52,915 bases of DNA from Clostridia bacterium (lineage in GTDB: Bacteria > Bacillota_A > Clostridia > Christensenellales > CAG-138). The DNA lies in NCBI GenBank assembly GCA_017553815.1, contig JAFZJT010000259.1, positions 1-52,915 of the forward strand, in the 5' to 3' direction. The notes under the pieces were generated by a model. That model was not told where the DNA came from. It was given only the letters and a program-made list of their open reading frames with translations, and did no database searches. Positions 1-52,915 of this stretch are shown here, piece after piece. The translations under genes and the position numbers were made by a program. The number at the start of each line of letters is the position of its first letter. The first letter of the stretch is position 1.

Positions 1-94
1 AGGCGCATGGCATCGGCATGAGCGATATATTACAAGCAGAAGGGCTGTTTTTATTGCTAAGTTTGTTTTCTTCATTCCCTTTTTCAAAACGCAG

Positions 95-700
95 TTACTC
101 CTCGCGCCGTTCTGCAAAATAGATTCCAAGCGGCGCAAGTTTTTCGGGCAAATCATAAATCGTTATGCCATTGTGCTCTACCTTGACGCATTTCCCCGGC
201 TCCTCATGCGAAAAGGTATCCCAAGCGGTAACAAGCTCATCGACCCGTTGCAATCCAAATTCCTCAAAAAAGCGCTCATACTCCTTTTCATCCTTTGCAA
301 AGAGCATGAGTTGGTTATATTTATACACCATAAGCTCCGATGAAGAATCGTGTCTGCCAAAGCCAAAGCGCACCATGCCGTCGTTTATAAGCATATCGCC
401 ATACTCCAAAAGAAGCTTCATGACGGCTTCGCCGTCCAAACCGTCGATATAATAAACGTCCAGATGCATCGGGTCAGTATCCGTCTTGCGAAGCGTCCGT
501 TCCACGGCTGAATGCGTCGGTAGCTCAAGAACAAAATACATCCAATCGGTCTGCATGAAGATATAGCGTTCAAGCACCGTGCGTATCTTGGAAGCGTTGA
601 CGTTTGCGTTTATGCGGATAAGCTCGCCCTTATCGACCGAATACTGTTCAAACAGCCTCTCGGGATGGGGCACTTTGCATCCCTTGACCATTTCAAGCAT
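95..700 (-). CDS. Conserved hypothetical protein, 201 aa
   Basis: Soluble 201-residue protein with no signal peptide, membrane segment or motif that I recognise. It is rich in aromatic and acidic residues (e.g. YIFMQTDWMYFVLELP and KDEKEYERFFEEFG). The start at 700 is chosen because a GGGGAG ribosome site lies 7 nt upstream. The start overlaps the tail of tatD by 8 bp, so it is the last gene of the mreB-pgm-P-loop-tatD operon and is probably translationally coupled. Codon use is somewhat less G/C-biased than in tatD. No function is assigned. Confidence 0.75.
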   Translation of the reverse strand: MLEMVKGCKVPHPERLFEQYSVDKGELIRINANVNASKIRTVLERYIFMQTDWMYFVLELPTHSAVERTLRKTDTDPMHLDVYYIDGLDGEAVMKLLLEYGDMLINDGMVRFGFGRHDSSSELMVYKYNQLMLFAKDEKEYERFFEEFGLQRVDELVTAWDTFSHEEPGKCVKVEHNGITIYDLPEKLAPLGIYFAERREE

Positions 701-1481
701 CGATGCTCTCCCCTTTTACCTCAAACACCATGTTTGCATTCTCAAACGTCACCTCCGCAAGCTCGTCGACGGTCAAGCCCTTAATTTCGGCGATCTTCTC
801 CGCAACGAGCCCGATAAAGCTCGGGTCGTTCCTTTTGCCGCGATAGGGCACGGGCGTCATATAGGGGCAGTCGGTCTCGAGAAGTATGCTCTCAAGCGGC
901 AGTTTTTCGATGGCTTCTATCGGTTTTTTCGCGTTCTTGAAAGTCACCGCGCCGCCGAAGCTGAACGCAAGCCCAAGGTCGAGGCATTCGTACGCGGTTT
1001 CCACGCTGCCCGAATAGCAGTGCATCACGCCGCGAAGCCCGTTTTTATGCGCTTTCAAAATGTCCATACAATCGCCGAACGCCTCCCTGATATGCAGCGT
1101 TACGGGCATATCGAGCTCGCGCGCAAGCTCGAGCTGTTCAACGAACCATTTGCGCTGGGTTTCGCGCGGCGAAAAGTCGTAGTGGTAGTCGAGCCCTATC
1201 TCGCCGAGCGCGAGCATCTTTTTATGCGAAAGCACCTGCTTGAGCCTGTCCATAAGGAAATTATCCATCGCGGAAGCGTCGTGCGGATGCATGCCCGCCG
1301 TGCCGTAGATGAACGGGTATTTTTCAAGCAGCGCAAGGGTTTTATCCACGTTGCGTACGTCGCAGGCAACGTCGATAACGCGCGCGACGCCGTATTCGCC
1401 GAGGCACTCTATGACGGCCTCGCGGTCCGCGTCGAACGCCTCGTCGTTCAGATGGGCATGGGTATCGAAAAGCTTTATCAT
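693..1481 (-). CDS. tatD: TatD family metal-dependent hydrolase/DNase
   Basis: Cytosolic TIM-barrel hydrolase of the TatD family (3'-5' exonuclease or deoxyribonuclease activity in studied members). Visible metal ligands: H8 and H10 in FDTHAHLND, E94 in GEIGLDYHYD, H130 in TLHIRE, H154 in MHCYSG and D204 in LETDCPYMTP. The full set is present and 262 residues is the usual length. The start overlaps the end of the upstream P-loop gene by 4 bp (ATGA), indicating coupled translation. The cellular role within this operon is not shown by the sequence. Confidence 0.93.
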   Translation of the reverse strand: MIKLFDTHAHLNDEAFDADREAVIECLGEYGVARVIDVACDVRNVDKTLALLEKYPFIYGTAGMHPHDASAMDNFLMDRLKQVLSHKKMLALGEIGLDYHYDFSPRETQRKWFVEQLELARELDMPVTLHIREAFGDCMDILKAHKNGLRGVMHCYSGSVETAYECLDLGLAFSFGGAVTFKNAKKPIEAIEKLPLESILLETDCPYMTPVPYRGKRNDPSFIGLVAEKIAEIKGLTVDELAEVTFENANMVFEVKGESIDA

Positions 1482-1921
1482 TTTTTAAGCTCCGTGCTGA
1501 GTTTTTTCGCAAATTCCGCCGCGTCTTCCCCGCCGCTGTCGAAGCGGTATTCGTATTCTCCGCCGTCGAAAGCGCCGTGCTTATTTTCGAGCATCTTTTC
1601 AACGGGTGGCGGCAGAGTTCCGCGCATGCGCACACGGAAGCGCTCCTTAATGAGGCTCAGATCGCAGTGAACGAGCACGCGCACCGCGCCCTTGGGAAGA
1701 AGGGCTATATGCTCCTTCTCCGAAATAACGTAGATGATATTCTCTTCCGCTGCCGCCGTATTTTGGAGCTTTTCGCGGAAGAGCTTTTCCGCCTCGGCTT
1801 CGCTCTTTGCCATGCGAAGGTAGTCCTTGCCCGTTATCACCTCGCCGCCGAGCTCTTTCTTTATCGCCTCCGCGAGGGTGGATTTGCCCGCGCAGTTTTC
1901 GCCTATTATTGCAATTACCAT
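1478..1921 (-). CDS. Small P-loop kinase-like protein
   Basis: 147 residues beginning with a hydrophobic strand and a Walker A motif (IIGENCAGKST, residues about 5-15), followed by a helix and the segment VRVLVHCDLSLIKERFRVRMRG, which resembles the lid and arginine region of small nucleoside or shikimate kinases. No clear Walker B is visible. It sits 21 bp after the phosphohexomutase gene and overlaps tatD by 4 bp, so it belongs to this operon. The substrate is unknown. It could be a nucleotide kinase relative or a non-metabolic NTPase. Confidence 0.75.
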   Translation of the reverse strand: MVIAIIGENCAGKSTLAEAIKKELGGEVITGKDYLRMAKSEAEAEKLFREKLQNTAAAEENIIYVISEKEHIALLPKGAVRVLVHCDLSLIKERFRVRMRGTLPPPVEKMLENKHGAFDGGEYEYRFDSGGEDAAEFAKKLSTELKK

Positions 1922-1942
1922 TTGTTTTTCCTTTTTTAAGTA

Positions 1943-3496
1943 TTATACGAGCTTTTTCAGCCCGTCCGTGTCGAGCAGTTCAAATTCCGCGAGCGCTTCC
2001 AGAAGCGCAGAGGCAAGCTTACTTACACCGCCCCGCGAATTGCTCTCGAGGTTCGTGGGCATCAGCGGGTCGTGCAGACTGCGGCGAATCAGGAACCAGC
2101 CGTCGCCATGCGCTTCATCCGCGTCCACGCGCACGCCCTCGAAATTCGGTTCAACGAGGAAGAAGCCCTCTTTTTTTGCAAAATGCGCCTTAACTTTTTC
2201 AAGCACCTTCTCGGTGTAGGCCGCGAAGTCCTCGGTGTTCACGCCCATGCGCACCTCGGTGCTTTCCGCAGGCTCCGCGAGGGTCGATATGAGATTATTC
2301 AGCGTTTCGCCGCGCCTTGCCGCGCGCACGAACTCGATGAGTATCTTAACGATAATATACGCGCCGTCATCGAGAAAATAGTTTTCGGATAAGGCGCCGT
2401 GCCCGCTCGTTTCCATAGCGAAGATGGCTTTTTCGCCCGCGTCCATAAGGCGTTTGGCTTCGTTTATGACGTTGCGATAGCCCCTCTTGAAGCGGTGGTG
2501 GCGGCAACCGAGATTTTCGATGAAGCTCGCAAGCCCCGTGGAGGTGATGGAATCGGTAACGACGGTTATCTTGCCGTATTCGCGCTCGAGTATCGCGGTC
2601 ATCAGCGCGATAAGGCGGTTCCTGTCGAGCGCAAGCGCACCGCTTTCATTCGGCAACACCGCGCCCGCTCTGTCCACGTCCGTATCGAAGATTATGCCGA
2701 GCTGCGCGCCCGAAGTCTCCACGGCCTCCACTATGCTCTTCATCGCCTCCTCGTTTTCGGGGTTCGGCTGATGATTCGGGAAATTGCCGTCGGGCTCGAG
2801 GAATCGGCTTCCCGAAATATCCGCACCGAGGGGCTCAAGCAGGCGCGTTGCGAAGAAGCCGCCCGCGCCGTTACCCGCATCGACCACGATGTGCATACCC
2901 GAAAATGGCTTCGCGCCCTCGTTTTCGCCAAGCGCGGTCAGAATCTTCTCCTTCAAGCCGTCGATATGCGGGGTCATTATATCGGTCTTGCCGCTCTCGC
3001 CCCGCTTCTCGGCGGCGGGAAACTCGCCCTTTTCCGCCATTTCGAGGATAGCTGCGATATCCTGCTTTTCAAGCCCGCCGAGCGCCTCGCCGCCCTTTTC
3101 GGGGCTTCCGAGGAAGAATTTCATGCCGTTGCGCTCCATGGGAAGGTGGCTCGCTGTCGCCATAATGCCCGCGTCGAAGCGGAGCTCGTTTACGCAGCAC
3201 ATAAACATTGCGGGAGTGCTCGCCATGCCGCCGTCAAAGGCGTTCGCGCCGACCGAGGTTATGCCTTTTATCAGCCACGAAACGAGGATATCGCCGTTTA
3301 TGCGCGAATCTCTGCCCAGCCCTATGCGAAGCGCCGAAACGCTTTTTTCGAGCTTCTTTGCAGCATAAAGGGCGAACGCCGCGCCGATGCGCGTTACGCT
3401 TTCCTCGGTAAGGTTGACGGGCTTGCCGCCCGAAATCTCGATAAGCACGCCGCGAATATCGCTTCCGTTTTGAAGTTTTTTATAGTCGATAGCCAT
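1943..3496 (-). CDS. Phosphoglucomutase/phosphomannomutase family protein
   Basis: Alpha-D-phosphohexomutase (517 aa) interconverting hexose 1- and 6-phosphates. The phosphoserine loop is ATASHLPMERNG with S116. The metal loop FDTDVDRAG lies near residue 270 and the sugar-binding loop METSGHGAL near 360. The ASHLP (rather than ASHNP) active-site form and the longer length point to a divergent PGM/PMM subgroup and not to glmM, so the sugar is uncertain. The start at 3496 has GGAGG 5 nt upstream. Downstream of mreB, it may supply hexose-1-phosphate for envelope polysaccharide. A hairpin with a T-run separates it from mreB. Confidence 0.88.
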   Translation of the reverse strand: MAIDYKKLQNGSDIRGVLIEISGGKPVNLTEESVTRIGAAFALYAAKKLEKSVSALRIGLGRDSRINGDILVSWLIKGITSVGANAFDGGMASTPAMFMCCVNELRFDAGIMATASHLPMERNGMKFFLGSPEKGGEALGGLEKQDIAAILEMAEKGEFPAAEKRGESGKTDIMTPHIDGLKEKILTALGENEGAKPFSGMHIVVDAGNGAGGFFATRLLEPLGADISGSRFLEPDGNFPNHQPNPENEEAMKSIVEAVETSGAQLGIIFDTDVDRAGAVLPNESGALALDRNRLIALMTAILEREYGKITVVTDSITSTGLASFIENLGCRHHRFKRGYRNVINEAKRLMDAGEKAIFAMETSGHGALSENYFLDDGAYIIVKILIEFVRAARRGETLNNLISTLAEPAESTEVRMGVNTEDFAAYTEKVLEKVKAHFAKKEGFFLVEPNFEGVRVDADEAHGDGWFLIRRSLHDPLMPTNLESNSRGGVSKLASALLEALAEFELLDTDGLKKLV

Positions 3497-3527
3497 GTTT
3501 GCCTCCGTTTTTTAATCTGCCATTATT

Positions 3528-3554
3528 GCAAAAAGGGCGGCAGTATCGCCGCCC
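3528..3554 (-). terminator. Intrinsic terminator/attenuator between mreB and the phosphohexomutase
   Basis: GGGCGGC at 3535-3541 pairs perfectly with GCCGCCC at 3548-3554. On the minus strand the stem is followed by TTTTT (3530-3534). It lies only about 30 bp before the next start, so it probably reduces rather than abolishes read-through. Confidence 0.7.
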
Positions 3555-3565
3555 GAAAATTCTTA

Positions 3566-4606
3566 TTATGCCTCGAAGTAATCGCCCCTGCGGTAGTCGT
3601 AGAGCGCGTTGGAATACGCCTTGTCGGGGCTGTCGAGCACCTTGCCCGTGCCGATAGCGACGCAGGATATCGGGTCCTCGGCAACGTAGCATGGCACGCG
3701 GGTATGCTCCGCGATGAGCCTGTCGATGCCGTAGAGAAGCGCGCCGCCGCCCGTGAGGCAGATGCCGTTCTCCGCGATATCGCTCGCAAGCTCCGGCGGC
3801 GTTTTTTCAAACATATTGCGGACGGTTTCGAGAATGTACTGAAGCGGCTCCTCGAGCGCGTCTATCATCTCATTCGAGCCGACCGTGAGCTGTTGCGGAA
3901 GACCCGAGATGAGGTTTCTTCCCTTGACGTCGAAATAGACCTGGTCCTGCCTGGGGTAGGCGGTGCCGATGCGCATCTTCATCATCTCGGCGGTCTGCTC
4001 GCCGATAAGAAGATTGTGCTTTTTTCGCATGTAGCGAACTATCGCCTCATCGAACTTATCGCCCGCGATTTTTATGGACTCGCTGAGCACCGCGCCTCCG
4101 AGGGAAACGACCGCAACGTCCGTGGTGCCGCCGCCGATATCCACGACCATATTGCCCTGGGGCTGGGTAACGTCGATACCCGCGCCGATCGCCGCCGCGA
4201 TGGGCTCCTCGATGAGCCAGGTATGCCTCGAGCCCGCTTCCTCGGTGGCCTCGATGACCGAGCGTTGCTCGACCTCGGTCACGCCCGAGGGCACGCAAAC
4301 GACCACGCGGGGCTTGAAGAATATCTTCGTGCCGACGACCTTTTTAAGGAAGTGCCGAAGCAGCCTTTCGGTGATATCGAAATTGGAAATAACGCCGTCG
4401 CGCAGAGGGCGTATCGCGATTATCTTGTTCGGCGTTTTGCCGAGCATCCTGCGGGCTTCCTCGCCCACGGCGTATATCTTGCCCGTTACCTTTTCGACCG
4501 CAACGACCGAGGGCTCGCGGAGCACGATGCCCTTGTTCTTAACGAAAACGAGAACGCTTGAGGTGCCGAGGTCGATGCCGACGTCGTTGAATTCAAATAA
4601 AGCCAT
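3566..4606 (-). CDS. mreB: Rod shape-determining protein, MreB/Mbl family
   Basis: Bacterial actin homologue that polymerises under the membrane and directs lateral wall synthesis. The 346 residues carry the phosphate-1 motif GIDLGTSSVLVFVKNKG (residues about 10-26), connect-1 around DGVISNFDITE, the phosphate-2 motif VVDIGGGTTDVAVVSLGG and the adenosine motif ICLTGGGALL. Length matches the family. The mreC and mreD partners are not adjacent, which is more typical of Mbl or Mreb-like paralogues. The start at 4606 has AGGAG upstream. The 274-bp gap to the next gene contains an AT-rich stretch near 4700-4725 likely to hold its promoter, but I see no clean consensus pair. Confidence 0.95.
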   Translation of the reverse strand: MALFEFNDVGIDLGTSSVLVFVKNKGIVLREPSVVAVEKVTGKIYAVGEEARRMLGKTPNKIIAIRPLRDGVISNFDITERLLRHFLKKVVGTKIFFKPRVVVCVPSGVTEVEQRSVIEATEEAGSRHTWLIEEPIAAAIGAGIDVTQPQGNMVVDIGGGTTDVAVVSLGGAVLSESIKIAGDKFDEAIVRYMRKKHNLLIGEQTAEMMKMRIGTAYPRQDQVYFDVKGRNLISGLPQQLTVGSNEMIDALEEPLQYILETVRNMFEKTPPELASDIAENGICLTGGGALLYGIDRLIAEHTRVPCYVAEDPISCVAIGTGKVLDSPDKAYSNALYDYRRGDYFEA

Positions 4607-4880
4607 TTCCTTCTCCTATACGACCCCCAAAGGGGCTAAATGAACATCCGAAGCCGCACGAGACTGCAGAAAATCGGCCTATCGCGGCAATATCGATAGT
4701 TTACCCTTTATTTTAACATTAAACCTCACTCCATTTCAATACCGAAAGCGGGGATTTTTCTCGGAATTTGGATTTTCGCCCGCGCTTTTGAAATATGCGC
4801 GGGACTCGCGGAATATGCTTTAGCGAAAAAGAGCGAAAAACCGCCGAAGGCTTCGAGCGGCAAAAGGAGGATGATGAAGG

Positions 4881-5078
4881 ATGGTATTCTATTTCCGCCC
4901 CTGCTCACGAAGGGCGCGCTGGCGCAGAAGAAGGCTCTCCGCGGCGGCGGTTCGGCTTTTTGCGTGCCTTATCTGCCTTGCGGCGTTCGTGGGGATATTG
5001 TTTATCGCGCCGCAATGGGTGCTGGTTTGCGTCGTGGTGCTGCTTACGCTTTCGGTTATCTTTCTCGTTCAAAAATAA
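4881..5078 (+). CDS. Small single-span membrane peptide, 65 aa
   Basis: A short basic N-terminus (CSRRARWRRRRL) leads into a hydrophobic stretch covering residues about 28-64 (LFACLICLAAFVGILFIAP and VLVCVVVLLTLSVIFLVQK), long enough for one long or two short spans with the basic end in the cytosol. This frame is preferred over the alternative at 4871 because a diverged copy of its last 20 codons at 6741-6803 keeps this frame with mainly silent or conservative changes, and because its stop abuts a terminator. GGAGG lies at about 4865-4869. Function unknown. Confidence 0.7.
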   Translation: MVFYFRPCSRRARWRRRRLSAAAVRLFACLICLAAFVGILFIAPQWVLVCVVVLLTLSVIFLVQK

Positions 5079-5099
5079 AGGACGGTTTTCCCGTCCTTT
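5077..5099 (+). terminator. Bidirectional intrinsic terminator
   Basis: AAAGGACGG (5077-5085) and CCGTCCTTT (5091-5099) form a perfect 9-bp stem that overlaps the stop codon of the membrane-peptide gene. The terminal A and T runs make it usable in both directions, so it may also serve the convergent lipoprotein gene. A near copy lies at 6802-6825. Confidence 0.85.
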
Positions 5100-5217
5100 A
5101 TCGAAGCTTCTGAGTATCGGTTTTAACAAGCAGTTATAACGCGGCATACTTCTATGGCGATAGCCGCATCGTTTCCCGATGGGATTCTGTTTCGGAAGCT
5201 CTGTGTTTTAAGGTCCG

Positions 5218-6393
5218 TCAATCGTAATAGACAGATATCATAAAGCCCCATGCGAATCCAAACGCAACGCTTAAATCGGACGAGACCATTGCGCGCTCAA
5301 TGTCCTCCCAGCTTTTGCGCCTGTCATTAACAAAGTAGAAATGCTCCGCAGTATCGTGACGCGCACCCTCTCGCATCTTTTCCGTTTCGCGTTTCAAATA
5401 CCGAAAGCGGCTCGGAGGATCTATCTCGTTTGAATCGATGCCCCTCGTTATTTTCGTATAGAATTCGCCGTTAAAGTCAACCACCTTAATAAACAGGCTG
5501 TCGGCTTCGTTCGAGTTCGGATCGGCGGGATAGTATGTTGCATATTTTAAAGTATCTTTTTTCCCTTTATTCGTTTTCTCGTAGAATTCAACGAGGCGAT
5601 CATAGCCCGAGGTGCATTCGCCGTCTTCTATGACTGTGTAGCCCTCGTTTTTAAGCATTTTCAGCACGCTGCCGATATCCGCATCCGTCGGAAAGCGCAT
5701 CATGTCCGCGCTCAGGCGTTTTTCCTCTCCCCAACCGAACTTTACGGCCGCCACAAATGCGGGAAGCCCGTTTTCGGAGCGAAGCGTTTCAAGCTCCGCC
5801 ACCCTGCCGTTGTAGTCCGTCAAGGCAAGAGCGATCTGATCCGCAGAGCGCCCTATCTTCGCTTCGCCCGTTCCGTCAGTCAGATAATAATACTCCATAC
5901 GGTCGAAGCCGTATTCGCCGCGTTCGTTCTCCGAAAGATAGTAAACTCCTTTTTCAAGGTGCGCTGCCGTGAAAGAGTATTCCTTTTTTTCTGGGAAATA
6001 ATTCGTTATATTAGCATAGAACGCTTCGCCGTCGAATGTGATCTCGCCAACGATACGCCTTTCGTTTTCGGGATCCAACAACCCAAACGCACCGTTCACG
6101 CGTTTCGCTTCGCCATGCTCTTTAATGGTGTAATTAAGGATCGAAGGCTTTCCCGCGCAAATATCCGCATAGAATTCATCCAGCTTTTCTTTTCCGTCGA
6201 TAAGGCGGCCTTCGGTTATTACAGCATACTTTCCGCTGCTGTCGATAACGCTCAAATAGCGATCCAGCGCTTCGCGCTTCGTATCATAAACGAACTCGCT
6301 GTTTTTATCAGAATCCCGCCTGTTTTTTCCGCAGGCGCAGAGCGATGCGATCAGCATCACGGCGCATAAGAGCAGGCATACCGTTCTTTTCAT
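5218..6393 (-). CDS. Two-domain lipoprotein, paralogue of 6840-7493
   Basis: 391-residue exported protein. It has the signal MKRTVCLLLCAVMLIASLCAC with a lipobox-like end, then a charged linker. The body appears to be two related units. Residues about 45-160 include YAVITEGRLIDGKEKLDEFY and GEITFDGEAFYANIT. Residues about 235-390 include YTVIEDGECTSGYDRLVEFY and VVDFNGEFYTKIT. The second unit aligns with the whole mature part of the lipoprotein at 6840-7493, so this copy has gained or kept an extra domain. No catalytic motif is recognised. It is monocistronic, with its own promoter at 6434-6462. Confidence 0.8.
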   Translation of the reverse strand: MKRTVCLLLCAVMLIASLCACGKNRRDSDKNSEFVYDTKREALDRYLSVIDSSGKYAVITEGRLIDGKEKLDEFYADICAGKPSILNYTIKEHGEAKRVNGAFGLLDPENERRIVGEITFDGEAFYANITNYFPEKKEYSFTAAHLEKGVYYLSENERGEYGFDRMEYYYLTDGTGEAKIGRSADQIALALTDYNGRVAELETLRSENGLPAFVAAVKFGWGEEKRLSADMMRFPTDADIGSVLKMLKNEGYTVIEDGECTSGYDRLVEFYEKTNKGKKDTLKYATYYPADPNSNEADSLFIKVVDFNGEFYTKITRGIDSNEIDPPSRFRYLKRETEKMREGARHDTAEHFYFVNDRRKSWEDIERAMVSSDLSVAFGFAWGFMISVYYD

Positions 6394-6433
6394 CGTGGTT
6401 GCTCCTTTTCTTTAAAAGTATTATACACATATT

Positions 6434-6462
6434 ATACTAACAGTATCACTTTTTGCTGTCAA
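6434..6462 (-). promoter_or_regulatory. Sigma-A-type promoter of the lipoprotein gene
   Basis: On the minus strand, TTGACA (plus 6457-6462) is followed by a 17-bp spacer and TAGTAT (plus 6434-6439). Further TATAAT-like sequence follows. It lies about 40 bp upstream of the lipoprotein start. The paralogous gene keeps the same -35 context (GCTGTCAAT on the plus strand). Confidence 0.65.
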
Positions 6463-6540
6463 TAGCATAAAAAGCCCTGTTTATTAAATTTGTATGTCAT
6501 TTTCAGCGTACTGCGCGGCTTTGGCTGCAGCTGCATAAAG

Positions 6541-6568
6541 CGGCGGCGAAGCCATCGCTCCGCCGCCG
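6541..6568 (-). terminator. Terminator hairpin behind the thioredoxin fragment
   Basis: CGGCGGCG-A-AGC pairs with GCT-C-CGCCGCCG around a short loop. It is homologous in position and sequence to the hairpin at 7604-7629 behind the intact thioredoxin-encoding gene, so it was carried along with the duplicated fragment. Confidence 0.6.
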
Positions 6569-6587
6569 ATACGGTCAGAATATTCGG

Positions 6588-6737
6588 TTATTTCAGCATC
6601 TCGAGGATGGCTCCCTTGGGCTTTACGCCCAATTCGCGCCTGACTTCATCGCCGTTTTTGAAAACGATGAGGGTCGGGATGCTCTGCACGCCGTAGCGCA
6701 CCGCGAGGTCGCGGTCGTCGTCCACGTTGACCTTGCA
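6588..6737 (-). pseudogene. 3' fragment of a duplicated thioredoxin coding region
   Basis: About 150 bp match the end of the thioredoxin domain encoded at 7649 onward, including the stop codon. I count four differences: two in a silent leucine codon change, one silent, and one Glu to Asp. The 5' half with the WCGPC active site is missing, and the match ends abruptly at about 6737, where the sequence switches to a fragment of the small membrane-peptide gene on the other strand. There is no start codon or ribosome site, so it is a non-functional remnant of a tandem duplication. Confidence 0.88.
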
Positions 6738-6740
6738 GAC

Positions 6741-6803
6741 TGGGTGCTGGTTTGCGTCGTGGTGCTGCTGACGCTTTCGATCATCTACCTCGTGCAGAAA
6801 TAA
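6741..6803 (+). pseudogene. 3' fragment of a duplicated membrane-peptide gene
   Basis: Encodes WVLVCVVVLLTLSIIYLVQK and a stop, matching the last 20 codons of the gene at 4881-5078. The five changed codons are three silent (CTT/CTG, GTT/GTG, CAA/CAG) and two conservative (V to I, F to Y), which implies that both copies were once under protein-level selection. The 5' part is absent: the left end is joined to the thioredoxin fragment. Confidence 0.88.
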
Positions 6804-6825
6804 AGGACGGGTCTCTCCGTCCTTT
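6802..6825 (+). terminator. Bidirectional intrinsic terminator (duplicate copy)
   Basis: AAAGGACGG (6802-6810) pairs with CCGTCCTTT (6817-6825). The stem sequence is the same as at 5077-5099 with a different loop, and it again overlaps the TAA of the membrane-peptide reading frame. It separates this frame from the convergent lipoprotein gene. Confidence 0.85.
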
Positions 6826-6839
6826 GCCTGTATTTGGAA

Positions 6840-7493
6840 TTATTCACCGTAATAAACCGTTATAACGAAGCTCCATTCAAGGTCCCTTGGAATGCTTAAC
6901 GAGCTGTACGGGAACGAAGGGGCGACGCTTGAAAGGGCAAAAGGGATGTATGAGCTCATTATCGCATTAAGATCCGCAGTTTGCTTATTCACAAGGTAGA
7001 AATGCTCCACGTTTGCGATGGAATCCCCGATGAGCGCAATAGATTTCTCCCGTTTGAAATAATTCAGGCGCTTGCCCCGCTCTATCTCATCGGTTCTTAC
7101 ATCCCTCGTCAGTTGGGTGAAGGCTTCGCCGCTGTAATAGAGCGCGGAGATGAGCAGCCTTTCCTCCCCCGTTTCGCTATGCTCCTCGGGATAGTGCTGA
7201 GCGAATTTAAGCGCGTCCCTCCTGCCGTTTTGCGTATTGTTATAGAATTCGCAGAGCCGCGCATAGCCGGTTATGCCCGTTCCGACCTCGGATATGACGA
7301 AGCCCTCCTCCTGAAGCTGCAAAGTGAGGCTGTTAAAATCCGCATCCTGCGGGTAGGAAAGCAGCTCCTCGCTCAGGGCGGCGAGCCTTTCCGATTCGTT
7401 TTCAACTTCTTCCTCCTCGATATCCACCGCGCAGGAAACGAGGCTCATCATAAGCATCAGCGCGCAGAGAAATATCGAAATCGCTCTTTTCAT
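6840..7493 (-). CDS. Single-domain lipoprotein, paralogue of 5218-6393
   Basis: 217 residues with a lipoprotein signal (MKRAISIFLCALMLMMSLVSC, lipobox LVSC) followed by an acidic linker (VDIEEEEVENESE). The mature part aligns with the C-terminal half of the neighbouring 391-residue lipoprotein: GYARLCEFYNNTQNGRRD against GYDRLVEFYEKTNKGKKD, and VEHFYLVN against AEHFYFVN. Both proteins end in V-Y-Y-(G/D). Function unknown, probably exposed on the outer face of the membrane. A TGTCAA/-10 pair at about 7525-7554 is a likely promoter. Confidence 0.8.
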   Translation of the reverse strand: MKRAISIFLCALMLMMSLVSCAVDIEEEEVENESERLAALSEELLSYPQDADFNSLTLQLQEEGFVISEVGTGITGYARLCEFYNNTQNGRRDALKFAQHYPEEHSETGEERLLISALYYSGEAFTQLTRDVRTDEIERGKRLNYFKREKSIALIGDSIANVEHFYLVNKQTADLNAIMSSYIPFALSSVAPSFPYSSLSIPRDLEWSFVITVYYGE

Positions 7494-7524
7494 TTGCGCT
7501 CCCTCCTTCCGTTATCTCGGTATG

Positions 7525-7554
7525 AATATACCAAATCCTTTAGCTCGCTGTCAA
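7525..7554 (-). promoter_or_regulatory. Probable promoter of the 217-aa lipoprotein gene
   Basis: Minus-strand TTGACA (plus 7549-7554) is followed, 18 bp on, by TATATT (plus 7525-7530). The position relative to the start matches the promoter of the paralogous gene. Confidence 0.5.
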
Positions 7555-7603
7555 TCGGATGGGGCACTGTTTTCATAAACTTTTTATGTCATTTCATCGA
7601 AAA

Positions 7604-7629
7604 GGCGGCGAAGCCGAAGCTCCGCCGCG
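7604..7629 (-). terminator. Terminator of the ptb-buk/trx operon
   Basis: GCGGCG-A-AGC and GCT-C-CGCCGC pair around CGAA. On the minus strand the hairpin is followed by a short TTTTC. It lies about 20 bp after the thioredoxin stop codon. Confidence 0.6.
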
Positions 7630-7648
7630 GATTTGACCACGTATTCGG

Positions 7649-9061
7649 TTATTTCAGCATCTCGAGGATGGCTCCCTTGGGCTTTACGCCAAGTTCGCGC
7701 CTGACCTCCTCGCCGTTTTTGAAAACGATGAGGGTCGGGATGCTCTGCACGCCGTAGCGCACCGCGAGGTCGCGGTCGTCGTCCACGTTGACCTTGCCGA
7801 CGCGATAGCTTCCGTCGGACTCATGCGCGAGCTGTTCGATGGTGGGAGCGAGCATGCGGCAGGGGCCGCACCAGCTTGCCCAGAAATCCACGAGGATGGG
7901 GGTGTCGCCCGCTATCTCCTTATCGAAGTTTTCGCTTGTTAGAACTATCTCCATATTTTCCACCTTCTTTTCGGTTTTTTCGTTAGTATTGCCGTTAAGA
8001 TGGAATTCATGCGGCTTTTCTTCGCCGTTCAGAACGCGAAGGCCGCCGGCCGCGAGCGCTTCCATCTCGAATTCGCCCGCCATGACCTGCATCGGCGCTA
8101 TCCATTCGACGTGCGGACGGATCATATCCATAAGCATCCTGCTGTTTGCAAGGCCGCCCGTGATGACGATTCGATCCACCTTGCCGCAAACGACGCTCGC
8201 AAGGTCGGCTATGCCCTTGGCATGTCCCCTCGCCATAGCCTCGAAAACGAGCTTGGCCTTTTCATCGCCGCGCTCGACCATTCTTTCAACTTCGAGCGCG
8301 TCGCTGGTGCCCATCAGCGCCGCGAGACCCGACTTGCCGCGGATATAGCGGCTCATCTCCTCCTCGGTGTACTTGCCGCTGTAGCAGAGCTTGGCAAGGC
8401 TCATCGCCTGGATCCTGCCGCAGCGCTCGGGCGCGAAGCCCGCGTCGTCGTCGCTGTAGCAATCGATACAGCGGCCCTTATGCACGAGCCAGGTCGAGCA
8501 GCCGCCGCCGATATGGTTCACGATTATCGTGCAGTCCTCAAGCTTTTTGCCGAGCACCTCCTCGGCGCATTTGCGGGCCATTGCACGGCTGTTGAGCACG
8601 TGGCCGCGGCTCGCCTTTTTTATCTCGCTCATGCCCGTTATGCGCGCAACGTCCTCAAGCTCATCGACCGCAACGGGGTCGTAGACCATCGCGGGGATAC
8701 CGAGGGGCTTTGCTATCGCGTCCGCAAGCACGCAGGCGAGGTTTGAGATATGAACGTCCACCTTCGCGGCATAGAAATAATCGATCATCTCTTGATTGAT
8801 GATGAACGCGCCGCTCGGAACGGGCGGAAGCAGACCGCCGCGCGCCATAACGCAGTCGATGGTCGATTTATCGATGCCCTTCCTGTTCAGGGCTTCCTCG
8901 ATATGCGCCATGCGGTAATCGAACTGATCCATCACCCAGGTATACTGCTTAACTTCATCAAGCGGGTGGCGGATGGTCTCGGTCATTATCTGCCTGTCGT
9001 CGTCAAAAACGGCGATCTTGGTCGAGGTCGAGCCCGGGTTTATTACAAGGATTCTTTTCAT
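7649..9061 (-). CDS. buk: Butyrate kinase fused to a C-terminal thioredoxin
   Basis: 470-residue bifunctional protein. Residues 1 to about 355 are an acetokinase-family butyrate kinase (butyryl-phosphate + ADP to butyrate + ATP): ILVINPGSTSTKIAVF at the N-terminus, NHIGGGCSTWLVHKG in the phosphate region and VITGGLANS near the end. Residues 370-470 are a complete thioredoxin with active site FWASWCGPCRM and the cis-proline stretch SIPTLIVF. A linker of about 15 residues joins them with no stop codon. The linker DNA contains AAGGTGG (plus 7960-7966) 5 nt before the thioredoxin ATG (7954), so free thioredoxin could also be made. The start at 9061 lies 1 nt after the ptb stop. Confidence 0.9.
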   Translation of the reverse strand: MKRILVINPGSTSTKIAVFDDDRQIMTETIRHPLDEVKQYTWVMDQFDYRMAHIEEALNRKGIDKSTIDCVMARGGLLPPVPSGAFIINQEMIDYFYAAKVDVHISNLACVLADAIAKPLGIPAMVYDPVAVDELEDVARITGMSEIKKASRGHVLNSRAMARKCAEEVLGKKLEDCTIIVNHIGGGCSTWLVHKGRCIDCYSDDDAGFAPERCGRIQAMSLAKLCYSGKYTEEEMSRYIRGKSGLAALMGTSDALEVERMVERGDEKAKLVFEAMARGHAKGIADLASVVCGKVDRIVITGGLANSRMLMDMIRPHVEWIAPMQVMAGEFEMEALAAGGLRVLNGEEKPHEFHLNGNTNEKTEKKVENMEIVLTSENFDKEIAGDTPILVDFWASWCGPCRMLAPTIEQLAHESDGSYRVGKVNVDDDRDLAVRYGVQSIPTLIVFKNGEEVRRELGVKPKGAILEMLK

Positions 9062-9062
9062 T

Positions 9063-9974
9063 TTATTCACCGACGAAACCCGCGCCCATCGCAAGGCTGT
9101 AATACTTCTCTTCGGCGCTGGAGCCGCGGCTGGTGAGCACTATCGGCACCTTGCAGCCCATGATGAGGCCCGCCATCCTGCCGCCGCAGGTGTAGGTGAG
9201 GCACTTGCCGAGAACGTTTCCGACCACTATCTCGGGAACGAGCAGTATATCGAAATCGCCGCAGCAGGGGCACTCGGTGTAGCCCTTGACCTCGGAGAGC
9301 TCGGGAACCATCGCAAGGTCGTAGCTGATGGGGCCCTCGACGTAGCATTCGCCGAGCTCGCCCTCAAGGCTCATGCGCTTGAGCTCCGCGCCGTCCACGG
9401 TCTCCTGCATCTTGGGATTGACGGTTTCGATCGCGCAGAGCGCCGCCACGTTGGGCTTTTCAACGCCGATCTTATGGAAGAATTCAACGGCGTTTTTGAC
9501 GATGCCCGCCTTCTTCTCAAGGTCGGTATAGGTGCACATACCGCCATCGGTAACGCCGAGGAGCTTATGATAGCCGGGCACCTCGAAGAGCATAACGTGG
9601 CTCATCAGCGAGCCGGTGCGCAGGTCGGCCTCTGGAGCGAGCACGCCCTTCAAGAGATTGCCGGTCATGATCTTACCCTTCATGAGGAAATCCGCCTTGC
9701 CGGCATGGATGAGCTGCGCCGCGCATACGCTCGGGTGCATACCCTCGGGCACCACCTCGATGGGGAAATTCTCGGGGGTCTTGCCGTGCTCTTTAAGCAG
9801 CGCGTGCAGGTCCTCAAGCTTATCGCCCTCAACAACGAGAACGGCGTTCACAAGGTCGCTTGCCGCGATGACCGCTTCGAGCGCGTGGGCATCGTTTGCG
9901 CAAACGAGCGCAACGGTGCTCTTCCTGCCGGATTTAACTTTCGCAACGAGTTCGTCAAAGGTTTTAAGTGCCAT
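9063..9974 (-). CDS. ptb: Phosphate butyryltransferase
   Basis: 303-residue Pta/Ptb-family enzyme converting butyryl-CoA and phosphate to butyryl-phosphate and CoA in the cytosol. The start MALKTFDEL at 9974 is chosen over the longer frame because GGAGGA lies just upstream. Characteristic stretches are DFLMKGKIMTGNLLKGVL, LLGVTDGGMCTY and GKCLTYTCGGRMAGLIMGCK near the C-terminus. With the butyrate kinase 1 nt downstream it forms the substrate-level phosphorylation end of the butyrate pathway. Other acyl-CoA substrates are possible within this family. Confidence 0.93.
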   Translation of the reverse strand: MALKTFDELVAKVKSGRKSTVALVCANDAHALEAVIAASDLVNAVLVVEGDKLEDLHALLKEHGKTPENFPIEVVPEGMHPSVCAAQLIHAGKADFLMKGKIMTGNLLKGVLAPEADLRTGSLMSHVMLFEVPGYHKLLGVTDGGMCTYTDLEKKAGIVKNAVEFFHKIGVEKPNVAALCAIETVNPKMQETVDGAELKRMSLEGELGECYVEGPISYDLAMVPELSEVKGYTECPCCGDFDILLVPEIVVGNVLGKCLTYTCGGRMAGLIMGCKVPIVLTSRGSSAEEKYYSLAMGAGFVGE

Positions 9975-10132
9975 GATTTTTCCTCCGTTTTTTCGGTCGT
10001 GCCGAATTAGTTTATTGTATTTTTTAAAAGCCTCGGCGCGTTTTGCGCCCATACTTTCTATGATACCATTTTACTATTTTTTCCGCGAAGTATCAAGGGG
10101 TTTTTGATTATATGCATTTAAAGAAAAGCGAA

Positions 10133-10152
10133 AGCGCCGTTTGCGCGGCGCT
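10133..10152 (-). terminator. Terminator of the tldD-pmbA operon
   Basis: AGCGCCG (10133-10139) pairs with CGGCGCT (10146-10152). The minus strand continues TTTCGCTTTTCTTT, a broken T-run. It lies about 30 bp past the stop codon. Confidence 0.6.
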
Positions 10153-10183
10153 CAAGTATCGAAAACATATATATCGGGCGATA

Positions 10184-11521
10184 TCACTTGCCCGAAACGG
10201 TGAGCTTATCGATAACAAGGCTCGGGGAGCCGACCCTGCCCGATTGATACGGCAGGCAGAATCTCAGATCGTTTCCGACCGCGATTATGTTCTGCATCAT
10301 CGTTATGAAATTGCCAGCAACGGTTATCTGATCGACCGAGCGGATAATGCTTCCGCCCTCCACCAAAAGACCGCTTGCTATCAGCGAGAAATCGCCGCTG
10401 ACGGTGTTTACGGCGGAGTGCAGACCGCCGAGCTCGGTTATTATGAGGCCTCTGCCCATAAACGAGATGAGTTCCTTATAGCTCCTCTCGCCCTTTTTGA
10501 TATAGAAATTGCTCGGCATCGTGCCCACGGGCGATTCTGGGCTCACCCTGCCCGCGTTCGAGGTGGAGTCCACTCCGTCCTTACGAGCGGTTTTTAAATT
10601 ATAGAGGTAGCTCTTCAAAACGCCGTTTTCAACGACGCTCGTTTGCACGGAAGGCGTGCCCTCGTCGTCGAAGGCGCATGGATAGGTCGCCTCAAACGGG
10701 TCATCCACTATCGACACCGCCTCGCTCGCGATGGACTTATTCAGCTTGCCCGCAAGCATCGAAAGCCCTTCCTGCACGTTTTCCGCGAAGAACACCTCGC
10801 AGAAGCGCTCCATAAAGTCGGAAGCCGCATCAGCACGAAGGAGCACCCTGTATTCGCCCGAATCCACGGGCTTTGCGTTGAAAAGGATCAGCGCGTTGTC
10901 GACGCATTCCTTAACGAGGTCATCGTAATCGGTTATATCGGGGCCGAACTTAACGCTGTAGCTTGAACGCTCCTCATCGCCCTGACTCACTATCGGAACG
11001 ACGGTCACGTATGAGTATCTGTTTTCCCTGTCGGCGCGAAGTCCCCTCGTGTTGCGAATACGGATTTCGCGCACACCGGAGTTTATCTCACAGCGCGACA
11101 TTCTGCTCACACGGTCGTCGAAGGCCTTGATATCGGCCTCGAGATTTCGCACGATGTTGAGCTTTTCTTCATCGGTCATATCGACCACGGGATTAGGCTT
11201 TTCATTGACCTCGGGATAGGCGCAGAGCCCCTGAAGCGGGTGGATATCGTCATTCTCGATGGCCATGGCGTTGTCCATCGCATGAAGCACGAGGCTTTCC
11301 GCATCCTCAAACACCTCTGTATAGGCATAGCCGTTTCTGCGGTTATACATAACGCGCAGATTGAGGCCGCTTTCGTTGTAAACGCCGTAATTATCCAAAT
11401 TGCCGTCGAGCACGCCGAGCATAACGCGGTTTTCGGCGGCATAGTATATCTCCGCCTCGTCGCAGCCGAATTCCTTCGACGCCTTGAAGCAGGCCTGCAT
11501 GAATTCATCTAAACTCATCAT
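10184..11521 (-). CDS. TldD/PmbA family protein (TldE-like, non-catalytic partner)
   Basis: 445-residue member of the PmbA/TldE family, which forms a heterodimeric protease with TldD. The TldD metal motif HExxxH is absent, as expected for the E subunit. Family features include CEINSGVREIRIRNTRG, the GTPSVQTSVVENGVLKSYLYN segment and GGLHSAVNTVSGDFSLIASG near the end. The start ATG at 11521 overlaps the tldD stop (ATGA), and a GGAGG inside the tldD end serves as ribosome site. The next codon is also ATG. The pair may process modified peptides or degrade unfolded proteins; the substrate is not evident here. Confidence 0.9.
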   Translation of the reverse strand: MMSLDEFMQACFKASKEFGCDEAEIYYAAENRVMLGVLDGNLDNYGVYNESGLNLRVMYNRRNGYAYTEVFEDAESLVLHAMDNAMAIENDDIHPLQGLCAYPEVNEKPNPVVDMTDEEKLNIVRNLEADIKAFDDRVSRMSRCEINSGVREIRIRNTRGLRADRENRYSYVTVVPIVSQGDEERSSYSVKFGPDITDYDDLVKECVDNALILFNAKPVDSGEYRVLLRADAASDFMERFCEVFFAENVQEGLSMLAGKLNKSIASEAVSIVDDPFEATYPCAFDDEGTPSVQTSVVENGVLKSYLYNLKTARKDGVDSTSNAGRVSPESPVGTMPSNFYIKKGERSYKELISFMGRGLIITELGGLHSAVNTVSGDFSLIASGLLVEGGSIIRSVDQITVAGNFITMMQNIIAVGNDLRFCLPYQSGRVGSPSLVIDKLTVSGK

Positions 11522-12909
11522 ATTGAGCCTCCCTTTCCGCCGACGGTGAGCTCGCTTACGCGTATCCTCGGCTGACCCGTGTTCGCGGGGATTATGCCCG
11601 AGCTTGCTCCGCAAAGGCCGGATTCCATCCACATTCTCCTTCCGATTCGGTCTATCCTCATCAACACCTCAGCGCCCTTGCCGATGAGCGTTGCACCGCG
11701 AACCGGGCTTACGATTTTGCCGTTTCTTACCCAATAACCCTCGAGCACGGCGAAATTGAACGAGCCCGAAAGAGGGTTGACCGAGCCGCCGCCCACCCTC
11801 ACGGCATAGAGCCCTTCCGCCATGGAGGAGATCATCTCTTCCTCGTCATCGTTTCCGTCCGCAATGAAGGTGTTGGTCATTCGAGCGGCGGGCGCGAAGG
11901 TGTAGTCCTGCCGCCTTGCGCTTCCGGTTGCGGGAAGATTTAGCTGTCTTGAGCCGATAGTGTCCACAAGATAGGATTTTAAAATCCCGTTTTCAATCAG
12001 CACGTTGCGCTGAGCGGGGTTGCCCTCGTCGTCATAGTTCATGCTTCCCCATTCGCCCGCCATCGTGCCGTCGTCAACGACTGTGACTATACTGCTCGCT
12101 ATCTGCTTGCCGAGCTTATCGCAGAAGACGGAGTTGCCCCTGCCGACGTTGTTTGACTCAAGCGAGTGTCCGCAGGATTCATGCACTATAACGCCGCCAA
12201 AGCCGCCCTCTATAACGACGGGAACGACCTTCGACGGGCATTCGGGCGCGTGGAGCATCGTTACGGCTATCTCGGCGGATTGCCTTCCGACCTCCTCCAT
12301 ATCGACCCGCTCGGAATACGCCTCAAAGCCCATGCCGTAGCCGGGCTTGATGGAGCCTGTCTGCGCTTCGCCGTTTGCGGAAGCAACAGCCTGAAGCGCA
12401 AGGCGCGTTCTGGGTCGGTGGTTCTCCGCATAAACGCCCTCGCTCGTGTAGACCCATGTTCTTCTGTCGCAGTCCATGTAGTTTACGGCAACTTGGGAGA
12501 TCTCGTTTGAATATGCCTTTGCCGCATCGGTGCCCCGCTTGAGAAGCTCGATTCGCTTTTGATTGTTTATCTCTGAAAAAGGAAGCTTGGCGCAGGAGCG
12601 ACCTATTCTGTCGATCGAAACGGCCTTCGTTTCGAATTCGCGCGTTCCTTTAATGGCGGCGGCCGCGGCTCTTGCCGCCGAAAGCAGGGAAGTTTCATCG
12701 ACGCCGGTGCAATACGCATAAGCGCTCCTCGTGCCTTTAAGCACGCGAACGCCCGCGCCTACCTTGCGTTGGTAGCTCGCATTATTCACCTTTCCGTCCG
12801 TCATGGACAGGGTGTTTTGCTCCGTGTCCTCAAGATACAGCTCCGAAAAATCGCCGCCGGTTCTCAGCGCCTCATACAGGACCGCAGAAACTATGCTTTC
12901 GTTTATCAA
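11518..12909 (-). CDS. tldD: TldD family metalloprotease
   Basis: 463 residues. The zinc motif HESCGHSLE near residue 242 gives HExxxH. The glycine-rich region VIEGGFGGVIVHE precedes it, and GSVNPLSGSFNFAVLEGYWV matches the C-terminal half of the family. The start is a TTG (12909) preceded by TTGGAGGTTAAAC, with no better ATG in frame. It is the first gene of a two-gene operon with the PmbA-like partner, overlapping it by 4 bp. No peptide precursor gene for a RiPP is visible next to it, so a general proteolytic role is more likely than bacteriocin maturation. Confidence 0.93.
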   Translation of the reverse strand: MINESIVSAVLYEALRTGGDFSELYLEDTEQNTLSMTDGKVNNASYQRKVGAGVRVLKGTRSAYAYCTGVDETSLLSAARAAAAAIKGTREFETKAVSIDRIGRSCAKLPFSEINNQKRIELLKRGTDAAKAYSNEISQVAVNYMDCDRRTWVYTSEGVYAENHRPRTRLALQAVASANGEAQTGSIKPGYGMGFEAYSERVDMEEVGRQSAEIAVTMLHAPECPSKVVPVVIEGGFGGVIVHESCGHSLESNNVGRGNSVFCDKLGKQIASSIVTVVDDGTMAGEWGSMNYDDEGNPAQRNVLIENGILKSYLVDTIGSRQLNLPATGSARRQDYTFAPAARMTNTFIADGNDDEEEMISSMAEGLYAVRVGGGSVNPLSGSFNFAVLEGYWVRNGKIVSPVRGATLIGKGAEVLMRIDRIGRRMWMESGLCGASSGIIPANTGQPRIRVSELTVGGKGGSI

Positions 12910-13051
12910 GTTTAACCTCCAATGCTATAAAGCACTTCTATTATAGCATATTCTTCCCACATTGCAAGATTTTGCATAAAAATTCGTTGTTTTTCGCGGC
13001 AAAATACCTGCGATTCGCTTCGCATTTGCGAATATCAACATGAGTTCATGT

Positions 13052-13099
13052 AATAAAGGCCCTCCCGAGCGTTCGGATAGGCCAAAGCGTTCGGAAGGG
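13052..13099 (-). terminator. Terminator after the glycerate kinase gene
   Basis: CCCTCCCGA (13060-13068) and TCGGAAGGG (13091-13099) form a 9-bp stem with one G-T pair. The minus strand then reads CCTTTATT. It lies about 30 bp past the gene end. Confidence 0.65.
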
Positions 13100-13127
13100 T
13101 CTAAGGTTCAACTTGCCCGTTGTAAGG

Positions 13128-14366
13128 TCATTCTGCTTTAACAAGCGCAACGGCAACGTCGTTTACGTTGGTCCCCGTCGGCCCCGTGAAGATGAGGCCG
13201 CCCGTTTTTTTAAGCGCGTTGTAGGCGTCGTTATCCGCGAGCACCTCGTCGATATTCACTCCGAGGCCGGAAAGCTCCGAGAAGGTATCGCCGTCCGCAT
13301 AGCCTCCCGCCGCGTCGGTCGGACCGTCGGTGCCGTCGCTTCCGACGGAGAACACTGCGGCGTTCTCCATTCCCGCAATGCCTATCGCCGAAGAAAGCGC
13401 TATCTCCTGATTGCGGCCGCCCCTGCCCTTGCCGGTCAGCTTAACGACCGTTTCACCGCCCGCGATAAAGGCGAGCGAAGCGCCGTCCGCGCGATGGGTC
13501 TTGAGGATAGAAGCAAGGAAGCTCCCCGCCTCCCTCGCCTGACAGCAGAGCATATCGGTGAGTATGACGGGCTTATAGCCGAGCCTTTCGCAGGTGCTCG
13601 CGGCGGCCGTGCAAAGCTCGCGCACGCTGCCTTTGATATGGGTTTGAACGTTTGAAAGCGCCTTGGGCGTTTCAATCTCAAGAAGCCGCAACGCCTCAGC
13701 GGAGAGCTTTAAGCCGAATTTTTTAACGATGTTTTTCGCGTCCTCGGCCGTTGCGGAATCCGGGCAGGCGGGTCCCGAGGCAATCATGTCGAGCGGGTCG
13801 CCGAGGATATCCGAAAGGATAATCGCTTCGACGCTTGCGGGCGCGCAACAGAGCGCGAAACGCCCGCCCTTCACGGCGGAGAGCCGCTTTCTTATCGTGT
13901 TTATCTCCACGATATCGGCGCCGCAGGCGAGAAGCCGACCCGTTATATCCTGCAATTCCTCGGCTGGTATCAGGGGCTTTTCAAACAGCGCGCTGCCGCC
14001 GCCCGAGAGCAGGAAGAGAACGGTGTCCTCGGGCTTCAGCTCCTTAACAAGCTCGAGCGCCGCACCCGTGGCACGGAAGGAGTTTTCATCGGGTATCGGA
14101 TGCCCCGCCTCAAAGCAGTCGAAATTCGCGATCTTACCCATTACGTGATCGTATTTGGTTATGACCATGCCCTTTTCTATGCGCTCGCCGAGGAAGTCGG
14201 ACGCGGCTTTAGCCATCTGCCACGCCGCCTTGCCCGCCGCAACGAGCAGCACCCTTCCGGGGAACGCCTTCCCCTCGAGCGCGCGCCGAACCGCCGCATC
14301 GGGCTGAACGGCGGCTATCGCGTCCTTGATTATTTCATCGGCGTGTTGACGCAGGAGTTTATTCAT
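13128..14366 (-). CDS. Glycerate 2-kinase type (DUF4147/MOFRL) family
   Basis: 412-residue cytosolic enzyme expected to phosphorylate glycerate with ATP. The N-terminal domain carries VLLVAAGKAAWQMAKAA and FLLSGGGSALFEKP, with the NTIRKRLSAVKGGRFA segment typical of this fold. The C-terminal MOFRL domain has IAGGETVVKLTGKGRGGRNQE and SVGSDGTDGPTDAAGGY. The start at 14366 has GGGGGA upstream. It stands between two terminators and so is probably its own unit. No tartronate or serine-cycle genes lie beside it, so the pathway context is unknown. Confidence 0.9.
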   Translation of the reverse strand: MNKLLRQHADEIIKDAIAAVQPDAAVRRALEGKAFPGRVLLVAAGKAAWQMAKAASDFLGERIEKGMVITKYDHVMGKIANFDCFEAGHPIPDENSFRATGAALELVKELKPEDTVLFLLSGGGSALFEKPLIPAEELQDITGRLLACGADIVEINTIRKRLSAVKGGRFALCCAPASVEAIILSDILGDPLDMIASGPACPDSATAEDAKNIVKKFGLKLSAEALRLLEIETPKALSNVQTHIKGSVRELCTAAASTCERLGYKPVILTDMLCCQAREAGSFLASILKTHRADGASLAFIAGGETVVKLTGKGRGGRNQEIALSSAIGIAGMENAAVFSVGSDGTDGPTDAAGGYADGDTFSELSGLGVNIDEVLADNDAYNALKKTGGLIFTGPTGTNVNDVAVALVKAE

Positions 14367-14385
14367 TATTGGTCCCCCTATAATA

Positions 14386-14418
14386 ATGGCGCACCGTGCG
14401 GCAAGCGCGGTGCGCCAT
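14386..14418 (-). terminator. Terminator after pepF
   Basis: ATGGCGCACCG (14386-14396) and CGGTGCGCCAT (14408-14418) form a perfect 11-bp stem 11 bp past the pepF stop. The minus strand continues TATTATAG, so the T-run is weak, and read-through into the kinase gene 20 bp downstream is possible. Confidence 0.6.
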
Positions 14419-14429
14419 GAAGCTTGGGT

Positions 14430-16232
14430 TCATTCGGCAAGCGCTTCCATCTCGTCGATAAGGTCGCTGAAGAGCCCGAGCGCGTCCTCGATGGGCTTTG
14501 AAGAAGCCATATCCACGCCCGCTATCTTTAGAAGCGAGATCGGATCGGTGCTGCAGCCGCCGCTGAGGAACTTTTTATAGTCCCGAACGGCGCTCTCGCC
14601 CTCGCGCAGGATGCGGTTTGCGATGGCGACCGCGGCGGAGAAGCCCGTTGCGTACTGGAACACGTAGAAGTTGAGGAAGAAATGCGGCACCCTCGCCCAT
14701 TCTATCTCGATGAGCTTGTCCACGCAAACGTTGTCGCCGTAGTATTTCCTATTGAGCTCGTAGTATTTCTCGTTCATCATTTCGGCGGTCAGCGTTTCGC
14801 CGTTCTCCACGCGCTCGTTCATCCAAAGCTCGAACTCGGCAAACATGGTCTGGCGGTAGACCGTGCTTCTGAACTGGTCGAGGAAATGGTTGATGAGGTA
14901 TGCGCGCTCCTTTTTATCGGTCGTTTTCGCGAGCAGATGCTTGACGAGCAGCACCTCGTTGCAGGTGGAAGCTACCTCGGCAACGAAGATGACGTAATTG
15001 CGGTACGCTATCGGCTGGTGCTTGACCGAAAGATAGCTGTGCAGCGCGTGACCCATCTCGTGCGCGATGGTGAACATGCTGTCGAGCGTGTCCTTCTGGT
15101 TCAGAAGCACGAAGGGATGGGGCTCGCCGCCCGCGGAGTATGCGCCGCTGCGCTTGCCCTCGTTTTCGTAAACGTCTATCCAGCGGTTGTTGAAGCCCTC
15201 CTTCAGTATCTCGATATAGTCCTCACCGAGGGGCGCGAGCGCCTCGATGATTATCTCCTTCGCCTTTTCGTAGGGGATCTCCGCGTCCGCATCGGCGATT
15301 ATCGGCACGTGCAGGTCGTACATGTGGAGCTCCTCCAGCCCGAGCAGCTTCTTGCGCAGGCCCATGTAGCGATGCATACAGTCCATGTTCGCGTTCACGG
15401 TGTTGATAAGATTACGGTAGACCGAAACGGGGACCTCGGTATGCGCGAGCGAGGCTTCGAGATTGCTCGCGTATTTCCTCGCCATCGAATGGAAGGTGAG
15501 TTGCTTCATCTGGGCGTTGAACAGCGAAGCGACGGTGTTTTCAAAGCTCTTATAGGTTCCGAACGTGGACTCAAACGCGGCTTTTCGCACGTTTCTATCC
15601 TCATTTTCAAGGAGGGGCGTGTAGGAGCCCGCAGTGACGCGAAGCTCGTTGCCCTCCGCATCCTTGACGGAGGGGAATTTAAGGTCGGCATTTCTGAAGC
15701 TCGACGCGATTTCCATTGGCGCGCCCGATATCTCCCTTGCGGAAGCGAGCAGTTTTTCCTCGGCCTCGGAGAGCGTGTGCTCCCTCTGGCTCCTCAATTT
15801 TTCAAGATGACGGCGATAGCCTTCGAGCACGTGCTTTTCTTTATAGAAGCCCTCGAGCACCTCGTCCTCGATCGCGTTTATCTCTGGAATATCGAAGCTC
15901 GAAGCGCTTCCAAGCTGAACGTAGAACCTGAAAAGATTGCCCTTCATACCCTGATAAAAGCTGTTTGCGGCGTCCTCATCCGCCTTGCGCATGGCGTACA
16001 TCGCAAGCCTGCTGATCTTTGAATCGACCTCATCCGAAAGAAGCAGATACTCATAGAGCGTTTCGGCGCTCTCCGAAAGCCTGCCGCGATAGGAAGCTAT
16101 CCTCTCGGGCAACGTGCGCACCTCTTCAAAGGCTTCAAAAAAGAGCTCGTCGGATGCGAAGATATCCTCCGTTGCCCAGGTGTATTGTTTTTCGACCTCG
16201 CTCCTTTTGGGAACGATCTTCTGTTTTGCCAT
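14430..16232 (-). CDS. pepF: Oligoendopeptidase F, M3 family
   Basis: 600-residue cytosolic zinc metallopeptidase that cuts oligopeptides of about 7-17 residues in characterised members. The zinc motif HEMGHALHS lies near residue 388, and a downstream glutamate ligand is expected in VAEVASTCNEVLL. The N-terminal helical domain is complete, and FSAAVAIANRIL near the C-terminus fits the family. The start at 16232 has GGAGG 6 nt upstream. It is monocistronic, with a terminator behind it and a probable -10 (TATAAT, plus 16278-16283) in front. Confidence 0.96.
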   Translation of the reverse strand: MAKQKIVPKRSEVEKQYTWATEDIFASDELFFEAFEEVRTLPERIASYRGRLSESAETLYEYLLLSDEVDSKISRLAMYAMRKADEDAANSFYQGMKGNLFRFYVQLGSASSFDIPEINAIEDEVLEGFYKEKHVLEGYRRHLEKLRSQREHTLSEAEEKLLASAREISGAPMEIASSFRNADLKFPSVKDAEGNELRVTAGSYTPLLENEDRNVRKAAFESTFGTYKSFENTVASLFNAQMKQLTFHSMARKYASNLEASLAHTEVPVSVYRNLINTVNANMDCMHRYMGLRKKLLGLEELHMYDLHVPIIADADAEIPYEKAKEIIIEALAPLGEDYIEILKEGFNNRWIDVYENEGKRSGAYSAGGEPHPFVLLNQKDTLDSMFTIAHEMGHALHSYLSVKHQPIAYRNYVIFVAEVASTCNEVLLVKHLLAKTTDKKERAYLINHFLDQFRSTVYRQTMFAEFELWMNERVENGETLTAEMMNEKYYELNRKYYGDNVCVDKLIEIEWARVPHFFLNFYVFQYATGFSAAVAIANRILREGESAVRDYKKFLSGGCSTDPISLLKIAGVDMASSKPIEDALGLFSDLIDEMEALAE

Positions 16233-16540
16233 TTTAGACCTCCATTTGCCGATATAGGATCGGAAAGTTTCAGTTAGATTATATCATAATAAGCTTGAGA
16301 TTAACAGCGGTTTTTGATATATTTGAGCCATTCGGGCAATTTTTAGCAGAGCTTTAAAAAAGCCGCTTCACGACGGAAGCGGCTTAATGCAGATGACAGT
16401 ATTCTGTTATCTTGACTTATGCTCCTCTCAAGCTTTTAGGAATCTAATTGCGTTTAAACGATCAAAGTTACCTGTTCTCAATTCGACTACAAAAAAACGC
16501 AAAACGCCAACACTGCCCGCCGCAGAAAACGGCCGATTAT
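16233..16540. other. Intergenic stretch between pepF and the 300-aa membrane-anchored protein
   Basis: Holds the likely pepF promoter (minus-strand TATAAT at 16278-16283, no convincing -35) and the terminator at 16360-16385. The remaining AT-rich part, about 16400-16540, shows no gene, repeat or RNA that I can recognise. Confidence 0.5.
16353..16385 (-). terminator. Strong intrinsic terminator
   Basis: AAGCCGCTTC (16360-16369) pairs perfectly with GAAGCGGCTT (16376-16385). The minus strand continues with six T (16355-16360). It would end transcription of the gene at 16541-17440, although it lies about 155 bp beyond its stop. Confidence 0.8.
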
Positions 16541-17440
16541 TCAATATGGGCCTCCGACCATAAGTCCGCCTCCGCTTACCCAATCATACTCCGCCTTGAT
16601 AAGCTTCTCTATAGCCGATACGATTTCCTTATTGTTCTTTGCCCATGCCTTCACGCTATCCGCACTCGAAAATGCCGAAGCATCAATGCTTTTGACCGCT
16701 GCTTTGTTATGCGAACCGAGGCTTTCAATGAAAAGCTTGAGCTCCAAATCGCTTATCCGCCCCGATTCGGCTCGCTTGACGATGTTTGGCAAAAGAAGCA
16801 GCCCGTACTTCTCGACCTCCGCCTTTGTAACGGCGCCGGACGGGATATTTGCTTTCAGCTCGGCAAAATCAGCTCTCCACAATCCTTGTGCATACGGATC
16901 AAACAGACCCCAACCCAATTCAATATTGAGCAGCATCTCCATCGCTGTCAGCTTTTGATCCCTGTATGCCGGCTCCTCGCAGATGCTTCGGTAAAGCTCC
17001 GGAAGGCTCGTTATCGGAATGGTTTTCAAGGCTATGGTTATCGCCTCATAGTCATACGTGGATATCGCGGATAGAAGCAGATTCGGTTTTGCAAGGCTGT
17101 CATCCTTAAGGAGCTCAAGGCTCAGCAGGATCGCCTTATCGATGGGGTCATCCGAATTGCGGTGCGCCTCAAGCCATTTTTCCCCCGCGCTCGGCACATA
17201 GGGCTGCTCCATGATCTGCTCAAGCTCCTCCTCGCTCAGCTCCTTCTCCTTGAGAACATAGAGCCCAAGAGAATCGTCCCAAACCGCATCGGGGTTTATA
17301 TCGGGGCGCAGCGACGGCTCGGTATAGAACACCCTTGCCGCATTTGCCTTGCCGAATATTGAAAAGCCGAGATTGGCAAGCAACGCAAGCGAAAAAGCGC
17401 CGAGCAGGATCGTTCCTATTAAATAAATACTCTTCTTCAT
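16541..17440 (-). CDS. Membrane-anchored hypothetical protein, 299 aa
   Basis: The start at 17440 is set by AGGAGG 7 nt upstream and gives MKKSIYLIGTILLGAF, an N-terminal membrane anchor or uncleaved signal over residues about 5-30. The rest is an extracytoplasmic, mostly helical domain rich in Leu, Glu and Lys (KELSEEELEQIMEQPY, AILLSLELLKDDSLAKP). There are no cysteines pointing to metal or catalysis that I can interpret. The gene is more AT-rich than its neighbours. A perfect promoter lies 270 bp upstream with a decayed ORF between. Function unknown. Confidence 0.7.
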   Translation of the reverse strand: MKKSIYLIGTILLGAFSLALLANLGFSIFGKANAARVFYTEPSLRPDINPDAVWDDSLGLYVLKEKELSEEELEQIMEQPYVPSAGEKWLEAHRNSDDPIDKAILLSLELLKDDSLAKPNLLLSAISTYDYEAITIALKTIPITSLPELYRSICEEPAYRDQKLTAMEMLLNIELGWGLFDPYAQGLWRADFAELKANIPSGAVTKAEVEKYGLLLLPNIVKRAESGRISDLELKLFIESLGSHNKAAVKSIDASAFSSADSVKAWAKNNKEIVSAIEKLIKAEYDWVSGGGLMVGGPY

Positions 17441-17457
17441 AAACAAGCCTCCTATAA

Positions 17458-17625
17458 TCAATAATTTGAAACACGCTTATAATAGCGTTTAGCCTGACCG
17501 TATGCGCCTGAAGCTTTGAATGGTTCTGCAGACGAGCTATATATAAGCTCCCATCCGCCCCATTTTGACGTAACCGCCGTTGGATACCCCTGATTATCCC
17601 AAGCAACTACCTTGACTGCATACAA
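17458..17625 (-). pseudogene. Remnant coding tail of a small secreted-type protein
   Basis: An open frame of 55 codons ends in TGA at 17458 and reads like real protein (KVVAWDNQGYPTAVTSKWGG, then AYGQAKRYYKRVSNY), rich in Tyr, Trp, Gly and Ser. There is no ATG and no ribosome site, and a stop lies two codons upstream of the first possible TTG. A strong promoter stands 90 bp upstream. It looks like the C-terminal part of a small exported peptide whose N-terminus has been lost or frameshifted. A distant similarity to the C-termini of lactococcin-972-type bacteriocins is possible but too weak to call. Confidence 0.4.
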
Positions 17626-17704
17626 CGACTAATAAACTCAACCATGCTGCATTCTTTTAAATACATTCTTGATTTTCAGTGCATTGCATATAACTCATGT
17701 TTAC

Positions 17705-17740
17705 ATAGTATACTATACACAAATCCGATGCGCTTGTCAA
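17705..17740 (-). promoter_or_regulatory. Consensus promoter with a palindromic -10 region
   Basis: Minus-strand TTGACA (plus 17735-17740), a 17-bp spacer and TATAGT (plus 17712-17717). The -10 overlaps the 12-bp palindrome ATAGTATACTAT (17705-17716), which also overlaps the promoter at 28002-28033. It should drive the decayed ORF and the membrane-anchored protein gene. Confidence 0.75.
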
Positions 17741-17771
17741 CGATTTTAAGAAAAGTTAATAAAGAGTTCAT

Positions 17772-17807
17772 AAAGGCTCCCCTTCGTGCTTCGGAAAGGG
17801 AGCCTCT
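17772..17807 (-). terminator. Terminator of the bcd-etfB-etfA operon
   Basis: AGGCTCCC (17774-17781) pairs with GGGAGCCT (17798-17805) about 30 bp past the etfA stop. The minus strand then reads TTTATGAACTCTTT, a weak T-run. Confidence 0.65.
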
Positions 17808-17837
17808 TTAAGTCTTTTGCAGAGCGTTTAGGCAGGT

Positions 17838-19037
17838 TTATCTCTCCTTGAGCTCCTCTATAAGCATCGGGATCACCTTATGAAGATCGCCCACGATGCC
17901 GTAGGTCGCCGCAGAAAAGATGGGGGCGTCGGCATTTTTATTGATGGCGATTATGCACTCGCTGTTCTGCATACCGGCAAGGTGCTGGATGGCGCCCGAG
18001 ATGCCGCAGGCAACGTAGATCTTGGGGCGAACGGTCTTGCCCGTTTGACCGACCTGATGATCCGCGCCGATATAGCCGGCTTCGACCGCCGCACGGCTCG
18101 CGCCGACCACGCCGCCCATGACCTCGGCAAGCTGCTCGATGAGCTTGAAGCCCTCGGCGCTTCCGACTCCCCTGCCGCCCGCAACGATGACCTCGGCGTC
18201 AACGAGGTTCACGGTCTGCTTGAGGGATTTAACGGTTTCGATGACCTTGGTATGGATATCGTTTTCGGAAAGTGCGAAATCAGCCACGTCCACGATCGCC
18301 TTATGGGCGGGATCGTACGCCGCCTTCTTCATAACGCCGGGGCGGACGGTGGACATCTGCGGGCGATGGTTCGGGGTGACGATGGTTGCCATTACGTTGC
18401 CGCCGAATGCGGGACGGGTCTGGAGCAGGCCCCTCGTTTCGGGGTCTATCGCAAGGCCCGTGCAGTCCGCTGTGAGGCCCGTATACAGCCTTGCGGATAG
18501 GCGCGGCGCGAGATCGCGGCCGATATTGGTGGCACCGATCAGCATTATCTCGGGCTTGCGCTCGGTAACGAGATCGCAAACGACCTTGGCATAGGCTTCG
18601 GTGTTGTAGTCGGAAAGCAGCGCGCTGTCCGCAAGGATCACGCGATCCGCGCCGTATGCGCCAAGCTCATCGCAGAGGCTTTCCACGCCGCTTCCGAGAA
18701 GGAGCGCCGAAAGCTCGACGCCGAGCGTATCGGCAAGCTTTCGGCCCTCGCCGAGCAGCTCGAACACGGTGGGCATGAGCTTGCCCTCGCGCTGCTCCGC
18801 AAAGACCCAAACGCCCCTGTACTCGGAGCTAACAACTTCTCCTTCGGCGGTTTCCGCTGCCGCTGCGTCGTCCTGCTCGATAGCTTCGCAGGGACAGTTG
18901 CCCACGCACGCGCCGCAGCCGATGCAAACGTCGTAATCGATCTTCGCCGTGCCGCTCGCGGTGGAGATGGCGCCGACGGGGCAGCCCGCTTCGCAGGCGC
19001 CGCAGCCGATACATTTTTCGGTAAGAATCTTGACCAT
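17838..19037 (-). CDS. etfA: Electron transfer flavoprotein alpha subunit with N-terminal ferredoxin domain
   Basis: 399 residues. Residues 1 to about 58 form a 2[4Fe-4S] ferredoxin with two CxxCxxCxxxC sets (KCIGCGACEAGCPVGAI and VCIGCGACVGNCPCEAI). The remainder is EtfA: the N-terminal Rossmann-like part has LLGSGVESLCDELGAYGADRV, and the C-terminal FAD-binding domain has GRGVGSAEGFKLIEQ, VGQTGKTVRPKIYVACG and SGAIQHLAGM. It is the last gene of the bcd-etfB-etfA operon. The complex transfers electrons to crotonyl-CoA and, in clostridial relatives, couples this to ferredoxin reduction. The extra clusters suggest a direct ferredoxin connection. Confidence 0.94.
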   Translation of the reverse strand: MVKILTEKCIGCGACEAGCPVGAISTASGTAKIDYDVCIGCGACVGNCPCEAIEQDDAAAAETAEGEVVSSEYRGVWVFAEQREGKLMPTVFELLGEGRKLADTLGVELSALLLGSGVESLCDELGAYGADRVILADSALLSDYNTEAYAKVVCDLVTERKPEIMLIGATNIGRDLAPRLSARLYTGLTADCTGLAIDPETRGLLQTRPAFGGNVMATIVTPNHRPQMSTVRPGVMKKAAYDPAHKAIVDVADFALSENDIHTKVIETVKSLKQTVNLVDAEVIVAGGRGVGSAEGFKLIEQLAEVMGGVVGASRAAVEAGYIGADHQVGQTGKTVRPKIYVACGISGAIQHLAGMQNSECIIAINKNADAPIFSAATYGIVGDLHKVIPMLIEELKER

Positions 19038-19052
19038 TTTATTACCTCCCCA

Positions 19053-19838
19053 TCACAGCAGATGCTTTTCTTCGAGCTTCGAAATGAGCGTTTTCACGGT
19101 TTCCCTATCCGCTCCCTCGAGCATCTCGCCCTTGCCCTTGGGCTCGGGGCTGAAGGTTTTATTGACGTTGGTGGGCGAACCCTTGAGTCCGATCTTTGAT
19201 TCATCCACGGGAACGTCGCTAAAGCCCCACACCTTCACTTCCTTCTCATACGCCTCGAAGATGCCTTTCGGGGTCATGTAGCGCGGCGAATTTAGCTCGC
19301 CTATCGCGGTCAGAAGCACGGGCATCTTTGCGCTCATAACGGCGTATCCGTCCTCAAGCTGACGCTCGGCGATGACTTCGCCGCCTTCGATGCGAAGGTT
19401 CTGAACGTAGGTTATCTGCGGGATGCCGAGCTGCTCGGCGATCTGGGGGCCGACCTGCGCGGTGTCGCCGTCGATGGCCTGCCTGCCGCAGAGGATCAGG
19501 TCGTAATCCCCTATCTTCTTTATCGCGGTGGCGATGATATAGCTGGTGGCCCTGGTGTCGGAGCCGCCGAACTCCCTGCCGCTGACGAGTATCGCCTCGT
19601 CCGCGCCCATCGCGAGCGCCTCGCGCATGGCGATATCCGCCTGCATGGGTCCCATCGAAACGACGGTCACGGTCGTATCCGGGTTTTCATCCTTGATGGC
19701 AAGCGCCTGCTCGAGCGCGTTCTTGTCGTCCGGATTTATGATGCTCGGAACGCCGTCGCGGATGAGCCTGCCCGTTTTGGGGTCGAGCTTGACCTCGGTG
19801 GTGTCGGGAACCTGCTTTATGCAAACGATTATTTTCAT
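19053..19838 (-). CDS. etfB: Electron transfer flavoprotein beta subunit
   Basis: 261-residue EtfB. The N-terminus MKIIVCIKQVPDTTEVKLDP and the signature DYDLILCGRQAIDGDTAQVGPQ are diagnostic, and TPKGIFEAYEKEV follows. It forms the heterodimer with EtfA and binds the second flavin. It lies 18 bp after the acyl-CoA dehydrogenase and 15 bp before etfA, with GGGGAG ahead of the start. Whether the complex bifurcates or only transfers electrons cannot be read from this gene alone. Confidence 0.95.
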   Translation of the reverse strand: MKIIVCIKQVPDTTEVKLDPKTGRLIRDGVPSIINPDDKNALEQALAIKDENPDTTVTVVSMGPMQADIAMREALAMGADEAILVSGREFGGSDTRATSYIIATAIKKIGDYDLILCGRQAIDGDTAQVGPQIAEQLGIPQITYVQNLRIEGGEVIAERQLEDGYAVMSAKMPVLLTAIGELNSPRYMTPKGIFEAYEKEVKVWGFSDVPVDESKIGLKGSPTNVNKTFSPEPKGKGEMLEGADRETVKTLISKLEEKHLL

Positions 19839-19856
19839 AGCGTTTTCTCCCCTGCC

Positions 19857-20996
19857 TTATTTGAAGAGCTGGCCCGTGATGACCATCTTCTGCACCTGCG
19901 AGGTGCCCTCGTATATCTCGGTTATCTTCGCGTCGCGCATCATTCTTTCGAGCGGATACTCGCGGCTGTAGCCGTAGCCTCCGTGGAGCTGAACGCATTT
20001 GGTGGTAACGTCCATAGCGGTCTCGGCGCAGCGGAGCTTCGCCATTGCGGCGTCGACCGAGTAGGGCTTGCCGCTGTCCTTGATCCTGGCGGCGCGGTAC
20101 AGAAGCAGTTTTGCGCTTTCTATCTCGCATTTCATATCCGCCATCATCCACTGAAGGCCCTGGAATGATGAAAGGGGCTTGCCAAACTGCACGCGCTCCT
20201 TCATATAGCGAAGGGTCTCTTCAAATGCGCCCTCGGCAATGCCGAGCGCCTGCGCCGCAACGCCGATCCTGCCGCCGTCGAGCGTGGTCATGGCGATCTT
20301 AAATCCCTTGTTCTCCTCGCCGAGAAGGTTTTCCTTGGAAATTATGCAGTCCTCGAAGATCAGCTCAGTGGTGGAGCTTGCGCGGATGCCCATCTTATGC
20401 TCCTTCTTGCCTATGGAAAAGCCCTTCGCGTCCTTTTCGACGATGAATGCGGAGATGCCCTTATTTCCCTTGGATTTATCTGTCATTGCGAAGATGATAT
20501 AGATATCCGCCTGACCGCCGTTGGTGATGAAGCATTTGCTGCCGTTTAGCACGTAATGATCGCCCTCGAGCACGGCAACGGTCTGCTGCGCGGCGGAATC
20601 GGTGCCCGCGTTGGGCTCGGTGAGGCCGAACGCGCCGAGCTTCTCGCCCTTTGCAAGAGGAACGAGGTATTTCTGCTTCTGCTCCTCGGTACCGTAGGCA
20701 AGGATGGGTCCGCAGGCAAGCGATGTGTGCGCGGAAAGGATGATCGCGGTGGTAGCGCATACCTTCGCAAGCTCCTCTATCGCGAGCACGTAGCTTAGAG
20801 TATCCGCGCCCGCGCCGCCGTACTGTTTGGGGATATTGATGCCGAGCATCCCGTTCTTCGCCATCTTTTCAACGGTCTCGCGCGGGAAGCGCTCCGTTTC
20901 GTCGATCTCAGCCGCAAGGGGCTTGACCTCGCGCACCGCAAAATCGCGCATGAGCTGTATCATCAGCTGTTGTTGCGGAGTGAAGTTAAAATCCAT
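19857..20996 (-). CDS. bcd: Acyl-CoA dehydrogenase, probably butyryl-CoA dehydrogenase
   Basis: 379-residue FAD enzyme, full length for short-chain acyl-CoA dehydrogenases. Features in order: LAIEELAKVCATTAIILSAH, FGLTEPNAGTDSAAQQT (FAD/substrate loop), KCFITNGGQADIYI, GRIGVAAQALGIAEGAFEE, and the catalytic-base region ITEIYEGTSQVQ near residue 360. The start MDFNFTPQQQ at 20996 follows AAAGGAGC. With etfBA directly downstream it most likely reduces crotonyl-CoA to butyryl-CoA, which matches the ptb-buk genes elsewhere in the window. Thiolase, hbd and crt are not in the window. Confidence 0.92.
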   Translation of the reverse strand: MDFNFTPQQQLMIQLMRDFAVREVKPLAAEIDETERFPRETVEKMAKNGMLGINIPKQYGGAGADTLSYVLAIEELAKVCATTAIILSAHTSLACGPILAYGTEEQKQKYLVPLAKGEKLGAFGLTEPNAGTDSAAQQTVAVLEGDHYVLNGSKCFITNGGQADIYIIFAMTDKSKGNKGISAFIVEKDAKGFSIGKKEHKMGIRASSTTELIFEDCIISKENLLGEENKGFKIAMTTLDGGRIGVAAQALGIAEGAFEETLRYMKERVQFGKPLSSFQGLQWMMADMKCEIESAKLLLYRAARIKDSGKPYSVDAAMAKLRCAETAMDVTTKCVQLHGGYGYSREYPLERMMRDAKITEIYEGTSQVQKMVITGQLFK

Positions 20997-21179
20997 AGTT
21001 GCTCCTTTCGTCGTAGAAAGCCGATGGTTATTCTTGATTATCGGAACCTTTGTCCAATAATGAATTATAGCACTTTCCAATCCGTTTTCAAGCGCAAAAG
21101 CGACTGTTCAAGCATCAAAATGCAAATATATTTATCAATGTTTTACTGGATTTTTTGTCAATTATCACCTATGATACAA

Positions 21180-21222
21180 CACCCTATCCGAGGTGATATA
21201 GCGCAAGACCTCGGATAGGGTG
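21180..21222 (-). terminator. Perfect 15-bp inverted repeat, terminator-like
   Basis: CACCCTATCCGAGGT (21180-21194) is exactly complementary to ACCTCGGATAGGGTG (21208-21222) with a 13-nt loop. It lies 40 bp past the end of the P-type ATPase frame. The flanks are TTGT on the minus strand and TGTTTTG on the plus strand, so the T-runs are short. Confidence 0.6.
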
Positions 21223-21261
21223 TGTTTTGCGAATTTCATATATTTTTTGCCGTTCGTATTT

Positions 21262-23148
21262 TCAGCGATCCTCGCCGCTTCCCGTACGCATCGCGCGCAT
21301 GGCGTTGAGCACCGCGGCTATGCAGACGCCGACGTCCGCAACTATCGCCATCCACATTTCGGCATAGCCTATCGCACCGAGCAGCATCACGATGAGCTTT
21401 ACGGCAAGCGCGAGCACGATATTTTGCCAAGCTATCCCGACCGTTCGCTTTGCGCTGCGCACCGCGAGCGGCACGCGCTCGATATTATCATCCGTCAAAA
21501 CGACGTCCGCAGCTTCGATAGCGGCATCCGAGCCGAGCGCGCCCATAGCGAAGCCCACGTCCGCGCGCGCTATGACGGGCGCGTCGTTTATGCCGTCGCC
21601 GACGTAGGCAACGGTTCTTCCCTTTTCGCTCGAAGCCATGATGCGCTCGAGCGAGGCGACCTTATCCTCGGGCAGAAGCTCCGAAAAAACGCCATCGAGC
21701 GATAGCACCGAAGCTATCCGCTCCGCGATGGCTTTCCTGTCCCCCGAGAGCATTACGGAGCCGATGCCGAGCCCGTTTTTGAGCGCGCTCACCGCGCGGG
21801 CCGAGCCCTCCTTTATCTCATCCTCTATCTCTATCCTGCCGAGATAGCGGTCGTTTTCGGCGATATGGATGACGGTGGCGGCGGTTTCCCCGCCTTCGGC
21901 AATTATCCCCGCCTCCGCCATCAGCCTTGCGTTGCCCGCGCGAACGGTTTTACCCTCAATTTGCGCGATCACGCCGTAGCCCGCCTGTTCCTCATGGTTT
22001 TCAGCGGAAGGAAGCGCGGAGGAATAGCCGCCGAGCTCGTATGCACTCACGACGCACTCGGCGAGCGGATGGGTCGAAAGCCGCTCGACCGCCGCCGCCT
22101 TATACATCAATTCAAGCTCGCTCACGCCCGAAGCGGGAACGACCTTCGCGATATGAAAGCTTCCCTTGGTGAGCGTGCCCGTTTTATCGAATACGACCGT
22201 GCCGCACTTAGCGAGCGCCTCGAAGCAGTTCGAGCCCTATACGAGGAAGCCGTTTTTGCTCGCCGCGCCGATGCCGCTAAAGAAGGTCAGCGGAACGGAG
22301 ATACCGAGGGCGCAGGGGCAGGAGATGACGAGGAACTCGAGCGCGCGGTAGATATGCTCCTTCCATGAGCCGCCGAAGAAAAGCGGCGGGATGACGGCGA
22401 GAAGCACCGCGAGCGCAACGACCGCGGGCGTGTAAAAGCGCGCGAATTTGGTGATGAACTTTTCGCTCCTTGATTTATTCGCCGCCGCGCCCTCAATCAG
22501 CTCGAGCATCCTTGCGACGATCGAATCCTCGTATTCGCAGTCCGCACGAACGCGAAGTACGCCCGAGGTGTTTATCGCGCCCGAAGCGAGCTTATCGCCC
22601 GCAGATACATCCACGGGCAGGGATTCGCCGGTCAGCGCGGCGGTGTTCACCGAGGAGCTTCCCTCGATAACGGTGCCGTCTATCGGCACCCTCTCCCCCG
22701 CTCGAACCACGAAGATATCGCCTATATGCACCTCATCGGGCTCGACCTCCTCTATCCCGTCCTCGGTTTCAAGATTCACGCTTTCGGGGCAGATATCTAT
22801 GAGCGCGGAGACCGAATCGCGGCTCCTTCCGACCGCGACGCTCTGCAAAAGCTCGCCCACGCGGTACAGGAGCATTACGAGCACCGCCTCGGGCTGTTCG
22901 CCAATCGCGAACGCGCCGAGGGAGGCGATGGACATCAGAAAGTTTTCATCGAGGAATTGACCGCTCCTTATGCCGTGCGCCGCTTCAAGCAAAACCTCCC
23001 CGCCCGAAACAATGTACGGCACGAGGAATATCAGCGTTTTTGCATACCAAGGAAGGTTCGGAAAGAGCTTGGACGCGGCGTAAGCCATGCAAAAAAGCAC
23101 GGCGCCCACGATTATCCATATGAGTTCTTTTTTCGTTCGGCTGTTCAT
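21262..23148 (-). pseudogene. Zn/Cd-type P1B heavy-metal ATPase interrupted by an in-frame TAG
   Basis: Heavy-metal exporter of about 628 codons in one frame, apart from a TAG at plus 22237-22239. Before it: membrane helices, TGES loop (AALTGESLPVD) and metal site SCPCALGISVPL. After it in the same frame: CGTVVFDKTGTLTKG (phosphorylation site), HPLAE, YVGDGINDAP and C-terminal helices with LAVKLIVMLLGA and ADVGVC, the pattern of Zn/Cd/Pb pumps. The stop stands in FLV-stop-GSNCFEALAK, where relatives usually have Lys, consistent with AAG to TAG. The upstream piece lacks the aspartate and cannot pump alone. It is the third gene of the arsR-type operon. Confidence 0.88.
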
Positions 23149-23169
23149 TTTTCCGCCCCCCGTTACTCT

Positions 23170-23191
23170 AAAAAGGGACCGCGCGGGTCCC
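23170..23191 (-). terminator. Terminator/attenuator before the ATPase gene
   Basis: GGGACC (23175-23180) pairs with GGTCCC (23186-23191). The minus strand then reads TTTTTAGAG. It stands between the HMA-chaperone gene and the ATPase and could keep ATPase expression low. Confidence 0.7.
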
Positions 23192-23196
23192 GAAGC

Positions 23197-23418
23197 TTAT
23201 TTTGCGATTATCTCGGCGTGCCTGTCTATCCTTTTGCAGACGGCGCCCGCCTTTTCGATTATGCCCGCCATATTCTCCGCTTCCGCTTCGATGGTCAGCT
23301 TCTGAAGCACGAAATTGACCGTGCAGGCGTTCACTCCGTCGAGCTTTGAGATCTCACTCTCCATCTTCGCCGCGCAGGAAGCGCAGTCAACGCCGCTCAT
23401 TTTATAGGTCTTTTTCAT
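23197..23418 (-). CDS. HMA-domain metal-binding protein (heavy-metal chaperone)
   Basis: 73-residue stand-alone heavy-metal-associated domain. The metal site is GVDCASCA (Cys 12 and 15), and the betaalphabeta pattern is complete. Residues after position 60 (CKRIDRHAEIIAK) form the last strand. The start at 23418 is chosen for the GGGGG ribosome site in front. The ATPase downstream lacks an N-terminal HMA domain, so this gene probably supplies that domain in trans. Confidence 0.9.
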   Translation of the reverse strand: MKKTYKMSGVDCASCAAKMESEISKLDGVNACTVNFVLQKLTIEAEAENMAGIIEKAGAVCKRIDRHAEIIAK

Positions 23419-23480
23419 TTTAGTTTCCCCCTTTTCGTATAGATTCGGATTATATTTGATACGGTCTTTTCGGTACGGCT

Positions 23481-23840
23481 CTATTCGCAAACGTGCTCCA
23501 TTCCCTGAGCAAGGATGGAGCGCACGTGCTCGTCCGCAAGCGAATAGTAAACGGTTTTGCCCTCGCGCCTGAAACGAACGAGCTGCGCCTGCTTGAGAAC
23601 GCGGAGCTGATGCGAGATGCCCGAAACGCTGATGCCGAGAAGCTGGGCTATATCGCAAACGCACATCTCGCTTTCAAAAAGCAGATACAGTATCTTTATG
23701 CGTGTGCTGTCGCCGAAAACCTTGAAAAGCTCGGCAAGCTCGTATAGAAGCTCCTCGTCGGGAAGCTCGTCCGTAACCTTTTTGATAATCTCCTCGTGCG
23801 CAGAAAACGACGCGCAATGCGGTGCGGTATCCCTCATCAT
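23481..23840 (-). CDS. ArsR/SmtB family metal-responsive repressor
   Basis: 119-residue winged-helix repressor. Residues about 35-100 hold the HTH (LAELFKVFGDSTRIKILYLL and ISVSGISHQLRVLKQAQLV). ESEMCVCDIAQLLG carries the ELCVCD-like cysteine pair of CadC/ArsR members. The C-terminal LADEHVRSILAQGMEH matches the alpha-5 zinc site layout (DxH, then H 11 residues on), with Glu in place of the last His. It likely represses this operon by binding the palindrome at 23856-23881 and releases it on zinc or cadmium. The start at 23840 follows AAAGGAG. Confidence 0.9.
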   Translation of the reverse strand: MMRDTAPHCASFSAHEEIIKKVTDELPDEELLYELAELFKVFGDSTRIKILYLLFESEMCVCDIAQLLGISVSGISHQLRVLKQAQLVRFRREGKTVYYSLADEHVRSILAQGMEHVCE

Positions 23841-23855
23841 GGACTCCTTTTTTCA

Positions 23856-23881
23856 AACACTTGAACTATTGTTCAAGTGTT
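23856..23881. promoter_or_regulatory. ArsR-type operator palindrome
   Basis: AACACTTGAAC (23856-23866) and GTTCAAGTGTT (23871-23881) are perfect 11-bp inverted arms around TATT. It lies 16 bp upstream of the repressor start codon and resembles the TTGAAC-N-GTTCAA core of ArsR/SmtB operators. Confidence 0.88.
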
Positions 23882-23995
23882 ATTATATCGCTTTTTTCTC
23901 CGCTGTCAAGACCCTCGACAAGCAAAAGCGAAAAAAAGCGAAAAAAGCGCCGGAAACCCATTGGCTCACGGCGCAATGAACTGTGCGCGCAAGGT

Positions 23996-24322
23996 TCATT
24001 CCCCGCGCGCCTTTTTGAAAAGCTTTCGTTTTATACATGAAAGCGCTGTGCGAACAAGCCTTCCGGGATAGTTTATCCAAACGAGCATCGCAAGAAAAAC
24101 CGCGATAAAATAATGGATGCGCACCCTGCCGCTGTCCGCGTATAGGAGCACCGCCGAAACGAGCGCGAAAAAGCAGATGCCGAAAAGGATATCCGCCGCG
24201 ATCACGGCGAGCTTTTTTCCCGAGATGCGAAGAAGGCGCAGCGCATCGTAAACGATGCCGAGCACCGCCCCCGCCCAGAGGCAGCAGAGCAGTATCGGAA
24301 ACTCCGAAAGATTATCATTCAT
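23996..24322 (-). CDS. yabQ: Spore cortex biosynthesis protein YabQ
   Basis: 108-residue membrane protein. The N-terminal span and loop LCCLWAGAVLGIVYDALRLLR are typical of YabQ, followed by spans at about 38-60 (VIAADILFGICFFALVSAVLL) and 70-88. The C-terminal tail is basic (IKRKLFKKARGE). YabQ sits in the outer forespore membrane and is needed for cortex formation in Bacillus. The start overlaps the yabP stop (TGATG), so the two are coupled. Assigned by membrane pattern plus the conserved order with yabP. Confidence 0.85.
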   Translation of the reverse strand: MNDNLSEFPILLCCLWAGAVLGIVYDALRLLRISGKKLAVIAADILFGICFFALVSAVLLYADSGRVRIHYFIAVFLAMLVWINYPGRLVRTALSCIKRKLFKKARGE

Positions 24323-24618
24323 CAGCGAAACATTCTTGAGAAGAGCGAGCCCTTCTGAACCGGCATATCATCGTATTCAAGCGCTATGAGCTGACCCTCG
24401 ACTATTATCTGCCCGTCGTCAAGATTCAGCTTGGTTATATGAAGGTCGTTTCCCTCCACAGTCAGCCCGCCGCCGTCGGTCATAAGGATTATCTCGGTTT
24501 CATTGAAGCTGCCCACATCCTTAACGCCCGTGATGCTGACGAGCTCGCGGTTTTCAATATGTATGGAGTGGCTGCGAAGCCGCAGAGTGCTTCCTTCAAG
24601 GCTCGGTCGATCGTTCAT
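24322..24618 (-). CDS. yabP: Sporulation protein YabP
   Basis: 98-residue YabP/YqfC-family protein: LRLRSHSIHIENRELVSITG, then VKDVGSFNETEIILMTDGG and LTVEGNDLHITKLNLDDGQI. The start at 24618 has GGAGGAT upstream, and a longer frame to 24762 is rejected. The C-terminal KGSLFSRMFR is basic. A well-placed sigma-E-like promoter precedes it, so expression should be in the mother cell during sporulation. Together with yabQ it marks the organism as an endospore former. Confidence 0.92.
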   Translation of the reverse strand: MNDRPSLEGSTLRLRSHSIHIENRELVSITGVKDVGSFNETEIILMTDGGGLTVEGNDLHITKLNLDDGQIIVEGQLIALEYDDMPVQKGSLFSRMFR

Positions 24619-24647
24619 CGGTTTATCCTCCGTTTTTATTATGATAG

Positions 24648-24676
24648 AGTATATGAACAAGAACTTTTTGTATGAC
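24648..24676 (-). promoter_or_regulatory. Sigma-E-type sporulation promoter of yabPQ
   Basis: On the minus strand, GTCATACA (plus 24669-24676), a 13-bp spacer and CATATACT (plus 24648-24655). This resembles the mother-cell sigma-E consensus (GtCATAnT-like -35, CATAnnnT -10). It lies 30 bp before the yabP start. Confidence 0.7.
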
Positions 24677-24729
24677 ATCGCAGGATAGGCGGTTTTTGAA
24701 AGGACGGAGAAAAAAGGGACGAATGCGGT

Positions 24730-24758
24730 TTGCAATTGCTCCAAAGATATGGTAGAAT
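24730..24758 (+). promoter_or_regulatory. Sigma-A-type promoter of the hydrolase-acyltransferase gene
   Basis: TTGCAA (24730-24735), a 17-bp spacer and TAGAAT (24753-24758). It points away from yabPQ and lies 66 bp before the start codon. Confidence 0.7.
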
Positions 24759-24824
24759 ACAAGATGCCGTTATTAGGTCGAAGGCGAATAAAGAAGCGCT
24801 TTCCGCCGTGATTTGGGAGCCGTT

Positions 24825-27017
24825 ATGGAGTTTTCCGAAAAGCTTGTTCGCAAGCAGCTTGAGAGGATGAAGCCCATCCTTGCCTCGCAGTCGATAGAGC
24901 ACATGCGCATCGGGCAGGATCGCGTGGGCGCCATCCTTGCAAAAACCAAGCGAAAGGACGTTGATATCTCGGATGTGCCGCATCCGAGGCTTCTTCTTGC
25001 GCTCGCTTCGCCGCACGATGAGCGGCGCGGCGGCATTATACTCTATCTTCACGGCGGCGGCTACGCCTGCGGCGGGCTCGAATACGCAAAGGGCTTTGCG
25101 TCAGTGCTCGCCGCGGAATGCGGAGTCAAGGTGACCTGCCTTGCCTACCGCCTCGCGCCCGAAAACCCCTACCCCGCCGCACTTGAGGACGCGCTTAACG
25201 CATACAGGCATCTGCTATCAAAGGGCTATCTTCCCGAGCGCATAACGCTTTGCGGCGAAAGTGCGGGCGGTGGGCTTTGCTATGCGCTCTGCTATAAGCT
25301 CAGGGAGCTGCGGCTTCCGCTTCCGAGCGGCATCATCGCCATATCGCCGTGGACGGATCTCACCATGAGCGGCGACAGTATCATCTATAATAAGGAAAAC
25401 GACCCGAGCCTCTGCCTTGAACAGCTCGAGAGCTATGCAGGCTGCTATACTTCCGATACCGCAGAACCGCTCGACCCCTTCGTTTCCCCGCTTTTCGGGG
25501 ATATGGCGGGGCTTCCGCCTTCGCTCATCTTCGCAGGCGGCGACGAGATTCTACTCGATGACGCTCTGAGGCTTCACGACAGGCTTATTGAAAGCGGCTG
25601 CGCGTCAAGGCTTCGCGTTGCCGATAGAATGTGGCACGGCTATGTTCTCTACTGCTTAAAGGAGCATCACGTGGATTTTGAGGAGATGGAGCGCTTTCTT
25701 CAGCATACCGCCACGGTTCCGCGAAAGCTCCGCTGGATGCGGCTCGACAACGCCGCAAAGATCTTCCCCGCCGCGAAGCGCCGATATTGGAACAACTATT
25801 TCCGCCTTTCGGCGACGATGTTTGAGGACGTGGATCGCGCTGCGCTCAAATCCGCAATGGACGTTACCATGCGAAGGTTCCCGTCGATAGCGGTTCGGCT
25901 CTGCAGGGGCTTTTTCTGGTACTATCTGGAAGAGATCTCATCCGCTCCCGAGATATCCGAGGAGCAGCCCTGGCCGCTTGCGCACACCCCGTTCGACGCG
26001 ATAAACAAATGCGCTCTTCGGGTCATCGTTTACGGCAGGCGCATCGCCGTTGAATTCTACCATGCGCTGACCGACGGAACGGGCGGCATGATATTCTTAA
26101 AGACCCTTCTTGCCGAATATATCGAGCAGAAATACGGGGCAACGCTCCCCTGCGAATGCGGCGTTCTCGACCGCCACGAGGAGCCCCGCGCCTCCGAGAT
26201 GGAGGACAGCTTTGAAAAATACGCGGGAAAGGTCAGCCTCAAGCGAAACGCGAGCACGGTGTATAAGCTCAAATGCACGCAGGAGCCGATCGGCGTTCGG
26301 CATCTCACCACCTTCATCCTCGACGTTGACAGGGTGCTCGTGCTCTCAAAGAGCATGGGGATTAGCCTCACGGTCTGCCTTGCGAGCTGTATGCTGCTTG
26401 CGCTTCAAAACCTTCAAAACGAGCAGATACCCGATAAGAAGAAGCAGCGCCCGATAAGGGTCGTGGTGCCCGTCAATCTTCGGCGGCTCTTTCCGAGCGA
26501 GACCCTTCGCAATTTTGCGCACGTGGTGATGCCCGAGATCGACCCGCGCATGGGCGATTTCGAATTTGACGAGATAGCGAGCGCAGTCAAGCATCAGCTC
26601 GGGCTTCTTGCGACCGAGAAGAATCTTCAGGCCATGTTCACCCCGAACGTGAACGCGGAGAGGAACCCTCTGCTTCGCGTTATGCCGCTCTTTGTTAAGA
26701 ATATGGCTATGAAGCTAATCTACGACACCGTTGGCGAGCGCACGAACTGCTTGAACGTTTCAAACCTCGGCGCGGTGGAGCTTCCCGAGGAGATGAAGCC
26801 CTTTGTGGACAGGTTCGATTTCATACTTGGCGTTCAGGCGACCAAGCCCAACAACTGCGGCGTGCTCTCCTACAAGGGCAAGCTCTATGTGAACTTCATC
26901 AGAAACACGGTCGAGCCGAGCCTTGAGAGGCATTTTCACGCCGTTTTGAAGGCTATCGGGCTTCCCGCGCTCGTTGAGAGCAATTTCGCTTCAACGGAAA
27001 ACGCGCGGCGCAAATGA
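24825..27017 (+). CDS. Alpha/beta-hydrolase fused to a condensation-type acyltransferase
   Basis: 730-residue two-domain protein. Residues 1 to about 300 are a hormone-sensitive-lipase-type esterase: oxyanion motif LYLHGGGYACGG, nucleophile LCGESAGGG, acid region FAGGDEILLDDA and catalytic His in DRMWHGYVLY. Residues about 310-720 resemble CoA-dependent alcohol/wax acyltransferases of the condensation superfamily, with the HxxxDG motif in FYHALTDGTGG and VVVPVNLRRLFPS later on. One chain may thus hydrolyse and re-transfer an acyl group, for example in lipid or acyl-ester remodelling; the substrate is unknown. The start at 24825 is preferred (GGGAG 5 nt upstream), and a TTG at 24813 is possible. 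Confidence 0.85.
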   Translation: MEFSEKLVRKQLERMKPILASQSIEHMRIGQDRVGAILAKTKRKDVDISDVPHPRLLLALASPHDERRGGIILYLHGGGYACGGLEYAKGFASVLAAECGVKVTCLAYRLAPENPYPAALEDALNAYRHLLSKGYLPERITLCGESAGGGLCYALCYKLRELRLPLPSGIIAISPWTDLTMSGDSIIYNKENDPSLCLEQLESYAGCYTSDTAEPLDPFVSPLFGDMAGLPPSLIFAGGDEILLDDALRLHDRLIESGCASRLRVADRMWHGYVLYCLKEHHVDFEEMERFLQHTATVPRKLRWMRLDNAAKIFPAAKRRYWNNYFRLSATMFEDVDRAALKSAMDVTMRRFPSIAVRLCRGFFWYYLEEISSAPEISEEQPWPLAHTPFDAINKCALRVIVYGRRIAVEFYHALTDGTGGMIFLKTLLAEYIEQKYGATLPCECGVLDRHEEPRASEMEDSFEKYAGKVSLKRNASTVYKLKCTQEPIGVRHLTTFILDVDRVLVLSKSMGISLTVCLASCMLLALQNLQNEQIPDKKKQRPIRVVVPVNLRRLFPSETLRNFAHVVMPEIDPRMGDFEFDEIASAVKHQLGLLATEKNLQAMFTPNVNAERNPLLRVMPLFVKNMAMKLIYDTVGERTNCLNVSNLGAVELPEEMKPFVDRFDFILGVQATKPNNCGVLSYKGKLYVNFIRNTVEPSLERHFHAVLKAIGLPALVESNFASTENARRK

Positions 27018-27126
27018 GCGGATAAGCGTATAAATGAAATATTAATAAAAGCGGAAGGGATGCAGAATATTCCATTCATCGTCCATCCTCCGATCACCGA
27101 TCACTATTATACTGCGAGGTAAAGCC

Positions 27127-27822
27127 ATGTATTGCGTAAAATGCGGAGTGGAGCTTGCGGACAGCGAAAGCGTCTGCCCGCTCTGCGGAACAAGGGTCTA
27201 TCATCCCGATATAGTGCGCCAAGAAGCGGAGCCGAGCTTTCCCCTCTCGGGCGAGAGCACGGTCAAGATAAGCGTTCGCGGCGTTATGCTCGCCGTGACC
27301 GTTGCCTTCGCTGCCGTCATCGCGCAGCTCATAATCTGCTGGCTCAGCATCCCCGCCTCAAGCGTTTGGGTCGGTTACGCCGTGGGCGGCGTTGCGCTAT
27401 TATACATAATCGTTTTTCTTCCGCTCTGGTTCAAAAAGCCAAACCCCGTTATCTTCGTTCCCTGCGATTATGCGGCGGTGCTGCTGTATCTTCTTTATAT
27501 AGATATCACCATTCGCGGCGGCTGGTTTTTGAGCTTCGCACTGCCCGTTGTGGGAACGAACGCGCTTATCGTGACCGCGATCGTGGTGCTCTGCTATTAT
27601 CTGCGCCGAGGGTATCTATACATCTTCGGCGGCGCAATTATCGCGCACGGCGGCTTTATGGTGCTGCTTGAGTTCCTGATCGGGTTGACTTTTTTGAAGG
27701 AAACGACGCTTCGCTGGTCGTATTTTCCGCTCGTGGGCTGCTTCATGCTCGGAATGGCGCTGATCGTTATCGCAATATCCCATCCTCTCAAGGAGCAGCT
27801 TAGAAAAAAGCTGTTTTTCTGA
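27127..27822 (+). CDS. Zinc-ribbon membrane protein, DUF6320-like
   Basis: 231 residues. The N-terminal zinc ribbon is CVKCGVELADSESVCPLCG (Cys 3, 6, 18, 21), followed by a short linker and about six membrane spans (e.g. VMLAVTVAFAAVIAQLIICW, LIVTAIVVLCYYLRRGYLYI, CFMLGMALIVIAISHPL). It follows the hydrolase-acyltransferase gene by 110 bp on the same strand; I recall such proteins beside acyltransferase-type genes in Clostridia, so a joint role at the membrane is plausible but not shown. GAGGT lies before the start. A hairpin overlapping the stop (27797-27823) could slow transcription. Confidence 0.8.
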   Translation: MYCVKCGVELADSESVCPLCGTRVYHPDIVRQEAEPSFPLSGESTVKISVRGVMLAVTVAFAAVIAQLIICWLSIPASSVWVGYAVGGVALLYIIVFLPLWFKKPNPVIFVPCDYAAVLLYLLYIDITIRGGWFLSFALPVVGTNALIVTAIVVLCYYLRRGYLYIFGGAIIAHGGFMVLLEFLIGLTFLKETTLRWSYFPLVGCFMLGMALIVIAISHPLKEQLRKKLFF

Positions 27823-28001
27823 GCGTTTGCTGAGAAAAATCGGCGCTGAATCGTTTTCGCTTTGCAAATGCAGCGAGCGATCGTGCGTCTGTTTTCAGCC
27901 GTTATACTATCCCAGTCCTTTCACGGATCTGCTCAATTCTCGAAACCGCATTCGGCGCAAAAAATATGCCGCCGAAGTGTTTTCGAGTCGCGAATAAGTA
28001 A

Positions 28002-28033
28002 TTGACAACGCGGTGCAAAGTATAGTATACTAT
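28002..28033 (+). promoter_or_regulatory. Promoter with palindromic -10 region
   Basis: TTGACA (28002-28007), an 18-bp spacer and TATACT (28026-28031). The -10 lies within the palindrome ATAGTATACTAT (28022-28033), identical to the one at 17705-17716. It drives the AT-rich protease gene. Confidence 0.7.
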
Positions 28034-28084
28034 TATTGTAGCAAAAAAACCCTGCTTCTTGAAAGGAGTTACGCATGAAAAAAA

Positions 28085-29203
28085 ATGATTGCTATTATTC
28101 TTGAAACTGTCTTTTTATTATTGAGCATTCTTCCAAGCATAGCTGTTGCAACAAAGCAGCCAACTGAAATGGAAGCGTTAGATGTTGTAATTGCAGCATA
28201 TATGTTTGCAGGTAGCATTGACTCTGTTACAAATAATTCTGATGAAGCAGTTTTTGTAACAGATATCGTGCCTCTCTATGACTTTGAAAAAAAAGTTGTT
28301 GCATATTATCTCACATTTTCATCAGATTGTTATGCGGTTGTTGTCAACAATAAAAACAACCCGGCAATTATCGAGTTTGGAGAGGGCGTAAATCGGAGAA
28401 TTGATGAACTGCACAATATGGATGTCGATGCAAAATTGATTTATTGTAGTCCGATTGAAGTTTTTGATGAAAAATACATAGCTACTCTATCTAATAAAGA
28501 AATCAAAGGAATCCAATCTATTTTTGAGCGATATCCTGATATTGAACAAGAGAATCAAGAACTCTCGGCTGAAATCAGTGCGAGGAGAAAGGAGATGCTG
28601 AAAAACGGAGCATTTCATCATACAAAAGGTTCAGGTGACTTTGGTTTTTTCTATCCTGCTGACTTGCCTACTAATGATTATTATACTGCAAGCACAATAC
28701 CTAGAGCAATTACAACAGATTGGGTAACAACCGGTGCTGTTTGGGAGTTAGCGGAGAATCATTGTGGAGCTGTAGCTGCAACTAATTTAGTACTGTACTT
28801 TGCCACGAGAGGAAAAACAAATCTAAAAATCAACAATAGCAAAATAGATACGTTTATTGCGGTTCATAACATAGTGGGAAATGGTCCTACGTTCGCTATA
28901 GCGGCAAAAACCTCCAATTATTTCTCCAACAGGGGCTATAGTTTAAGCTATTGTGGCATTGATGTGTCTGACTTTCAAAACATTAAGACTGCTACAATGC
29001 ATGAACATCCGTTCGCAATGTTGCTTGCGGAAACACTTTTATCGTGGCACTGGGTAATCGGCGTGGGTTGGAGAGATTACTATAGGATTAGTCAGCGGTT
29101 TATTCGTATCAATGATGGCTGGAGCAACAATGTGAATGTTTACTATAAACCCGAGACCGGTTCAACCGTCATATCTTCTACCGAGTTTTGGGTGGATAAT
29201 TAA
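28085..29203 (+). CDS. Secreted papain-like cysteine protease, start region frameshifted
   Basis: 372-residue exported protein, clearly AT-rich. A signal-type hydrophobic stretch is followed by a pro-region resembling streptopain-type propeptides (VVAYYLTFSSDCYAVVVNN) and a papain-like domain. The likely nucleophile is C227 (ENHCGAVAATNLVLYF), the His is H322 (LLSWHWVIGVGW) and an Asn/Asp follows (RFIRINDGWSN). AAAGGAG and a good ATG lie at 28075, but an A8 run (28078-28085) puts that ATG in another frame; seven A would give MKKMIAIILE. As it stands, only the weakly placed ATG at 28085 opens the frame. Confidence 0.75.
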   Translation: MIAIILETVFLLLSILPSIAVATKQPTEMEALDVVIAAYMFAGSIDSVTNNSDEAVFVTDIVPLYDFEKKVVAYYLTFSSDCYAVVVNNKNNPAIIEFGEGVNRRIDELHNMDVDAKLIYCSPIEVFDEKYIATLSNKEIKGIQSIFERYPDIEQENQELSAEISARRKEMLKNGAFHHTKGSGDFGFFYPADLPTNDYYTASTIPRAITTDWVTTGAVWELAENHCGAVAATNLVLYFATRGKTNLKINNSKIDTFIAVHNIVGNGPTFAIAAKTSNYFSNRGYSLSYCGIDVSDFQNIKTATMHEHPFAMLLAETLLSWHWVIGVGWRDYYRISQRFIRINDGWSNNVNVYYKPETGSTVISSTEFWVDN

Positions 29204-29224
29204 TCTGCGGAAGGAGTTGTTATT

Positions 29225-29641
29225 ATGCAATTGGTATTAAAACGAATCGCCTATTCCCTTATTTGCGTTCTGCCGTTTGCGATGCTCTATGTTCTTTCGG
29301 AGCTGTTTTTTAAGGATGCCTATCTTTTCAAGTGGATGCGCGATCATTACTATCTGTTCTTATTTGCAGCGGCAATGCTGATAGCGTTCGTAAATTTCAA
29401 AGCGGGAGCTGCGTTTTCTCTTTCGTATTTCGTTTCAGTAACGGCTGCTCAGTTCATAGGTGCTGCCGTTCAAAATCATAGGTTCGCAACGCTAACGGCG
29501 GATATGAGCGAGGGGGAACTTTCACGCATCGTGTCCGTCAATCCAACGTTTGCTATATGGCTCATCACATTTGCCATGCTGCTGTTTGCCTGCGCCTTAT
29601 TTGTTATTTTCAAGCGCAGCAACGCCTATAAGCGCGCATGA
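29225..29641 (+). CDS. Small polytopic membrane protein, 138 aa
   Basis: Four predicted spans: about residues 6-28 (IAYSLICVLPFAMLYVLSELF), 40-58 (YLFLFAAAMLIAFVNF), 62-82 (AAFSLSYFVSVTAAQFIGAA) and 108-130 (AIWLITFAMLLFACALFVIF). It follows the cysteine protease by 21 bp with GAAGGAG before the start, so it is probably co-transcribed. It could be an accessory or immunity-like membrane partner of the protease, but nothing in the sequence proves this. Confidence 0.7.
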   Translation: MQLVLKRIAYSLICVLPFAMLYVLSELFFKDAYLFKWMRDHYYLFLFAAAMLIAFVNFKAGAAFSLSYFVSVTAAQFIGAAVQNHRFATLTADMSEGELSRIVSVNPTFAIWLITFAMLLFACALFVIFKRSNAYKRA

Positions 29642-29667
29642 TGGCCTAACAAGAGCCGATACCGTCC

Positions 29668-29700
29668 AAGCCTGCGCCGAGTTTAAACGCAGGCTTTTTC
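29668..29700 (+). terminator. Strong intrinsic terminator
   Basis: AAGCCTGCG (29668-29676) pairs perfectly with CGCAGGCTT (29688-29696), followed by TTTTTC. It ends the AT-rich two-gene unit. Confidence 0.9.
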
Positions 29701-29793
29701 TTTTCTCTGCGAGCGCTCTGTATCCAAGCAGCATGGGACTTTTTATGCCATAATCTTTTAACGAATTTGCTCCCGATTGCGAGCTTTGACACA

Positions 29794-29822
29794 TTGACAA
29801 GGGCGGGCTTTGAGAATATAAT
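29794..29822 (+). promoter_or_regulatory. Perfect-consensus sigma-A promoter
   Basis: TTGACA (29794-29799), a 17-bp spacer and TATAAT (29817-29822): both hexamers are exact. It drives the secreted dockerin protein gene and predicts strong expression. Confidence 0.9.
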
Positions 29823-29893
29823 TATAGCGTTGGTGCGAGAGTCGGTTCAAGCCGGTATGCGCACACGAATTAAAACTGTTTGGAGGAAACCAA

Positions 29894-31879
29894 ATGAAGA
29901 CCCGTAAGCTCCTCGCCGCAATCATCGCACTCGCGATGGTATTTGCGGCAATACCCGCTCTCTCCCTTGCGGAAGGCACGGCAGTGCTTGCCGGCGAAGC
30001 CGCCGCGATGAAGAAGCTCGACAATACCTGGCTCGCGCTTGAAAAAGTCGAGGCCGATGCCATGGCTTCCGGCATGAGCCGCAACCAGGTTATCAACGCC
30101 GTTTATCAGGCTGCGCTCAACCTTGCGCACGTCGATCTCGACGGCTTTTCCGATTTCGACGCCGACGGCTTCTTCTTCACCGTTGACGGTATGTACTGCG
30201 CATACGACTACCGCCTCCGCAACGAGATAGACAACAGCGCGGAGCCCGTTGAAGAGAAGATCGTTTTCGTCAAGGGCAGCGGCGAAGCTCAGCGCGACGC
30301 AGGCAGCCCGAACGTTTTCCTCGTTGCGCCCTACTACGGCCACGACGGCAGCTTCACCGATCAGTATAAGATCGAGGCGCAGTCCATCGCCAACGAGACC
30401 GGCGGCGACTATCTGCTCATTCAGAGCACCGCTGCGACCGGCCCCGCCATCGCCGAGAACTACCCCGACAAGGGCGTGGTCATCTACGACAGCCACGGCA
30501 CGCAGGCGGGCACTTCCACCTACCTCTGCCTGACCACCAACGCGGGCATCACTCAGGAGGACTACAACAACGGTTGGGCGGTTCGTGCGGGCAGCGCCGC
30601 CTATATCGACGGCCGCTATATCGAGCATCACGTCAGCACCCGGCTTTCCGATACCTTCGTTTGGATGGCAATTTGCGAGGGCATGAAGCGCCAGGGTCAG
30701 GGCACCACCGGCAGCGCGCTGCTTCGCGCGGGCGCGGGCGGCGTTTACGGCTACTCCCAGAGCGTTACCTTCGCGGGCGACTATGAGTACGAAGAGGCAT
30801 TTTGGACTATGATGAAGGACGGTGCGACCGTTGCCGAGGCCTATGCCAACATGGTCGACGTTCTCGGCATCCCCGACCCCTACGGCGACGCCTATCCCAT
30901 CGTTATGAGCCCCGTGGACGCCTTCCCCTCCAATCCCGACGGCCCCCAGACCGTTTACTGCGATTGGACCCTCTACGGCGGTCTTCCCCCCGTTGAGCTT
31001 ACCAACTACAGCCTCAGCGCGACCGACCTGCGTCTTTACGAAACCTATGAATACACCGTGACCTTCGAGCGCGTTCCCGCAAACGCCAACGACTACACGC
31101 TCGTTTGGACCAGCTCCGACCCCGCCGTTGCTTCCGTTACGGGCAACGACCGCAGGGCGACCATCTCCGGCATCTCAGCCGGCAGCGCCGTAATCACCTG
31201 CGCGGTTATGAGAAACGGCGAGCTCGCGGGCACCTGCACCGTTGACGTTACCGTTGTTCCCGACACCGCGCTCTACGATTCGCTCAACGCGGACGGCGGC
31301 AGCCTCCAGTTCGTTTCAAACGGCAGTTACCGCTTCATCGCCGAGGAAGGCGACGGCAGGCTCTACGCCGTTTCCGGCAACCGCAGCGTCAACCTGAGCT
31401 CCTCCTTCCTCACCCTCAGCCTTCCCATGGAGGCCGGCGAGACCCTCAGCTTCGACTATTTCTACAGCACCGAGCAGGGCTACGACTTCTACTACTTCAA
31501 GGTCAACGGTCAGCAGATTCAGCGCTTCTCCGGCGAGTCCAACGGCTGGAAGAGCTACACCTACACCGCCGCGAGCACCGGAACATTCAACTTTGAGTGG
31601 AGCTTTGTTAAGGACGAGTACGTCGGCGACGGCGAGGACTGCGTCAAGATCGACAACGTTCGCTACTCCGGCACGGGCGTTCCCGCTCCCGACGGCGACA
31701 TCGACGGCAGCGGCACCGTTAGCGTTGTGGACGGCATCATGGCGCTCCGCATCGCGATAGGTCTCGTTTCCCCCACCGAGCAGCAGCTCGCGCACGGCGA
31801 CCTTGACGGCGACGGCAGTATCAGCATGCCCGACGCCATCACCATTCTGCGCATTGCGATGGGTCTTATCGAGAGCTAA
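29894..31879 (+). CDS. Secreted caspase-fold peptidase-like protein with Ig-like and dockerin domains
   Basis: 661 residues. Signal peptide residues 1-26 (LLAAIIALAMVFAAIPALS). Residues about 110-350 look like a caspase-fold cysteine peptidase of the C11/C25 type: H201 in VIYDSHGTQAG and C261 in VWMAICEGMKRQG. Residues about 375-455 are a bacterial Ig-like domain (VWTSSDPAVASVTG). Residues 465-590 form a beta-rich module. Residues about 598-661 are a type I dockerin with two calcium loops (GDIDGSGTVSVVDGIMALRI and GDLDGDGSISMPDAITILRI). A perfect promoter and strongly C-ending codons suggest abundant product. No cohesin is in the window. Peptidase activity is inferred. Confidence 0.82.
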   Translation: MKTRKLLAAIIALAMVFAAIPALSLAEGTAVLAGEAAAMKKLDNTWLALEKVEADAMASGMSRNQVINAVYQAALNLAHVDLDGFSDFDADGFFFTVDGMYCAYDYRLRNEIDNSAEPVEEKIVFVKGSGEAQRDAGSPNVFLVAPYYGHDGSFTDQYKIEAQSIANETGGDYLLIQSTAATGPAIAENYPDKGVVIYDSHGTQAGTSTYLCLTTNAGITQEDYNNGWAVRAGSAAYIDGRYIEHHVSTRLSDTFVWMAICEGMKRQGQGTTGSALLRAGAGGVYGYSQSVTFAGDYEYEEAFWTMMKDGATVAEAYANMVDVLGIPDPYGDAYPIVMSPVDAFPSNPDGPQTVYCDWTLYGGLPPVELTNYSLSATDLRLYETYEYTVTFERVPANANDYTLVWTSSDPAVASVTGNDRRATISGISAGSAVITCAVMRNGELAGTCTVDVTVVPDTALYDSLNADGGSLQFVSNGSYRFIAEEGDGRLYAVSGNRSVNLSSSFLTLSLPMEAGETLSFDYFYSTEQGYDFYYFKVNGQQIQRFSGESNGWKSYTYTAASTGTFNFEWSFVKDEYVGDGEDCVKIDNVRYSGTGVPAPDGDIDGSGTVSVVDGIMALRIAIGLVSPTEQQLAHGDLDGDGSISMPDAITILRIAMGLIES

Positions 31880-31912
31880 TCTGCCGATAATACCTTTACG
31901 CACCGATAGCCC

Positions 31913-31939
31913 AAGGCCCCCGGCTCGATCGGGGGCTTT
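31913..31939 (+). terminator. Intrinsic terminator
   Basis: AAGGCCCCCG and CGGGGGCTTT pair around GCTCGAT, with further T after GCC. It follows the dockerin gene by 34 bp. Confidence 0.88.
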
Positions 31940-32053
31940 GCCTTTTCATTGAAATAATAAAGCGCTATATCTTGCCATATCGCCCCCGCCGTGATAGAAT
32001 CGGAAGGAAGCGTTCCCCCACCCCGGTCTTCCCTGCACTGAGAAAGGAAACCC

Positions 32054-33289
32054 ATGGCCTACAGCGAGCTTATAAAAAATTTCAACCGCACGCGGGAATA
32101 CATGCGCCAGTTCTACGTTTTCGGCTTTCGCAGCCGCGACGAATACGGCATGAAGAGCCCGCGCTCCTACGACGACGAAAAGCGGCGCGTGGAGAGCTGG
32201 CTCATGGAATACATGCGCTTTCGGCACACCCACGACGGGAAGAACGTTTTTCTTTCGATAGACAGCAGGGCAGCGCATTTCAATCCGCTCCACAAGGCAT
32301 GGCGGGCTAAGAGCTTCACCGACCTTGATATAACGCTTTATTTCCTTATTCTCGATATCCTAAGCGCGCCCGGTATCAAGCTGACGCTCCGCGAGATAAC
32401 CGATGGGATAGAAAAACGGCTCTCCGCGTTTTCAAAGCCGCGCTTTTTCGATGAATCGACCGTTCGCAAAAAGCTCAAGGAATATGAGCTCGAGGGCGTC
32501 ATCGTCTCCGAAAAGCGCGGACGCTCGCCCGTTTACAGGCGAGTCGAATCGCTTCCGCCCGTCGATGCGAGCCTGCTTTCGTTCTTTTCGGAGGCATCTC
32601 CCTGCGGCGTAATCGGCTCGTTTTTGATAGATAAATGCGGAAAACGGGATGAGAGCTTCCGCTTCAAGCACCATATAATCACCTTTGCTATGGACGAGGA
32701 GACGGTCTGCTCGCTCTTTGACGCGATGCGTGAAAAGCGCTTCGTTTCGCTCGAGGCGCTAGACAGGGCGGGTGGATGCGCTATTGAAAGGGTCGTGCCC
32801 CTCAAGATAATGCGCGGCGTGCAGTCCGGAAGGCAGTATCTCATGGCGCATACCGAGCGGGGCAGGATGCGTCCCTATCGGCTCGACAACGTGCTGAGCG
32901 TAAAGGCGGAGGAAAACTGCCCCGATTTCGACGCGCTGAGGGCTGACCTTGCTTCTATGCGCAGGCATCTTTGGGGCGTCAGCACGCACAACAGCGGCGG
33001 CGAACGCCTGCAACGCGTTGAATTCACCATTCGCTACGACCCGAGCGAGAAGCATATCCCCGAGCGGCTCGAGAGGGAGAAGCGTTGCGGCACGGTTGAG
33101 CATTTGGACGAAGCGCACAGCCGCTTTTTCGCGGAGGTTTACGACGCTTCGGAGCTCATCCCTTGGATTCGGAGCTTCATCTGCAGAATAGAGTATCTCA
33201 GCATCTCGGATAAGCTCCTTGAGGCGCGCTTTCGCGACGATTTAAGCAAAATGTATGCGCTCTACGGCATTGGAGGTGGAAAGGAATGA
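32054..33289 (+). CDS. WYL-domain transcriptional regulator (first of pair)
   Basis: 411 residues. The N-terminal 180 residues contain a winged-helix-like part (DESTVRKKLKEYELEGVIVSEKRG). Residues about 215-290 form a WYL domain (FVSLEALDRAGGCAIERVVP, then QYLMAHTERGRMRPYRLDNV), and the C-terminal extension has the usual ELIPWIRSF. WYL domains bind ligands, in some cases nucleotides or nucleic acids, and regulate defence or RNA-repair loci. The stop overlaps the next WYL gene by 4 bp (ATGA). AAAGGA precedes the start. Position upstream of the structured RNA and Ro-like gene suggests it controls them. Confidence 0.88.
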   Translation: MAYSELIKNFNRTREYMRQFYVFGFRSRDEYGMKSPRSYDDEKRRVESWLMEYMRFRHTHDGKNVFLSIDSRAAHFNPLHKAWRAKSFTDLDITLYFLILDILSAPGIKLTLREITDGIEKRLSAFSKPRFFDESTVRKKLKEYELEGVIVSEKRGRSPVYRRVESLPPVDASLLSFFSEASPCGVIGSFLIDKCGKRDESFRFKHHIITFAMDEETVCSLFDAMREKRFVSLEALDRAGGCAIERVVPLKIMRGVQSGRQYLMAHTERGRMRPYRLDNVLSVKAEENCPDFDALRADLASMRRHLWGVSTHNSGGERLQRVEFTIRYDPSEKHIPERLEREKRCGTVEHLDEAHSRFFAEVYDASELIPWIRSFICRIEYLSISDKLLEARFRDDLSKMYALYGIGGGKE

Positions 33290-34200
33290 TATTCAGCGAG
33301 CTTTACAGCGCGTATTATACCGTTGTTGCGAATCTCATCGAAATCGCGCTCAGCAGGCCCGTCACAAGGGAGGATATCGCGCGCGAAGCCTCCGAGCACG
33401 CCTTTGATGAGAGCGCCTTTTATATCGAGCAGGCGCTGAGCGAGGAGCGCTGGCAGGTGCTGACCAAAGATGGTGAAACGCCGCTTGAAGGCGCGCCGAG
33501 CGCGCCGCCGACCCTGCTTGAAAAGCGCTGGCTCAAGGCGGTTTTGCTCGATCCGCGGGTGAAGCTCTTCGGCGCGGATATCGAGGCTTTTCCTATGCTT
33601 TTGGGCATCGAGCCGTTGTTTACAAAGGACGATTTCGAGGTTTTCGACAGCTACGGCGACGGCGACCCCTACGACGACCCCGACTATATCGATAGATTCC
33701 GTCTAATACTTTCCGCCCTGCGCGAAAAAAGGCCGCTCGATCTGCTTGTCAACAACCGCAGCGGAAGGCAAAGCCGCATAACCCTGATGCCCGAAGCGCT
33801 CGAATACTCCGAGAAGGACGATAAATTCAGGCTCATCGGGAGCGGCTCGCGATTTGGGGGCGTTGTGAATTTTGCGAGGATAGCGAGCGCCAAGCTCCAC
33901 GAGGGCGATTTCAGAGCGGCGAAGGGCGCAAAGCGGCGCATAAAGGAGGTCTGCTTCGAGCTGTACGACCGAAGAAACGCGCTTGAACGGGTGCTTCTTC
34001 ACTTCGCGCATCTTGAAAAGCAGACCGAAAAAACGGGCGATAGGACCTATCTTGTGACTCTCAAATACGACGAGAGCGACGAGACGGAGCTTGTGATAAG
34101 GCTTTTATCCTTCGGGCCGATGATAAAAGTTGTCGAGCCGGAGAGCTTCGTTTCATTAATAAAACAAAGACTTTTAAAACAGATGGATTGCGAGCTTTAA
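33286..34200 (+). CDS. WYL-domain regulator (second of pair)
   Basis: 304 residues. Helical N-terminal part (REDIAREASEHAFDESAFYIEQAL), an acidic linker (DSYGDGDPYDDPDYIDRF), then a WYL-like domain from about residue 145 (ILSALREKRPLDLLVNNRSG, RITLMPEALEYSEKDDKFRLIGSG) and a C-terminal extension ending FGPMIKVVEPESFVSLIKQ. It is translationally coupled to the first WYL gene. The proteins are different enough to form a heteromeric regulator. The stop codon lies inside a terminator hairpin. Confidence 0.85.
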   Translation: MIFSELYSAYYTVVANLIEIALSRPVTREDIAREASEHAFDESAFYIEQALSEERWQVLTKDGETPLEGAPSAPPTLLEKRWLKAVLLDPRVKLFGADIEAFPMLLGIEPLFTKDDFEVFDSYGDGDPYDDPDYIDRFRLILSALREKRPLDLLVNNRSGRQSRITLMPEALEYSEKDDKFRLIGSGSRFGGVVNFARIASAKLHEGDFRAAKGAKRRIKEVCFELYDRRNALERVLLHFAHLEKQTEKTGDRTYLVTLKYDESDETELVIRLLSFGPMIKVVEPESFVSLIKQRLLKQMDCEL

Positions 34201-34217
34201 AGCTCGCAACTTTTTTT
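34189..34217 (+). terminator. Perfect palindromic terminator of the WYL operon
   Basis: TTGCGAGCTTT (34189-34199) is exactly complementary to AAAGCTCGCAA (34200-34210), followed by CTTTTTTT. It includes the stop codon and separates the WYL transcript from the RNA locus. Confidence 0.92.
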
Positions 34218-34242
34218 CCGTGTTTTTTCCGTTTTCCTGCCA

Positions 34243-34248
34243 TATAAT
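34243..34248 (+). promoter_or_regulatory. -10 element of the structured RNA
   Basis: Exact TATAAT. The -35 region (about 34220-34225, GTGTTT) is poor, so an activator may be needed, for which the WYL pair upstream is the obvious candidate. Transcription would begin near 34255. Confidence 0.6.
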
Positions 34249-34356
34249 TGCGGCATAAACGAAGGACGCGGACGGCATGGCCGCAGTTTTAAGGAGTTAT
34301 CGTAACAAAACCCCGCATCCGCGTTTACATCCCCGTGCGGGGAACCTTGGGCGGAA

Positions 34357-34410
34357 AAGACACACACAGCAAGCTTCACGATCTCATAGGAATCGCAAAT
34401 TTCGTGCCTT
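34357..34410 (+). ncRNA. RNA module M1
   Basis: Closing stem AAGACAC (34357-34363) with GTGCCTT (34404-34410), six of seven pairs with one A-C mismatch. ACAGCAA at 34366-34372. Then a hairpin CGAT/ATCG (34379-34382, 34392-34395) whose loop contains GG, D-arm-like. It is the shortest module (54 nt) and has no T-arm. Confidence 0.7.
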
Positions 34411-34425
34411 GTAACAAGCCCGCAG

Positions 34426-34507
34426 AAGGCGCATACAGCAAACGCATGGTAAGGAAGCCTTTGGCCGAGGCCGAGGCTCGGCGGTTCGATTCCGCACACG
34501 GCGCCTT
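34426..34507 (+). ncRNA. RNA module M2, with canonical T-arm (tRNA/Y-RNA-like)
   Basis: Closing stem AAGGCGC (34426-34432) with GCGCCTT (34501-34507), perfect 7 bp, the length of a tRNA acceptor stem. ACAGCAA at 34435-34441. A GGTAAGG stretch (34448-34454) resembles a D-loop. The central hairpin is AGCCT/AGGCT (34456-34460, 34474-34478). The T-arm is GCGG-TTCGATT-CCGC (34481-34495) with an exact 7-nt T-loop. Five extra bases between T-arm and acceptor strand, the 4-bp T-stem and the lack of an anticodon arm of normal form exclude an ordinary tRNA. Confidence 0.8.
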
Positions 34508-34525
34508 GATAATGCGGACGAAAAA

Positions 34526-34605
34526 AAGACGCGTACAGCAAAGCCGTCAGGGTCGGCAAACGCCTCGGGAAACCGAACGCGCTTGCCGATAGGAAAAGGC
34601 GTCTT
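34526..34605 (+). ncRNA. RNA module M3
   Basis: Closing stem AAGACGC (34526-34532) with GCGTCTT (34599-34605), perfect. ACAGCAA at 34535-34541. The inner helix TCGGCAA/TTGCCGA (34553-34559, 34583-34589) carries TCGG-GAAA-CCGA (34565-34576), a GNRA tetraloop hairpin. A competing D-arm-like GCCG/CGGC hairpin (34543-34546, 34554-34557) has a GGG-containing loop. Confidence 0.78.
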
Positions 34606-34717
34606 GTCCTCTCCGCCCAAGGTTCGCCGCACGGGATGACAGAACGGAGCCGAAGCGAATTCGTCGGAAGGCTTCCGCAATCCGCACAGCTCGCTTGTAA
34701 AAGTCCGCTCGCGCCAA

Positions 34718-34824
34718 ACGGCACTCACAGCAATTTCACGGCTGCCGTCGCGAAAAACCTTCGCGGCAAGGAGTTCAACTCCCCTATTCCCCCGCTGCGG
34801 CTCGGGAAGCGATAAAAGTGCCGT
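34718..34824 (+). ncRNA. RNA module M4
   Basis: Closing stem ACGGCAC (34718-34724) with GTGCCGT (34818-34824), perfect. ACAGCAA at 34727-34733. Inner hairpins: CGCGAA/TTCGCG (34749-34754, 34760-34765) and GGAG-TTCAA-CTCC (34770-34782), the latter T-arm-like. The 3' closing strand can instead pair downstream as CCGTG-TTCG-CACGG (34821-34834), a UUCG hairpin, so opening and closing of M4 could be switched. Confidence 0.75.
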
Positions 34825-34883
34825 GTTCGCACGGGCGGCAACACCAAAACCAACGATAAATAATTAAAGAAAGGGGCAGACCA

Positions 34884-36368
34884 ATGCTTGACCATCTGAT
34901 GAACGAATCCAATATTACCTTGACCGAAAACGGCGCGGTGACCCACTCCACCACGGGCTCGGACTGCCTCGACTTCTTCGCCTCGGCGGGCGCGCTGAGA
35001 AGCGCGAGCGAGGGGCAGATACTCAAGCTCTTCATCCGCGCCTACAACGAAGACGCGGACTCCGCGATGAAGCTGATCTTCTTTGCGCGCGATATTCGCG
35101 GCGGCCTCGGCGAGAGGCGCGTTTTCCGCACCGCGCTCAAATGGCTTGCCGAGAATAAGCCCGAGTCCGCAAGGAAAAACCTTGAAAGCATCGCCGAGTT
35201 CGGCAGATACGACGATCTGCTCGTTCTTATCGGCACGCCGCTCGAGGCGGACGCCGTTCAGCTCATCGACGCGCGGCTCGGCATGGATATCGCCGCGATG
35301 CGCCTTAGTAAGCCCGTTTCCCTGCTCGCAAAGTGGCTGCCCTCGGTGAACGCCTCCAATAAGGAGACCGTTCGCACCGCAAAGCGCCTTGCAAAGCTTT
35401 TGAAGATGAGCGAGGCGGAGTATAGGAAGCATCTTTCGGAGCTTCGCGCGTATCTTCGCATAATCGAAAACGCTCTGCGTGAGCGCGATTATTCCTTTGA
35501 TTACGAAAAGCAGCCCTCGCGGGCGCTGTTCAAATACCGCGAGGCATTCCGCCGCAATGACCTCGAGCGCTACTCGGCCTTCCTTACGGCTTCTATAGCG
35601 GGCAAGGCCAAGCTGAACGCCTCGAACGTGTACCCCTACGAGCTCGTTCAGACCTATCTCGCCTCATCCGTTTTCGGACGGCATGCCGATATTCCCGAGA
35701 AGGAGCGCGCCGCGCTGAACGCGACCTGGGAGGCTCTGCCCGATTACGGCGCGGATGGCGATATGCTCGCCGTTGTGGACACCTCGGGCTCCATGTATAG
35801 CGGGAGCGCGGGCGCTCCGCTGCCCGCCGCGGTGGCTTTCTCGCTCGGGCTGTACTTCGCAGAGCGCAACAAGGGCGCGTTTCGCGGGCATTTCATCGAG
35901 TTTTCGAGGAAGGCGAAGCTGATTAAGCTCAAGGGCGAGACCTTCTGCGACAGGCTTCAGTACGCCGCGTCCTTCTGCGAGGTCGCAAACACCGACGTGG
36001 ATGCGGTATTCAACCTGATCCTGCGCACGGCGGTCAAAAACAAACTGCCTCAGCAGGAGTTGCCGCAGAAGCTCGTTTTTATCTCCGACATGGAGTTCGA
36101 TATGTGCACCAATAACTCCTCTCTCTCGAATTTCGAGAACGCGAAGCGCAGGTTCGCGGAGCACGGCTACGCGCTTCCGAGCGTCATCTTCTGGAACGTG
36201 GCTTCGAGGCACGGTCATCAGCCCGTTCGTATGAACGAGCAGGGCGTGACGCTGGTTTCGGGCGCGTCCCCCGTCCTCTTCTCGATGGTCGCGGGCGGCA
36301 GCATAACGCCGATGAAATTCATGCTGAACGTGCTTGAGAGCGAGCGCTACGCGGGGATCGCCGCATAA
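34884..36368 (+). CDS. Ro60-like RNA-binding protein (DUF2828/TROVE-type helical repeats plus vWA)
   Basis: 494 residues. N-terminal helical-repeat part: STTGSDCLDFFASAGALR, then the family core FARDIRGGLGERRVFRTALK and SIAEFGRYDDLLVLIG, and LLAKWLPSVNASNKETVRTA. The C-terminal von Willebrand A domain begins near residue 290, with the MIDAS motif AVVDTSGSMY and later VFISDMEFDM. This is the DUF2828 architecture, related to Ro60/TROVE proteins that ring-bind misfolded RNAs and Y RNAs. GAAAGGGGC lies before the start. The structured RNA directly upstream is the natural partner. A role in RNA quality control or RNA-damage response is inferred. Confidence 0.85.
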   Translation: MLDHLMNESNITLTENGAVTHSTTGSDCLDFFASAGALRSASEGQILKLFIRAYNEDADSAMKLIFFARDIRGGLGERRVFRTALKWLAENKPESARKNLESIAEFGRYDDLLVLIGTPLEADAVQLIDARLGMDIAAMRLSKPVSLLAKWLPSVNASNKETVRTAKRLAKLLKMSEAEYRKHLSELRAYLRIIENALRERDYSFDYEKQPSRALFKYREAFRRNDLERYSAFLTASIAGKAKLNASNVYPYELVQTYLASSVFGRHADIPEKERAALNATWEALPDYGADGDMLAVVDTSGSMYSGSAGAPLPAAVAFSLGLYFAERNKGAFRGHFIEFSRKAKLIKLKGETFCDRLQYAASFCEVANTDVDAVFNLILRTAVKNKLPQQELPQKLVFISDMEFDMCTNNSSLSNFENAKRRFAEHGYALPSVIFWNVASRHGHQPVRMNEQGVTLVSGASPVLFSMVAGGSITPMKFMLNVLESERYAGIAA

Positions 36369-36385
36369 GGAATCGAATACGAAAA

Positions 36386-36421
36386 GCGGCGGGTAAAGCG
36401 GTTGCTCTGCCCGTCGTTTTA
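36386..36421 (+). terminator. Terminator of the Ro-like gene
   Basis: GCGGCGGG (36386-36393) and CCCGTCGT (36410-36417) form 8 pairs including two G-T, followed by TTTT. It lies 18 bp past the stop and may also act on the convergent gene. Confidence 0.7.
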
Positions 36422-36462
36422 TATTCGCTATATTCTGTTTGCAGTATTCTATATTCTGCCGT

Positions 36463-37233
36463 TTAAACCTTCCCTATCGGTATCTGCGCGCGCATAGCGC
36501 GCACCTCAGAGGGGTCAATCGAAACTGTCAAAACGCTTTCCTCCGCGCCCGCTCGCGCAAGCACCATTCCCCACGGGCTGACGGCTATCGAGTTGCCGTA
36601 GGAAACGTATTTTGCGCTTTCATCCCTCGCGGGGGCGCAGCCGAAGGTGAAAACCTGTTCATCCACGGCGCGGGCGCGGAAGAGAAGCTCCCAATGCATC
36701 GGCCCCGTGGTCATGTTGAAGGCGGCGGGAACGGCCAGAAAGTCGATACCATTCATTCTATGTATGTATGCACCAAAGCGGATATCGAAGCAGATACAAA
36801 CGCCGAATCTTCCGAACGGGGTGTCGAATGTGCTTATCCCCTCGCCCGAGGAAAAGATATCGGACTCGCGGTAACGCTGACCGCCCTTGATGTCCACATC
36901 AAAAAGATGTGCCTTTCTGTGCTTCAAAACGAGCTTTCCGTTTGGATCGAAAACAAAGCAGGTGTTGTAGAGCTTTTCGCCGTCCCTCTCGGGTATGCTT
37001 CCGCCGATAAGGTAGGCTCCGCAGGTCTTGGCGGTTTCACAAAGCATTTTTGCGGCGGCTCCATTCTCGCTCTCCGCGCTTTGAAGAATCGAGCCTTTTT
37101 CATACGGACAGCAGAACATCTCGGGAAGCATTATCACATCCGCGCCCTTTGAAAGAGCGGCAATCTTGGCGGCATGCTTCAGGTTCTCCGCCTTATCTGG
37201 AACGACCTTCATCTGTATCAATGCGATATTCAT
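36463..37233 (-). CDS. Carbon-nitrogen hydrolase (nitrilase superfamily, omega-amidase-like)
   Basis: 256 residues from the ATG at 37233 (a GTG at 37239 is also possible; GAGGTGG is adjacent). The catalytic triad of the family is visible: E38 (MLPEMF), K107 (LKHRKAHLFD) and C148 (VCICFDIRF). NMTTGPMHWELLFRARAVDE is typical of the omega-amidase/Nit2-like branch, which hydrolyses alpha-ketoglutaramate-type amides. The C-terminus stops at AQIPIGKV, roughly 10-15 residues shorter than usual, where relatives continue with a basic and aromatic tail. It may be a recent truncation. It appears to be monocistronic. Confidence 0.88.
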   Translation of the reverse strand: MNIALIQMKVVPDKAENLKHAAKIAALSKGADVIMLPEMFCCPYEKGSILQSAESENGAAAKMLCETAKTCGAYLIGGSIPERDGEKLYNTCFVFDPNGKLVLKHRKAHLFDVDIKGGQRYRESDIFSSGEGISTFDTPFGRFGVCICFDIRFGAYIHRMNGIDFLAVPAAFNMTTGPMHWELLFRARAVDEQVFTFGCAPARDESAKYVSYGNSIAVSPWGMVLARAGAEESVLTVSIDPSEVRAMRAQIPIGKV

Positions 37234-37250
37234 ATCCACCTCATATTAGA

Positions 37251-37282
37251 ACGGCTCCATGAAACGTCTTTCACGGAGCCGT
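37251..37282 (-). terminator. Hairpin after the ArsR-type regulator gene
   Basis: ACGGCTCC (37251-37258) pairs with GGAGCCGT (37275-37282), and TGAAA/TTTCA extends the stem inward past one mismatch. There is no real T-run, so termination may be partial and the amidase gene may receive read-through. Confidence 0.55.
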
Positions 37283-37339
37283 AACACCATGCGTCGGTTC
37301 CGCAGAGCGGAGAGCTAATCCGCTCCGCACGCATGAGGT

Positions 37340-38476
37340 TTAACTATTTGCTTTAACGAGATAGGCTTCAAGATCGGAGAACACATGCTTTACGGCATCG
37401 ATATCGGTGGTGTAATAGGTGCGACCCGAATGCCTTTCCTTGAGAAGCAGTCCGCAGTCGTAAAGCAAGGTGAGATGCCTTGAAGCGTTGCCCGCGTTGA
37501 GGTTCATCTGCTGGGAGATGTTCAGGCAGTAATCGGGATTCAAGCTAAGCCTTGCAAGGATATCGAGCTTCACGGGATCCGAGAAGGCTTTCATTATTTC
37601 GGCAAGCCTGTCGGCGCGCTGCTCGGAATAGCCGTTGGTGTATTCGGGGTATATCGCGGCTCCGATGAAAACGGTGGTCACCTCGTCGTCCGATCCGGGA
37701 ACGAGATCGTAGCAGTAGCCGATCTCATTGAAGAAAAAGAGGCTGACGGCGACCGTGTTTTCAATGAACCTCTCGCTGTCGGGGTCGATACGAACGAGCT
37801 CGAGGAACTGATCGCGCGACATCTTTTTGAAGCTGTAGTCCCAATACTCGGCGGCGTTTGCATAGATCGGAGCGAGCCTGGACATACCCTCCTTGAGCCT
37901 TTCGGAATAGGGTCGAAGAATATCGGCAAGCTTATCGATATAGAAATCGAAATTATCGAGAACGCGGAATGCGTCCATCTTGGCCTCGTGGGGATACTGA
38001 AGCGCATAAAGTTGCTCGAAGAGCGTGGGAACCTCCCTGCCCTGCGCGCTTGTCAGCGAGATGCCTGCATTGGTGAACTCGAGTATCTCAACGCCTTCCT
38101 TTTTCAATTCGTGCCATCGGCGCTTAATCTCCTCGATCTGCCCGTCGAAGTCCGTGTGGGTCAGACCCATGAGGGATAGCAGAAGCACTCTCGCAACGCA
38201 GTTTATTTCGTTCGGTCTTCCGGTCTCGAAGGGCTTGAAGAAGAACTTAACGTCGGGCGATTCAAGATCCAGATCGGCGCAAACCACGTTGGTGAACTGC
38301 TCTGCAAGCATCGCGTTGCTGTTCAATTCGCCTATCTGACTTTGCGTTAACAAGCCGCCGAACTTATTGGTCAACAATTCGGCGGTTTTGATGTATGAGG
38401 ATTTCGTAAAGTACCTGCTTACCATCCCCAAGGTTTCAAGCAAGAGGAAAGGCTCGCTCTTCATTCTGATTTTCAT
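37340..38476 (-). CDS. Large ArsR-type winged-helix regulator
   Basis: About 378 residues. An N-terminal helical region of about 290 residues of unknown role is followed by a C-terminal winged helix (ADRLAEIMKAFSDPVKLDILARL, LNISQQMNLNAGNASRHLTL and HSGRTYYTTD, the wing). This layout with the DNA-binding part at the C-terminus resembles clostridial ArsR-family proteins with a long sensor domain. The start is uncertain: ATG at 38476, TTG at 38482 and ATG at 38464 are all possible, and AGGAG lies 25 nt before the first. Target genes are unknown. Confidence 0.75.
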   Translation of the reverse strand: MKIRMKSEPFLLLETLGMVSRYFTKSSYIKTAELLTNKFGGLLTQSQIGELNSNAMLAEQFTNVVCADLDLESPDVKFFFKPFETGRPNEINCVARVLLLSLMGLTHTDFDGQIEEIKRRWHELKKEGVEILEFTNAGISLTSAQGREVPTLFEQLYALQYPHEAKMDAFRVLDNFDFYIDKLADILRPYSERLKEGMSRLAPIYANAAEYWDYSFKKMSRDQFLELVRIDPDSERFIENTVAVSLFFFNEIGYCYDLVPGSDDEVTTVFIGAAIYPEYTNGYSEQRADRLAEIMKAFSDPVKLDILARLSLNPDYCLNISQQMNLNAGNASRHLTLLYDCGLLLKERHSGRTYYTTDIDAVKHVFSDLEAYLVKANS

Positions 38477-38812
38477 CTGCAACGATTTAGCTATTAAAGC
38501 TCTCCTATTTTTTCTCCGAAATTATTATATCATTATTATTCGTTTTTTGCAACACTCTTTTTGAAAAATTGAATACTTTTTCTCAGATTGATATTTCGTC
38601 CGTTTTTCGCTTCCTCGGGCGGGCGCGAAAAAAAAACAAAAAAAGTTTATAAAAGCGACTACAATTTTTTCGCAATATGTGTTATGATATAGTGGTATTT
38701 ATGGGTATTATGGATAAGCATTGTATTTTGCAGGGCATGCAAAGCTGTTTTTATTGAAAATGCAGATTATTTTGCATTTCGCAGTGTATGCTTTTGCAAC
38801 AAGGAGGACTTG
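38477..38812. other. AT-rich divergent promoter region
   Basis: Separates the divergent regulator and cdaA. It is AT-rich with poly-A runs (38628-38645). Possible -10 sequences for cdaA occur near 38683-38695 (TATGAT, ATATAG), but no convincing -35 pair is seen. No small ORF or RNA is recognised. Confidence 0.4.
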
Positions 38813-39658
38813 ATGCATTTTGATGAGATCGTGAGCGCGATAAGAAACGGTCTCGATCAGCTCCGCTTTCAGGATCTGCTCGACATTCTTATCATTGCTT
38901 TTATTATATATAAAATCATCGACGTTTCGGTAAACTCCAGGGCCTTTCAGCTTTTGAAGGGGCTTGCCGTGTTGCTCATCATAATGCTTTTGAGCGCGGT
39001 ATTCAATCTCTATACCGTCAATTATCTGCTCAATACCCTTCTTGTTTCAGGTATCGTTATAGTTATAGTGCTGTTCCAGCCCGAGATCAGGCGCGGACTT
39101 GCGCATCTCGGCAGATTCCGCTTCAATCTTGCGGGAAGAACCGAGGCGGACGGCGCGGATATCGTTCGCGAGATGACCTCCGTGCTGATAAGGCTCTCAA
39201 AGCGCAAGGTCGGCGCGCTGATCGTTATCGAGCGCGACACCCCGCTTGATGAATACCTCCCCACCGGAACCAGCGTTGACGCGCATATCACAGGCGCGCT
39301 TTTAGAGAATATCTTCGAGCCCAACACTCCGCTGCACGACGGCGCGGTCATCATCCGCGACGGCCGCATACACTATGCCGCCTGCGTGCTGCCGCTCTTC
39401 AGCGACCCGAATATCTCCAGGGAGCTCGGAACGAGGCATCGCGCGGCGCTCGGCATCTCCTCCGTTTCGGACTGCATAACCCTGGTCGTTTCCGAGGAAA
39501 CGGGCGTTATCTCATACGCCGAAAACGGCAAGCTTACCCGCTATGTGGACAAGGCCGCGCTGACCGAGCTGCTCGAGAGCGTGTTCGTGCAGGAGGAAGC
39601 CGAAAAACCGATCTCAGCGTTTACAAAGAGGTTGTTTAAAAATGACAGCAAACGATAA
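38813..39658 (+). CDS. cdaA: Diadenylate cyclase CdaA
   Basis: 281 residues. Three N-terminal spans (LLDILIIAFIIYKIIDVSV, LLKGLAVLLIIMLLSAVFNL and LLVSGIVIVIVLF) place the cyclase domain at the membrane. The DAC domain shows LHDGAVIIRDG and GTRHRAALGISS, the catalytic DGA and RHR motifs, for c-di-AMP synthesis from two ATP. The start at 38813 is 5 nt after AAGGAGG, and a TTG codon precedes it. It overlaps cdaR by 17 bp. c-di-AMP controls potassium and osmolyte uptake and wall homeostasis in Firmicutes. Confidence 0.96.
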   Translation: MHFDEIVSAIRNGLDQLRFQDLLDILIIAFIIYKIIDVSVNSRAFQLLKGLAVLLIIMLLSAVFNLYTVNYLLNTLLVSGIVIVIVLFQPEIRRGLAHLGRFRFNLAGRTEADGADIVREMTSVLIRLSKRKVGALIVIERDTPLDEYLPTGTSVDAHITGALLENIFEPNTPLHDGAVIIRDGRIHYAACVLPLFSDPNISRELGTRHRAALGISSVSDCITLVVSEETGVISYAENGKLTRYVDKAALTELLESVFVQEEAEKPISAFTKRLFKNDSKR

Positions 39659-41102
39659 CAGCACTATCGAACTGAATACTTCCTCCCCCGCTCCGCAGGT
39701 TCACGCTGCGGAGGAGAGGAGCTCCACGGCATCCGCGCCCGTGCTCCCCGAGTCAAGCGCCGATGCACGCATCGACGAGGAGCCGAGGCTCCCTTGGTAT
39801 AAGCGCGCCTTTTTCAGAAAGCTCGGCTATGCGCTTATTGCGCTGCTCATATCGGTTACCGTTTGGGGCTACGTGCTGATGAGCGAGAACCCCGTGCGCA
39901 TAAAGCGCATTGAAGACGTTCGCCTTTCGATAGACGGCGCCAGCGAAGCGAACCTCCGCATTGTCAAAAACTTGATCGTTAGCGATGATCTTTCACGCCT
40001 ACTCCCGACCGTTGCTGTCAGCGTTGAAACAAGGCTCAATCAGCTTCCCCGTTTCGACAGCGCCGTGGGCGACGTAGTCACCGCCTCCATCACCCTCAGC
40101 GATATCAACGGTCCCGGTGAATACGAAATACCGATCAGAGCCACATCGACCATAGGCACGCCCGTTTCCGTCGATCCCTCGACCGTTACCATCACGGTTG
40201 AAAGCTACGTCACCCGCGATATTCCCATCACCTATTCCTTTGAAAACAGTCTGCCCGACGGTTATTGGCATGGCGAGCCCGAGTTTCGCGGCGATGACAC
40301 AATGACAATTGAGGGTGCAGAGAGCAAGATAAGCAGCATAGTGAAGGCAAACTGCGTTATCGATCTGAGCGGCATTACCGAAAGCATAAACGAATCCTTC
40401 GAGCCCGTGCTCTTGGACGAGGATCACAACGAGCTCGACAAGATGGGCATAGTGGGCATCGTGCCCTCGGTGATCGTTCGCATGAAGGTGCTTCCCTATG
40501 AGGATATCCCGGTTGAGGACTTCATCAACTACGCCGGAGAAATAAACGAAAACTACGAGATAACCTCCGTTTCGATCAATCCGCAGATACTGACCGTGGC
40601 CGCGCCGCGCGAAACGCTCGACGCCATCGGTGACACGATCTATATCGAGCCGATAAACGTTTCAAACCTCTACCCCAGCACGCATCAGCAGCGCGTCAGC
40701 TTCATGGGCATCACGAGCGATATGAAGCTTTTGAGCGACAACAGCTTCATAGTTACCGTCGACGTTGCCGATAAGATGGCACAGCGAACGATAGTCGTTC
40801 CCTTTGAAGACGTGGTTATCGAAGGCGAGGACACCATGTTATTCAGTTATCTTTACGGAACGCGCAGCTTCAGCGTTCAGCTTTCCGGCCCCGCCCGCAT
40901 AGTAAACTCCATTAAGCAGAGCGACATCTCGCTCTATCTGAACGTTCGCGGGCTTGCGAGGGGAACGCACGAGATAATACCTTCGTTCTCCGTCGAAGGA
41001 GAGCCTCCGTGGCTGTACGACGGAAGCGTTGCCGTTACGGTGCAAAGATCCTTCTGCACGATAACCACCGCGCCGACCAATGCGGGCTCCAATGCAGGCT
41101 GA
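39642..41102 (+). CDS. cdaR: CdaR/YbbR-domain regulator of CdaA
   Basis: 486 residues. A cytosolic low-complexity N-terminus (residues 1-60) is followed by one membrane span (ALIALLISVTVWGYVLMSE) and extracytoplasmic YbbR repeats: VSVETRLNQLPRFDSAVGDV near 125, ESYVTRDIPITYSFENSLPD near 185, and two to three further copies toward the C-terminus (e.g. YEDIPVEDFINYAGEINENY). It modulates CdaA by direct contact in the membrane. It is translated from inside the cdaA end. The usual third gene glmM is absent here. Confidence 0.92.
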   Translation: MTANDNSTIELNTSSPAPQVHAAEERSSTASAPVLPESSADARIDEEPRLPWYKRAFFRKLGYALIALLISVTVWGYVLMSENPVRIKRIEDVRLSIDGASEANLRIVKNLIVSDDLSRLLPTVAVSVETRLNQLPRFDSAVGDVVTASITLSDINGPGEYEIPIRATSTIGTPVSVDPSTVTITVESYVTRDIPITYSFENSLPDGYWHGEPEFRGDDTMTIEGAESKISSIVKANCVIDLSGITESINESFEPVLLDEDHNELDKMGIVGIVPSVIVRMKVLPYEDIPVEDFINYAGEINENYEITSVSINPQILTVAAPRETLDAIGDTIYIEPINVSNLYPSTHQQRVSFMGITSDMKLLSDNSFIVTVDVADKMAQRTIVVPFEDVVIEGEDTMLFSYLYGTRSFSVQLSGPARIVNSIKQSDISLYLNVRGLARGTHEIIPSFSVEGEPPWLYDGSVAVTVQRSFCTITTAPTNAGSNAG

Positions 41103-41163
41103 TCTAACATCAGCCCCAACGACACCCGAATAATTTAACTGAGAAAGCCATTAAAAACAGATT

Positions 41164-42771
41164 ATGGAACTTATAGCAACAAACCTCGATCTTCCCTTCA
41201 ATGCCAATGAGAGCGCGCTTGCGCTGCTGCTTTCGGCACATATTCGCCTGAGCGTTTCGGAGATAGAGAATATCCGCATAGTCAGGCATTCGCTCGATGC
41301 ACGCGATAAGAACGACATCCGAAGCATCTATTCGGTCGCCTTTGAGGTGTCGGACGACAACGCGAAGCACATCGCCGCGCTTGAAAGAAAGAATATCGGC
41401 AGAGCGCCCGCGAGGGAGCAAACGGAGCCCGTTTTCGGCGAGAAGCCGCAGGATGCGCCGATTGTGGTGGTCGGACTCGGCCCTGCGGGGCTTTTCGCGG
41501 CATACGAGCTCGCGCGCTATGGCTACAGCGTGGTCGTGCTCGAGCGCGGCAAGGCGATAGACGAGCGCAAAAAGGATGTGGACAGGTTCTTCACCAAAGC
41601 CGAGCTCGATCCGAGCAGCAATATCATGTTCGGTGAGGGCGGCGCGGGAACCTTCTCTGACGGCAAGCTTACAACGCGCATTAAGGATCCCCGCGCAAAG
41701 GACGTTCTGGACGCGCTGATCCGCTTCGGCGCGAGCGAGGATATCGCGATCGAGGCCAAGCCCCATATCGGCACGGACGTGCTTTCAAAGGTCGTTTTGA
41801 ATATGCGAAAGGAGCTTGAGAGCATGGGCGTTTCGGTGCGCTTCGGCTCGACCTTCACTGGCTTCACCGAAAAGGACGGCAGAATCGTTTCCGTCACCGT
41901 GAACGGCTCCGAGAAGCTCCCCTGCTCTGCGATCGTGCTCGCTCTCGGACAGGCGGCAAGGGATACCTACCGCATGCTCCGGGCAAACGGAGTCGAGCTT
42001 CAGGCCAAGCCCTTCGCCGTTGGCGCGCGCATAGAGCATCCGCAGAGCTTCATCGACAGGTCGCAGTACGGCAAATTCGCGGGGCATCCGCGCCTCGGAG
42101 CGGCCGAATACTTTCTCAAAGGCAGAACGGGCAAGAACGGCGATCGCGGCGTTTACACCTTCTGCATGTGCCCCGGCGGCGTTGTGGTCGGCTCCTCATC
42201 GGATAATGAGCAGGTGGTTACGAACGGCATGAGCTACCATGCGCGAAACGGCGAGAACGCGAACGCCGCGATAATAGTTCAGGTCAACCCCTCCGATTTC
42301 GGAAACGATCCTCTCGGCGGCCTCGTTTTCCAGGAAAAGCTTGAAAAGAAGGCTTTCCTGCTCGGCGGCGGGGATTTTTCCGCGCCATCCATGCGCGTTG
42401 GCGATTTTCTGCTTGAAAAAGCGCCCTCGGGCTTCGGCGGCATCAAGCCGACCTACCGCCCGAACGTTGTGAATAAAAACATCGCGGATTGTATGCCTCC
42501 CACCATCGCAAACGGCATCAGGGACGGCATTCAGCACTTTGCGAGGATGATTCGCGGCTTCGATATGTATGACGCGGTTCTGACCGCGGTGGAGAGCCGC
42601 TCGAGCGCACCCGTGCGCATCATGCGCGATGAAAACGGCGAGGCTACGCGCCTCAAGGGACTCTATCCCGTTGGCGAGGGCGCGGGCTACGCGGGCGGCA
42701 TAGTGAGCGCCGCGGTGGACGGTATGCGCGCCGCCGAAAGGATAATGAACGTCTACAAGCCCGCCGAATGA
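41164..42771 (+). CDS. FAD-dependent oxidoreductase (COG2509-type)
   Basis: 535 residues. An N-terminal domain of about 95 residues is followed by the FAD dinucleotide fold VVVGLGPAGLFAAYELARYG. The conserved SNIMFGEGGAGTFSDGKLTT, FCMCPGGVVVGSS and VGEGAGYAGGIVSAAVDGMR segments define the uncharacterised NAD(FAD)-dependent dehydrogenase family common next to cdaAR in Firmicutes. It is probably cytosolic. The substrate is unknown, although the family is often annotated near wall-precursor genes. There is no obvious ribosome site. It lies 61 bp after cdaR. Confidence 0.88.
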   Translation: MELIATNLDLPFNANESALALLLSAHIRLSVSEIENIRIVRHSLDARDKNDIRSIYSVAFEVSDDNAKHIAALERKNIGRAPAREQTEPVFGEKPQDAPIVVVGLGPAGLFAAYELARYGYSVVVLERGKAIDERKKDVDRFFTKAELDPSSNIMFGEGGAGTFSDGKLTTRIKDPRAKDVLDALIRFGASEDIAIEAKPHIGTDVLSKVVLNMRKELESMGVSVRFGSTFTGFTEKDGRIVSVTVNGSEKLPCSAIVLALGQAARDTYRMLRANGVELQAKPFAVGARIEHPQSFIDRSQYGKFAGHPRLGAAEYFLKGRTGKNGDRGVYTFCMCPGGVVVGSSSDNEQVVTNGMSYHARNGENANAAIIVQVNPSDFGNDPLGGLVFQEKLEKKAFLLGGGDFSAPSMRVGDFLLEKAPSGFGGIKPTYRPNVVNKNIADCMPPTIANGIRDGIQHFARMIRGFDMYDAVLTAVESRSSAPVRIMRDENGEATRLKGLYPVGEGAGYAGGIVSAAVDGMRAAERIMNVYKPAE

Positions 42772-42799
42772 CGCCGAATTACGAATGCAGGAAAAACCG

Positions 42800-43513
42800 A
42801 TGAAAAAATACATTGTGGTGATAGGTAATTTCGGGTCGGGCAAGACCGAGCTTTCGCTGAACCTCGCCTTCGAGGCTGCAAAAGCGGGGAGCAAGGTCAC
42901 GCTCGTTGACCTCGACATAATCAATCCTTATTTCCGCTCCACCGAGCGCAAGGCGGAGCTTGAGGAGGCGGGCATAAGGCTCTTCTCCCCCACCTACGCG
43001 ATGCTCGGCGTGGAGATACCGAGCCTTCCCGCGGAGATATACTCGGTGTTTTCAAACGACAGCGACACGGTCATCTTCGATGTTGGCGGCGATGCGGCCG
43101 GCGCGATCGCGCTTGGGCAGTACAAGCGCTTTTTCAAGGATATCGAGAATATCGAGGTGCTGTATGTTATCAACGCGCGCCGTCCGTTCTCCTGCGAGCT
43201 CGAGCTGAATCTCGACATGATCGGGAAAGTGACCGAAGCCGGCAGGATCGGCATTTCCGCGCTCGTCAACAATACGAATCTTTCGCAGGAGACCGCGCTT
43301 ATCGAGCTCATCGACGGCTACGACATGGTGAGGCGCGTCAGCGAAGCGACGAATCTTCCCGTCAAATACACGATCGGCTGCGAGCCCATCATCTCGCAGT
43401 TCAAAGAATACGCCGAAAAGGAGGGGCTCGACCCCGCGTTCATCGGCAGGATAAGGCCCATCGAGCGCTATATGCACCGCGATTGGGAGCGCTATACGGA
43501 GTTCGGGCTTTAA
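42800..43513 (+). CDS. MinD/CobQ-type P-loop ATPase
   Basis: 237 residues beginning MKKYIVVIGNFGSGKTELSL, a Walker A close to the deviant MinD type. VTLVDLDIINPYFRS is the switch I region, and VIFDVGGDAAGAIALGQY is the Walker B and switch II. Downstream, EVLYVINARRPFS and ISALVNNTNLS complete a SIMIBI fold. The start at 42800 is preferred to 42785 because AGGA lies 8 nt upstream. Function is unknown; homologues are common in Clostridia. It follows the FAD oxidoreductase by 28 bp and is probably co-transcribed. Confidence 0.82.
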   Translation: MKKYIVVIGNFGSGKTELSLNLAFEAAKAGSKVTLVDLDIINPYFRSTERKAELEEAGIRLFSPTYAMLGVEIPSLPAEIYSVFSNDSDTVIFDVGGDAAGAIALGQYKRFFKDIENIEVLYVINARRPFSCELELNLDMIGKVTEAGRIGISALVNNTNLSQETALIELIDGYDMVRRVSEATNLPVKYTIGCEPIISQFKEYAEKEGLDPAFIGRIRPIERYMHRDWERYTEFGL

Positions 43514-43576
43514 TAAAACCCTTTCGGGCATGAGTGCGCGCTATGCCGCTTTATCGCCCGTGTTTCGGAGAAAATC

Positions 43577-45496
<1,920 letters not shown>

Positions 45497-45579
45497 GGCT
45501 TTCATTCCTTAAAAAAACAATAGTTTAAAAGCTTCTTTTCCGCGCGGATATCCCGGATGAGATGCGAAAGGAGAATATT

Positions 45580-47253
45580 TTGGCAGTCAAACAGACCGCG
45601 AAGCTGAGGATAATCCCCCTCGGCGGTCTTGGCGAGATAGGCAAAAACATGACCGTTATCGAATACGGCAACGACATTATCGTTATCGATTGCGGGCTTG
45701 CTTTTCCCGACGAGGACATGCTGGGCGTGGATATGGTCATACCCGACATGACCTATATCGAGGCCAACAGGGATAAGCTTCGCGCTTTCATAATTACGCA
45801 CGGGCATGAGGACCATATCGGCTCCCTTCCCTACGCGCTTCAAAAGGTGCGCGCCCCGATATTCGGAACGCGCTTCACACTCGCGCTTATTGAGCATAAG
45901 CTCGAGGAATACGGCATCTTGAATTCGGAGATGGTCTGCATGTCGAGCGGCGAAAGCGTTGAGCTCGGATGCTTCAAGATCGAATTCATAAAGGTCAATC
46001 ACTCGATTGCGGGCGCTGTGGCGCTCGCCATCACCACGCCCCTTGGAGTGGTCATCCACACGGGCGACTTCAAGGTGGACTACACTCCCATCGACGACGA
46101 GCCCATCGACATAAACCGCTTTGCTCAATACGGCGCAAACGGCGTGCTCGCCCTTCTTATGGACAGCACGAACGCCGAGGCCGAGGGCTCCACCCCCTCC
46201 GAAAAGGAGATCGGCAAGACCTTTGAAAAGGTCTTTTCGGAGGCTCAGGGCAGGATAATCGTGGCCTCCTTCGCATCAAACGTTTACCGCATACAGCAGG
46301 TCGTTGACACCGCGATAAGGCATAAGCGCGTTATCTGCTTTCAGGGGCGCTCGATGGTCAATATCGCCCGCATCGCGTCGGAGCTCGGATACCTCAATCT
46401 GCCCGAGAACTGCATCGTGGAGCTTGAACAGCTCAAGAATTACGACAACAGCAAGGTCTGCGTGCTAACGACGGGCAGTCAGGGCGAATCGATGAGCGGG
46501 CTTTTCCGCATGGCGAACGCGAACCACAAGCTCAGCGTCGGCAAGGGCGACACGGTCATAATCTCGGCCTCCGCCATCCCCGGCAACGAGCGAAGCGTCG
46601 GCAGGGTCATAAACAGGCTCTTCCAGCGCGGCGCAAACGTCATCTACGACCGCCTTGCGGACGTGCACGTTTCCGGTCACGCGAGGCGGCAGGAGCTTCG
46701 GATGATGTTCAATCTTCTAAGGCCAAAATACTTCATCCCCGTTCACGGCGAAACGCGCCACCTCTACCGCCACGCGGGGCTTGCCGAGCAAATGGGCATA
46801 AGCGAAGGCAATATCTTCGTGCTCTACAACGGCAATGTGCTCGAGATATCCCAAAAGGAAGCGAAGATAAGCGGCGGCGTTTCATCGGGTTCGCTGCTTG
46901 TGGACGGACTCGGCGTGGGCGACGTGGGCGCTGCGGTGCTGCGCGAGCGCAGGCTGCTTTCGCAGGCGGGCCTGTTCTCCATCATGATACCCGTAAGAAG
47001 CTCCACGGGCGAGCTCGTTGGAATGCCCGAGATAGTTACAAAGGGCTTTATCTACCTCAACGACTCCCAGGAGCTTATCGACGAGGTCAAACAGCAGGTC
47101 TATGAAATAGCCTCGGAGCGAATAATAAAGCAAAAGGGCGAGGATCACGCGGCGCTCGTTGTGGCAGTCAAATCCGCCGTCAAACAGCTTTTGATGGAGC
47201 GCACACGCAGAACGCCGATAATCGTTCCCGTCGTGCTCGAGGTGGACGCATAA
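45580..47253 (+). CDS. rnj: Ribonuclease J
   Basis: About 557 residues of the metallo-beta-lactamase/beta-CASP RNase family (5'-3' exonuclease and endonuclease in mRNA decay and rRNA maturation). Motifs: LRIIPLGGLGEIGKNM at the start, the metal site ITHGHEDHIGSLPYAL, VIHTGDFKVDY, VTTGSQGE-type beta-CASP motif (CVLTTGSQGESMSG) and FIPVHGETRHLYRHAGLA. The start is probably the TTG at 45580, since AAAGGAGAA lies 5 nt upstream inside the longer frame that begins at 45562. It is followed by ylbF. Confidence 0.95.
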   Translation: MAVKQTAKLRIIPLGGLGEIGKNMTVIEYGNDIIVIDCGLAFPDEDMLGVDMVIPDMTYIEANRDKLRAFIITHGHEDHIGSLPYALQKVRAPIFGTRFTLALIEHKLEEYGILNSEMVCMSSGESVELGCFKIEFIKVNHSIAGAVALAITTPLGVVIHTGDFKVDYTPIDDEPIDINRFAQYGANGVLALLMDSTNAEAEGSTPSEKEIGKTFEKVFSEAQGRIIVASFASNVYRIQQVVDTAIRHKRVICFQGRSMVNIARIASELGYLNLPENCIVELEQLKNYDNSKVCVLTTGSQGESMSGLFRMANANHKLSVGKGDTVIISASAIPGNERSVGRVINRLFQRGANVIYDRLADVHVSGHARRQELRMMFNLLRPKYFIPVHGETRHLYRHAGLAEQMGISEGNIFVLYNGNVLEISQKEAKISGGVSSGSLLVDGLGVGDVGAAVLRERRLLSQAGLFSIMIPVRSSTGELVGMPEIVTKGFIYLNDSQELIDEVKQQVYEIASERIIKQKGEDHAALVVAVKSAVKQLLMERTRRTPIIVPVVLEVDA

Positions 47254-47296
47254 ACCCGAGGAGCGCTTAAAGCGTTATATAATAAAGAAAGCCGAT

Positions 47297-47653
47297 ATGG
47301 AGATAAACGGAAGCATAACCGAAAAAACCGAGGAGCTTGCAAAGCTATTGAAGCAGAGCTCCGAATACGCCGAATTTGCCGAGGCGCGTGAGGCGGCCTT
47401 TAGAAAGGAGTCCACAAGGCTTTTGTTCGAGGACTACCGCCTGCTTCAAACGAAGGTGCAGGCCGCGTCGCTCTCGGGTCATCCCGATGATGAGGAGCTT
47501 TTGAGGCTCCAGAAGCTCGGAGAGCTGCTTCAGCTCGACGATGCGGCAAGCAGGTATCTTTTCGCTCAGTTCAGGCTGAACGCCCTGCTTGCCGATATCT
47601 ATAAAAAGCTTGCCGAAGCCGTGGACGCGGACCTCGGCATGCTCGACGACTGA
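47297..47653 (+). CDS. YlbF/YmcA family protein
   Basis: 118-residue all-helical protein: EELAKLLKQSSEYAEFAEAR, FEDYRLLQTKVQAASLSGHP and YLFAQFRLNALLADIYKKLA are the family pattern. YlbF and YmcA act with YaaT in Bacillus as an RNase Y specificity complex affecting mRNA processing and sporulation. Its place 43 bp after RNase J fits a role in RNA decay. Assigned by pattern, not by unique catalytic residues. Confidence 0.85.
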   Translation: MEINGSITEKTEELAKLLKQSSEYAEFAEAREAAFRKESTRLLFEDYRLLQTKVQAASLSGHPDDEELLRLQKLGELLQLDDAASRYLFAQFRLNALLADIYKKLAEAVDADLGMLDD

Positions 47654-47730
47654 TACGCGCAGCATAAAAAAGCTTTGCGCGGCGCTTAAAACTGGCGGAT
47701 CCGAATAGATCTTTCCGCAAGGGGGTACCC

Positions 47731-49386
47731 ATGAAATATAACGAAACACTTGAAAAGGCGAGGCTTGCAGTGCAGAGCCTTCAGCCCAAGAGCTATAAGG
47801 ATAGGCTTTCCGATAAAGAAGCGGATGGCTCTTTCGGCGCGGCTTCTTCCAATTCCGAGAGCATCGGCGATCGCTTCAACGAATTCTTCGACAGGGCGTT
47901 TCGCCGCAAGAGCGGTGAAAAGGGCACGGAGCTCGAGCCTTCACATGCGGGTCATAAGGATATCGCCGCATCCGCGGAGGTATCGGCGAATAAGGCCGCA
48001 GAGCACCATGAGGAAAGCGACGCCATCCTTGCCGATATGAACGAATACTTCGACGGCAAGCTTTCCAAGGAAAAGGAGCGCAGTCTCTTTTCCCCGAGAA
48101 GCTCGAAGCCCGTTTCCGCGAAGAAGCTCTATTCAAAAAAGCCCACGAATGCCGCCGTCAGGCTTGACCCCGACGACCCCGAGTTCGACGAACTGCACGG
48201 TCACGGCTATTTTAAGGCTGAGGCCGAAATGAGGGAAAAGGCGGACGCAAAGGAGAATTTCAACAAGGGCGTTCGCATCTTCTGGTTGGTTTGGTCAATC
48301 ATCCGCATCCCGCTGATCATCGCCGCATCCGTATTCATAGTTTACACCCTGCTTTCAAAGGTCGGCAGCAAGCTCTACACGAAATACGTTATGCCCGTTG
48401 ACGAAAACGATGCAACGCCGATAGTCGTTACCATCGAACCCGGCAGCGGCGCTTCGGAGATCGCAAAGGTGCTCTACGAAGCCTGCGGCGAGGGCGAAGA
48501 GGGGCTTATAACCAACAAGGCCGTTTTCAAGGTCTACGTCGATTTCATCGGCAAATCCAACCGACTTCAGGCGGGCACATACGTGCTCTCGAAGAATATG
48601 AGCATACCCGATATTGTTGACACGATCTGCCGCGGCATGCCCCCTCGCGAGGTCAAGAAGCTTCAGGTGACCGAGGGTATGACCATCGAAGCAATGGCAG
48701 CGAAATTCGTTGCGGACGGCATCCTTTCAAGCCCCGACCGCTTCCTTGAACTCTGCGTGACGGGCGAAGCATTCGCTCAGGACCATCCCTTCATCAAGGA
48801 TATCCCGGACGACGAGACCGGCGAAAGAAAGTACAAGCTTGAGGGCTTCCTCTTCCCCGCCACCTACGAGATCTATGTTGACGCGACCGAGGAAACCATC
48901 ATCGACAAGATGCTCTCGCGTTTTGGCCAAATCTGGGGACCCATCTACACCGCGCGCGCAAAGGCGATGGGGCTTTCGATGTATGAGGTCGTGACCCTTG
49001 CCTCCACGGTTGAAAAAGAGGCGCGCATGAAGCGCGATTTCGCCCGCGTTTCCGCCGTTTTCAACAACCGCATGGCGCAAAACATGATGCTTGAATCCGA
49101 CGCGACGATCGAATACGTTCTCAAGACGGGTTCGCTGCACCTGACCGAGGCGCAGCTCGCAACGCCCTCGGGCTACAACACGCATATCAACTACGGTCTG
49201 CCCATCGGCCCCGTTTCCAACCCCGGCGACGATGCGCTGAGCGCCGTTCTGTATCCCGACGAGGAGTATCTGCAGGATGCGTTCCTGTACTTCTGCCTCA
49301 AGGATCCCAACATCGGCGAGCTCGTTTTCGCAAAAACGCTTGAGGAGCATCTTGCAAACGTTGCCATGTACAGCCCGCTCTGGTGA
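47731..49386 (+). CDS. mltG: Endolytic murein transglycosylase MltG
   Basis: 551 residues. A long charged cytosolic N-terminus (about 185 residues, low complexity) leads to one membrane span near 186-210 (LVWSIIRIPLIIAASVFIVY) and then a LysM-like domain (VTEGMTIEAMAAKFVADGI). The catalytic YceG domain follows, with the glutamate in LASTVEKEARMKRDFARVSA and YNTHINYGLPIGPVSNPG. It cuts nascent peptidoglycan strands and sets glycan length. The cytosolic extension is longer than usual. GGGGGT precedes the start. Confidence 0.95.
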   Translation: MKYNETLEKARLAVQSLQPKSYKDRLSDKEADGSFGAASSNSESIGDRFNEFFDRAFRRKSGEKGTELEPSHAGHKDIAASAEVSANKAAEHHEESDAILADMNEYFDGKLSKEKERSLFSPRSSKPVSAKKLYSKKPTNAAVRLDPDDPEFDELHGHGYFKAEAEMREKADAKENFNKGVRIFWLVWSIIRIPLIIAASVFIVYTLLSKVGSKLYTKYVMPVDENDATPIVVTIEPGSGASEIAKVLYEACGEGEEGLITNKAVFKVYVDFIGKSNRLQAGTYVLSKNMSIPDIVDTICRGMPPREVKKLQVTEGMTIEAMAAKFVADGILSSPDRFLELCVTGEAFAQDHPFIKDIPDDETGERKYKLEGFLFPATYEIYVDATEETIIDKMLSRFGQIWGPIYTARAKAMGLSMYEVVTLASTVEKEARMKRDFARVSAVFNNRMAQNMMLESDATIEYVLKTGSLHLTEAQLATPSGYNTHINYGLPIGPVSNPGDDALSAVLYPDEEYLQDAFLYFCLKDPNIGELVFAKTLEEHLANVAMYSPLW

Positions 49387-49405
49387 TAACGATCTTTAAA
49401 CGAGT

Positions 49406-50101
49406 ATGAGCTTTACAGGTTTTTACAAAGAGACCTTCGAGTTTCTTTTCGAGATAACCTTCAACAACAACGTTGAATGGTTCAACGAGAATAGAAAGCG
49501 CTATGAGCGCTTCGTTCGCGATCCGCTGCGACTTCTCGCTTCGGAGCTTATGGAGGACGCGCTCAAGGTCGATCCCAATTTCAATCCAAACCTCAACACG
49601 AGCGTTTCGAGGATAAGGCGCGACACGCGCTTCACCTACGACAAATCCCCGTTTCGCAACCATGCGTGGATAGGCTTTCGCTACCCGAAAACGCGCATCA
49701 GCGAGAGCTGCATGATCTATTTCGAGATAACGCCCGAGGGGTATTCCTACGGCTTCGGGCTCTACTCGACTTCGAGCGAATTCATGCAGGCATACAGAAA
49801 GCGCGTGCTCTCGGAGCCGCATGGCTTTTTGAAGCTCGCCCGCGCGCTTGATAACAAGGGCTATTTCTTGGACGCGGAAAGGTATAAGCGCGACCGCTTC
49901 CCCGACGCTCCCGAGGAGCTGAAGCCCTATCTGAATGTCAAATACTTCGGCTGGGGCAAGCGTTTTTCAGGCGTTGCCGATCTGATCGAGCCCTCGGATA
50001 TCGAGGAGCGGCTCAAGGCCGAGATGAAGGTCATGAAGCCCATGTACGAATTCATCCGCTCCGTTCAGGCGGCTGTATGCGAAAGTGAAAATGAGCTTTA
50101 A
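49406..50101 (+). CDS. DUF2461 family protein
   Basis: 231 residues with the DUF2461 pattern: FLFEITFNNNVEWFNENRKR, DTRFTYDKSPFRNHAWIGFR, MIYFEITPEGYSYGFGLYST and LNVKYFGWGKRFSGVADLIE. The biochemical function of this family is not known. Soluble, without signal or membrane segments. It lies 19 bp after mltG and 21 bp before the nicotinamidase-like gene, so it is part of the same run. Confidence 0.9.
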   Translation: MSFTGFYKETFEFLFEITFNNNVEWFNENRKRYERFVRDPLRLLASELMEDALKVDPNFNPNLNTSVSRIRRDTRFTYDKSPFRNHAWIGFRYPKTRISESCMIYFEITPEGYSYGFGLYSTSSEFMQAYRKRVLSEPHGFLKLARALDNKGYFLDAERYKRDRFPDAPEELKPYLNVKYFGWGKRFSGVADLIEPSDIEERLKAEMKVMKPMYEFIRSVQAAVCESENEL

Positions 50102-50122
50102 TAATCGCATCAGGAGGCAAAG

Positions 50123-50647
50123 ATGAGAAGATTTCTTGTGGTGGTCGATATGCAGAAGGATTTTGTGGACGGCGCGCTCGGCACCGCCGAGGCCGTTTCC
50201 ATCGTTCCGAACGCCGTTAAAAAGATCGAGAGCTTCGTTGGCGATATCTTCGTAACCTTCGACACTCATTTTGATGATTACCTCGAAACCGCCGAGGGCA
50301 GGAAACTGCCCGTGCCGCACTGCATAATCGACACCGACGGCTGGCAGCTCAACGACGCGGTTGCCGACGCGCTCGAGGGGCGGGTCTTCGTTCCGATACA
50401 CAAGCCCACCTTCGGCTCGGTACAGCTTGCCATCGATATCGCCGAGGCCGCGATGGGCGACGAATTCTCCGTGGAGCTCATCGGCCTTTGCACCGATATC
50501 TGCGTGGTATCAAACGCGCTTCTTCTCAAGGCGTTCTTCCCCGAGGCCGAGATAAGCGTGGACTCCTCCTGCTGCGCGGGCGTTACCCCCGAGCTTCACG
50601 AGGCCGCGCTCAAGACCCTTGCAAGCTGTCAGATAAACGTGCTTTGA
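50123..50647 (+). CDS. Nicotinamidase-like isochorismatase-family hydrolase
   Basis: 174 residues. The triad of the family is visible: D9 (VVVDMQKDF), K94 (PIHKPTFGS) and C127 (GLCTDICVVSNA). Metal ligands are expected at D48 and H50 (TFDTHFDDY). The layout fits nicotinamidases (nicotinamide to nicotinate for NAD salvage) better than isochorismatases, but other amides are possible. AGGAGGC lies upstream of the start. Short and complete. Confidence 0.88.
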   Translation: MRRFLVVVDMQKDFVDGALGTAEAVSIVPNAVKKIESFVGDIFVTFDTHFDDYLETAEGRKLPVPHCIIDTDGWQLNDAVADALEGRVFVPIHKPTFGSVQLAIDIAEAAMGDEFSVELIGLCTDICVVSNALLLKAFFPEAEISVDSSCCAGVTPELHEAALKTLASCQINVL

Positions 50648-50676
50648 TTCGGCTTTATTACTAAAAAGAAAAAACA

Positions 50677-51903
50677 ATGGCAAACAACGAATCTATGAAT
50701 CAAAAAAAGCGTGTTGAGCTGCTCGCCCCCGCGGGCAATATGGAGCGGCTCATCACGGCAATACATTTCGGAGCGGACGCGGTTTACCTCGGTACGACCG
50801 CGTTTTCCCTGCGCAATATGGCGGATAATTTCACGCTTGACGAGCTAAACGAGGCCGTGCGCTATGCCCATGAGCGCGGCGTGAAGATCTACGTTACCGT
50901 GAACGCCTTCATGCGCGACAGCGAGCTTGAAAAGCTTCCCGAAACGCTTGCTTCGCTCGAAGAAGCGGGCGTGGACGCGCTCATAATAAACGACCCTTCG
51001 GTCGTTCGCATCGCAAAGCGCGCTGCACCCAAGCTCGCGCTTCATCTCAGCACGCAGGCAAACACGCTCAACTCCGAGGCCGCGCTTTTTTGGCACGAGC
51101 AGGGCATCGAACGCATCGTGCTTGCGCGCGAGCTGAAGCTTTCCGAGATTAGGACGATGCGCGAAAAGCTGCCCGAAACGCTCGAGCTTGAAGCGTTCGT
51201 ACACGGCGCGATGTGCGTCAGCTATTCCGGCAGGTGCCTTCTCAGCAACTATATCGCGGGGCGCGACAGCAACAGGGGCGAATGCGTTCAGCCCTGCCGC
51301 TGGAGCTATGAGGTGCGCGAGCGCGGCTCAAACGGCGAATACTTCACGCTCATCTCCGAGAAGGAGGGGAGCTTCATAATGAATTCGCGCGATATGTGCA
51401 TGGCGGAGCATCTTGACGAGATTATCGACTCCGGCATAATCAGCCTCAAGATAGAGGGCAGGATGAAATCCATACTCTACGTTGCCACCGTTGTGAACGC
51501 CTACCGAATGGCGCTCGACGGCGCGGATATGAGCCTTGTTATGGATGAACTCAACCGCATAAGCCACCGCCCGTACACCACGGGCTTTATGCTCGATGAC
51601 GGCGCGGAGCTTATGGCGGAGGATTCGGGCGGCTATATCCAGGACTACCGCATCGCCGCCGTGGTGCTCAGCTACGATGCCGAGAAAAGACTCGCCCATA
51701 TCGAACAGCGCAACCGCTTCTTCGATGGGGACGAGCTTTCGATACTCTCCCCCGGGGACGTTTCAAGAAGCTTCAAGGTGCGCGGAATCACGAACGAGGC
51801 GGGCGAAGCCGTGGACGGCGCGCCGCATCCCTGCGAAAGACTGTTCATCGGCTGCGATGAGCCGCTCAAAGCATGGGATATTTTGAGGCAGTCGAACGGT
51901 TAG
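50677..51903 (+). CDS. U32 family peptidase / tRNA hydroxylation protein (TrhP-like)
   Basis: 408 residues. VELLAPAGNMERLITAIHFG and ADAVYLGTTAFSLRNMADNF are the U32 N-terminus. The cysteine-rich core has FVHGAMCVSYSGRCLLSNY and RGECVQPCRWSYE, and DLCM-type SRDMCMAEHLDEIIDSGI with LKIEGRMKS follows. Family members of this size modify rRNA or tRNA (RlhA, TrhP). In Bacillus the trhP genes lie just downstream of mltG, and the same neighbourhood is kept here, which favours TrhP over a true collagenase. No strong ribosome site is seen. Confidence 0.9.
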   Translation: MANNESMNQKKRVELLAPAGNMERLITAIHFGADAVYLGTTAFSLRNMADNFTLDELNEAVRYAHERGVKIYVTVNAFMRDSELEKLPETLASLEEAGVDALIINDPSVVRIAKRAAPKLALHLSTQANTLNSEAALFWHEQGIERIVLARELKLSEIRTMREKLPETLELEAFVHGAMCVSYSGRCLLSNYIAGRDSNRGECVQPCRWSYEVRERGSNGEYFTLISEKEGSFIMNSRDMCMAEHLDEIIDSGIISLKIEGRMKSILYVATVVNAYRMALDGADMSLVMDELNRISHRPYTTGFMLDDGAELMAEDSGGYIQDYRIAAVVLSYDAEKRLAHIEQRNRFFDGDELSILSPGDVSRSFKVRGITNEAGEAVDGAPHPCERLFIGCDEPLKAWDILRQSNG

Positions 51904-51982
51904 GGGGGGTAGCGGCTGACGAGCACCTTTTCGCTCTCAACACCAACTATTGACATTGATTCAAAATTAATCAAAGTAAAAT

Positions 51983-52018
51983 ACATCAGCCCCCGAAATC
52001 GCTTCGTGGGGCTGATGT
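51983..52018. terminator. Bidirectional terminator between convergent genes
   Basis: ACATCAGCCCC (51983-51993) pairs perfectly with GGGGCTGATGT (52008-52018). The plus side continues TATT, and the minus side TATTTTACTTTG. It serves the U32 gene and the convergent lipoprotein gene. Confidence 0.85.
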
Positions 52019-52061
52019 TATTCGGTGACTGATGCTTTAGATTAAAGAAACAAATACGGAA

Positions 52062-52763
52062 TTATCTTCCCGAATCCCTAACAGTCTTCATCATCGCTTC
52101 AACAATGGCGGTAATCTCGTCTATATCCTCCTGTTTCTGTTCTTCATTGATGACCGAGCCGATGACGCTGACGGGCGTGTTGTCCTTAACGAAGGAAAAG
52201 CCGATGGTGAAAACCTCCCGCGTCAAGCTCTTGTCCCCATAGTAGTCCAGATAACGGGTGGCCGTTCCCACGAATTTATAGACCTCCACGCCGTTCACCG
52301 TCTCCGTGGACTCGCTGGTGATATTGAGCTCTTTGATGCGGCAATCGTTCTCAAGCCCCCGTTTATAGTTTTCCCAAACGAGATCAAGGGCCTCTTTGGC
52401 GGACGCCGTCGTCTCCTCCGGATCATATGTGACCGCCACATATCGTTTCCCATAGACGCTATACAACTGTGTACACCCACCCTGTTCCGTCTCATGATAT
52501 TTATGGCTGGGGGCGTCCATAAGGATATTCTTTCTGGGCACCTTATATTTCTTAGTCAGCAGATCGCTCTTCTCATAGCCGGAATCGGTTTCCGCAGGCT
52601 TGGGCGTGGCTTTCCCTGTTTGCCCGCTCTGTGTCTGCTTGGGTTCACCCGTGGGGCTGGCTTCGCTCGGTTTATCGCTGCAAGCGGCTGCCGAGAGCGC
52701 TGCCGCCGCCATAACAGCGGCCATGCCCGATGCAAGGATACGCATAAAGGTTTTGTTCTTCAT
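52062..52763 (-). CDS. Lipoprotein of unknown function
   Basis: 233 residues. The signal peptide ends in a lipobox (AALSAAACSDK), followed by a Pro/Thr/Ser/Gly-rich linker (about residues 30-60) and a soluble domain with YVAVTYDPEETTASAKEALD and VNGVEVYKFVGTATRYLDYY. The final EDIDEITAIVEAMMKTVRDS is helical. The style resembles lipoproteins that monitor small-molecule or envelope state, but no family is recognised. AAAGGAAG precedes the start. A 13-bp tandem repeat starts about 50 bp upstream. Confidence 0.75.
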   Translation of the reverse strand: MKNKTFMRILASGMAAVMAAAALSAAACSDKPSEASPTGEPKQTQSGQTGKATPKPAETDSGYEKSDLLTKKYKVPRKNILMDAPSHKYHETEQGGCTQLYSVYGKRYVAVTYDPEETTASAKEALDLVWENYKRGLENDCRIKELNITSESTETVNGVEVYKFVGTATRYLDYYGDKSLTREVFTIGFSFVKDNTPVSVIGSVINEEQKQEDIDEITAIVEAMMKTVRDSGR

Positions 52764-52810
52764 CTATCTTCCTTTCCGCGCCAAATAAAAAAACGGCGCA
52801 TAGACAGTTT

Positions 52811-52915
52811 GTCACAGCCGTTTGTCACAGCCGTTTGTCACAGCCGTTTGTCACAGCCGTTTGTCACAGCCGTTTGTCACAGCCGTTTGTCACAGCCGTT
52901 TGTCACAGCCGTTTG
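52811..52915. repeat. 13-bp tandem repeat, at least 8 copies, cut by the window edge
   Basis: Perfect head-to-tail copies of GTCACAGCCGTTT occupy 52811-52914 (8 units) and continue into the last base. There are no sequence differences between units. It lies in the upstream region of the lipoprotein gene. The full copy number is unknown. Confidence 0.95.

Follow-up and report, generated by a model that had tools for sequence, protein, structure and literature searches.

Y RNAs reportedly lie beside Ro genes in many bacteria and in mycobacteriophages, and at least one Y RNA in each bacterial species is said to carry a tRNA-like domain. Such neighbouring Y RNAs are also cited for many bacteria and mycobacteriophages in the available part of a recent paper (PMC12282133). 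In the Salmonella rsr-yrlBA-rtcBA operon, as described in the excerpted text of PMC7790460, a Ro protein, Y RNAs and the RtcB ligase occur together with a damage-linked regulator, RtcR, and YrlA has been proposed to act as a competitive inhibitor. A review describes the bacterial Y RNAs known so far as trans-acting. The locus described here, which encodes a DUF2828 protein, varies this bacterial theme of Ro60 with Y RNAs, in a setting of RNA repair by RtcB. The original prediction grouped a Ro-like protein, an RNA array and a WYL gene pair as one unit, and locus comparison bears this out as a recurring arrangement; its further claim, that no described system could be matched to the locus, falls, since the locus is such a variant. 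Titles found for DUF2828 included none on bacteria or phages, and among the matches listed no title concerned Y RNA arrays with DUF2828, although an earlier description is possible.

The window, i.e. the whole stretch of 52,915 nt that was analysed (Clostridia bacterium, GCA_017553815.1, contig JAFZJT010000259.1), contains the locus at 32054..36368, with all features on the forward strand. This is a gut-type Clostridia locus in which a bacterial relative of Ro60, an autoantigen in humans, is accompanied by a row of small folded RNAs with a common stem, some of them tRNA-shaped. The layout first described, of a WYL pair, an RNA array and a DUF2828 gene, is confirmed as real. It probably encodes an RNA-binding ring of the Ro60 type (DUF2828) and the Y-type RNAs that belong to it, both controlled by a damage-sensing WYL pair. 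The leader DNA gave no match in plasmids.

The protein encoded at 34884..36368 contains DUF2828 and DUF7788 (vWA), the only profiles matched at E<=0.001; the TROVE profile (PF05731) was not matched by this protein, nor was TROVE found in any of six DUF2828 genomes. The Ro60 fold is predicted with confidence, the structure model comprising a helical-repeat ring closed by the vWA domain. An initial model, based on 12 close sequences, was of low quality (pLDDT 70.3), yet its matches at E<=0.001 were to Ro60 chains only. The DxSxS residues of the vWA domain (D299, S301 and S303), which we take to be its MIDAS motif, are invariant in 55 sequences. Among 7,999 candidates scored, 7,943 are relatives of this protein. 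The gene has its own terminator-like hairpin at about 36383..36420, as had been proposed, with a 13-bp outer stem that was missed by a simple terminator scan.

Upstream, the two WYL genes (32054..33289 and 33286..34200) overlap by 4 nt, in agreement with their predicted coupling. WYL protein 1, a likely transcription regulator, matches PF13280 at the Pfam cut-off (21.8 bits; PADLOC WYL, 5.4e-13), and its partner, WYL protein 2, has a WCX end that scores just below the cut-off (23.3 against 23.9; PADLOC WYL, 3.6e-6). The pair is closed, again as predicted, by an intrinsic terminator at 34188..34209, consisting of a 9-bp stem and a T run; a terminator scan of 2.7 kb is weak evidence by itself, since it gave six terminator-like sites against 4.5 expected. 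Homologues of proteins 1 and 2 are present in 64 and 67 of 80 DUF2828 loci, respectively, and the adjacent pair recurs across these loci, with domain matches in the window copy at or below cut-off. WYL domains also occur in PafBC and DriD, which are described as ssDNA-responsive, and PafBC is a heterodimer, just as the WYL genes here are paired (PMC11804915, PMC12340889, available parts); the similarity is at domain level only, at or near the cut-off.

A TATAAT at 34243..34248 is the candidate −10 sequence of the array transcript, and the promoter scan gave no acceptable −35, consistent with the poor −35 noted previously. The leader had been described as highly self-complementary, and 34250–34880 indeed folds better than all of 20 shuffles (z −3.9). 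Mechanically called ORFs overlap this region on both strands; it is nevertheless read as RNA because stem pairing covaries across loci. A 24-nt outer clamp helix, with a 5' arm at 34332..34355 and a 3' arm at 34612..34635, encloses modules 1–3 (score 60.0 against <=30.5 in eight shuffles). As a general feature the clamp was rejected, being strong only in the window and in loci L001 (59.0) and L002 (49.5); the L001 clamp has a different sequence and perfect pairing. Clamp scores exceed all eight of their own shuffles in 23 of 81 loci, mostly weakly (mean 24.2 against 20.8). A likely ribosome-binding site can be read from the sequence at 34871..34876.

With a covariance model from which the window had been left out, exactly four sites were found at E<=1 in both strands of the 52,915 bases, all within the leader, which supports the reality of the ACAGCAA modules originally proposed. 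These Y-like RNA modules, with held-out bit scores and E-values that are rough, are module 1 (34356..34412), with a degenerate stem (21.7 bits, E 0.01); module 2 (34425..34509), with T-loop cargo (29.0 bits, E 2.2e-6); module 3 (34525..34607; 30.6 bits, E 0.0063); and the Ro-gene-proximal module 4 (34717..34826; 22.4 bits, E 4.1e-5), which also has the T-loop motif (present in two of the four) and lies 57 nt from the Ro-gene ATG. The Rfam YrlA model (RF02553) did not match the window.

The modules have in common a docking stem, AAGRYRCN nACAGCAA ... N'GYRYCUUG, formed by the two ends of each module, while their cargo differs. Covariation across loci, anticipated for these stems, was found, and the stem is kept by compensatory change rather than by sequence. 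The A2 alignment, in which the covariation applies to the T class only, consists of 30 of 65 T-class modules chosen by eye for length and likeness; the A3 alignment was also picked, and contains 22 of 37 modules with an AAGATGC stem. Leaders carry one to nine modules. By a crude motif, a T-loop is present in 65 of 301 modules, so that 52 of 81 loci have at least one T-loop module and 29 leaders have none. The idea that stems within an array are diversified against mispairing was discarded, since 26 of 583 stem pairs are identical and 24.2 were expected by shuffling.

Modules adjoin the Ro gene in 80 of 80 bacterial loci in a hold-out scan, and in seven of seven phylum genomes, as expected if homologous loci carry them. 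Their presence tracks DUF2828 genome by genome. The 80 loci are the best-scoring of at least 481 confirmed relatives, mostly from metagenome-assembled Clostridia, and two (L009 and L010) share sequence. Anaerotignum lactatifermentans DSM 14214 (L028) and Merdimmobilis hominis An559 (L012) are among the carriers. The module scanner was trained on the same 80 loci; its independent tests were the hold-out, six new genomes, the phages and a pattern test, and its 13 control matches may include real modules. RtcB is encoded at 60 of the 80 relative loci and was not seen at the other 20; of the 80, six are truncated on the downstream side. The gene is absent from the entire 52.9 kb window. Comparison shows the modules next to the putative Ro gene, in most loci in the company of the WYL pair and RtcB. 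Near TROVE genes, no ACAGCAA-stem module was seen in eight loci, taken from eight of nine genomes (the ninth, with a stop in its frame, was left out).

The YrlA (RF02553)–Rsr/Ro60 system and this locus both place a Ro-fold protein, as predicted here, beside RNAs closed by an end stem. Part of the modules also appear to resemble YrlA in having a tRNA-like body that includes T and D loops, and the 3' strand of the YrlA consensus contains CUUGU, as the modules contain CUUG. The partner of YrlA is a TROVE protein, whereas that in the window is DUF2828, and the ACAGCAA stem signature belongs to the DUF2828 modules, which differ also in forming arrays of one to nine. In YrlA the T arm precedes the D arm (permuted), whereas the Clostridial T class has an unpermuted order of acceptor remnant, D, anticodon and T. 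Relative to the Salmonella operon, as far as PMC7790460 was available, DUF2828 loci have the WYL pair in place of RtcR and the array ahead of the Ro gene, and the window copy has no RtcB nearby. Sub-threshold YrlA matches in Clostridia genomes were rejected as Y RNAs, as their positions fall in tRNA clusters.

In phages, the expectation that homologous loci carry modules fails for a part of them. Modules near the DUF2828 gene are missing at 12 bits from 33 of 80 IMG/VR loci (59 groups), of which 10 do contain the motif with a less strict stem at some point along the locus, and none was found nearby in three of 12 named phages with an 8-bit threshold and a stem-and-motif search. There were 676 phage records with a match, of which 13 were examined. 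Mycobacteriophage and Felixounavirus modules score only 11–17 bits, yet have perfect 7-bp stems. Some phage modules carry YrlA-type permuted cargo; those of an Enterococcus phage reach 44.9 bits against RF02553, below the gathering score of 69. WYL homologues were found in none, and RtcB in two, of 81 phage loci tested. Listeria phage CKA15_055 encodes a protein of the same family, with three modules upstream of the gene, at about 25.3–25.6 kb of the record. Abundant RNAs have been reported for this phage, with Rsr and Y RNAs suspected, and the modules are not named by the authors in the part of the paper available (PMC12282133). The modules are not its most abundant RNA, which maps to 26,236–26,727 in that same part (PMC12282133), a region coinciding with a ROOL RNA. 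Taken across bacteria and phages, this arrangement, often adjoining an RNA-repair enzyme, looks like a widespread, little-described branch of RNA repair.

Tentatively, and with somewhat less than an even chance of being correct, DUF2828 may be a second, separate Ro lineage, in which any RNA enclosed by the AAGRYRC-ACAGCAA...CUUG stem is marked as cargo for Ro. An array, with as many as nine modules, would then form a swappable library (unpermuted tRNA mimics, permuted YrlA-type RNAs and other folds) coupling one ring to different tRNA-handling partners, common to bacterial WYL-RtcB operons and phage tRNA clusters. In the more probable reading, that of a Ro60-type ring under WYL control, the WYL pair would, by analogy with the ssDNA-sensing PafBC and DriD, sense nucleic-acid fragments and turn on the array-Ro transcript. 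The modules might be excised or act in place; Ro would bind each via the stem, ACAGCAA and CUUG, and the cargo (a tRNA elbow mimic or another fold) would gate the Ro ring or tether it to tRNA-handling enzymes. Broken or misfolded RNAs, probably tRNAs, would be kept by Ro for RtcB ligation or decay. Ro could also limit its own synthesis by binding its mRNA, because the modules sit in the 5' leader. Several results count against this reading: the unrecognised cargo of most modules (219 of 301), the 29 leaders lacking a T-loop module, the absence of RtcB from the window and from 20 relatives, the failure of YrlA to match, and the phage loci, of which some lack nearby modules and nearly all lack WYL homologues and RtcB.

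Alternatively, the modules would be a cis-acting leader: by binding its own 5' UTR, Ro would govern how the Ro(-RtcB) mRNA is translated or how stable it is, and Y RNAs would not exist in free form. The position of the proximal module, which is on the same strand as the Ro gene, directly ahead of the ribosome-binding site, and in about 90% of 80 loci ends 20–131 nt upstream of the start codon (median 35.5), would suit this. This reading is nevertheless unlikely: up to nine differently folded modules exceed the needs of a feedback switch, and the RtcB gene separates array from Ro gene in five loci (L012, L032, L048, L050 and L055). In two mycobacteriophages, in Felixounavirus H12 and in two staphylococcal phages, moreover, the modules follow the Ro gene instead of preceding it, and the trans action of known bacterial Y RNAs, in the review section cited above, also argues against it.

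It is quite improbable that the modules divert anticodon nucleases as decoys, i.e. as tRNA mimics that absorb the enzyme while RtcB mends real tRNAs. It is true that 20 of 30 T-class sequences retain an anticodon arm whose loop is 7 nt long and that 10 of 81 leaders have real tRNA genes between their modules, and the competitive-inhibitor role proposed for YrlA (PMC7790460, excerpt) offers a parallel. However, the triplet is not conserved, with 11 different ones in the 20 readable loops, so that a decoy for a specific anticodon was rejected, and most modules are not tRNA-like by simple motifs, the cargo of 219 of 301 falling outside both simple motif classes. It is highly improbable that the repeats have no role in Ro biology and represent degenerate tRNA genes or a family of repeats at the DNA level, even though ARAGORN reads some as odd tRNAs (17 calls overlap a module), given the compensatory maintenance of the stem, the strand-specific placement (none of 80 viral loci has modules on the other strand) and the tracking of DUF2828 noted above.

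These findings suggest a function for the large, unannotated DUF2828 family, and the short stem signature allows the RNAs that are its likely partners to be located in both bacteria and phages. The unpermuted tRNA mimic of the Clostridial modules is unlike the YrlA model. The role of Ro proteins with Y RNAs in bacteria becomes directly testable in culturable gut species and phages, and it can be tested how Clostridia may sense RNA damage, through the WYL pair, and mend it, through RtcB.

In the window, two overlapping WYL genes (32054–33289 and 33286–34200) form a pair that closes at a clean terminator. A TATAAT at 34243 lies between this pair and the array, and some 630 nt with no obvious gene precede the Ro gene (34884–36368), which encodes a 494-residue protein with DUF2828 and DUF7788 domains and a predicted Ro60 fold, and is followed by a terminator-like hairpin. 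The fold of the non-coding stretch beats 20/20 shuffles (z −3.9). It receives no name from Rfam at gathering scores or from ARAGORN, and Rfam matches at E≤10 are at chance level only. A Big_2-domain protein (29894–31879), a carbon–nitrogen hydrolase (36463–37239) and a CdaA-type diadenylate cyclase (38810–39658) are ordinary neighbours.

Comparison with the best 80 of 481 confirmed DUF2828 loci, from genomes taken one per species, reveals a Y-like RNA module that recurs repeatedly upstream of the Ro gene. Its order is A-AAG-R-Y-R-C-N, one base, ACAGCAA, a cargo of ~20–160 nt, the stem complement and a terminal CUUG. Up to 1.5 kb upstream of the gene in the 80 loci and the window, 146 of 209 exact ACAGCAA sites are followed by a perfect 8-nt complement; after shuffling of the stem letters the same sites give 3/209, and ACAGCAA sites elsewhere in these loci give 10/137. 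The stem varies by compensation: in the 204 modules (out of 208 sites) with at least 7/8 standard pairs, pair 4 is G–C in 123 and A–T in 75, pair 5 is C–G in 146 and T–A in 49, and pair 6 is G–C in 99 and A–T in 93. A scoring scan at 12 bits or more finds 306 modules in the leaders of 81 loci (156 kb), and 13 matches in 1.28 Mb of control sequence from the same loci; when one half of the loci serves for training and the other for testing, modules are recovered in 80/80. At least 16 bits is reached by 301 modules, one to nine per leader (mean 3.7), and exact ACAGCAA is kept in 207 of these, about two-thirds. An Infernal model built without the window detects its four modules (34356–34412, 34425–34509, 34525–34607 and 34717–34826) and nothing else there at E≤1. 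An outer clamp helix of 21–24 nt encloses the array wholly or partly in the window (34332–34355 with 34612–34635) and in two fetched loci, L001 and L002; in L001 the sequence differs and the pairing is still perfect.

The DUF2828-array system is real and widespread. In an even sample of 398 genomes across the phylum, seven have DUF2828, one of them the genome of locus L028. The other six have no 40-mer in common with the 80 loci, and each gives at least two scan matches, with the caveat that G158 and G185 are mutually close and one L182 match is weak (13.4 bits). The plain module pattern matches five of the 398 genomes, all among the seven with DUF2828 and at the Ro locus, and the reversed pattern matches none. 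TROVE-type Ro genes occur in nine other genomes of the sample; no module lies near them in eight fetched regions, five of which contain YrlA-like matches below the Rfam gathering score.

Sorted by simple motifs, the 301 modules comprise 65 with T-loop cargo, 17 with a second conserved hairpin (on a GATGC stem in 15) and 219 that show neither. Of the 81 loci, 52 contain one or more T-loop modules, and the class is enriched next to the gene (36/81 nearest modules versus 29/220 further out). In an alignment of 30 modules selected for likeness, the T class lines up as a tRNA in normal order mounted on the docking stem, with a 3-bp acceptor remnant, U8–A9, a D arm with GG, an anticodon arm and a T arm with UUCGANU. 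Here, 18/24 pairs change on both sides, and pairing holds in 93.0% of cells, versus 80.2% when shuffled and 34–46% when slid. The anticodon triplet shows no conservation, so that the elbow rather than decoding seems to be conserved; since the acceptor end is absent, the mimic should not be chargeable. A second cargo class has a conserved GGTGAAA hairpin (A3 alignment, 22/37 AAGATGC-stem modules), possibly another T-loop-like motif.

Homologues of WYL 1 and WYL 2 are present at 64/80 and 67/80 loci, respectively, most in the order WYL1–WYL2–array–Ro; the pair is directed away in L058, L065 and L070. An RtcB ligase lies near the Ro gene in 60/80 loci (tblastn); in 48 of the 60 it begins 1.5–2.0 kb past the start codon of Ro, and in five loci it sits between array and Ro gene. 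Pfam confirmed RtcB in both loci tested; none occurs within the window's 52.9 kb. Eight of the 80 loci have a nearby RlaP (one tested by Pfam), a polymerase-beta protein whose name refers to RNA repair. ARAGORN detects 21 tRNA genes outside modules, several of them tRNA-Phe, in 10/81 leaders (L004, L009, L010, L019, L020, L033, L045, L064, L065 and L071); 17 encode CCA, and 11, with examples in all 10 leaders, are flanked by two modules. In L009, from a Mogibacterium MAG, a strong ROOL RNA (2677–3251; 310 bits, E 1.3e-70) adjoins 24 tRNA-model matches (two overlapping modules), RtcB, Y-like modules and DUF2828, and the region looks like a phage-type tRNA cluster.

Phages also carry DUF2828 genes, with 676 positive records among 50,697. 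Modules lie within 1.5 kb of the Ro gene in nine of 12 phages inspected (two mycobacteriophages, Felixounavirus H12, two staphylococcal phages, phiSHEF13, Campylobacter F207, Bacillus 2S-4 and an unverified faecal scaffold), and none was found in Vibrio D482, Aeromonas PX29 and one Erwinia phage. Listeria phage cka15, examined besides, has three. Among 80 IMG/VR loci, 42 have a module within 1.5 kb at 16 bits or more and 47 at 12 bits, and none has one on the opposite strand. In single-sequence folds, modules of phiSHEF13 (L210), the mycobacteriophages (L206, L216), Felixounavirus (L207) and Bacillus 2S-4 (L212) combine the same stem with the permuted YrlA order of T arm, closed acceptor hairpin and D arm. 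In phiSHEF13, an Enterococcus phage, two modules contain matches to the Rfam YrlA model that fall short of the gathering score (E 6e-7 and 8.4e-4). Such cargo links the ACAGCAA modules to Y RNAs by resemblance, in addition to the link by position. The WYL pair was not found in the phage loci searched and RtcB in two only, so that phages share the Ro–RNA core and not the whole operon. As the DUF2828 protein CKA15_055 is reported in purified cka15 particles (20 peptides, 57.1% coverage; PMC12282133), the phage Ro protein may be packaged. ROOL RNA (RF03087) is matched, below its gathering score of 99.1 bits, in Listeria phages cka15 (L166 4958–5509; OR088597.1, ~26.2–26.7 kb; E 2.2e-18, 90.1 bits) and P100 (L128 2456–3007; E 4.8e-16, 86 bits). 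The cka15 match coincides with the region 26,236–26,727, which PMC12282133 gives as the most abundant RNA region and which is unexplained.

The DUF2828-array system would work like bacterial Ro60/Y-RNA complexes and, judged by its phage members, looks related to them. However, it falls outside TROVE and YrlA by membership tests, and differs from those complexes in its regulator, in its stem signature, in how the array is laid out and in the topology of the tRNA mimic. The nearest studied parallel is the Salmonella rsr-yrlBA-rtcBA operon, whose induction is reported to follow DNA damage accompanied by tRNA cleavage (PMC7790460, PMC8394870). Beyond the predicted Ro fold, the modules, their covariation and their linkage, the mechanism can be proposed as follows. 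By likeness to PafBC, which is reported to be triggered by ssDNA (PMC11804915), the WYL pair may sense a nucleic acid that signals damage and then activate an array–Ro(–RtcB) transcript. Ro would dock onto the stem common to the modules, and the cargo could gate the Ro ring or couple the ring to a partner, in the way that the Y RNA of Deinococcus is described as connecting Rsr to PNPase (PMC7790460). The likeliest clients of Ro are tRNAs that are broken or misfolded, as suggested jointly by RtcB, RlaP, the tRNA mimics and the tRNA genes interleaved with modules.
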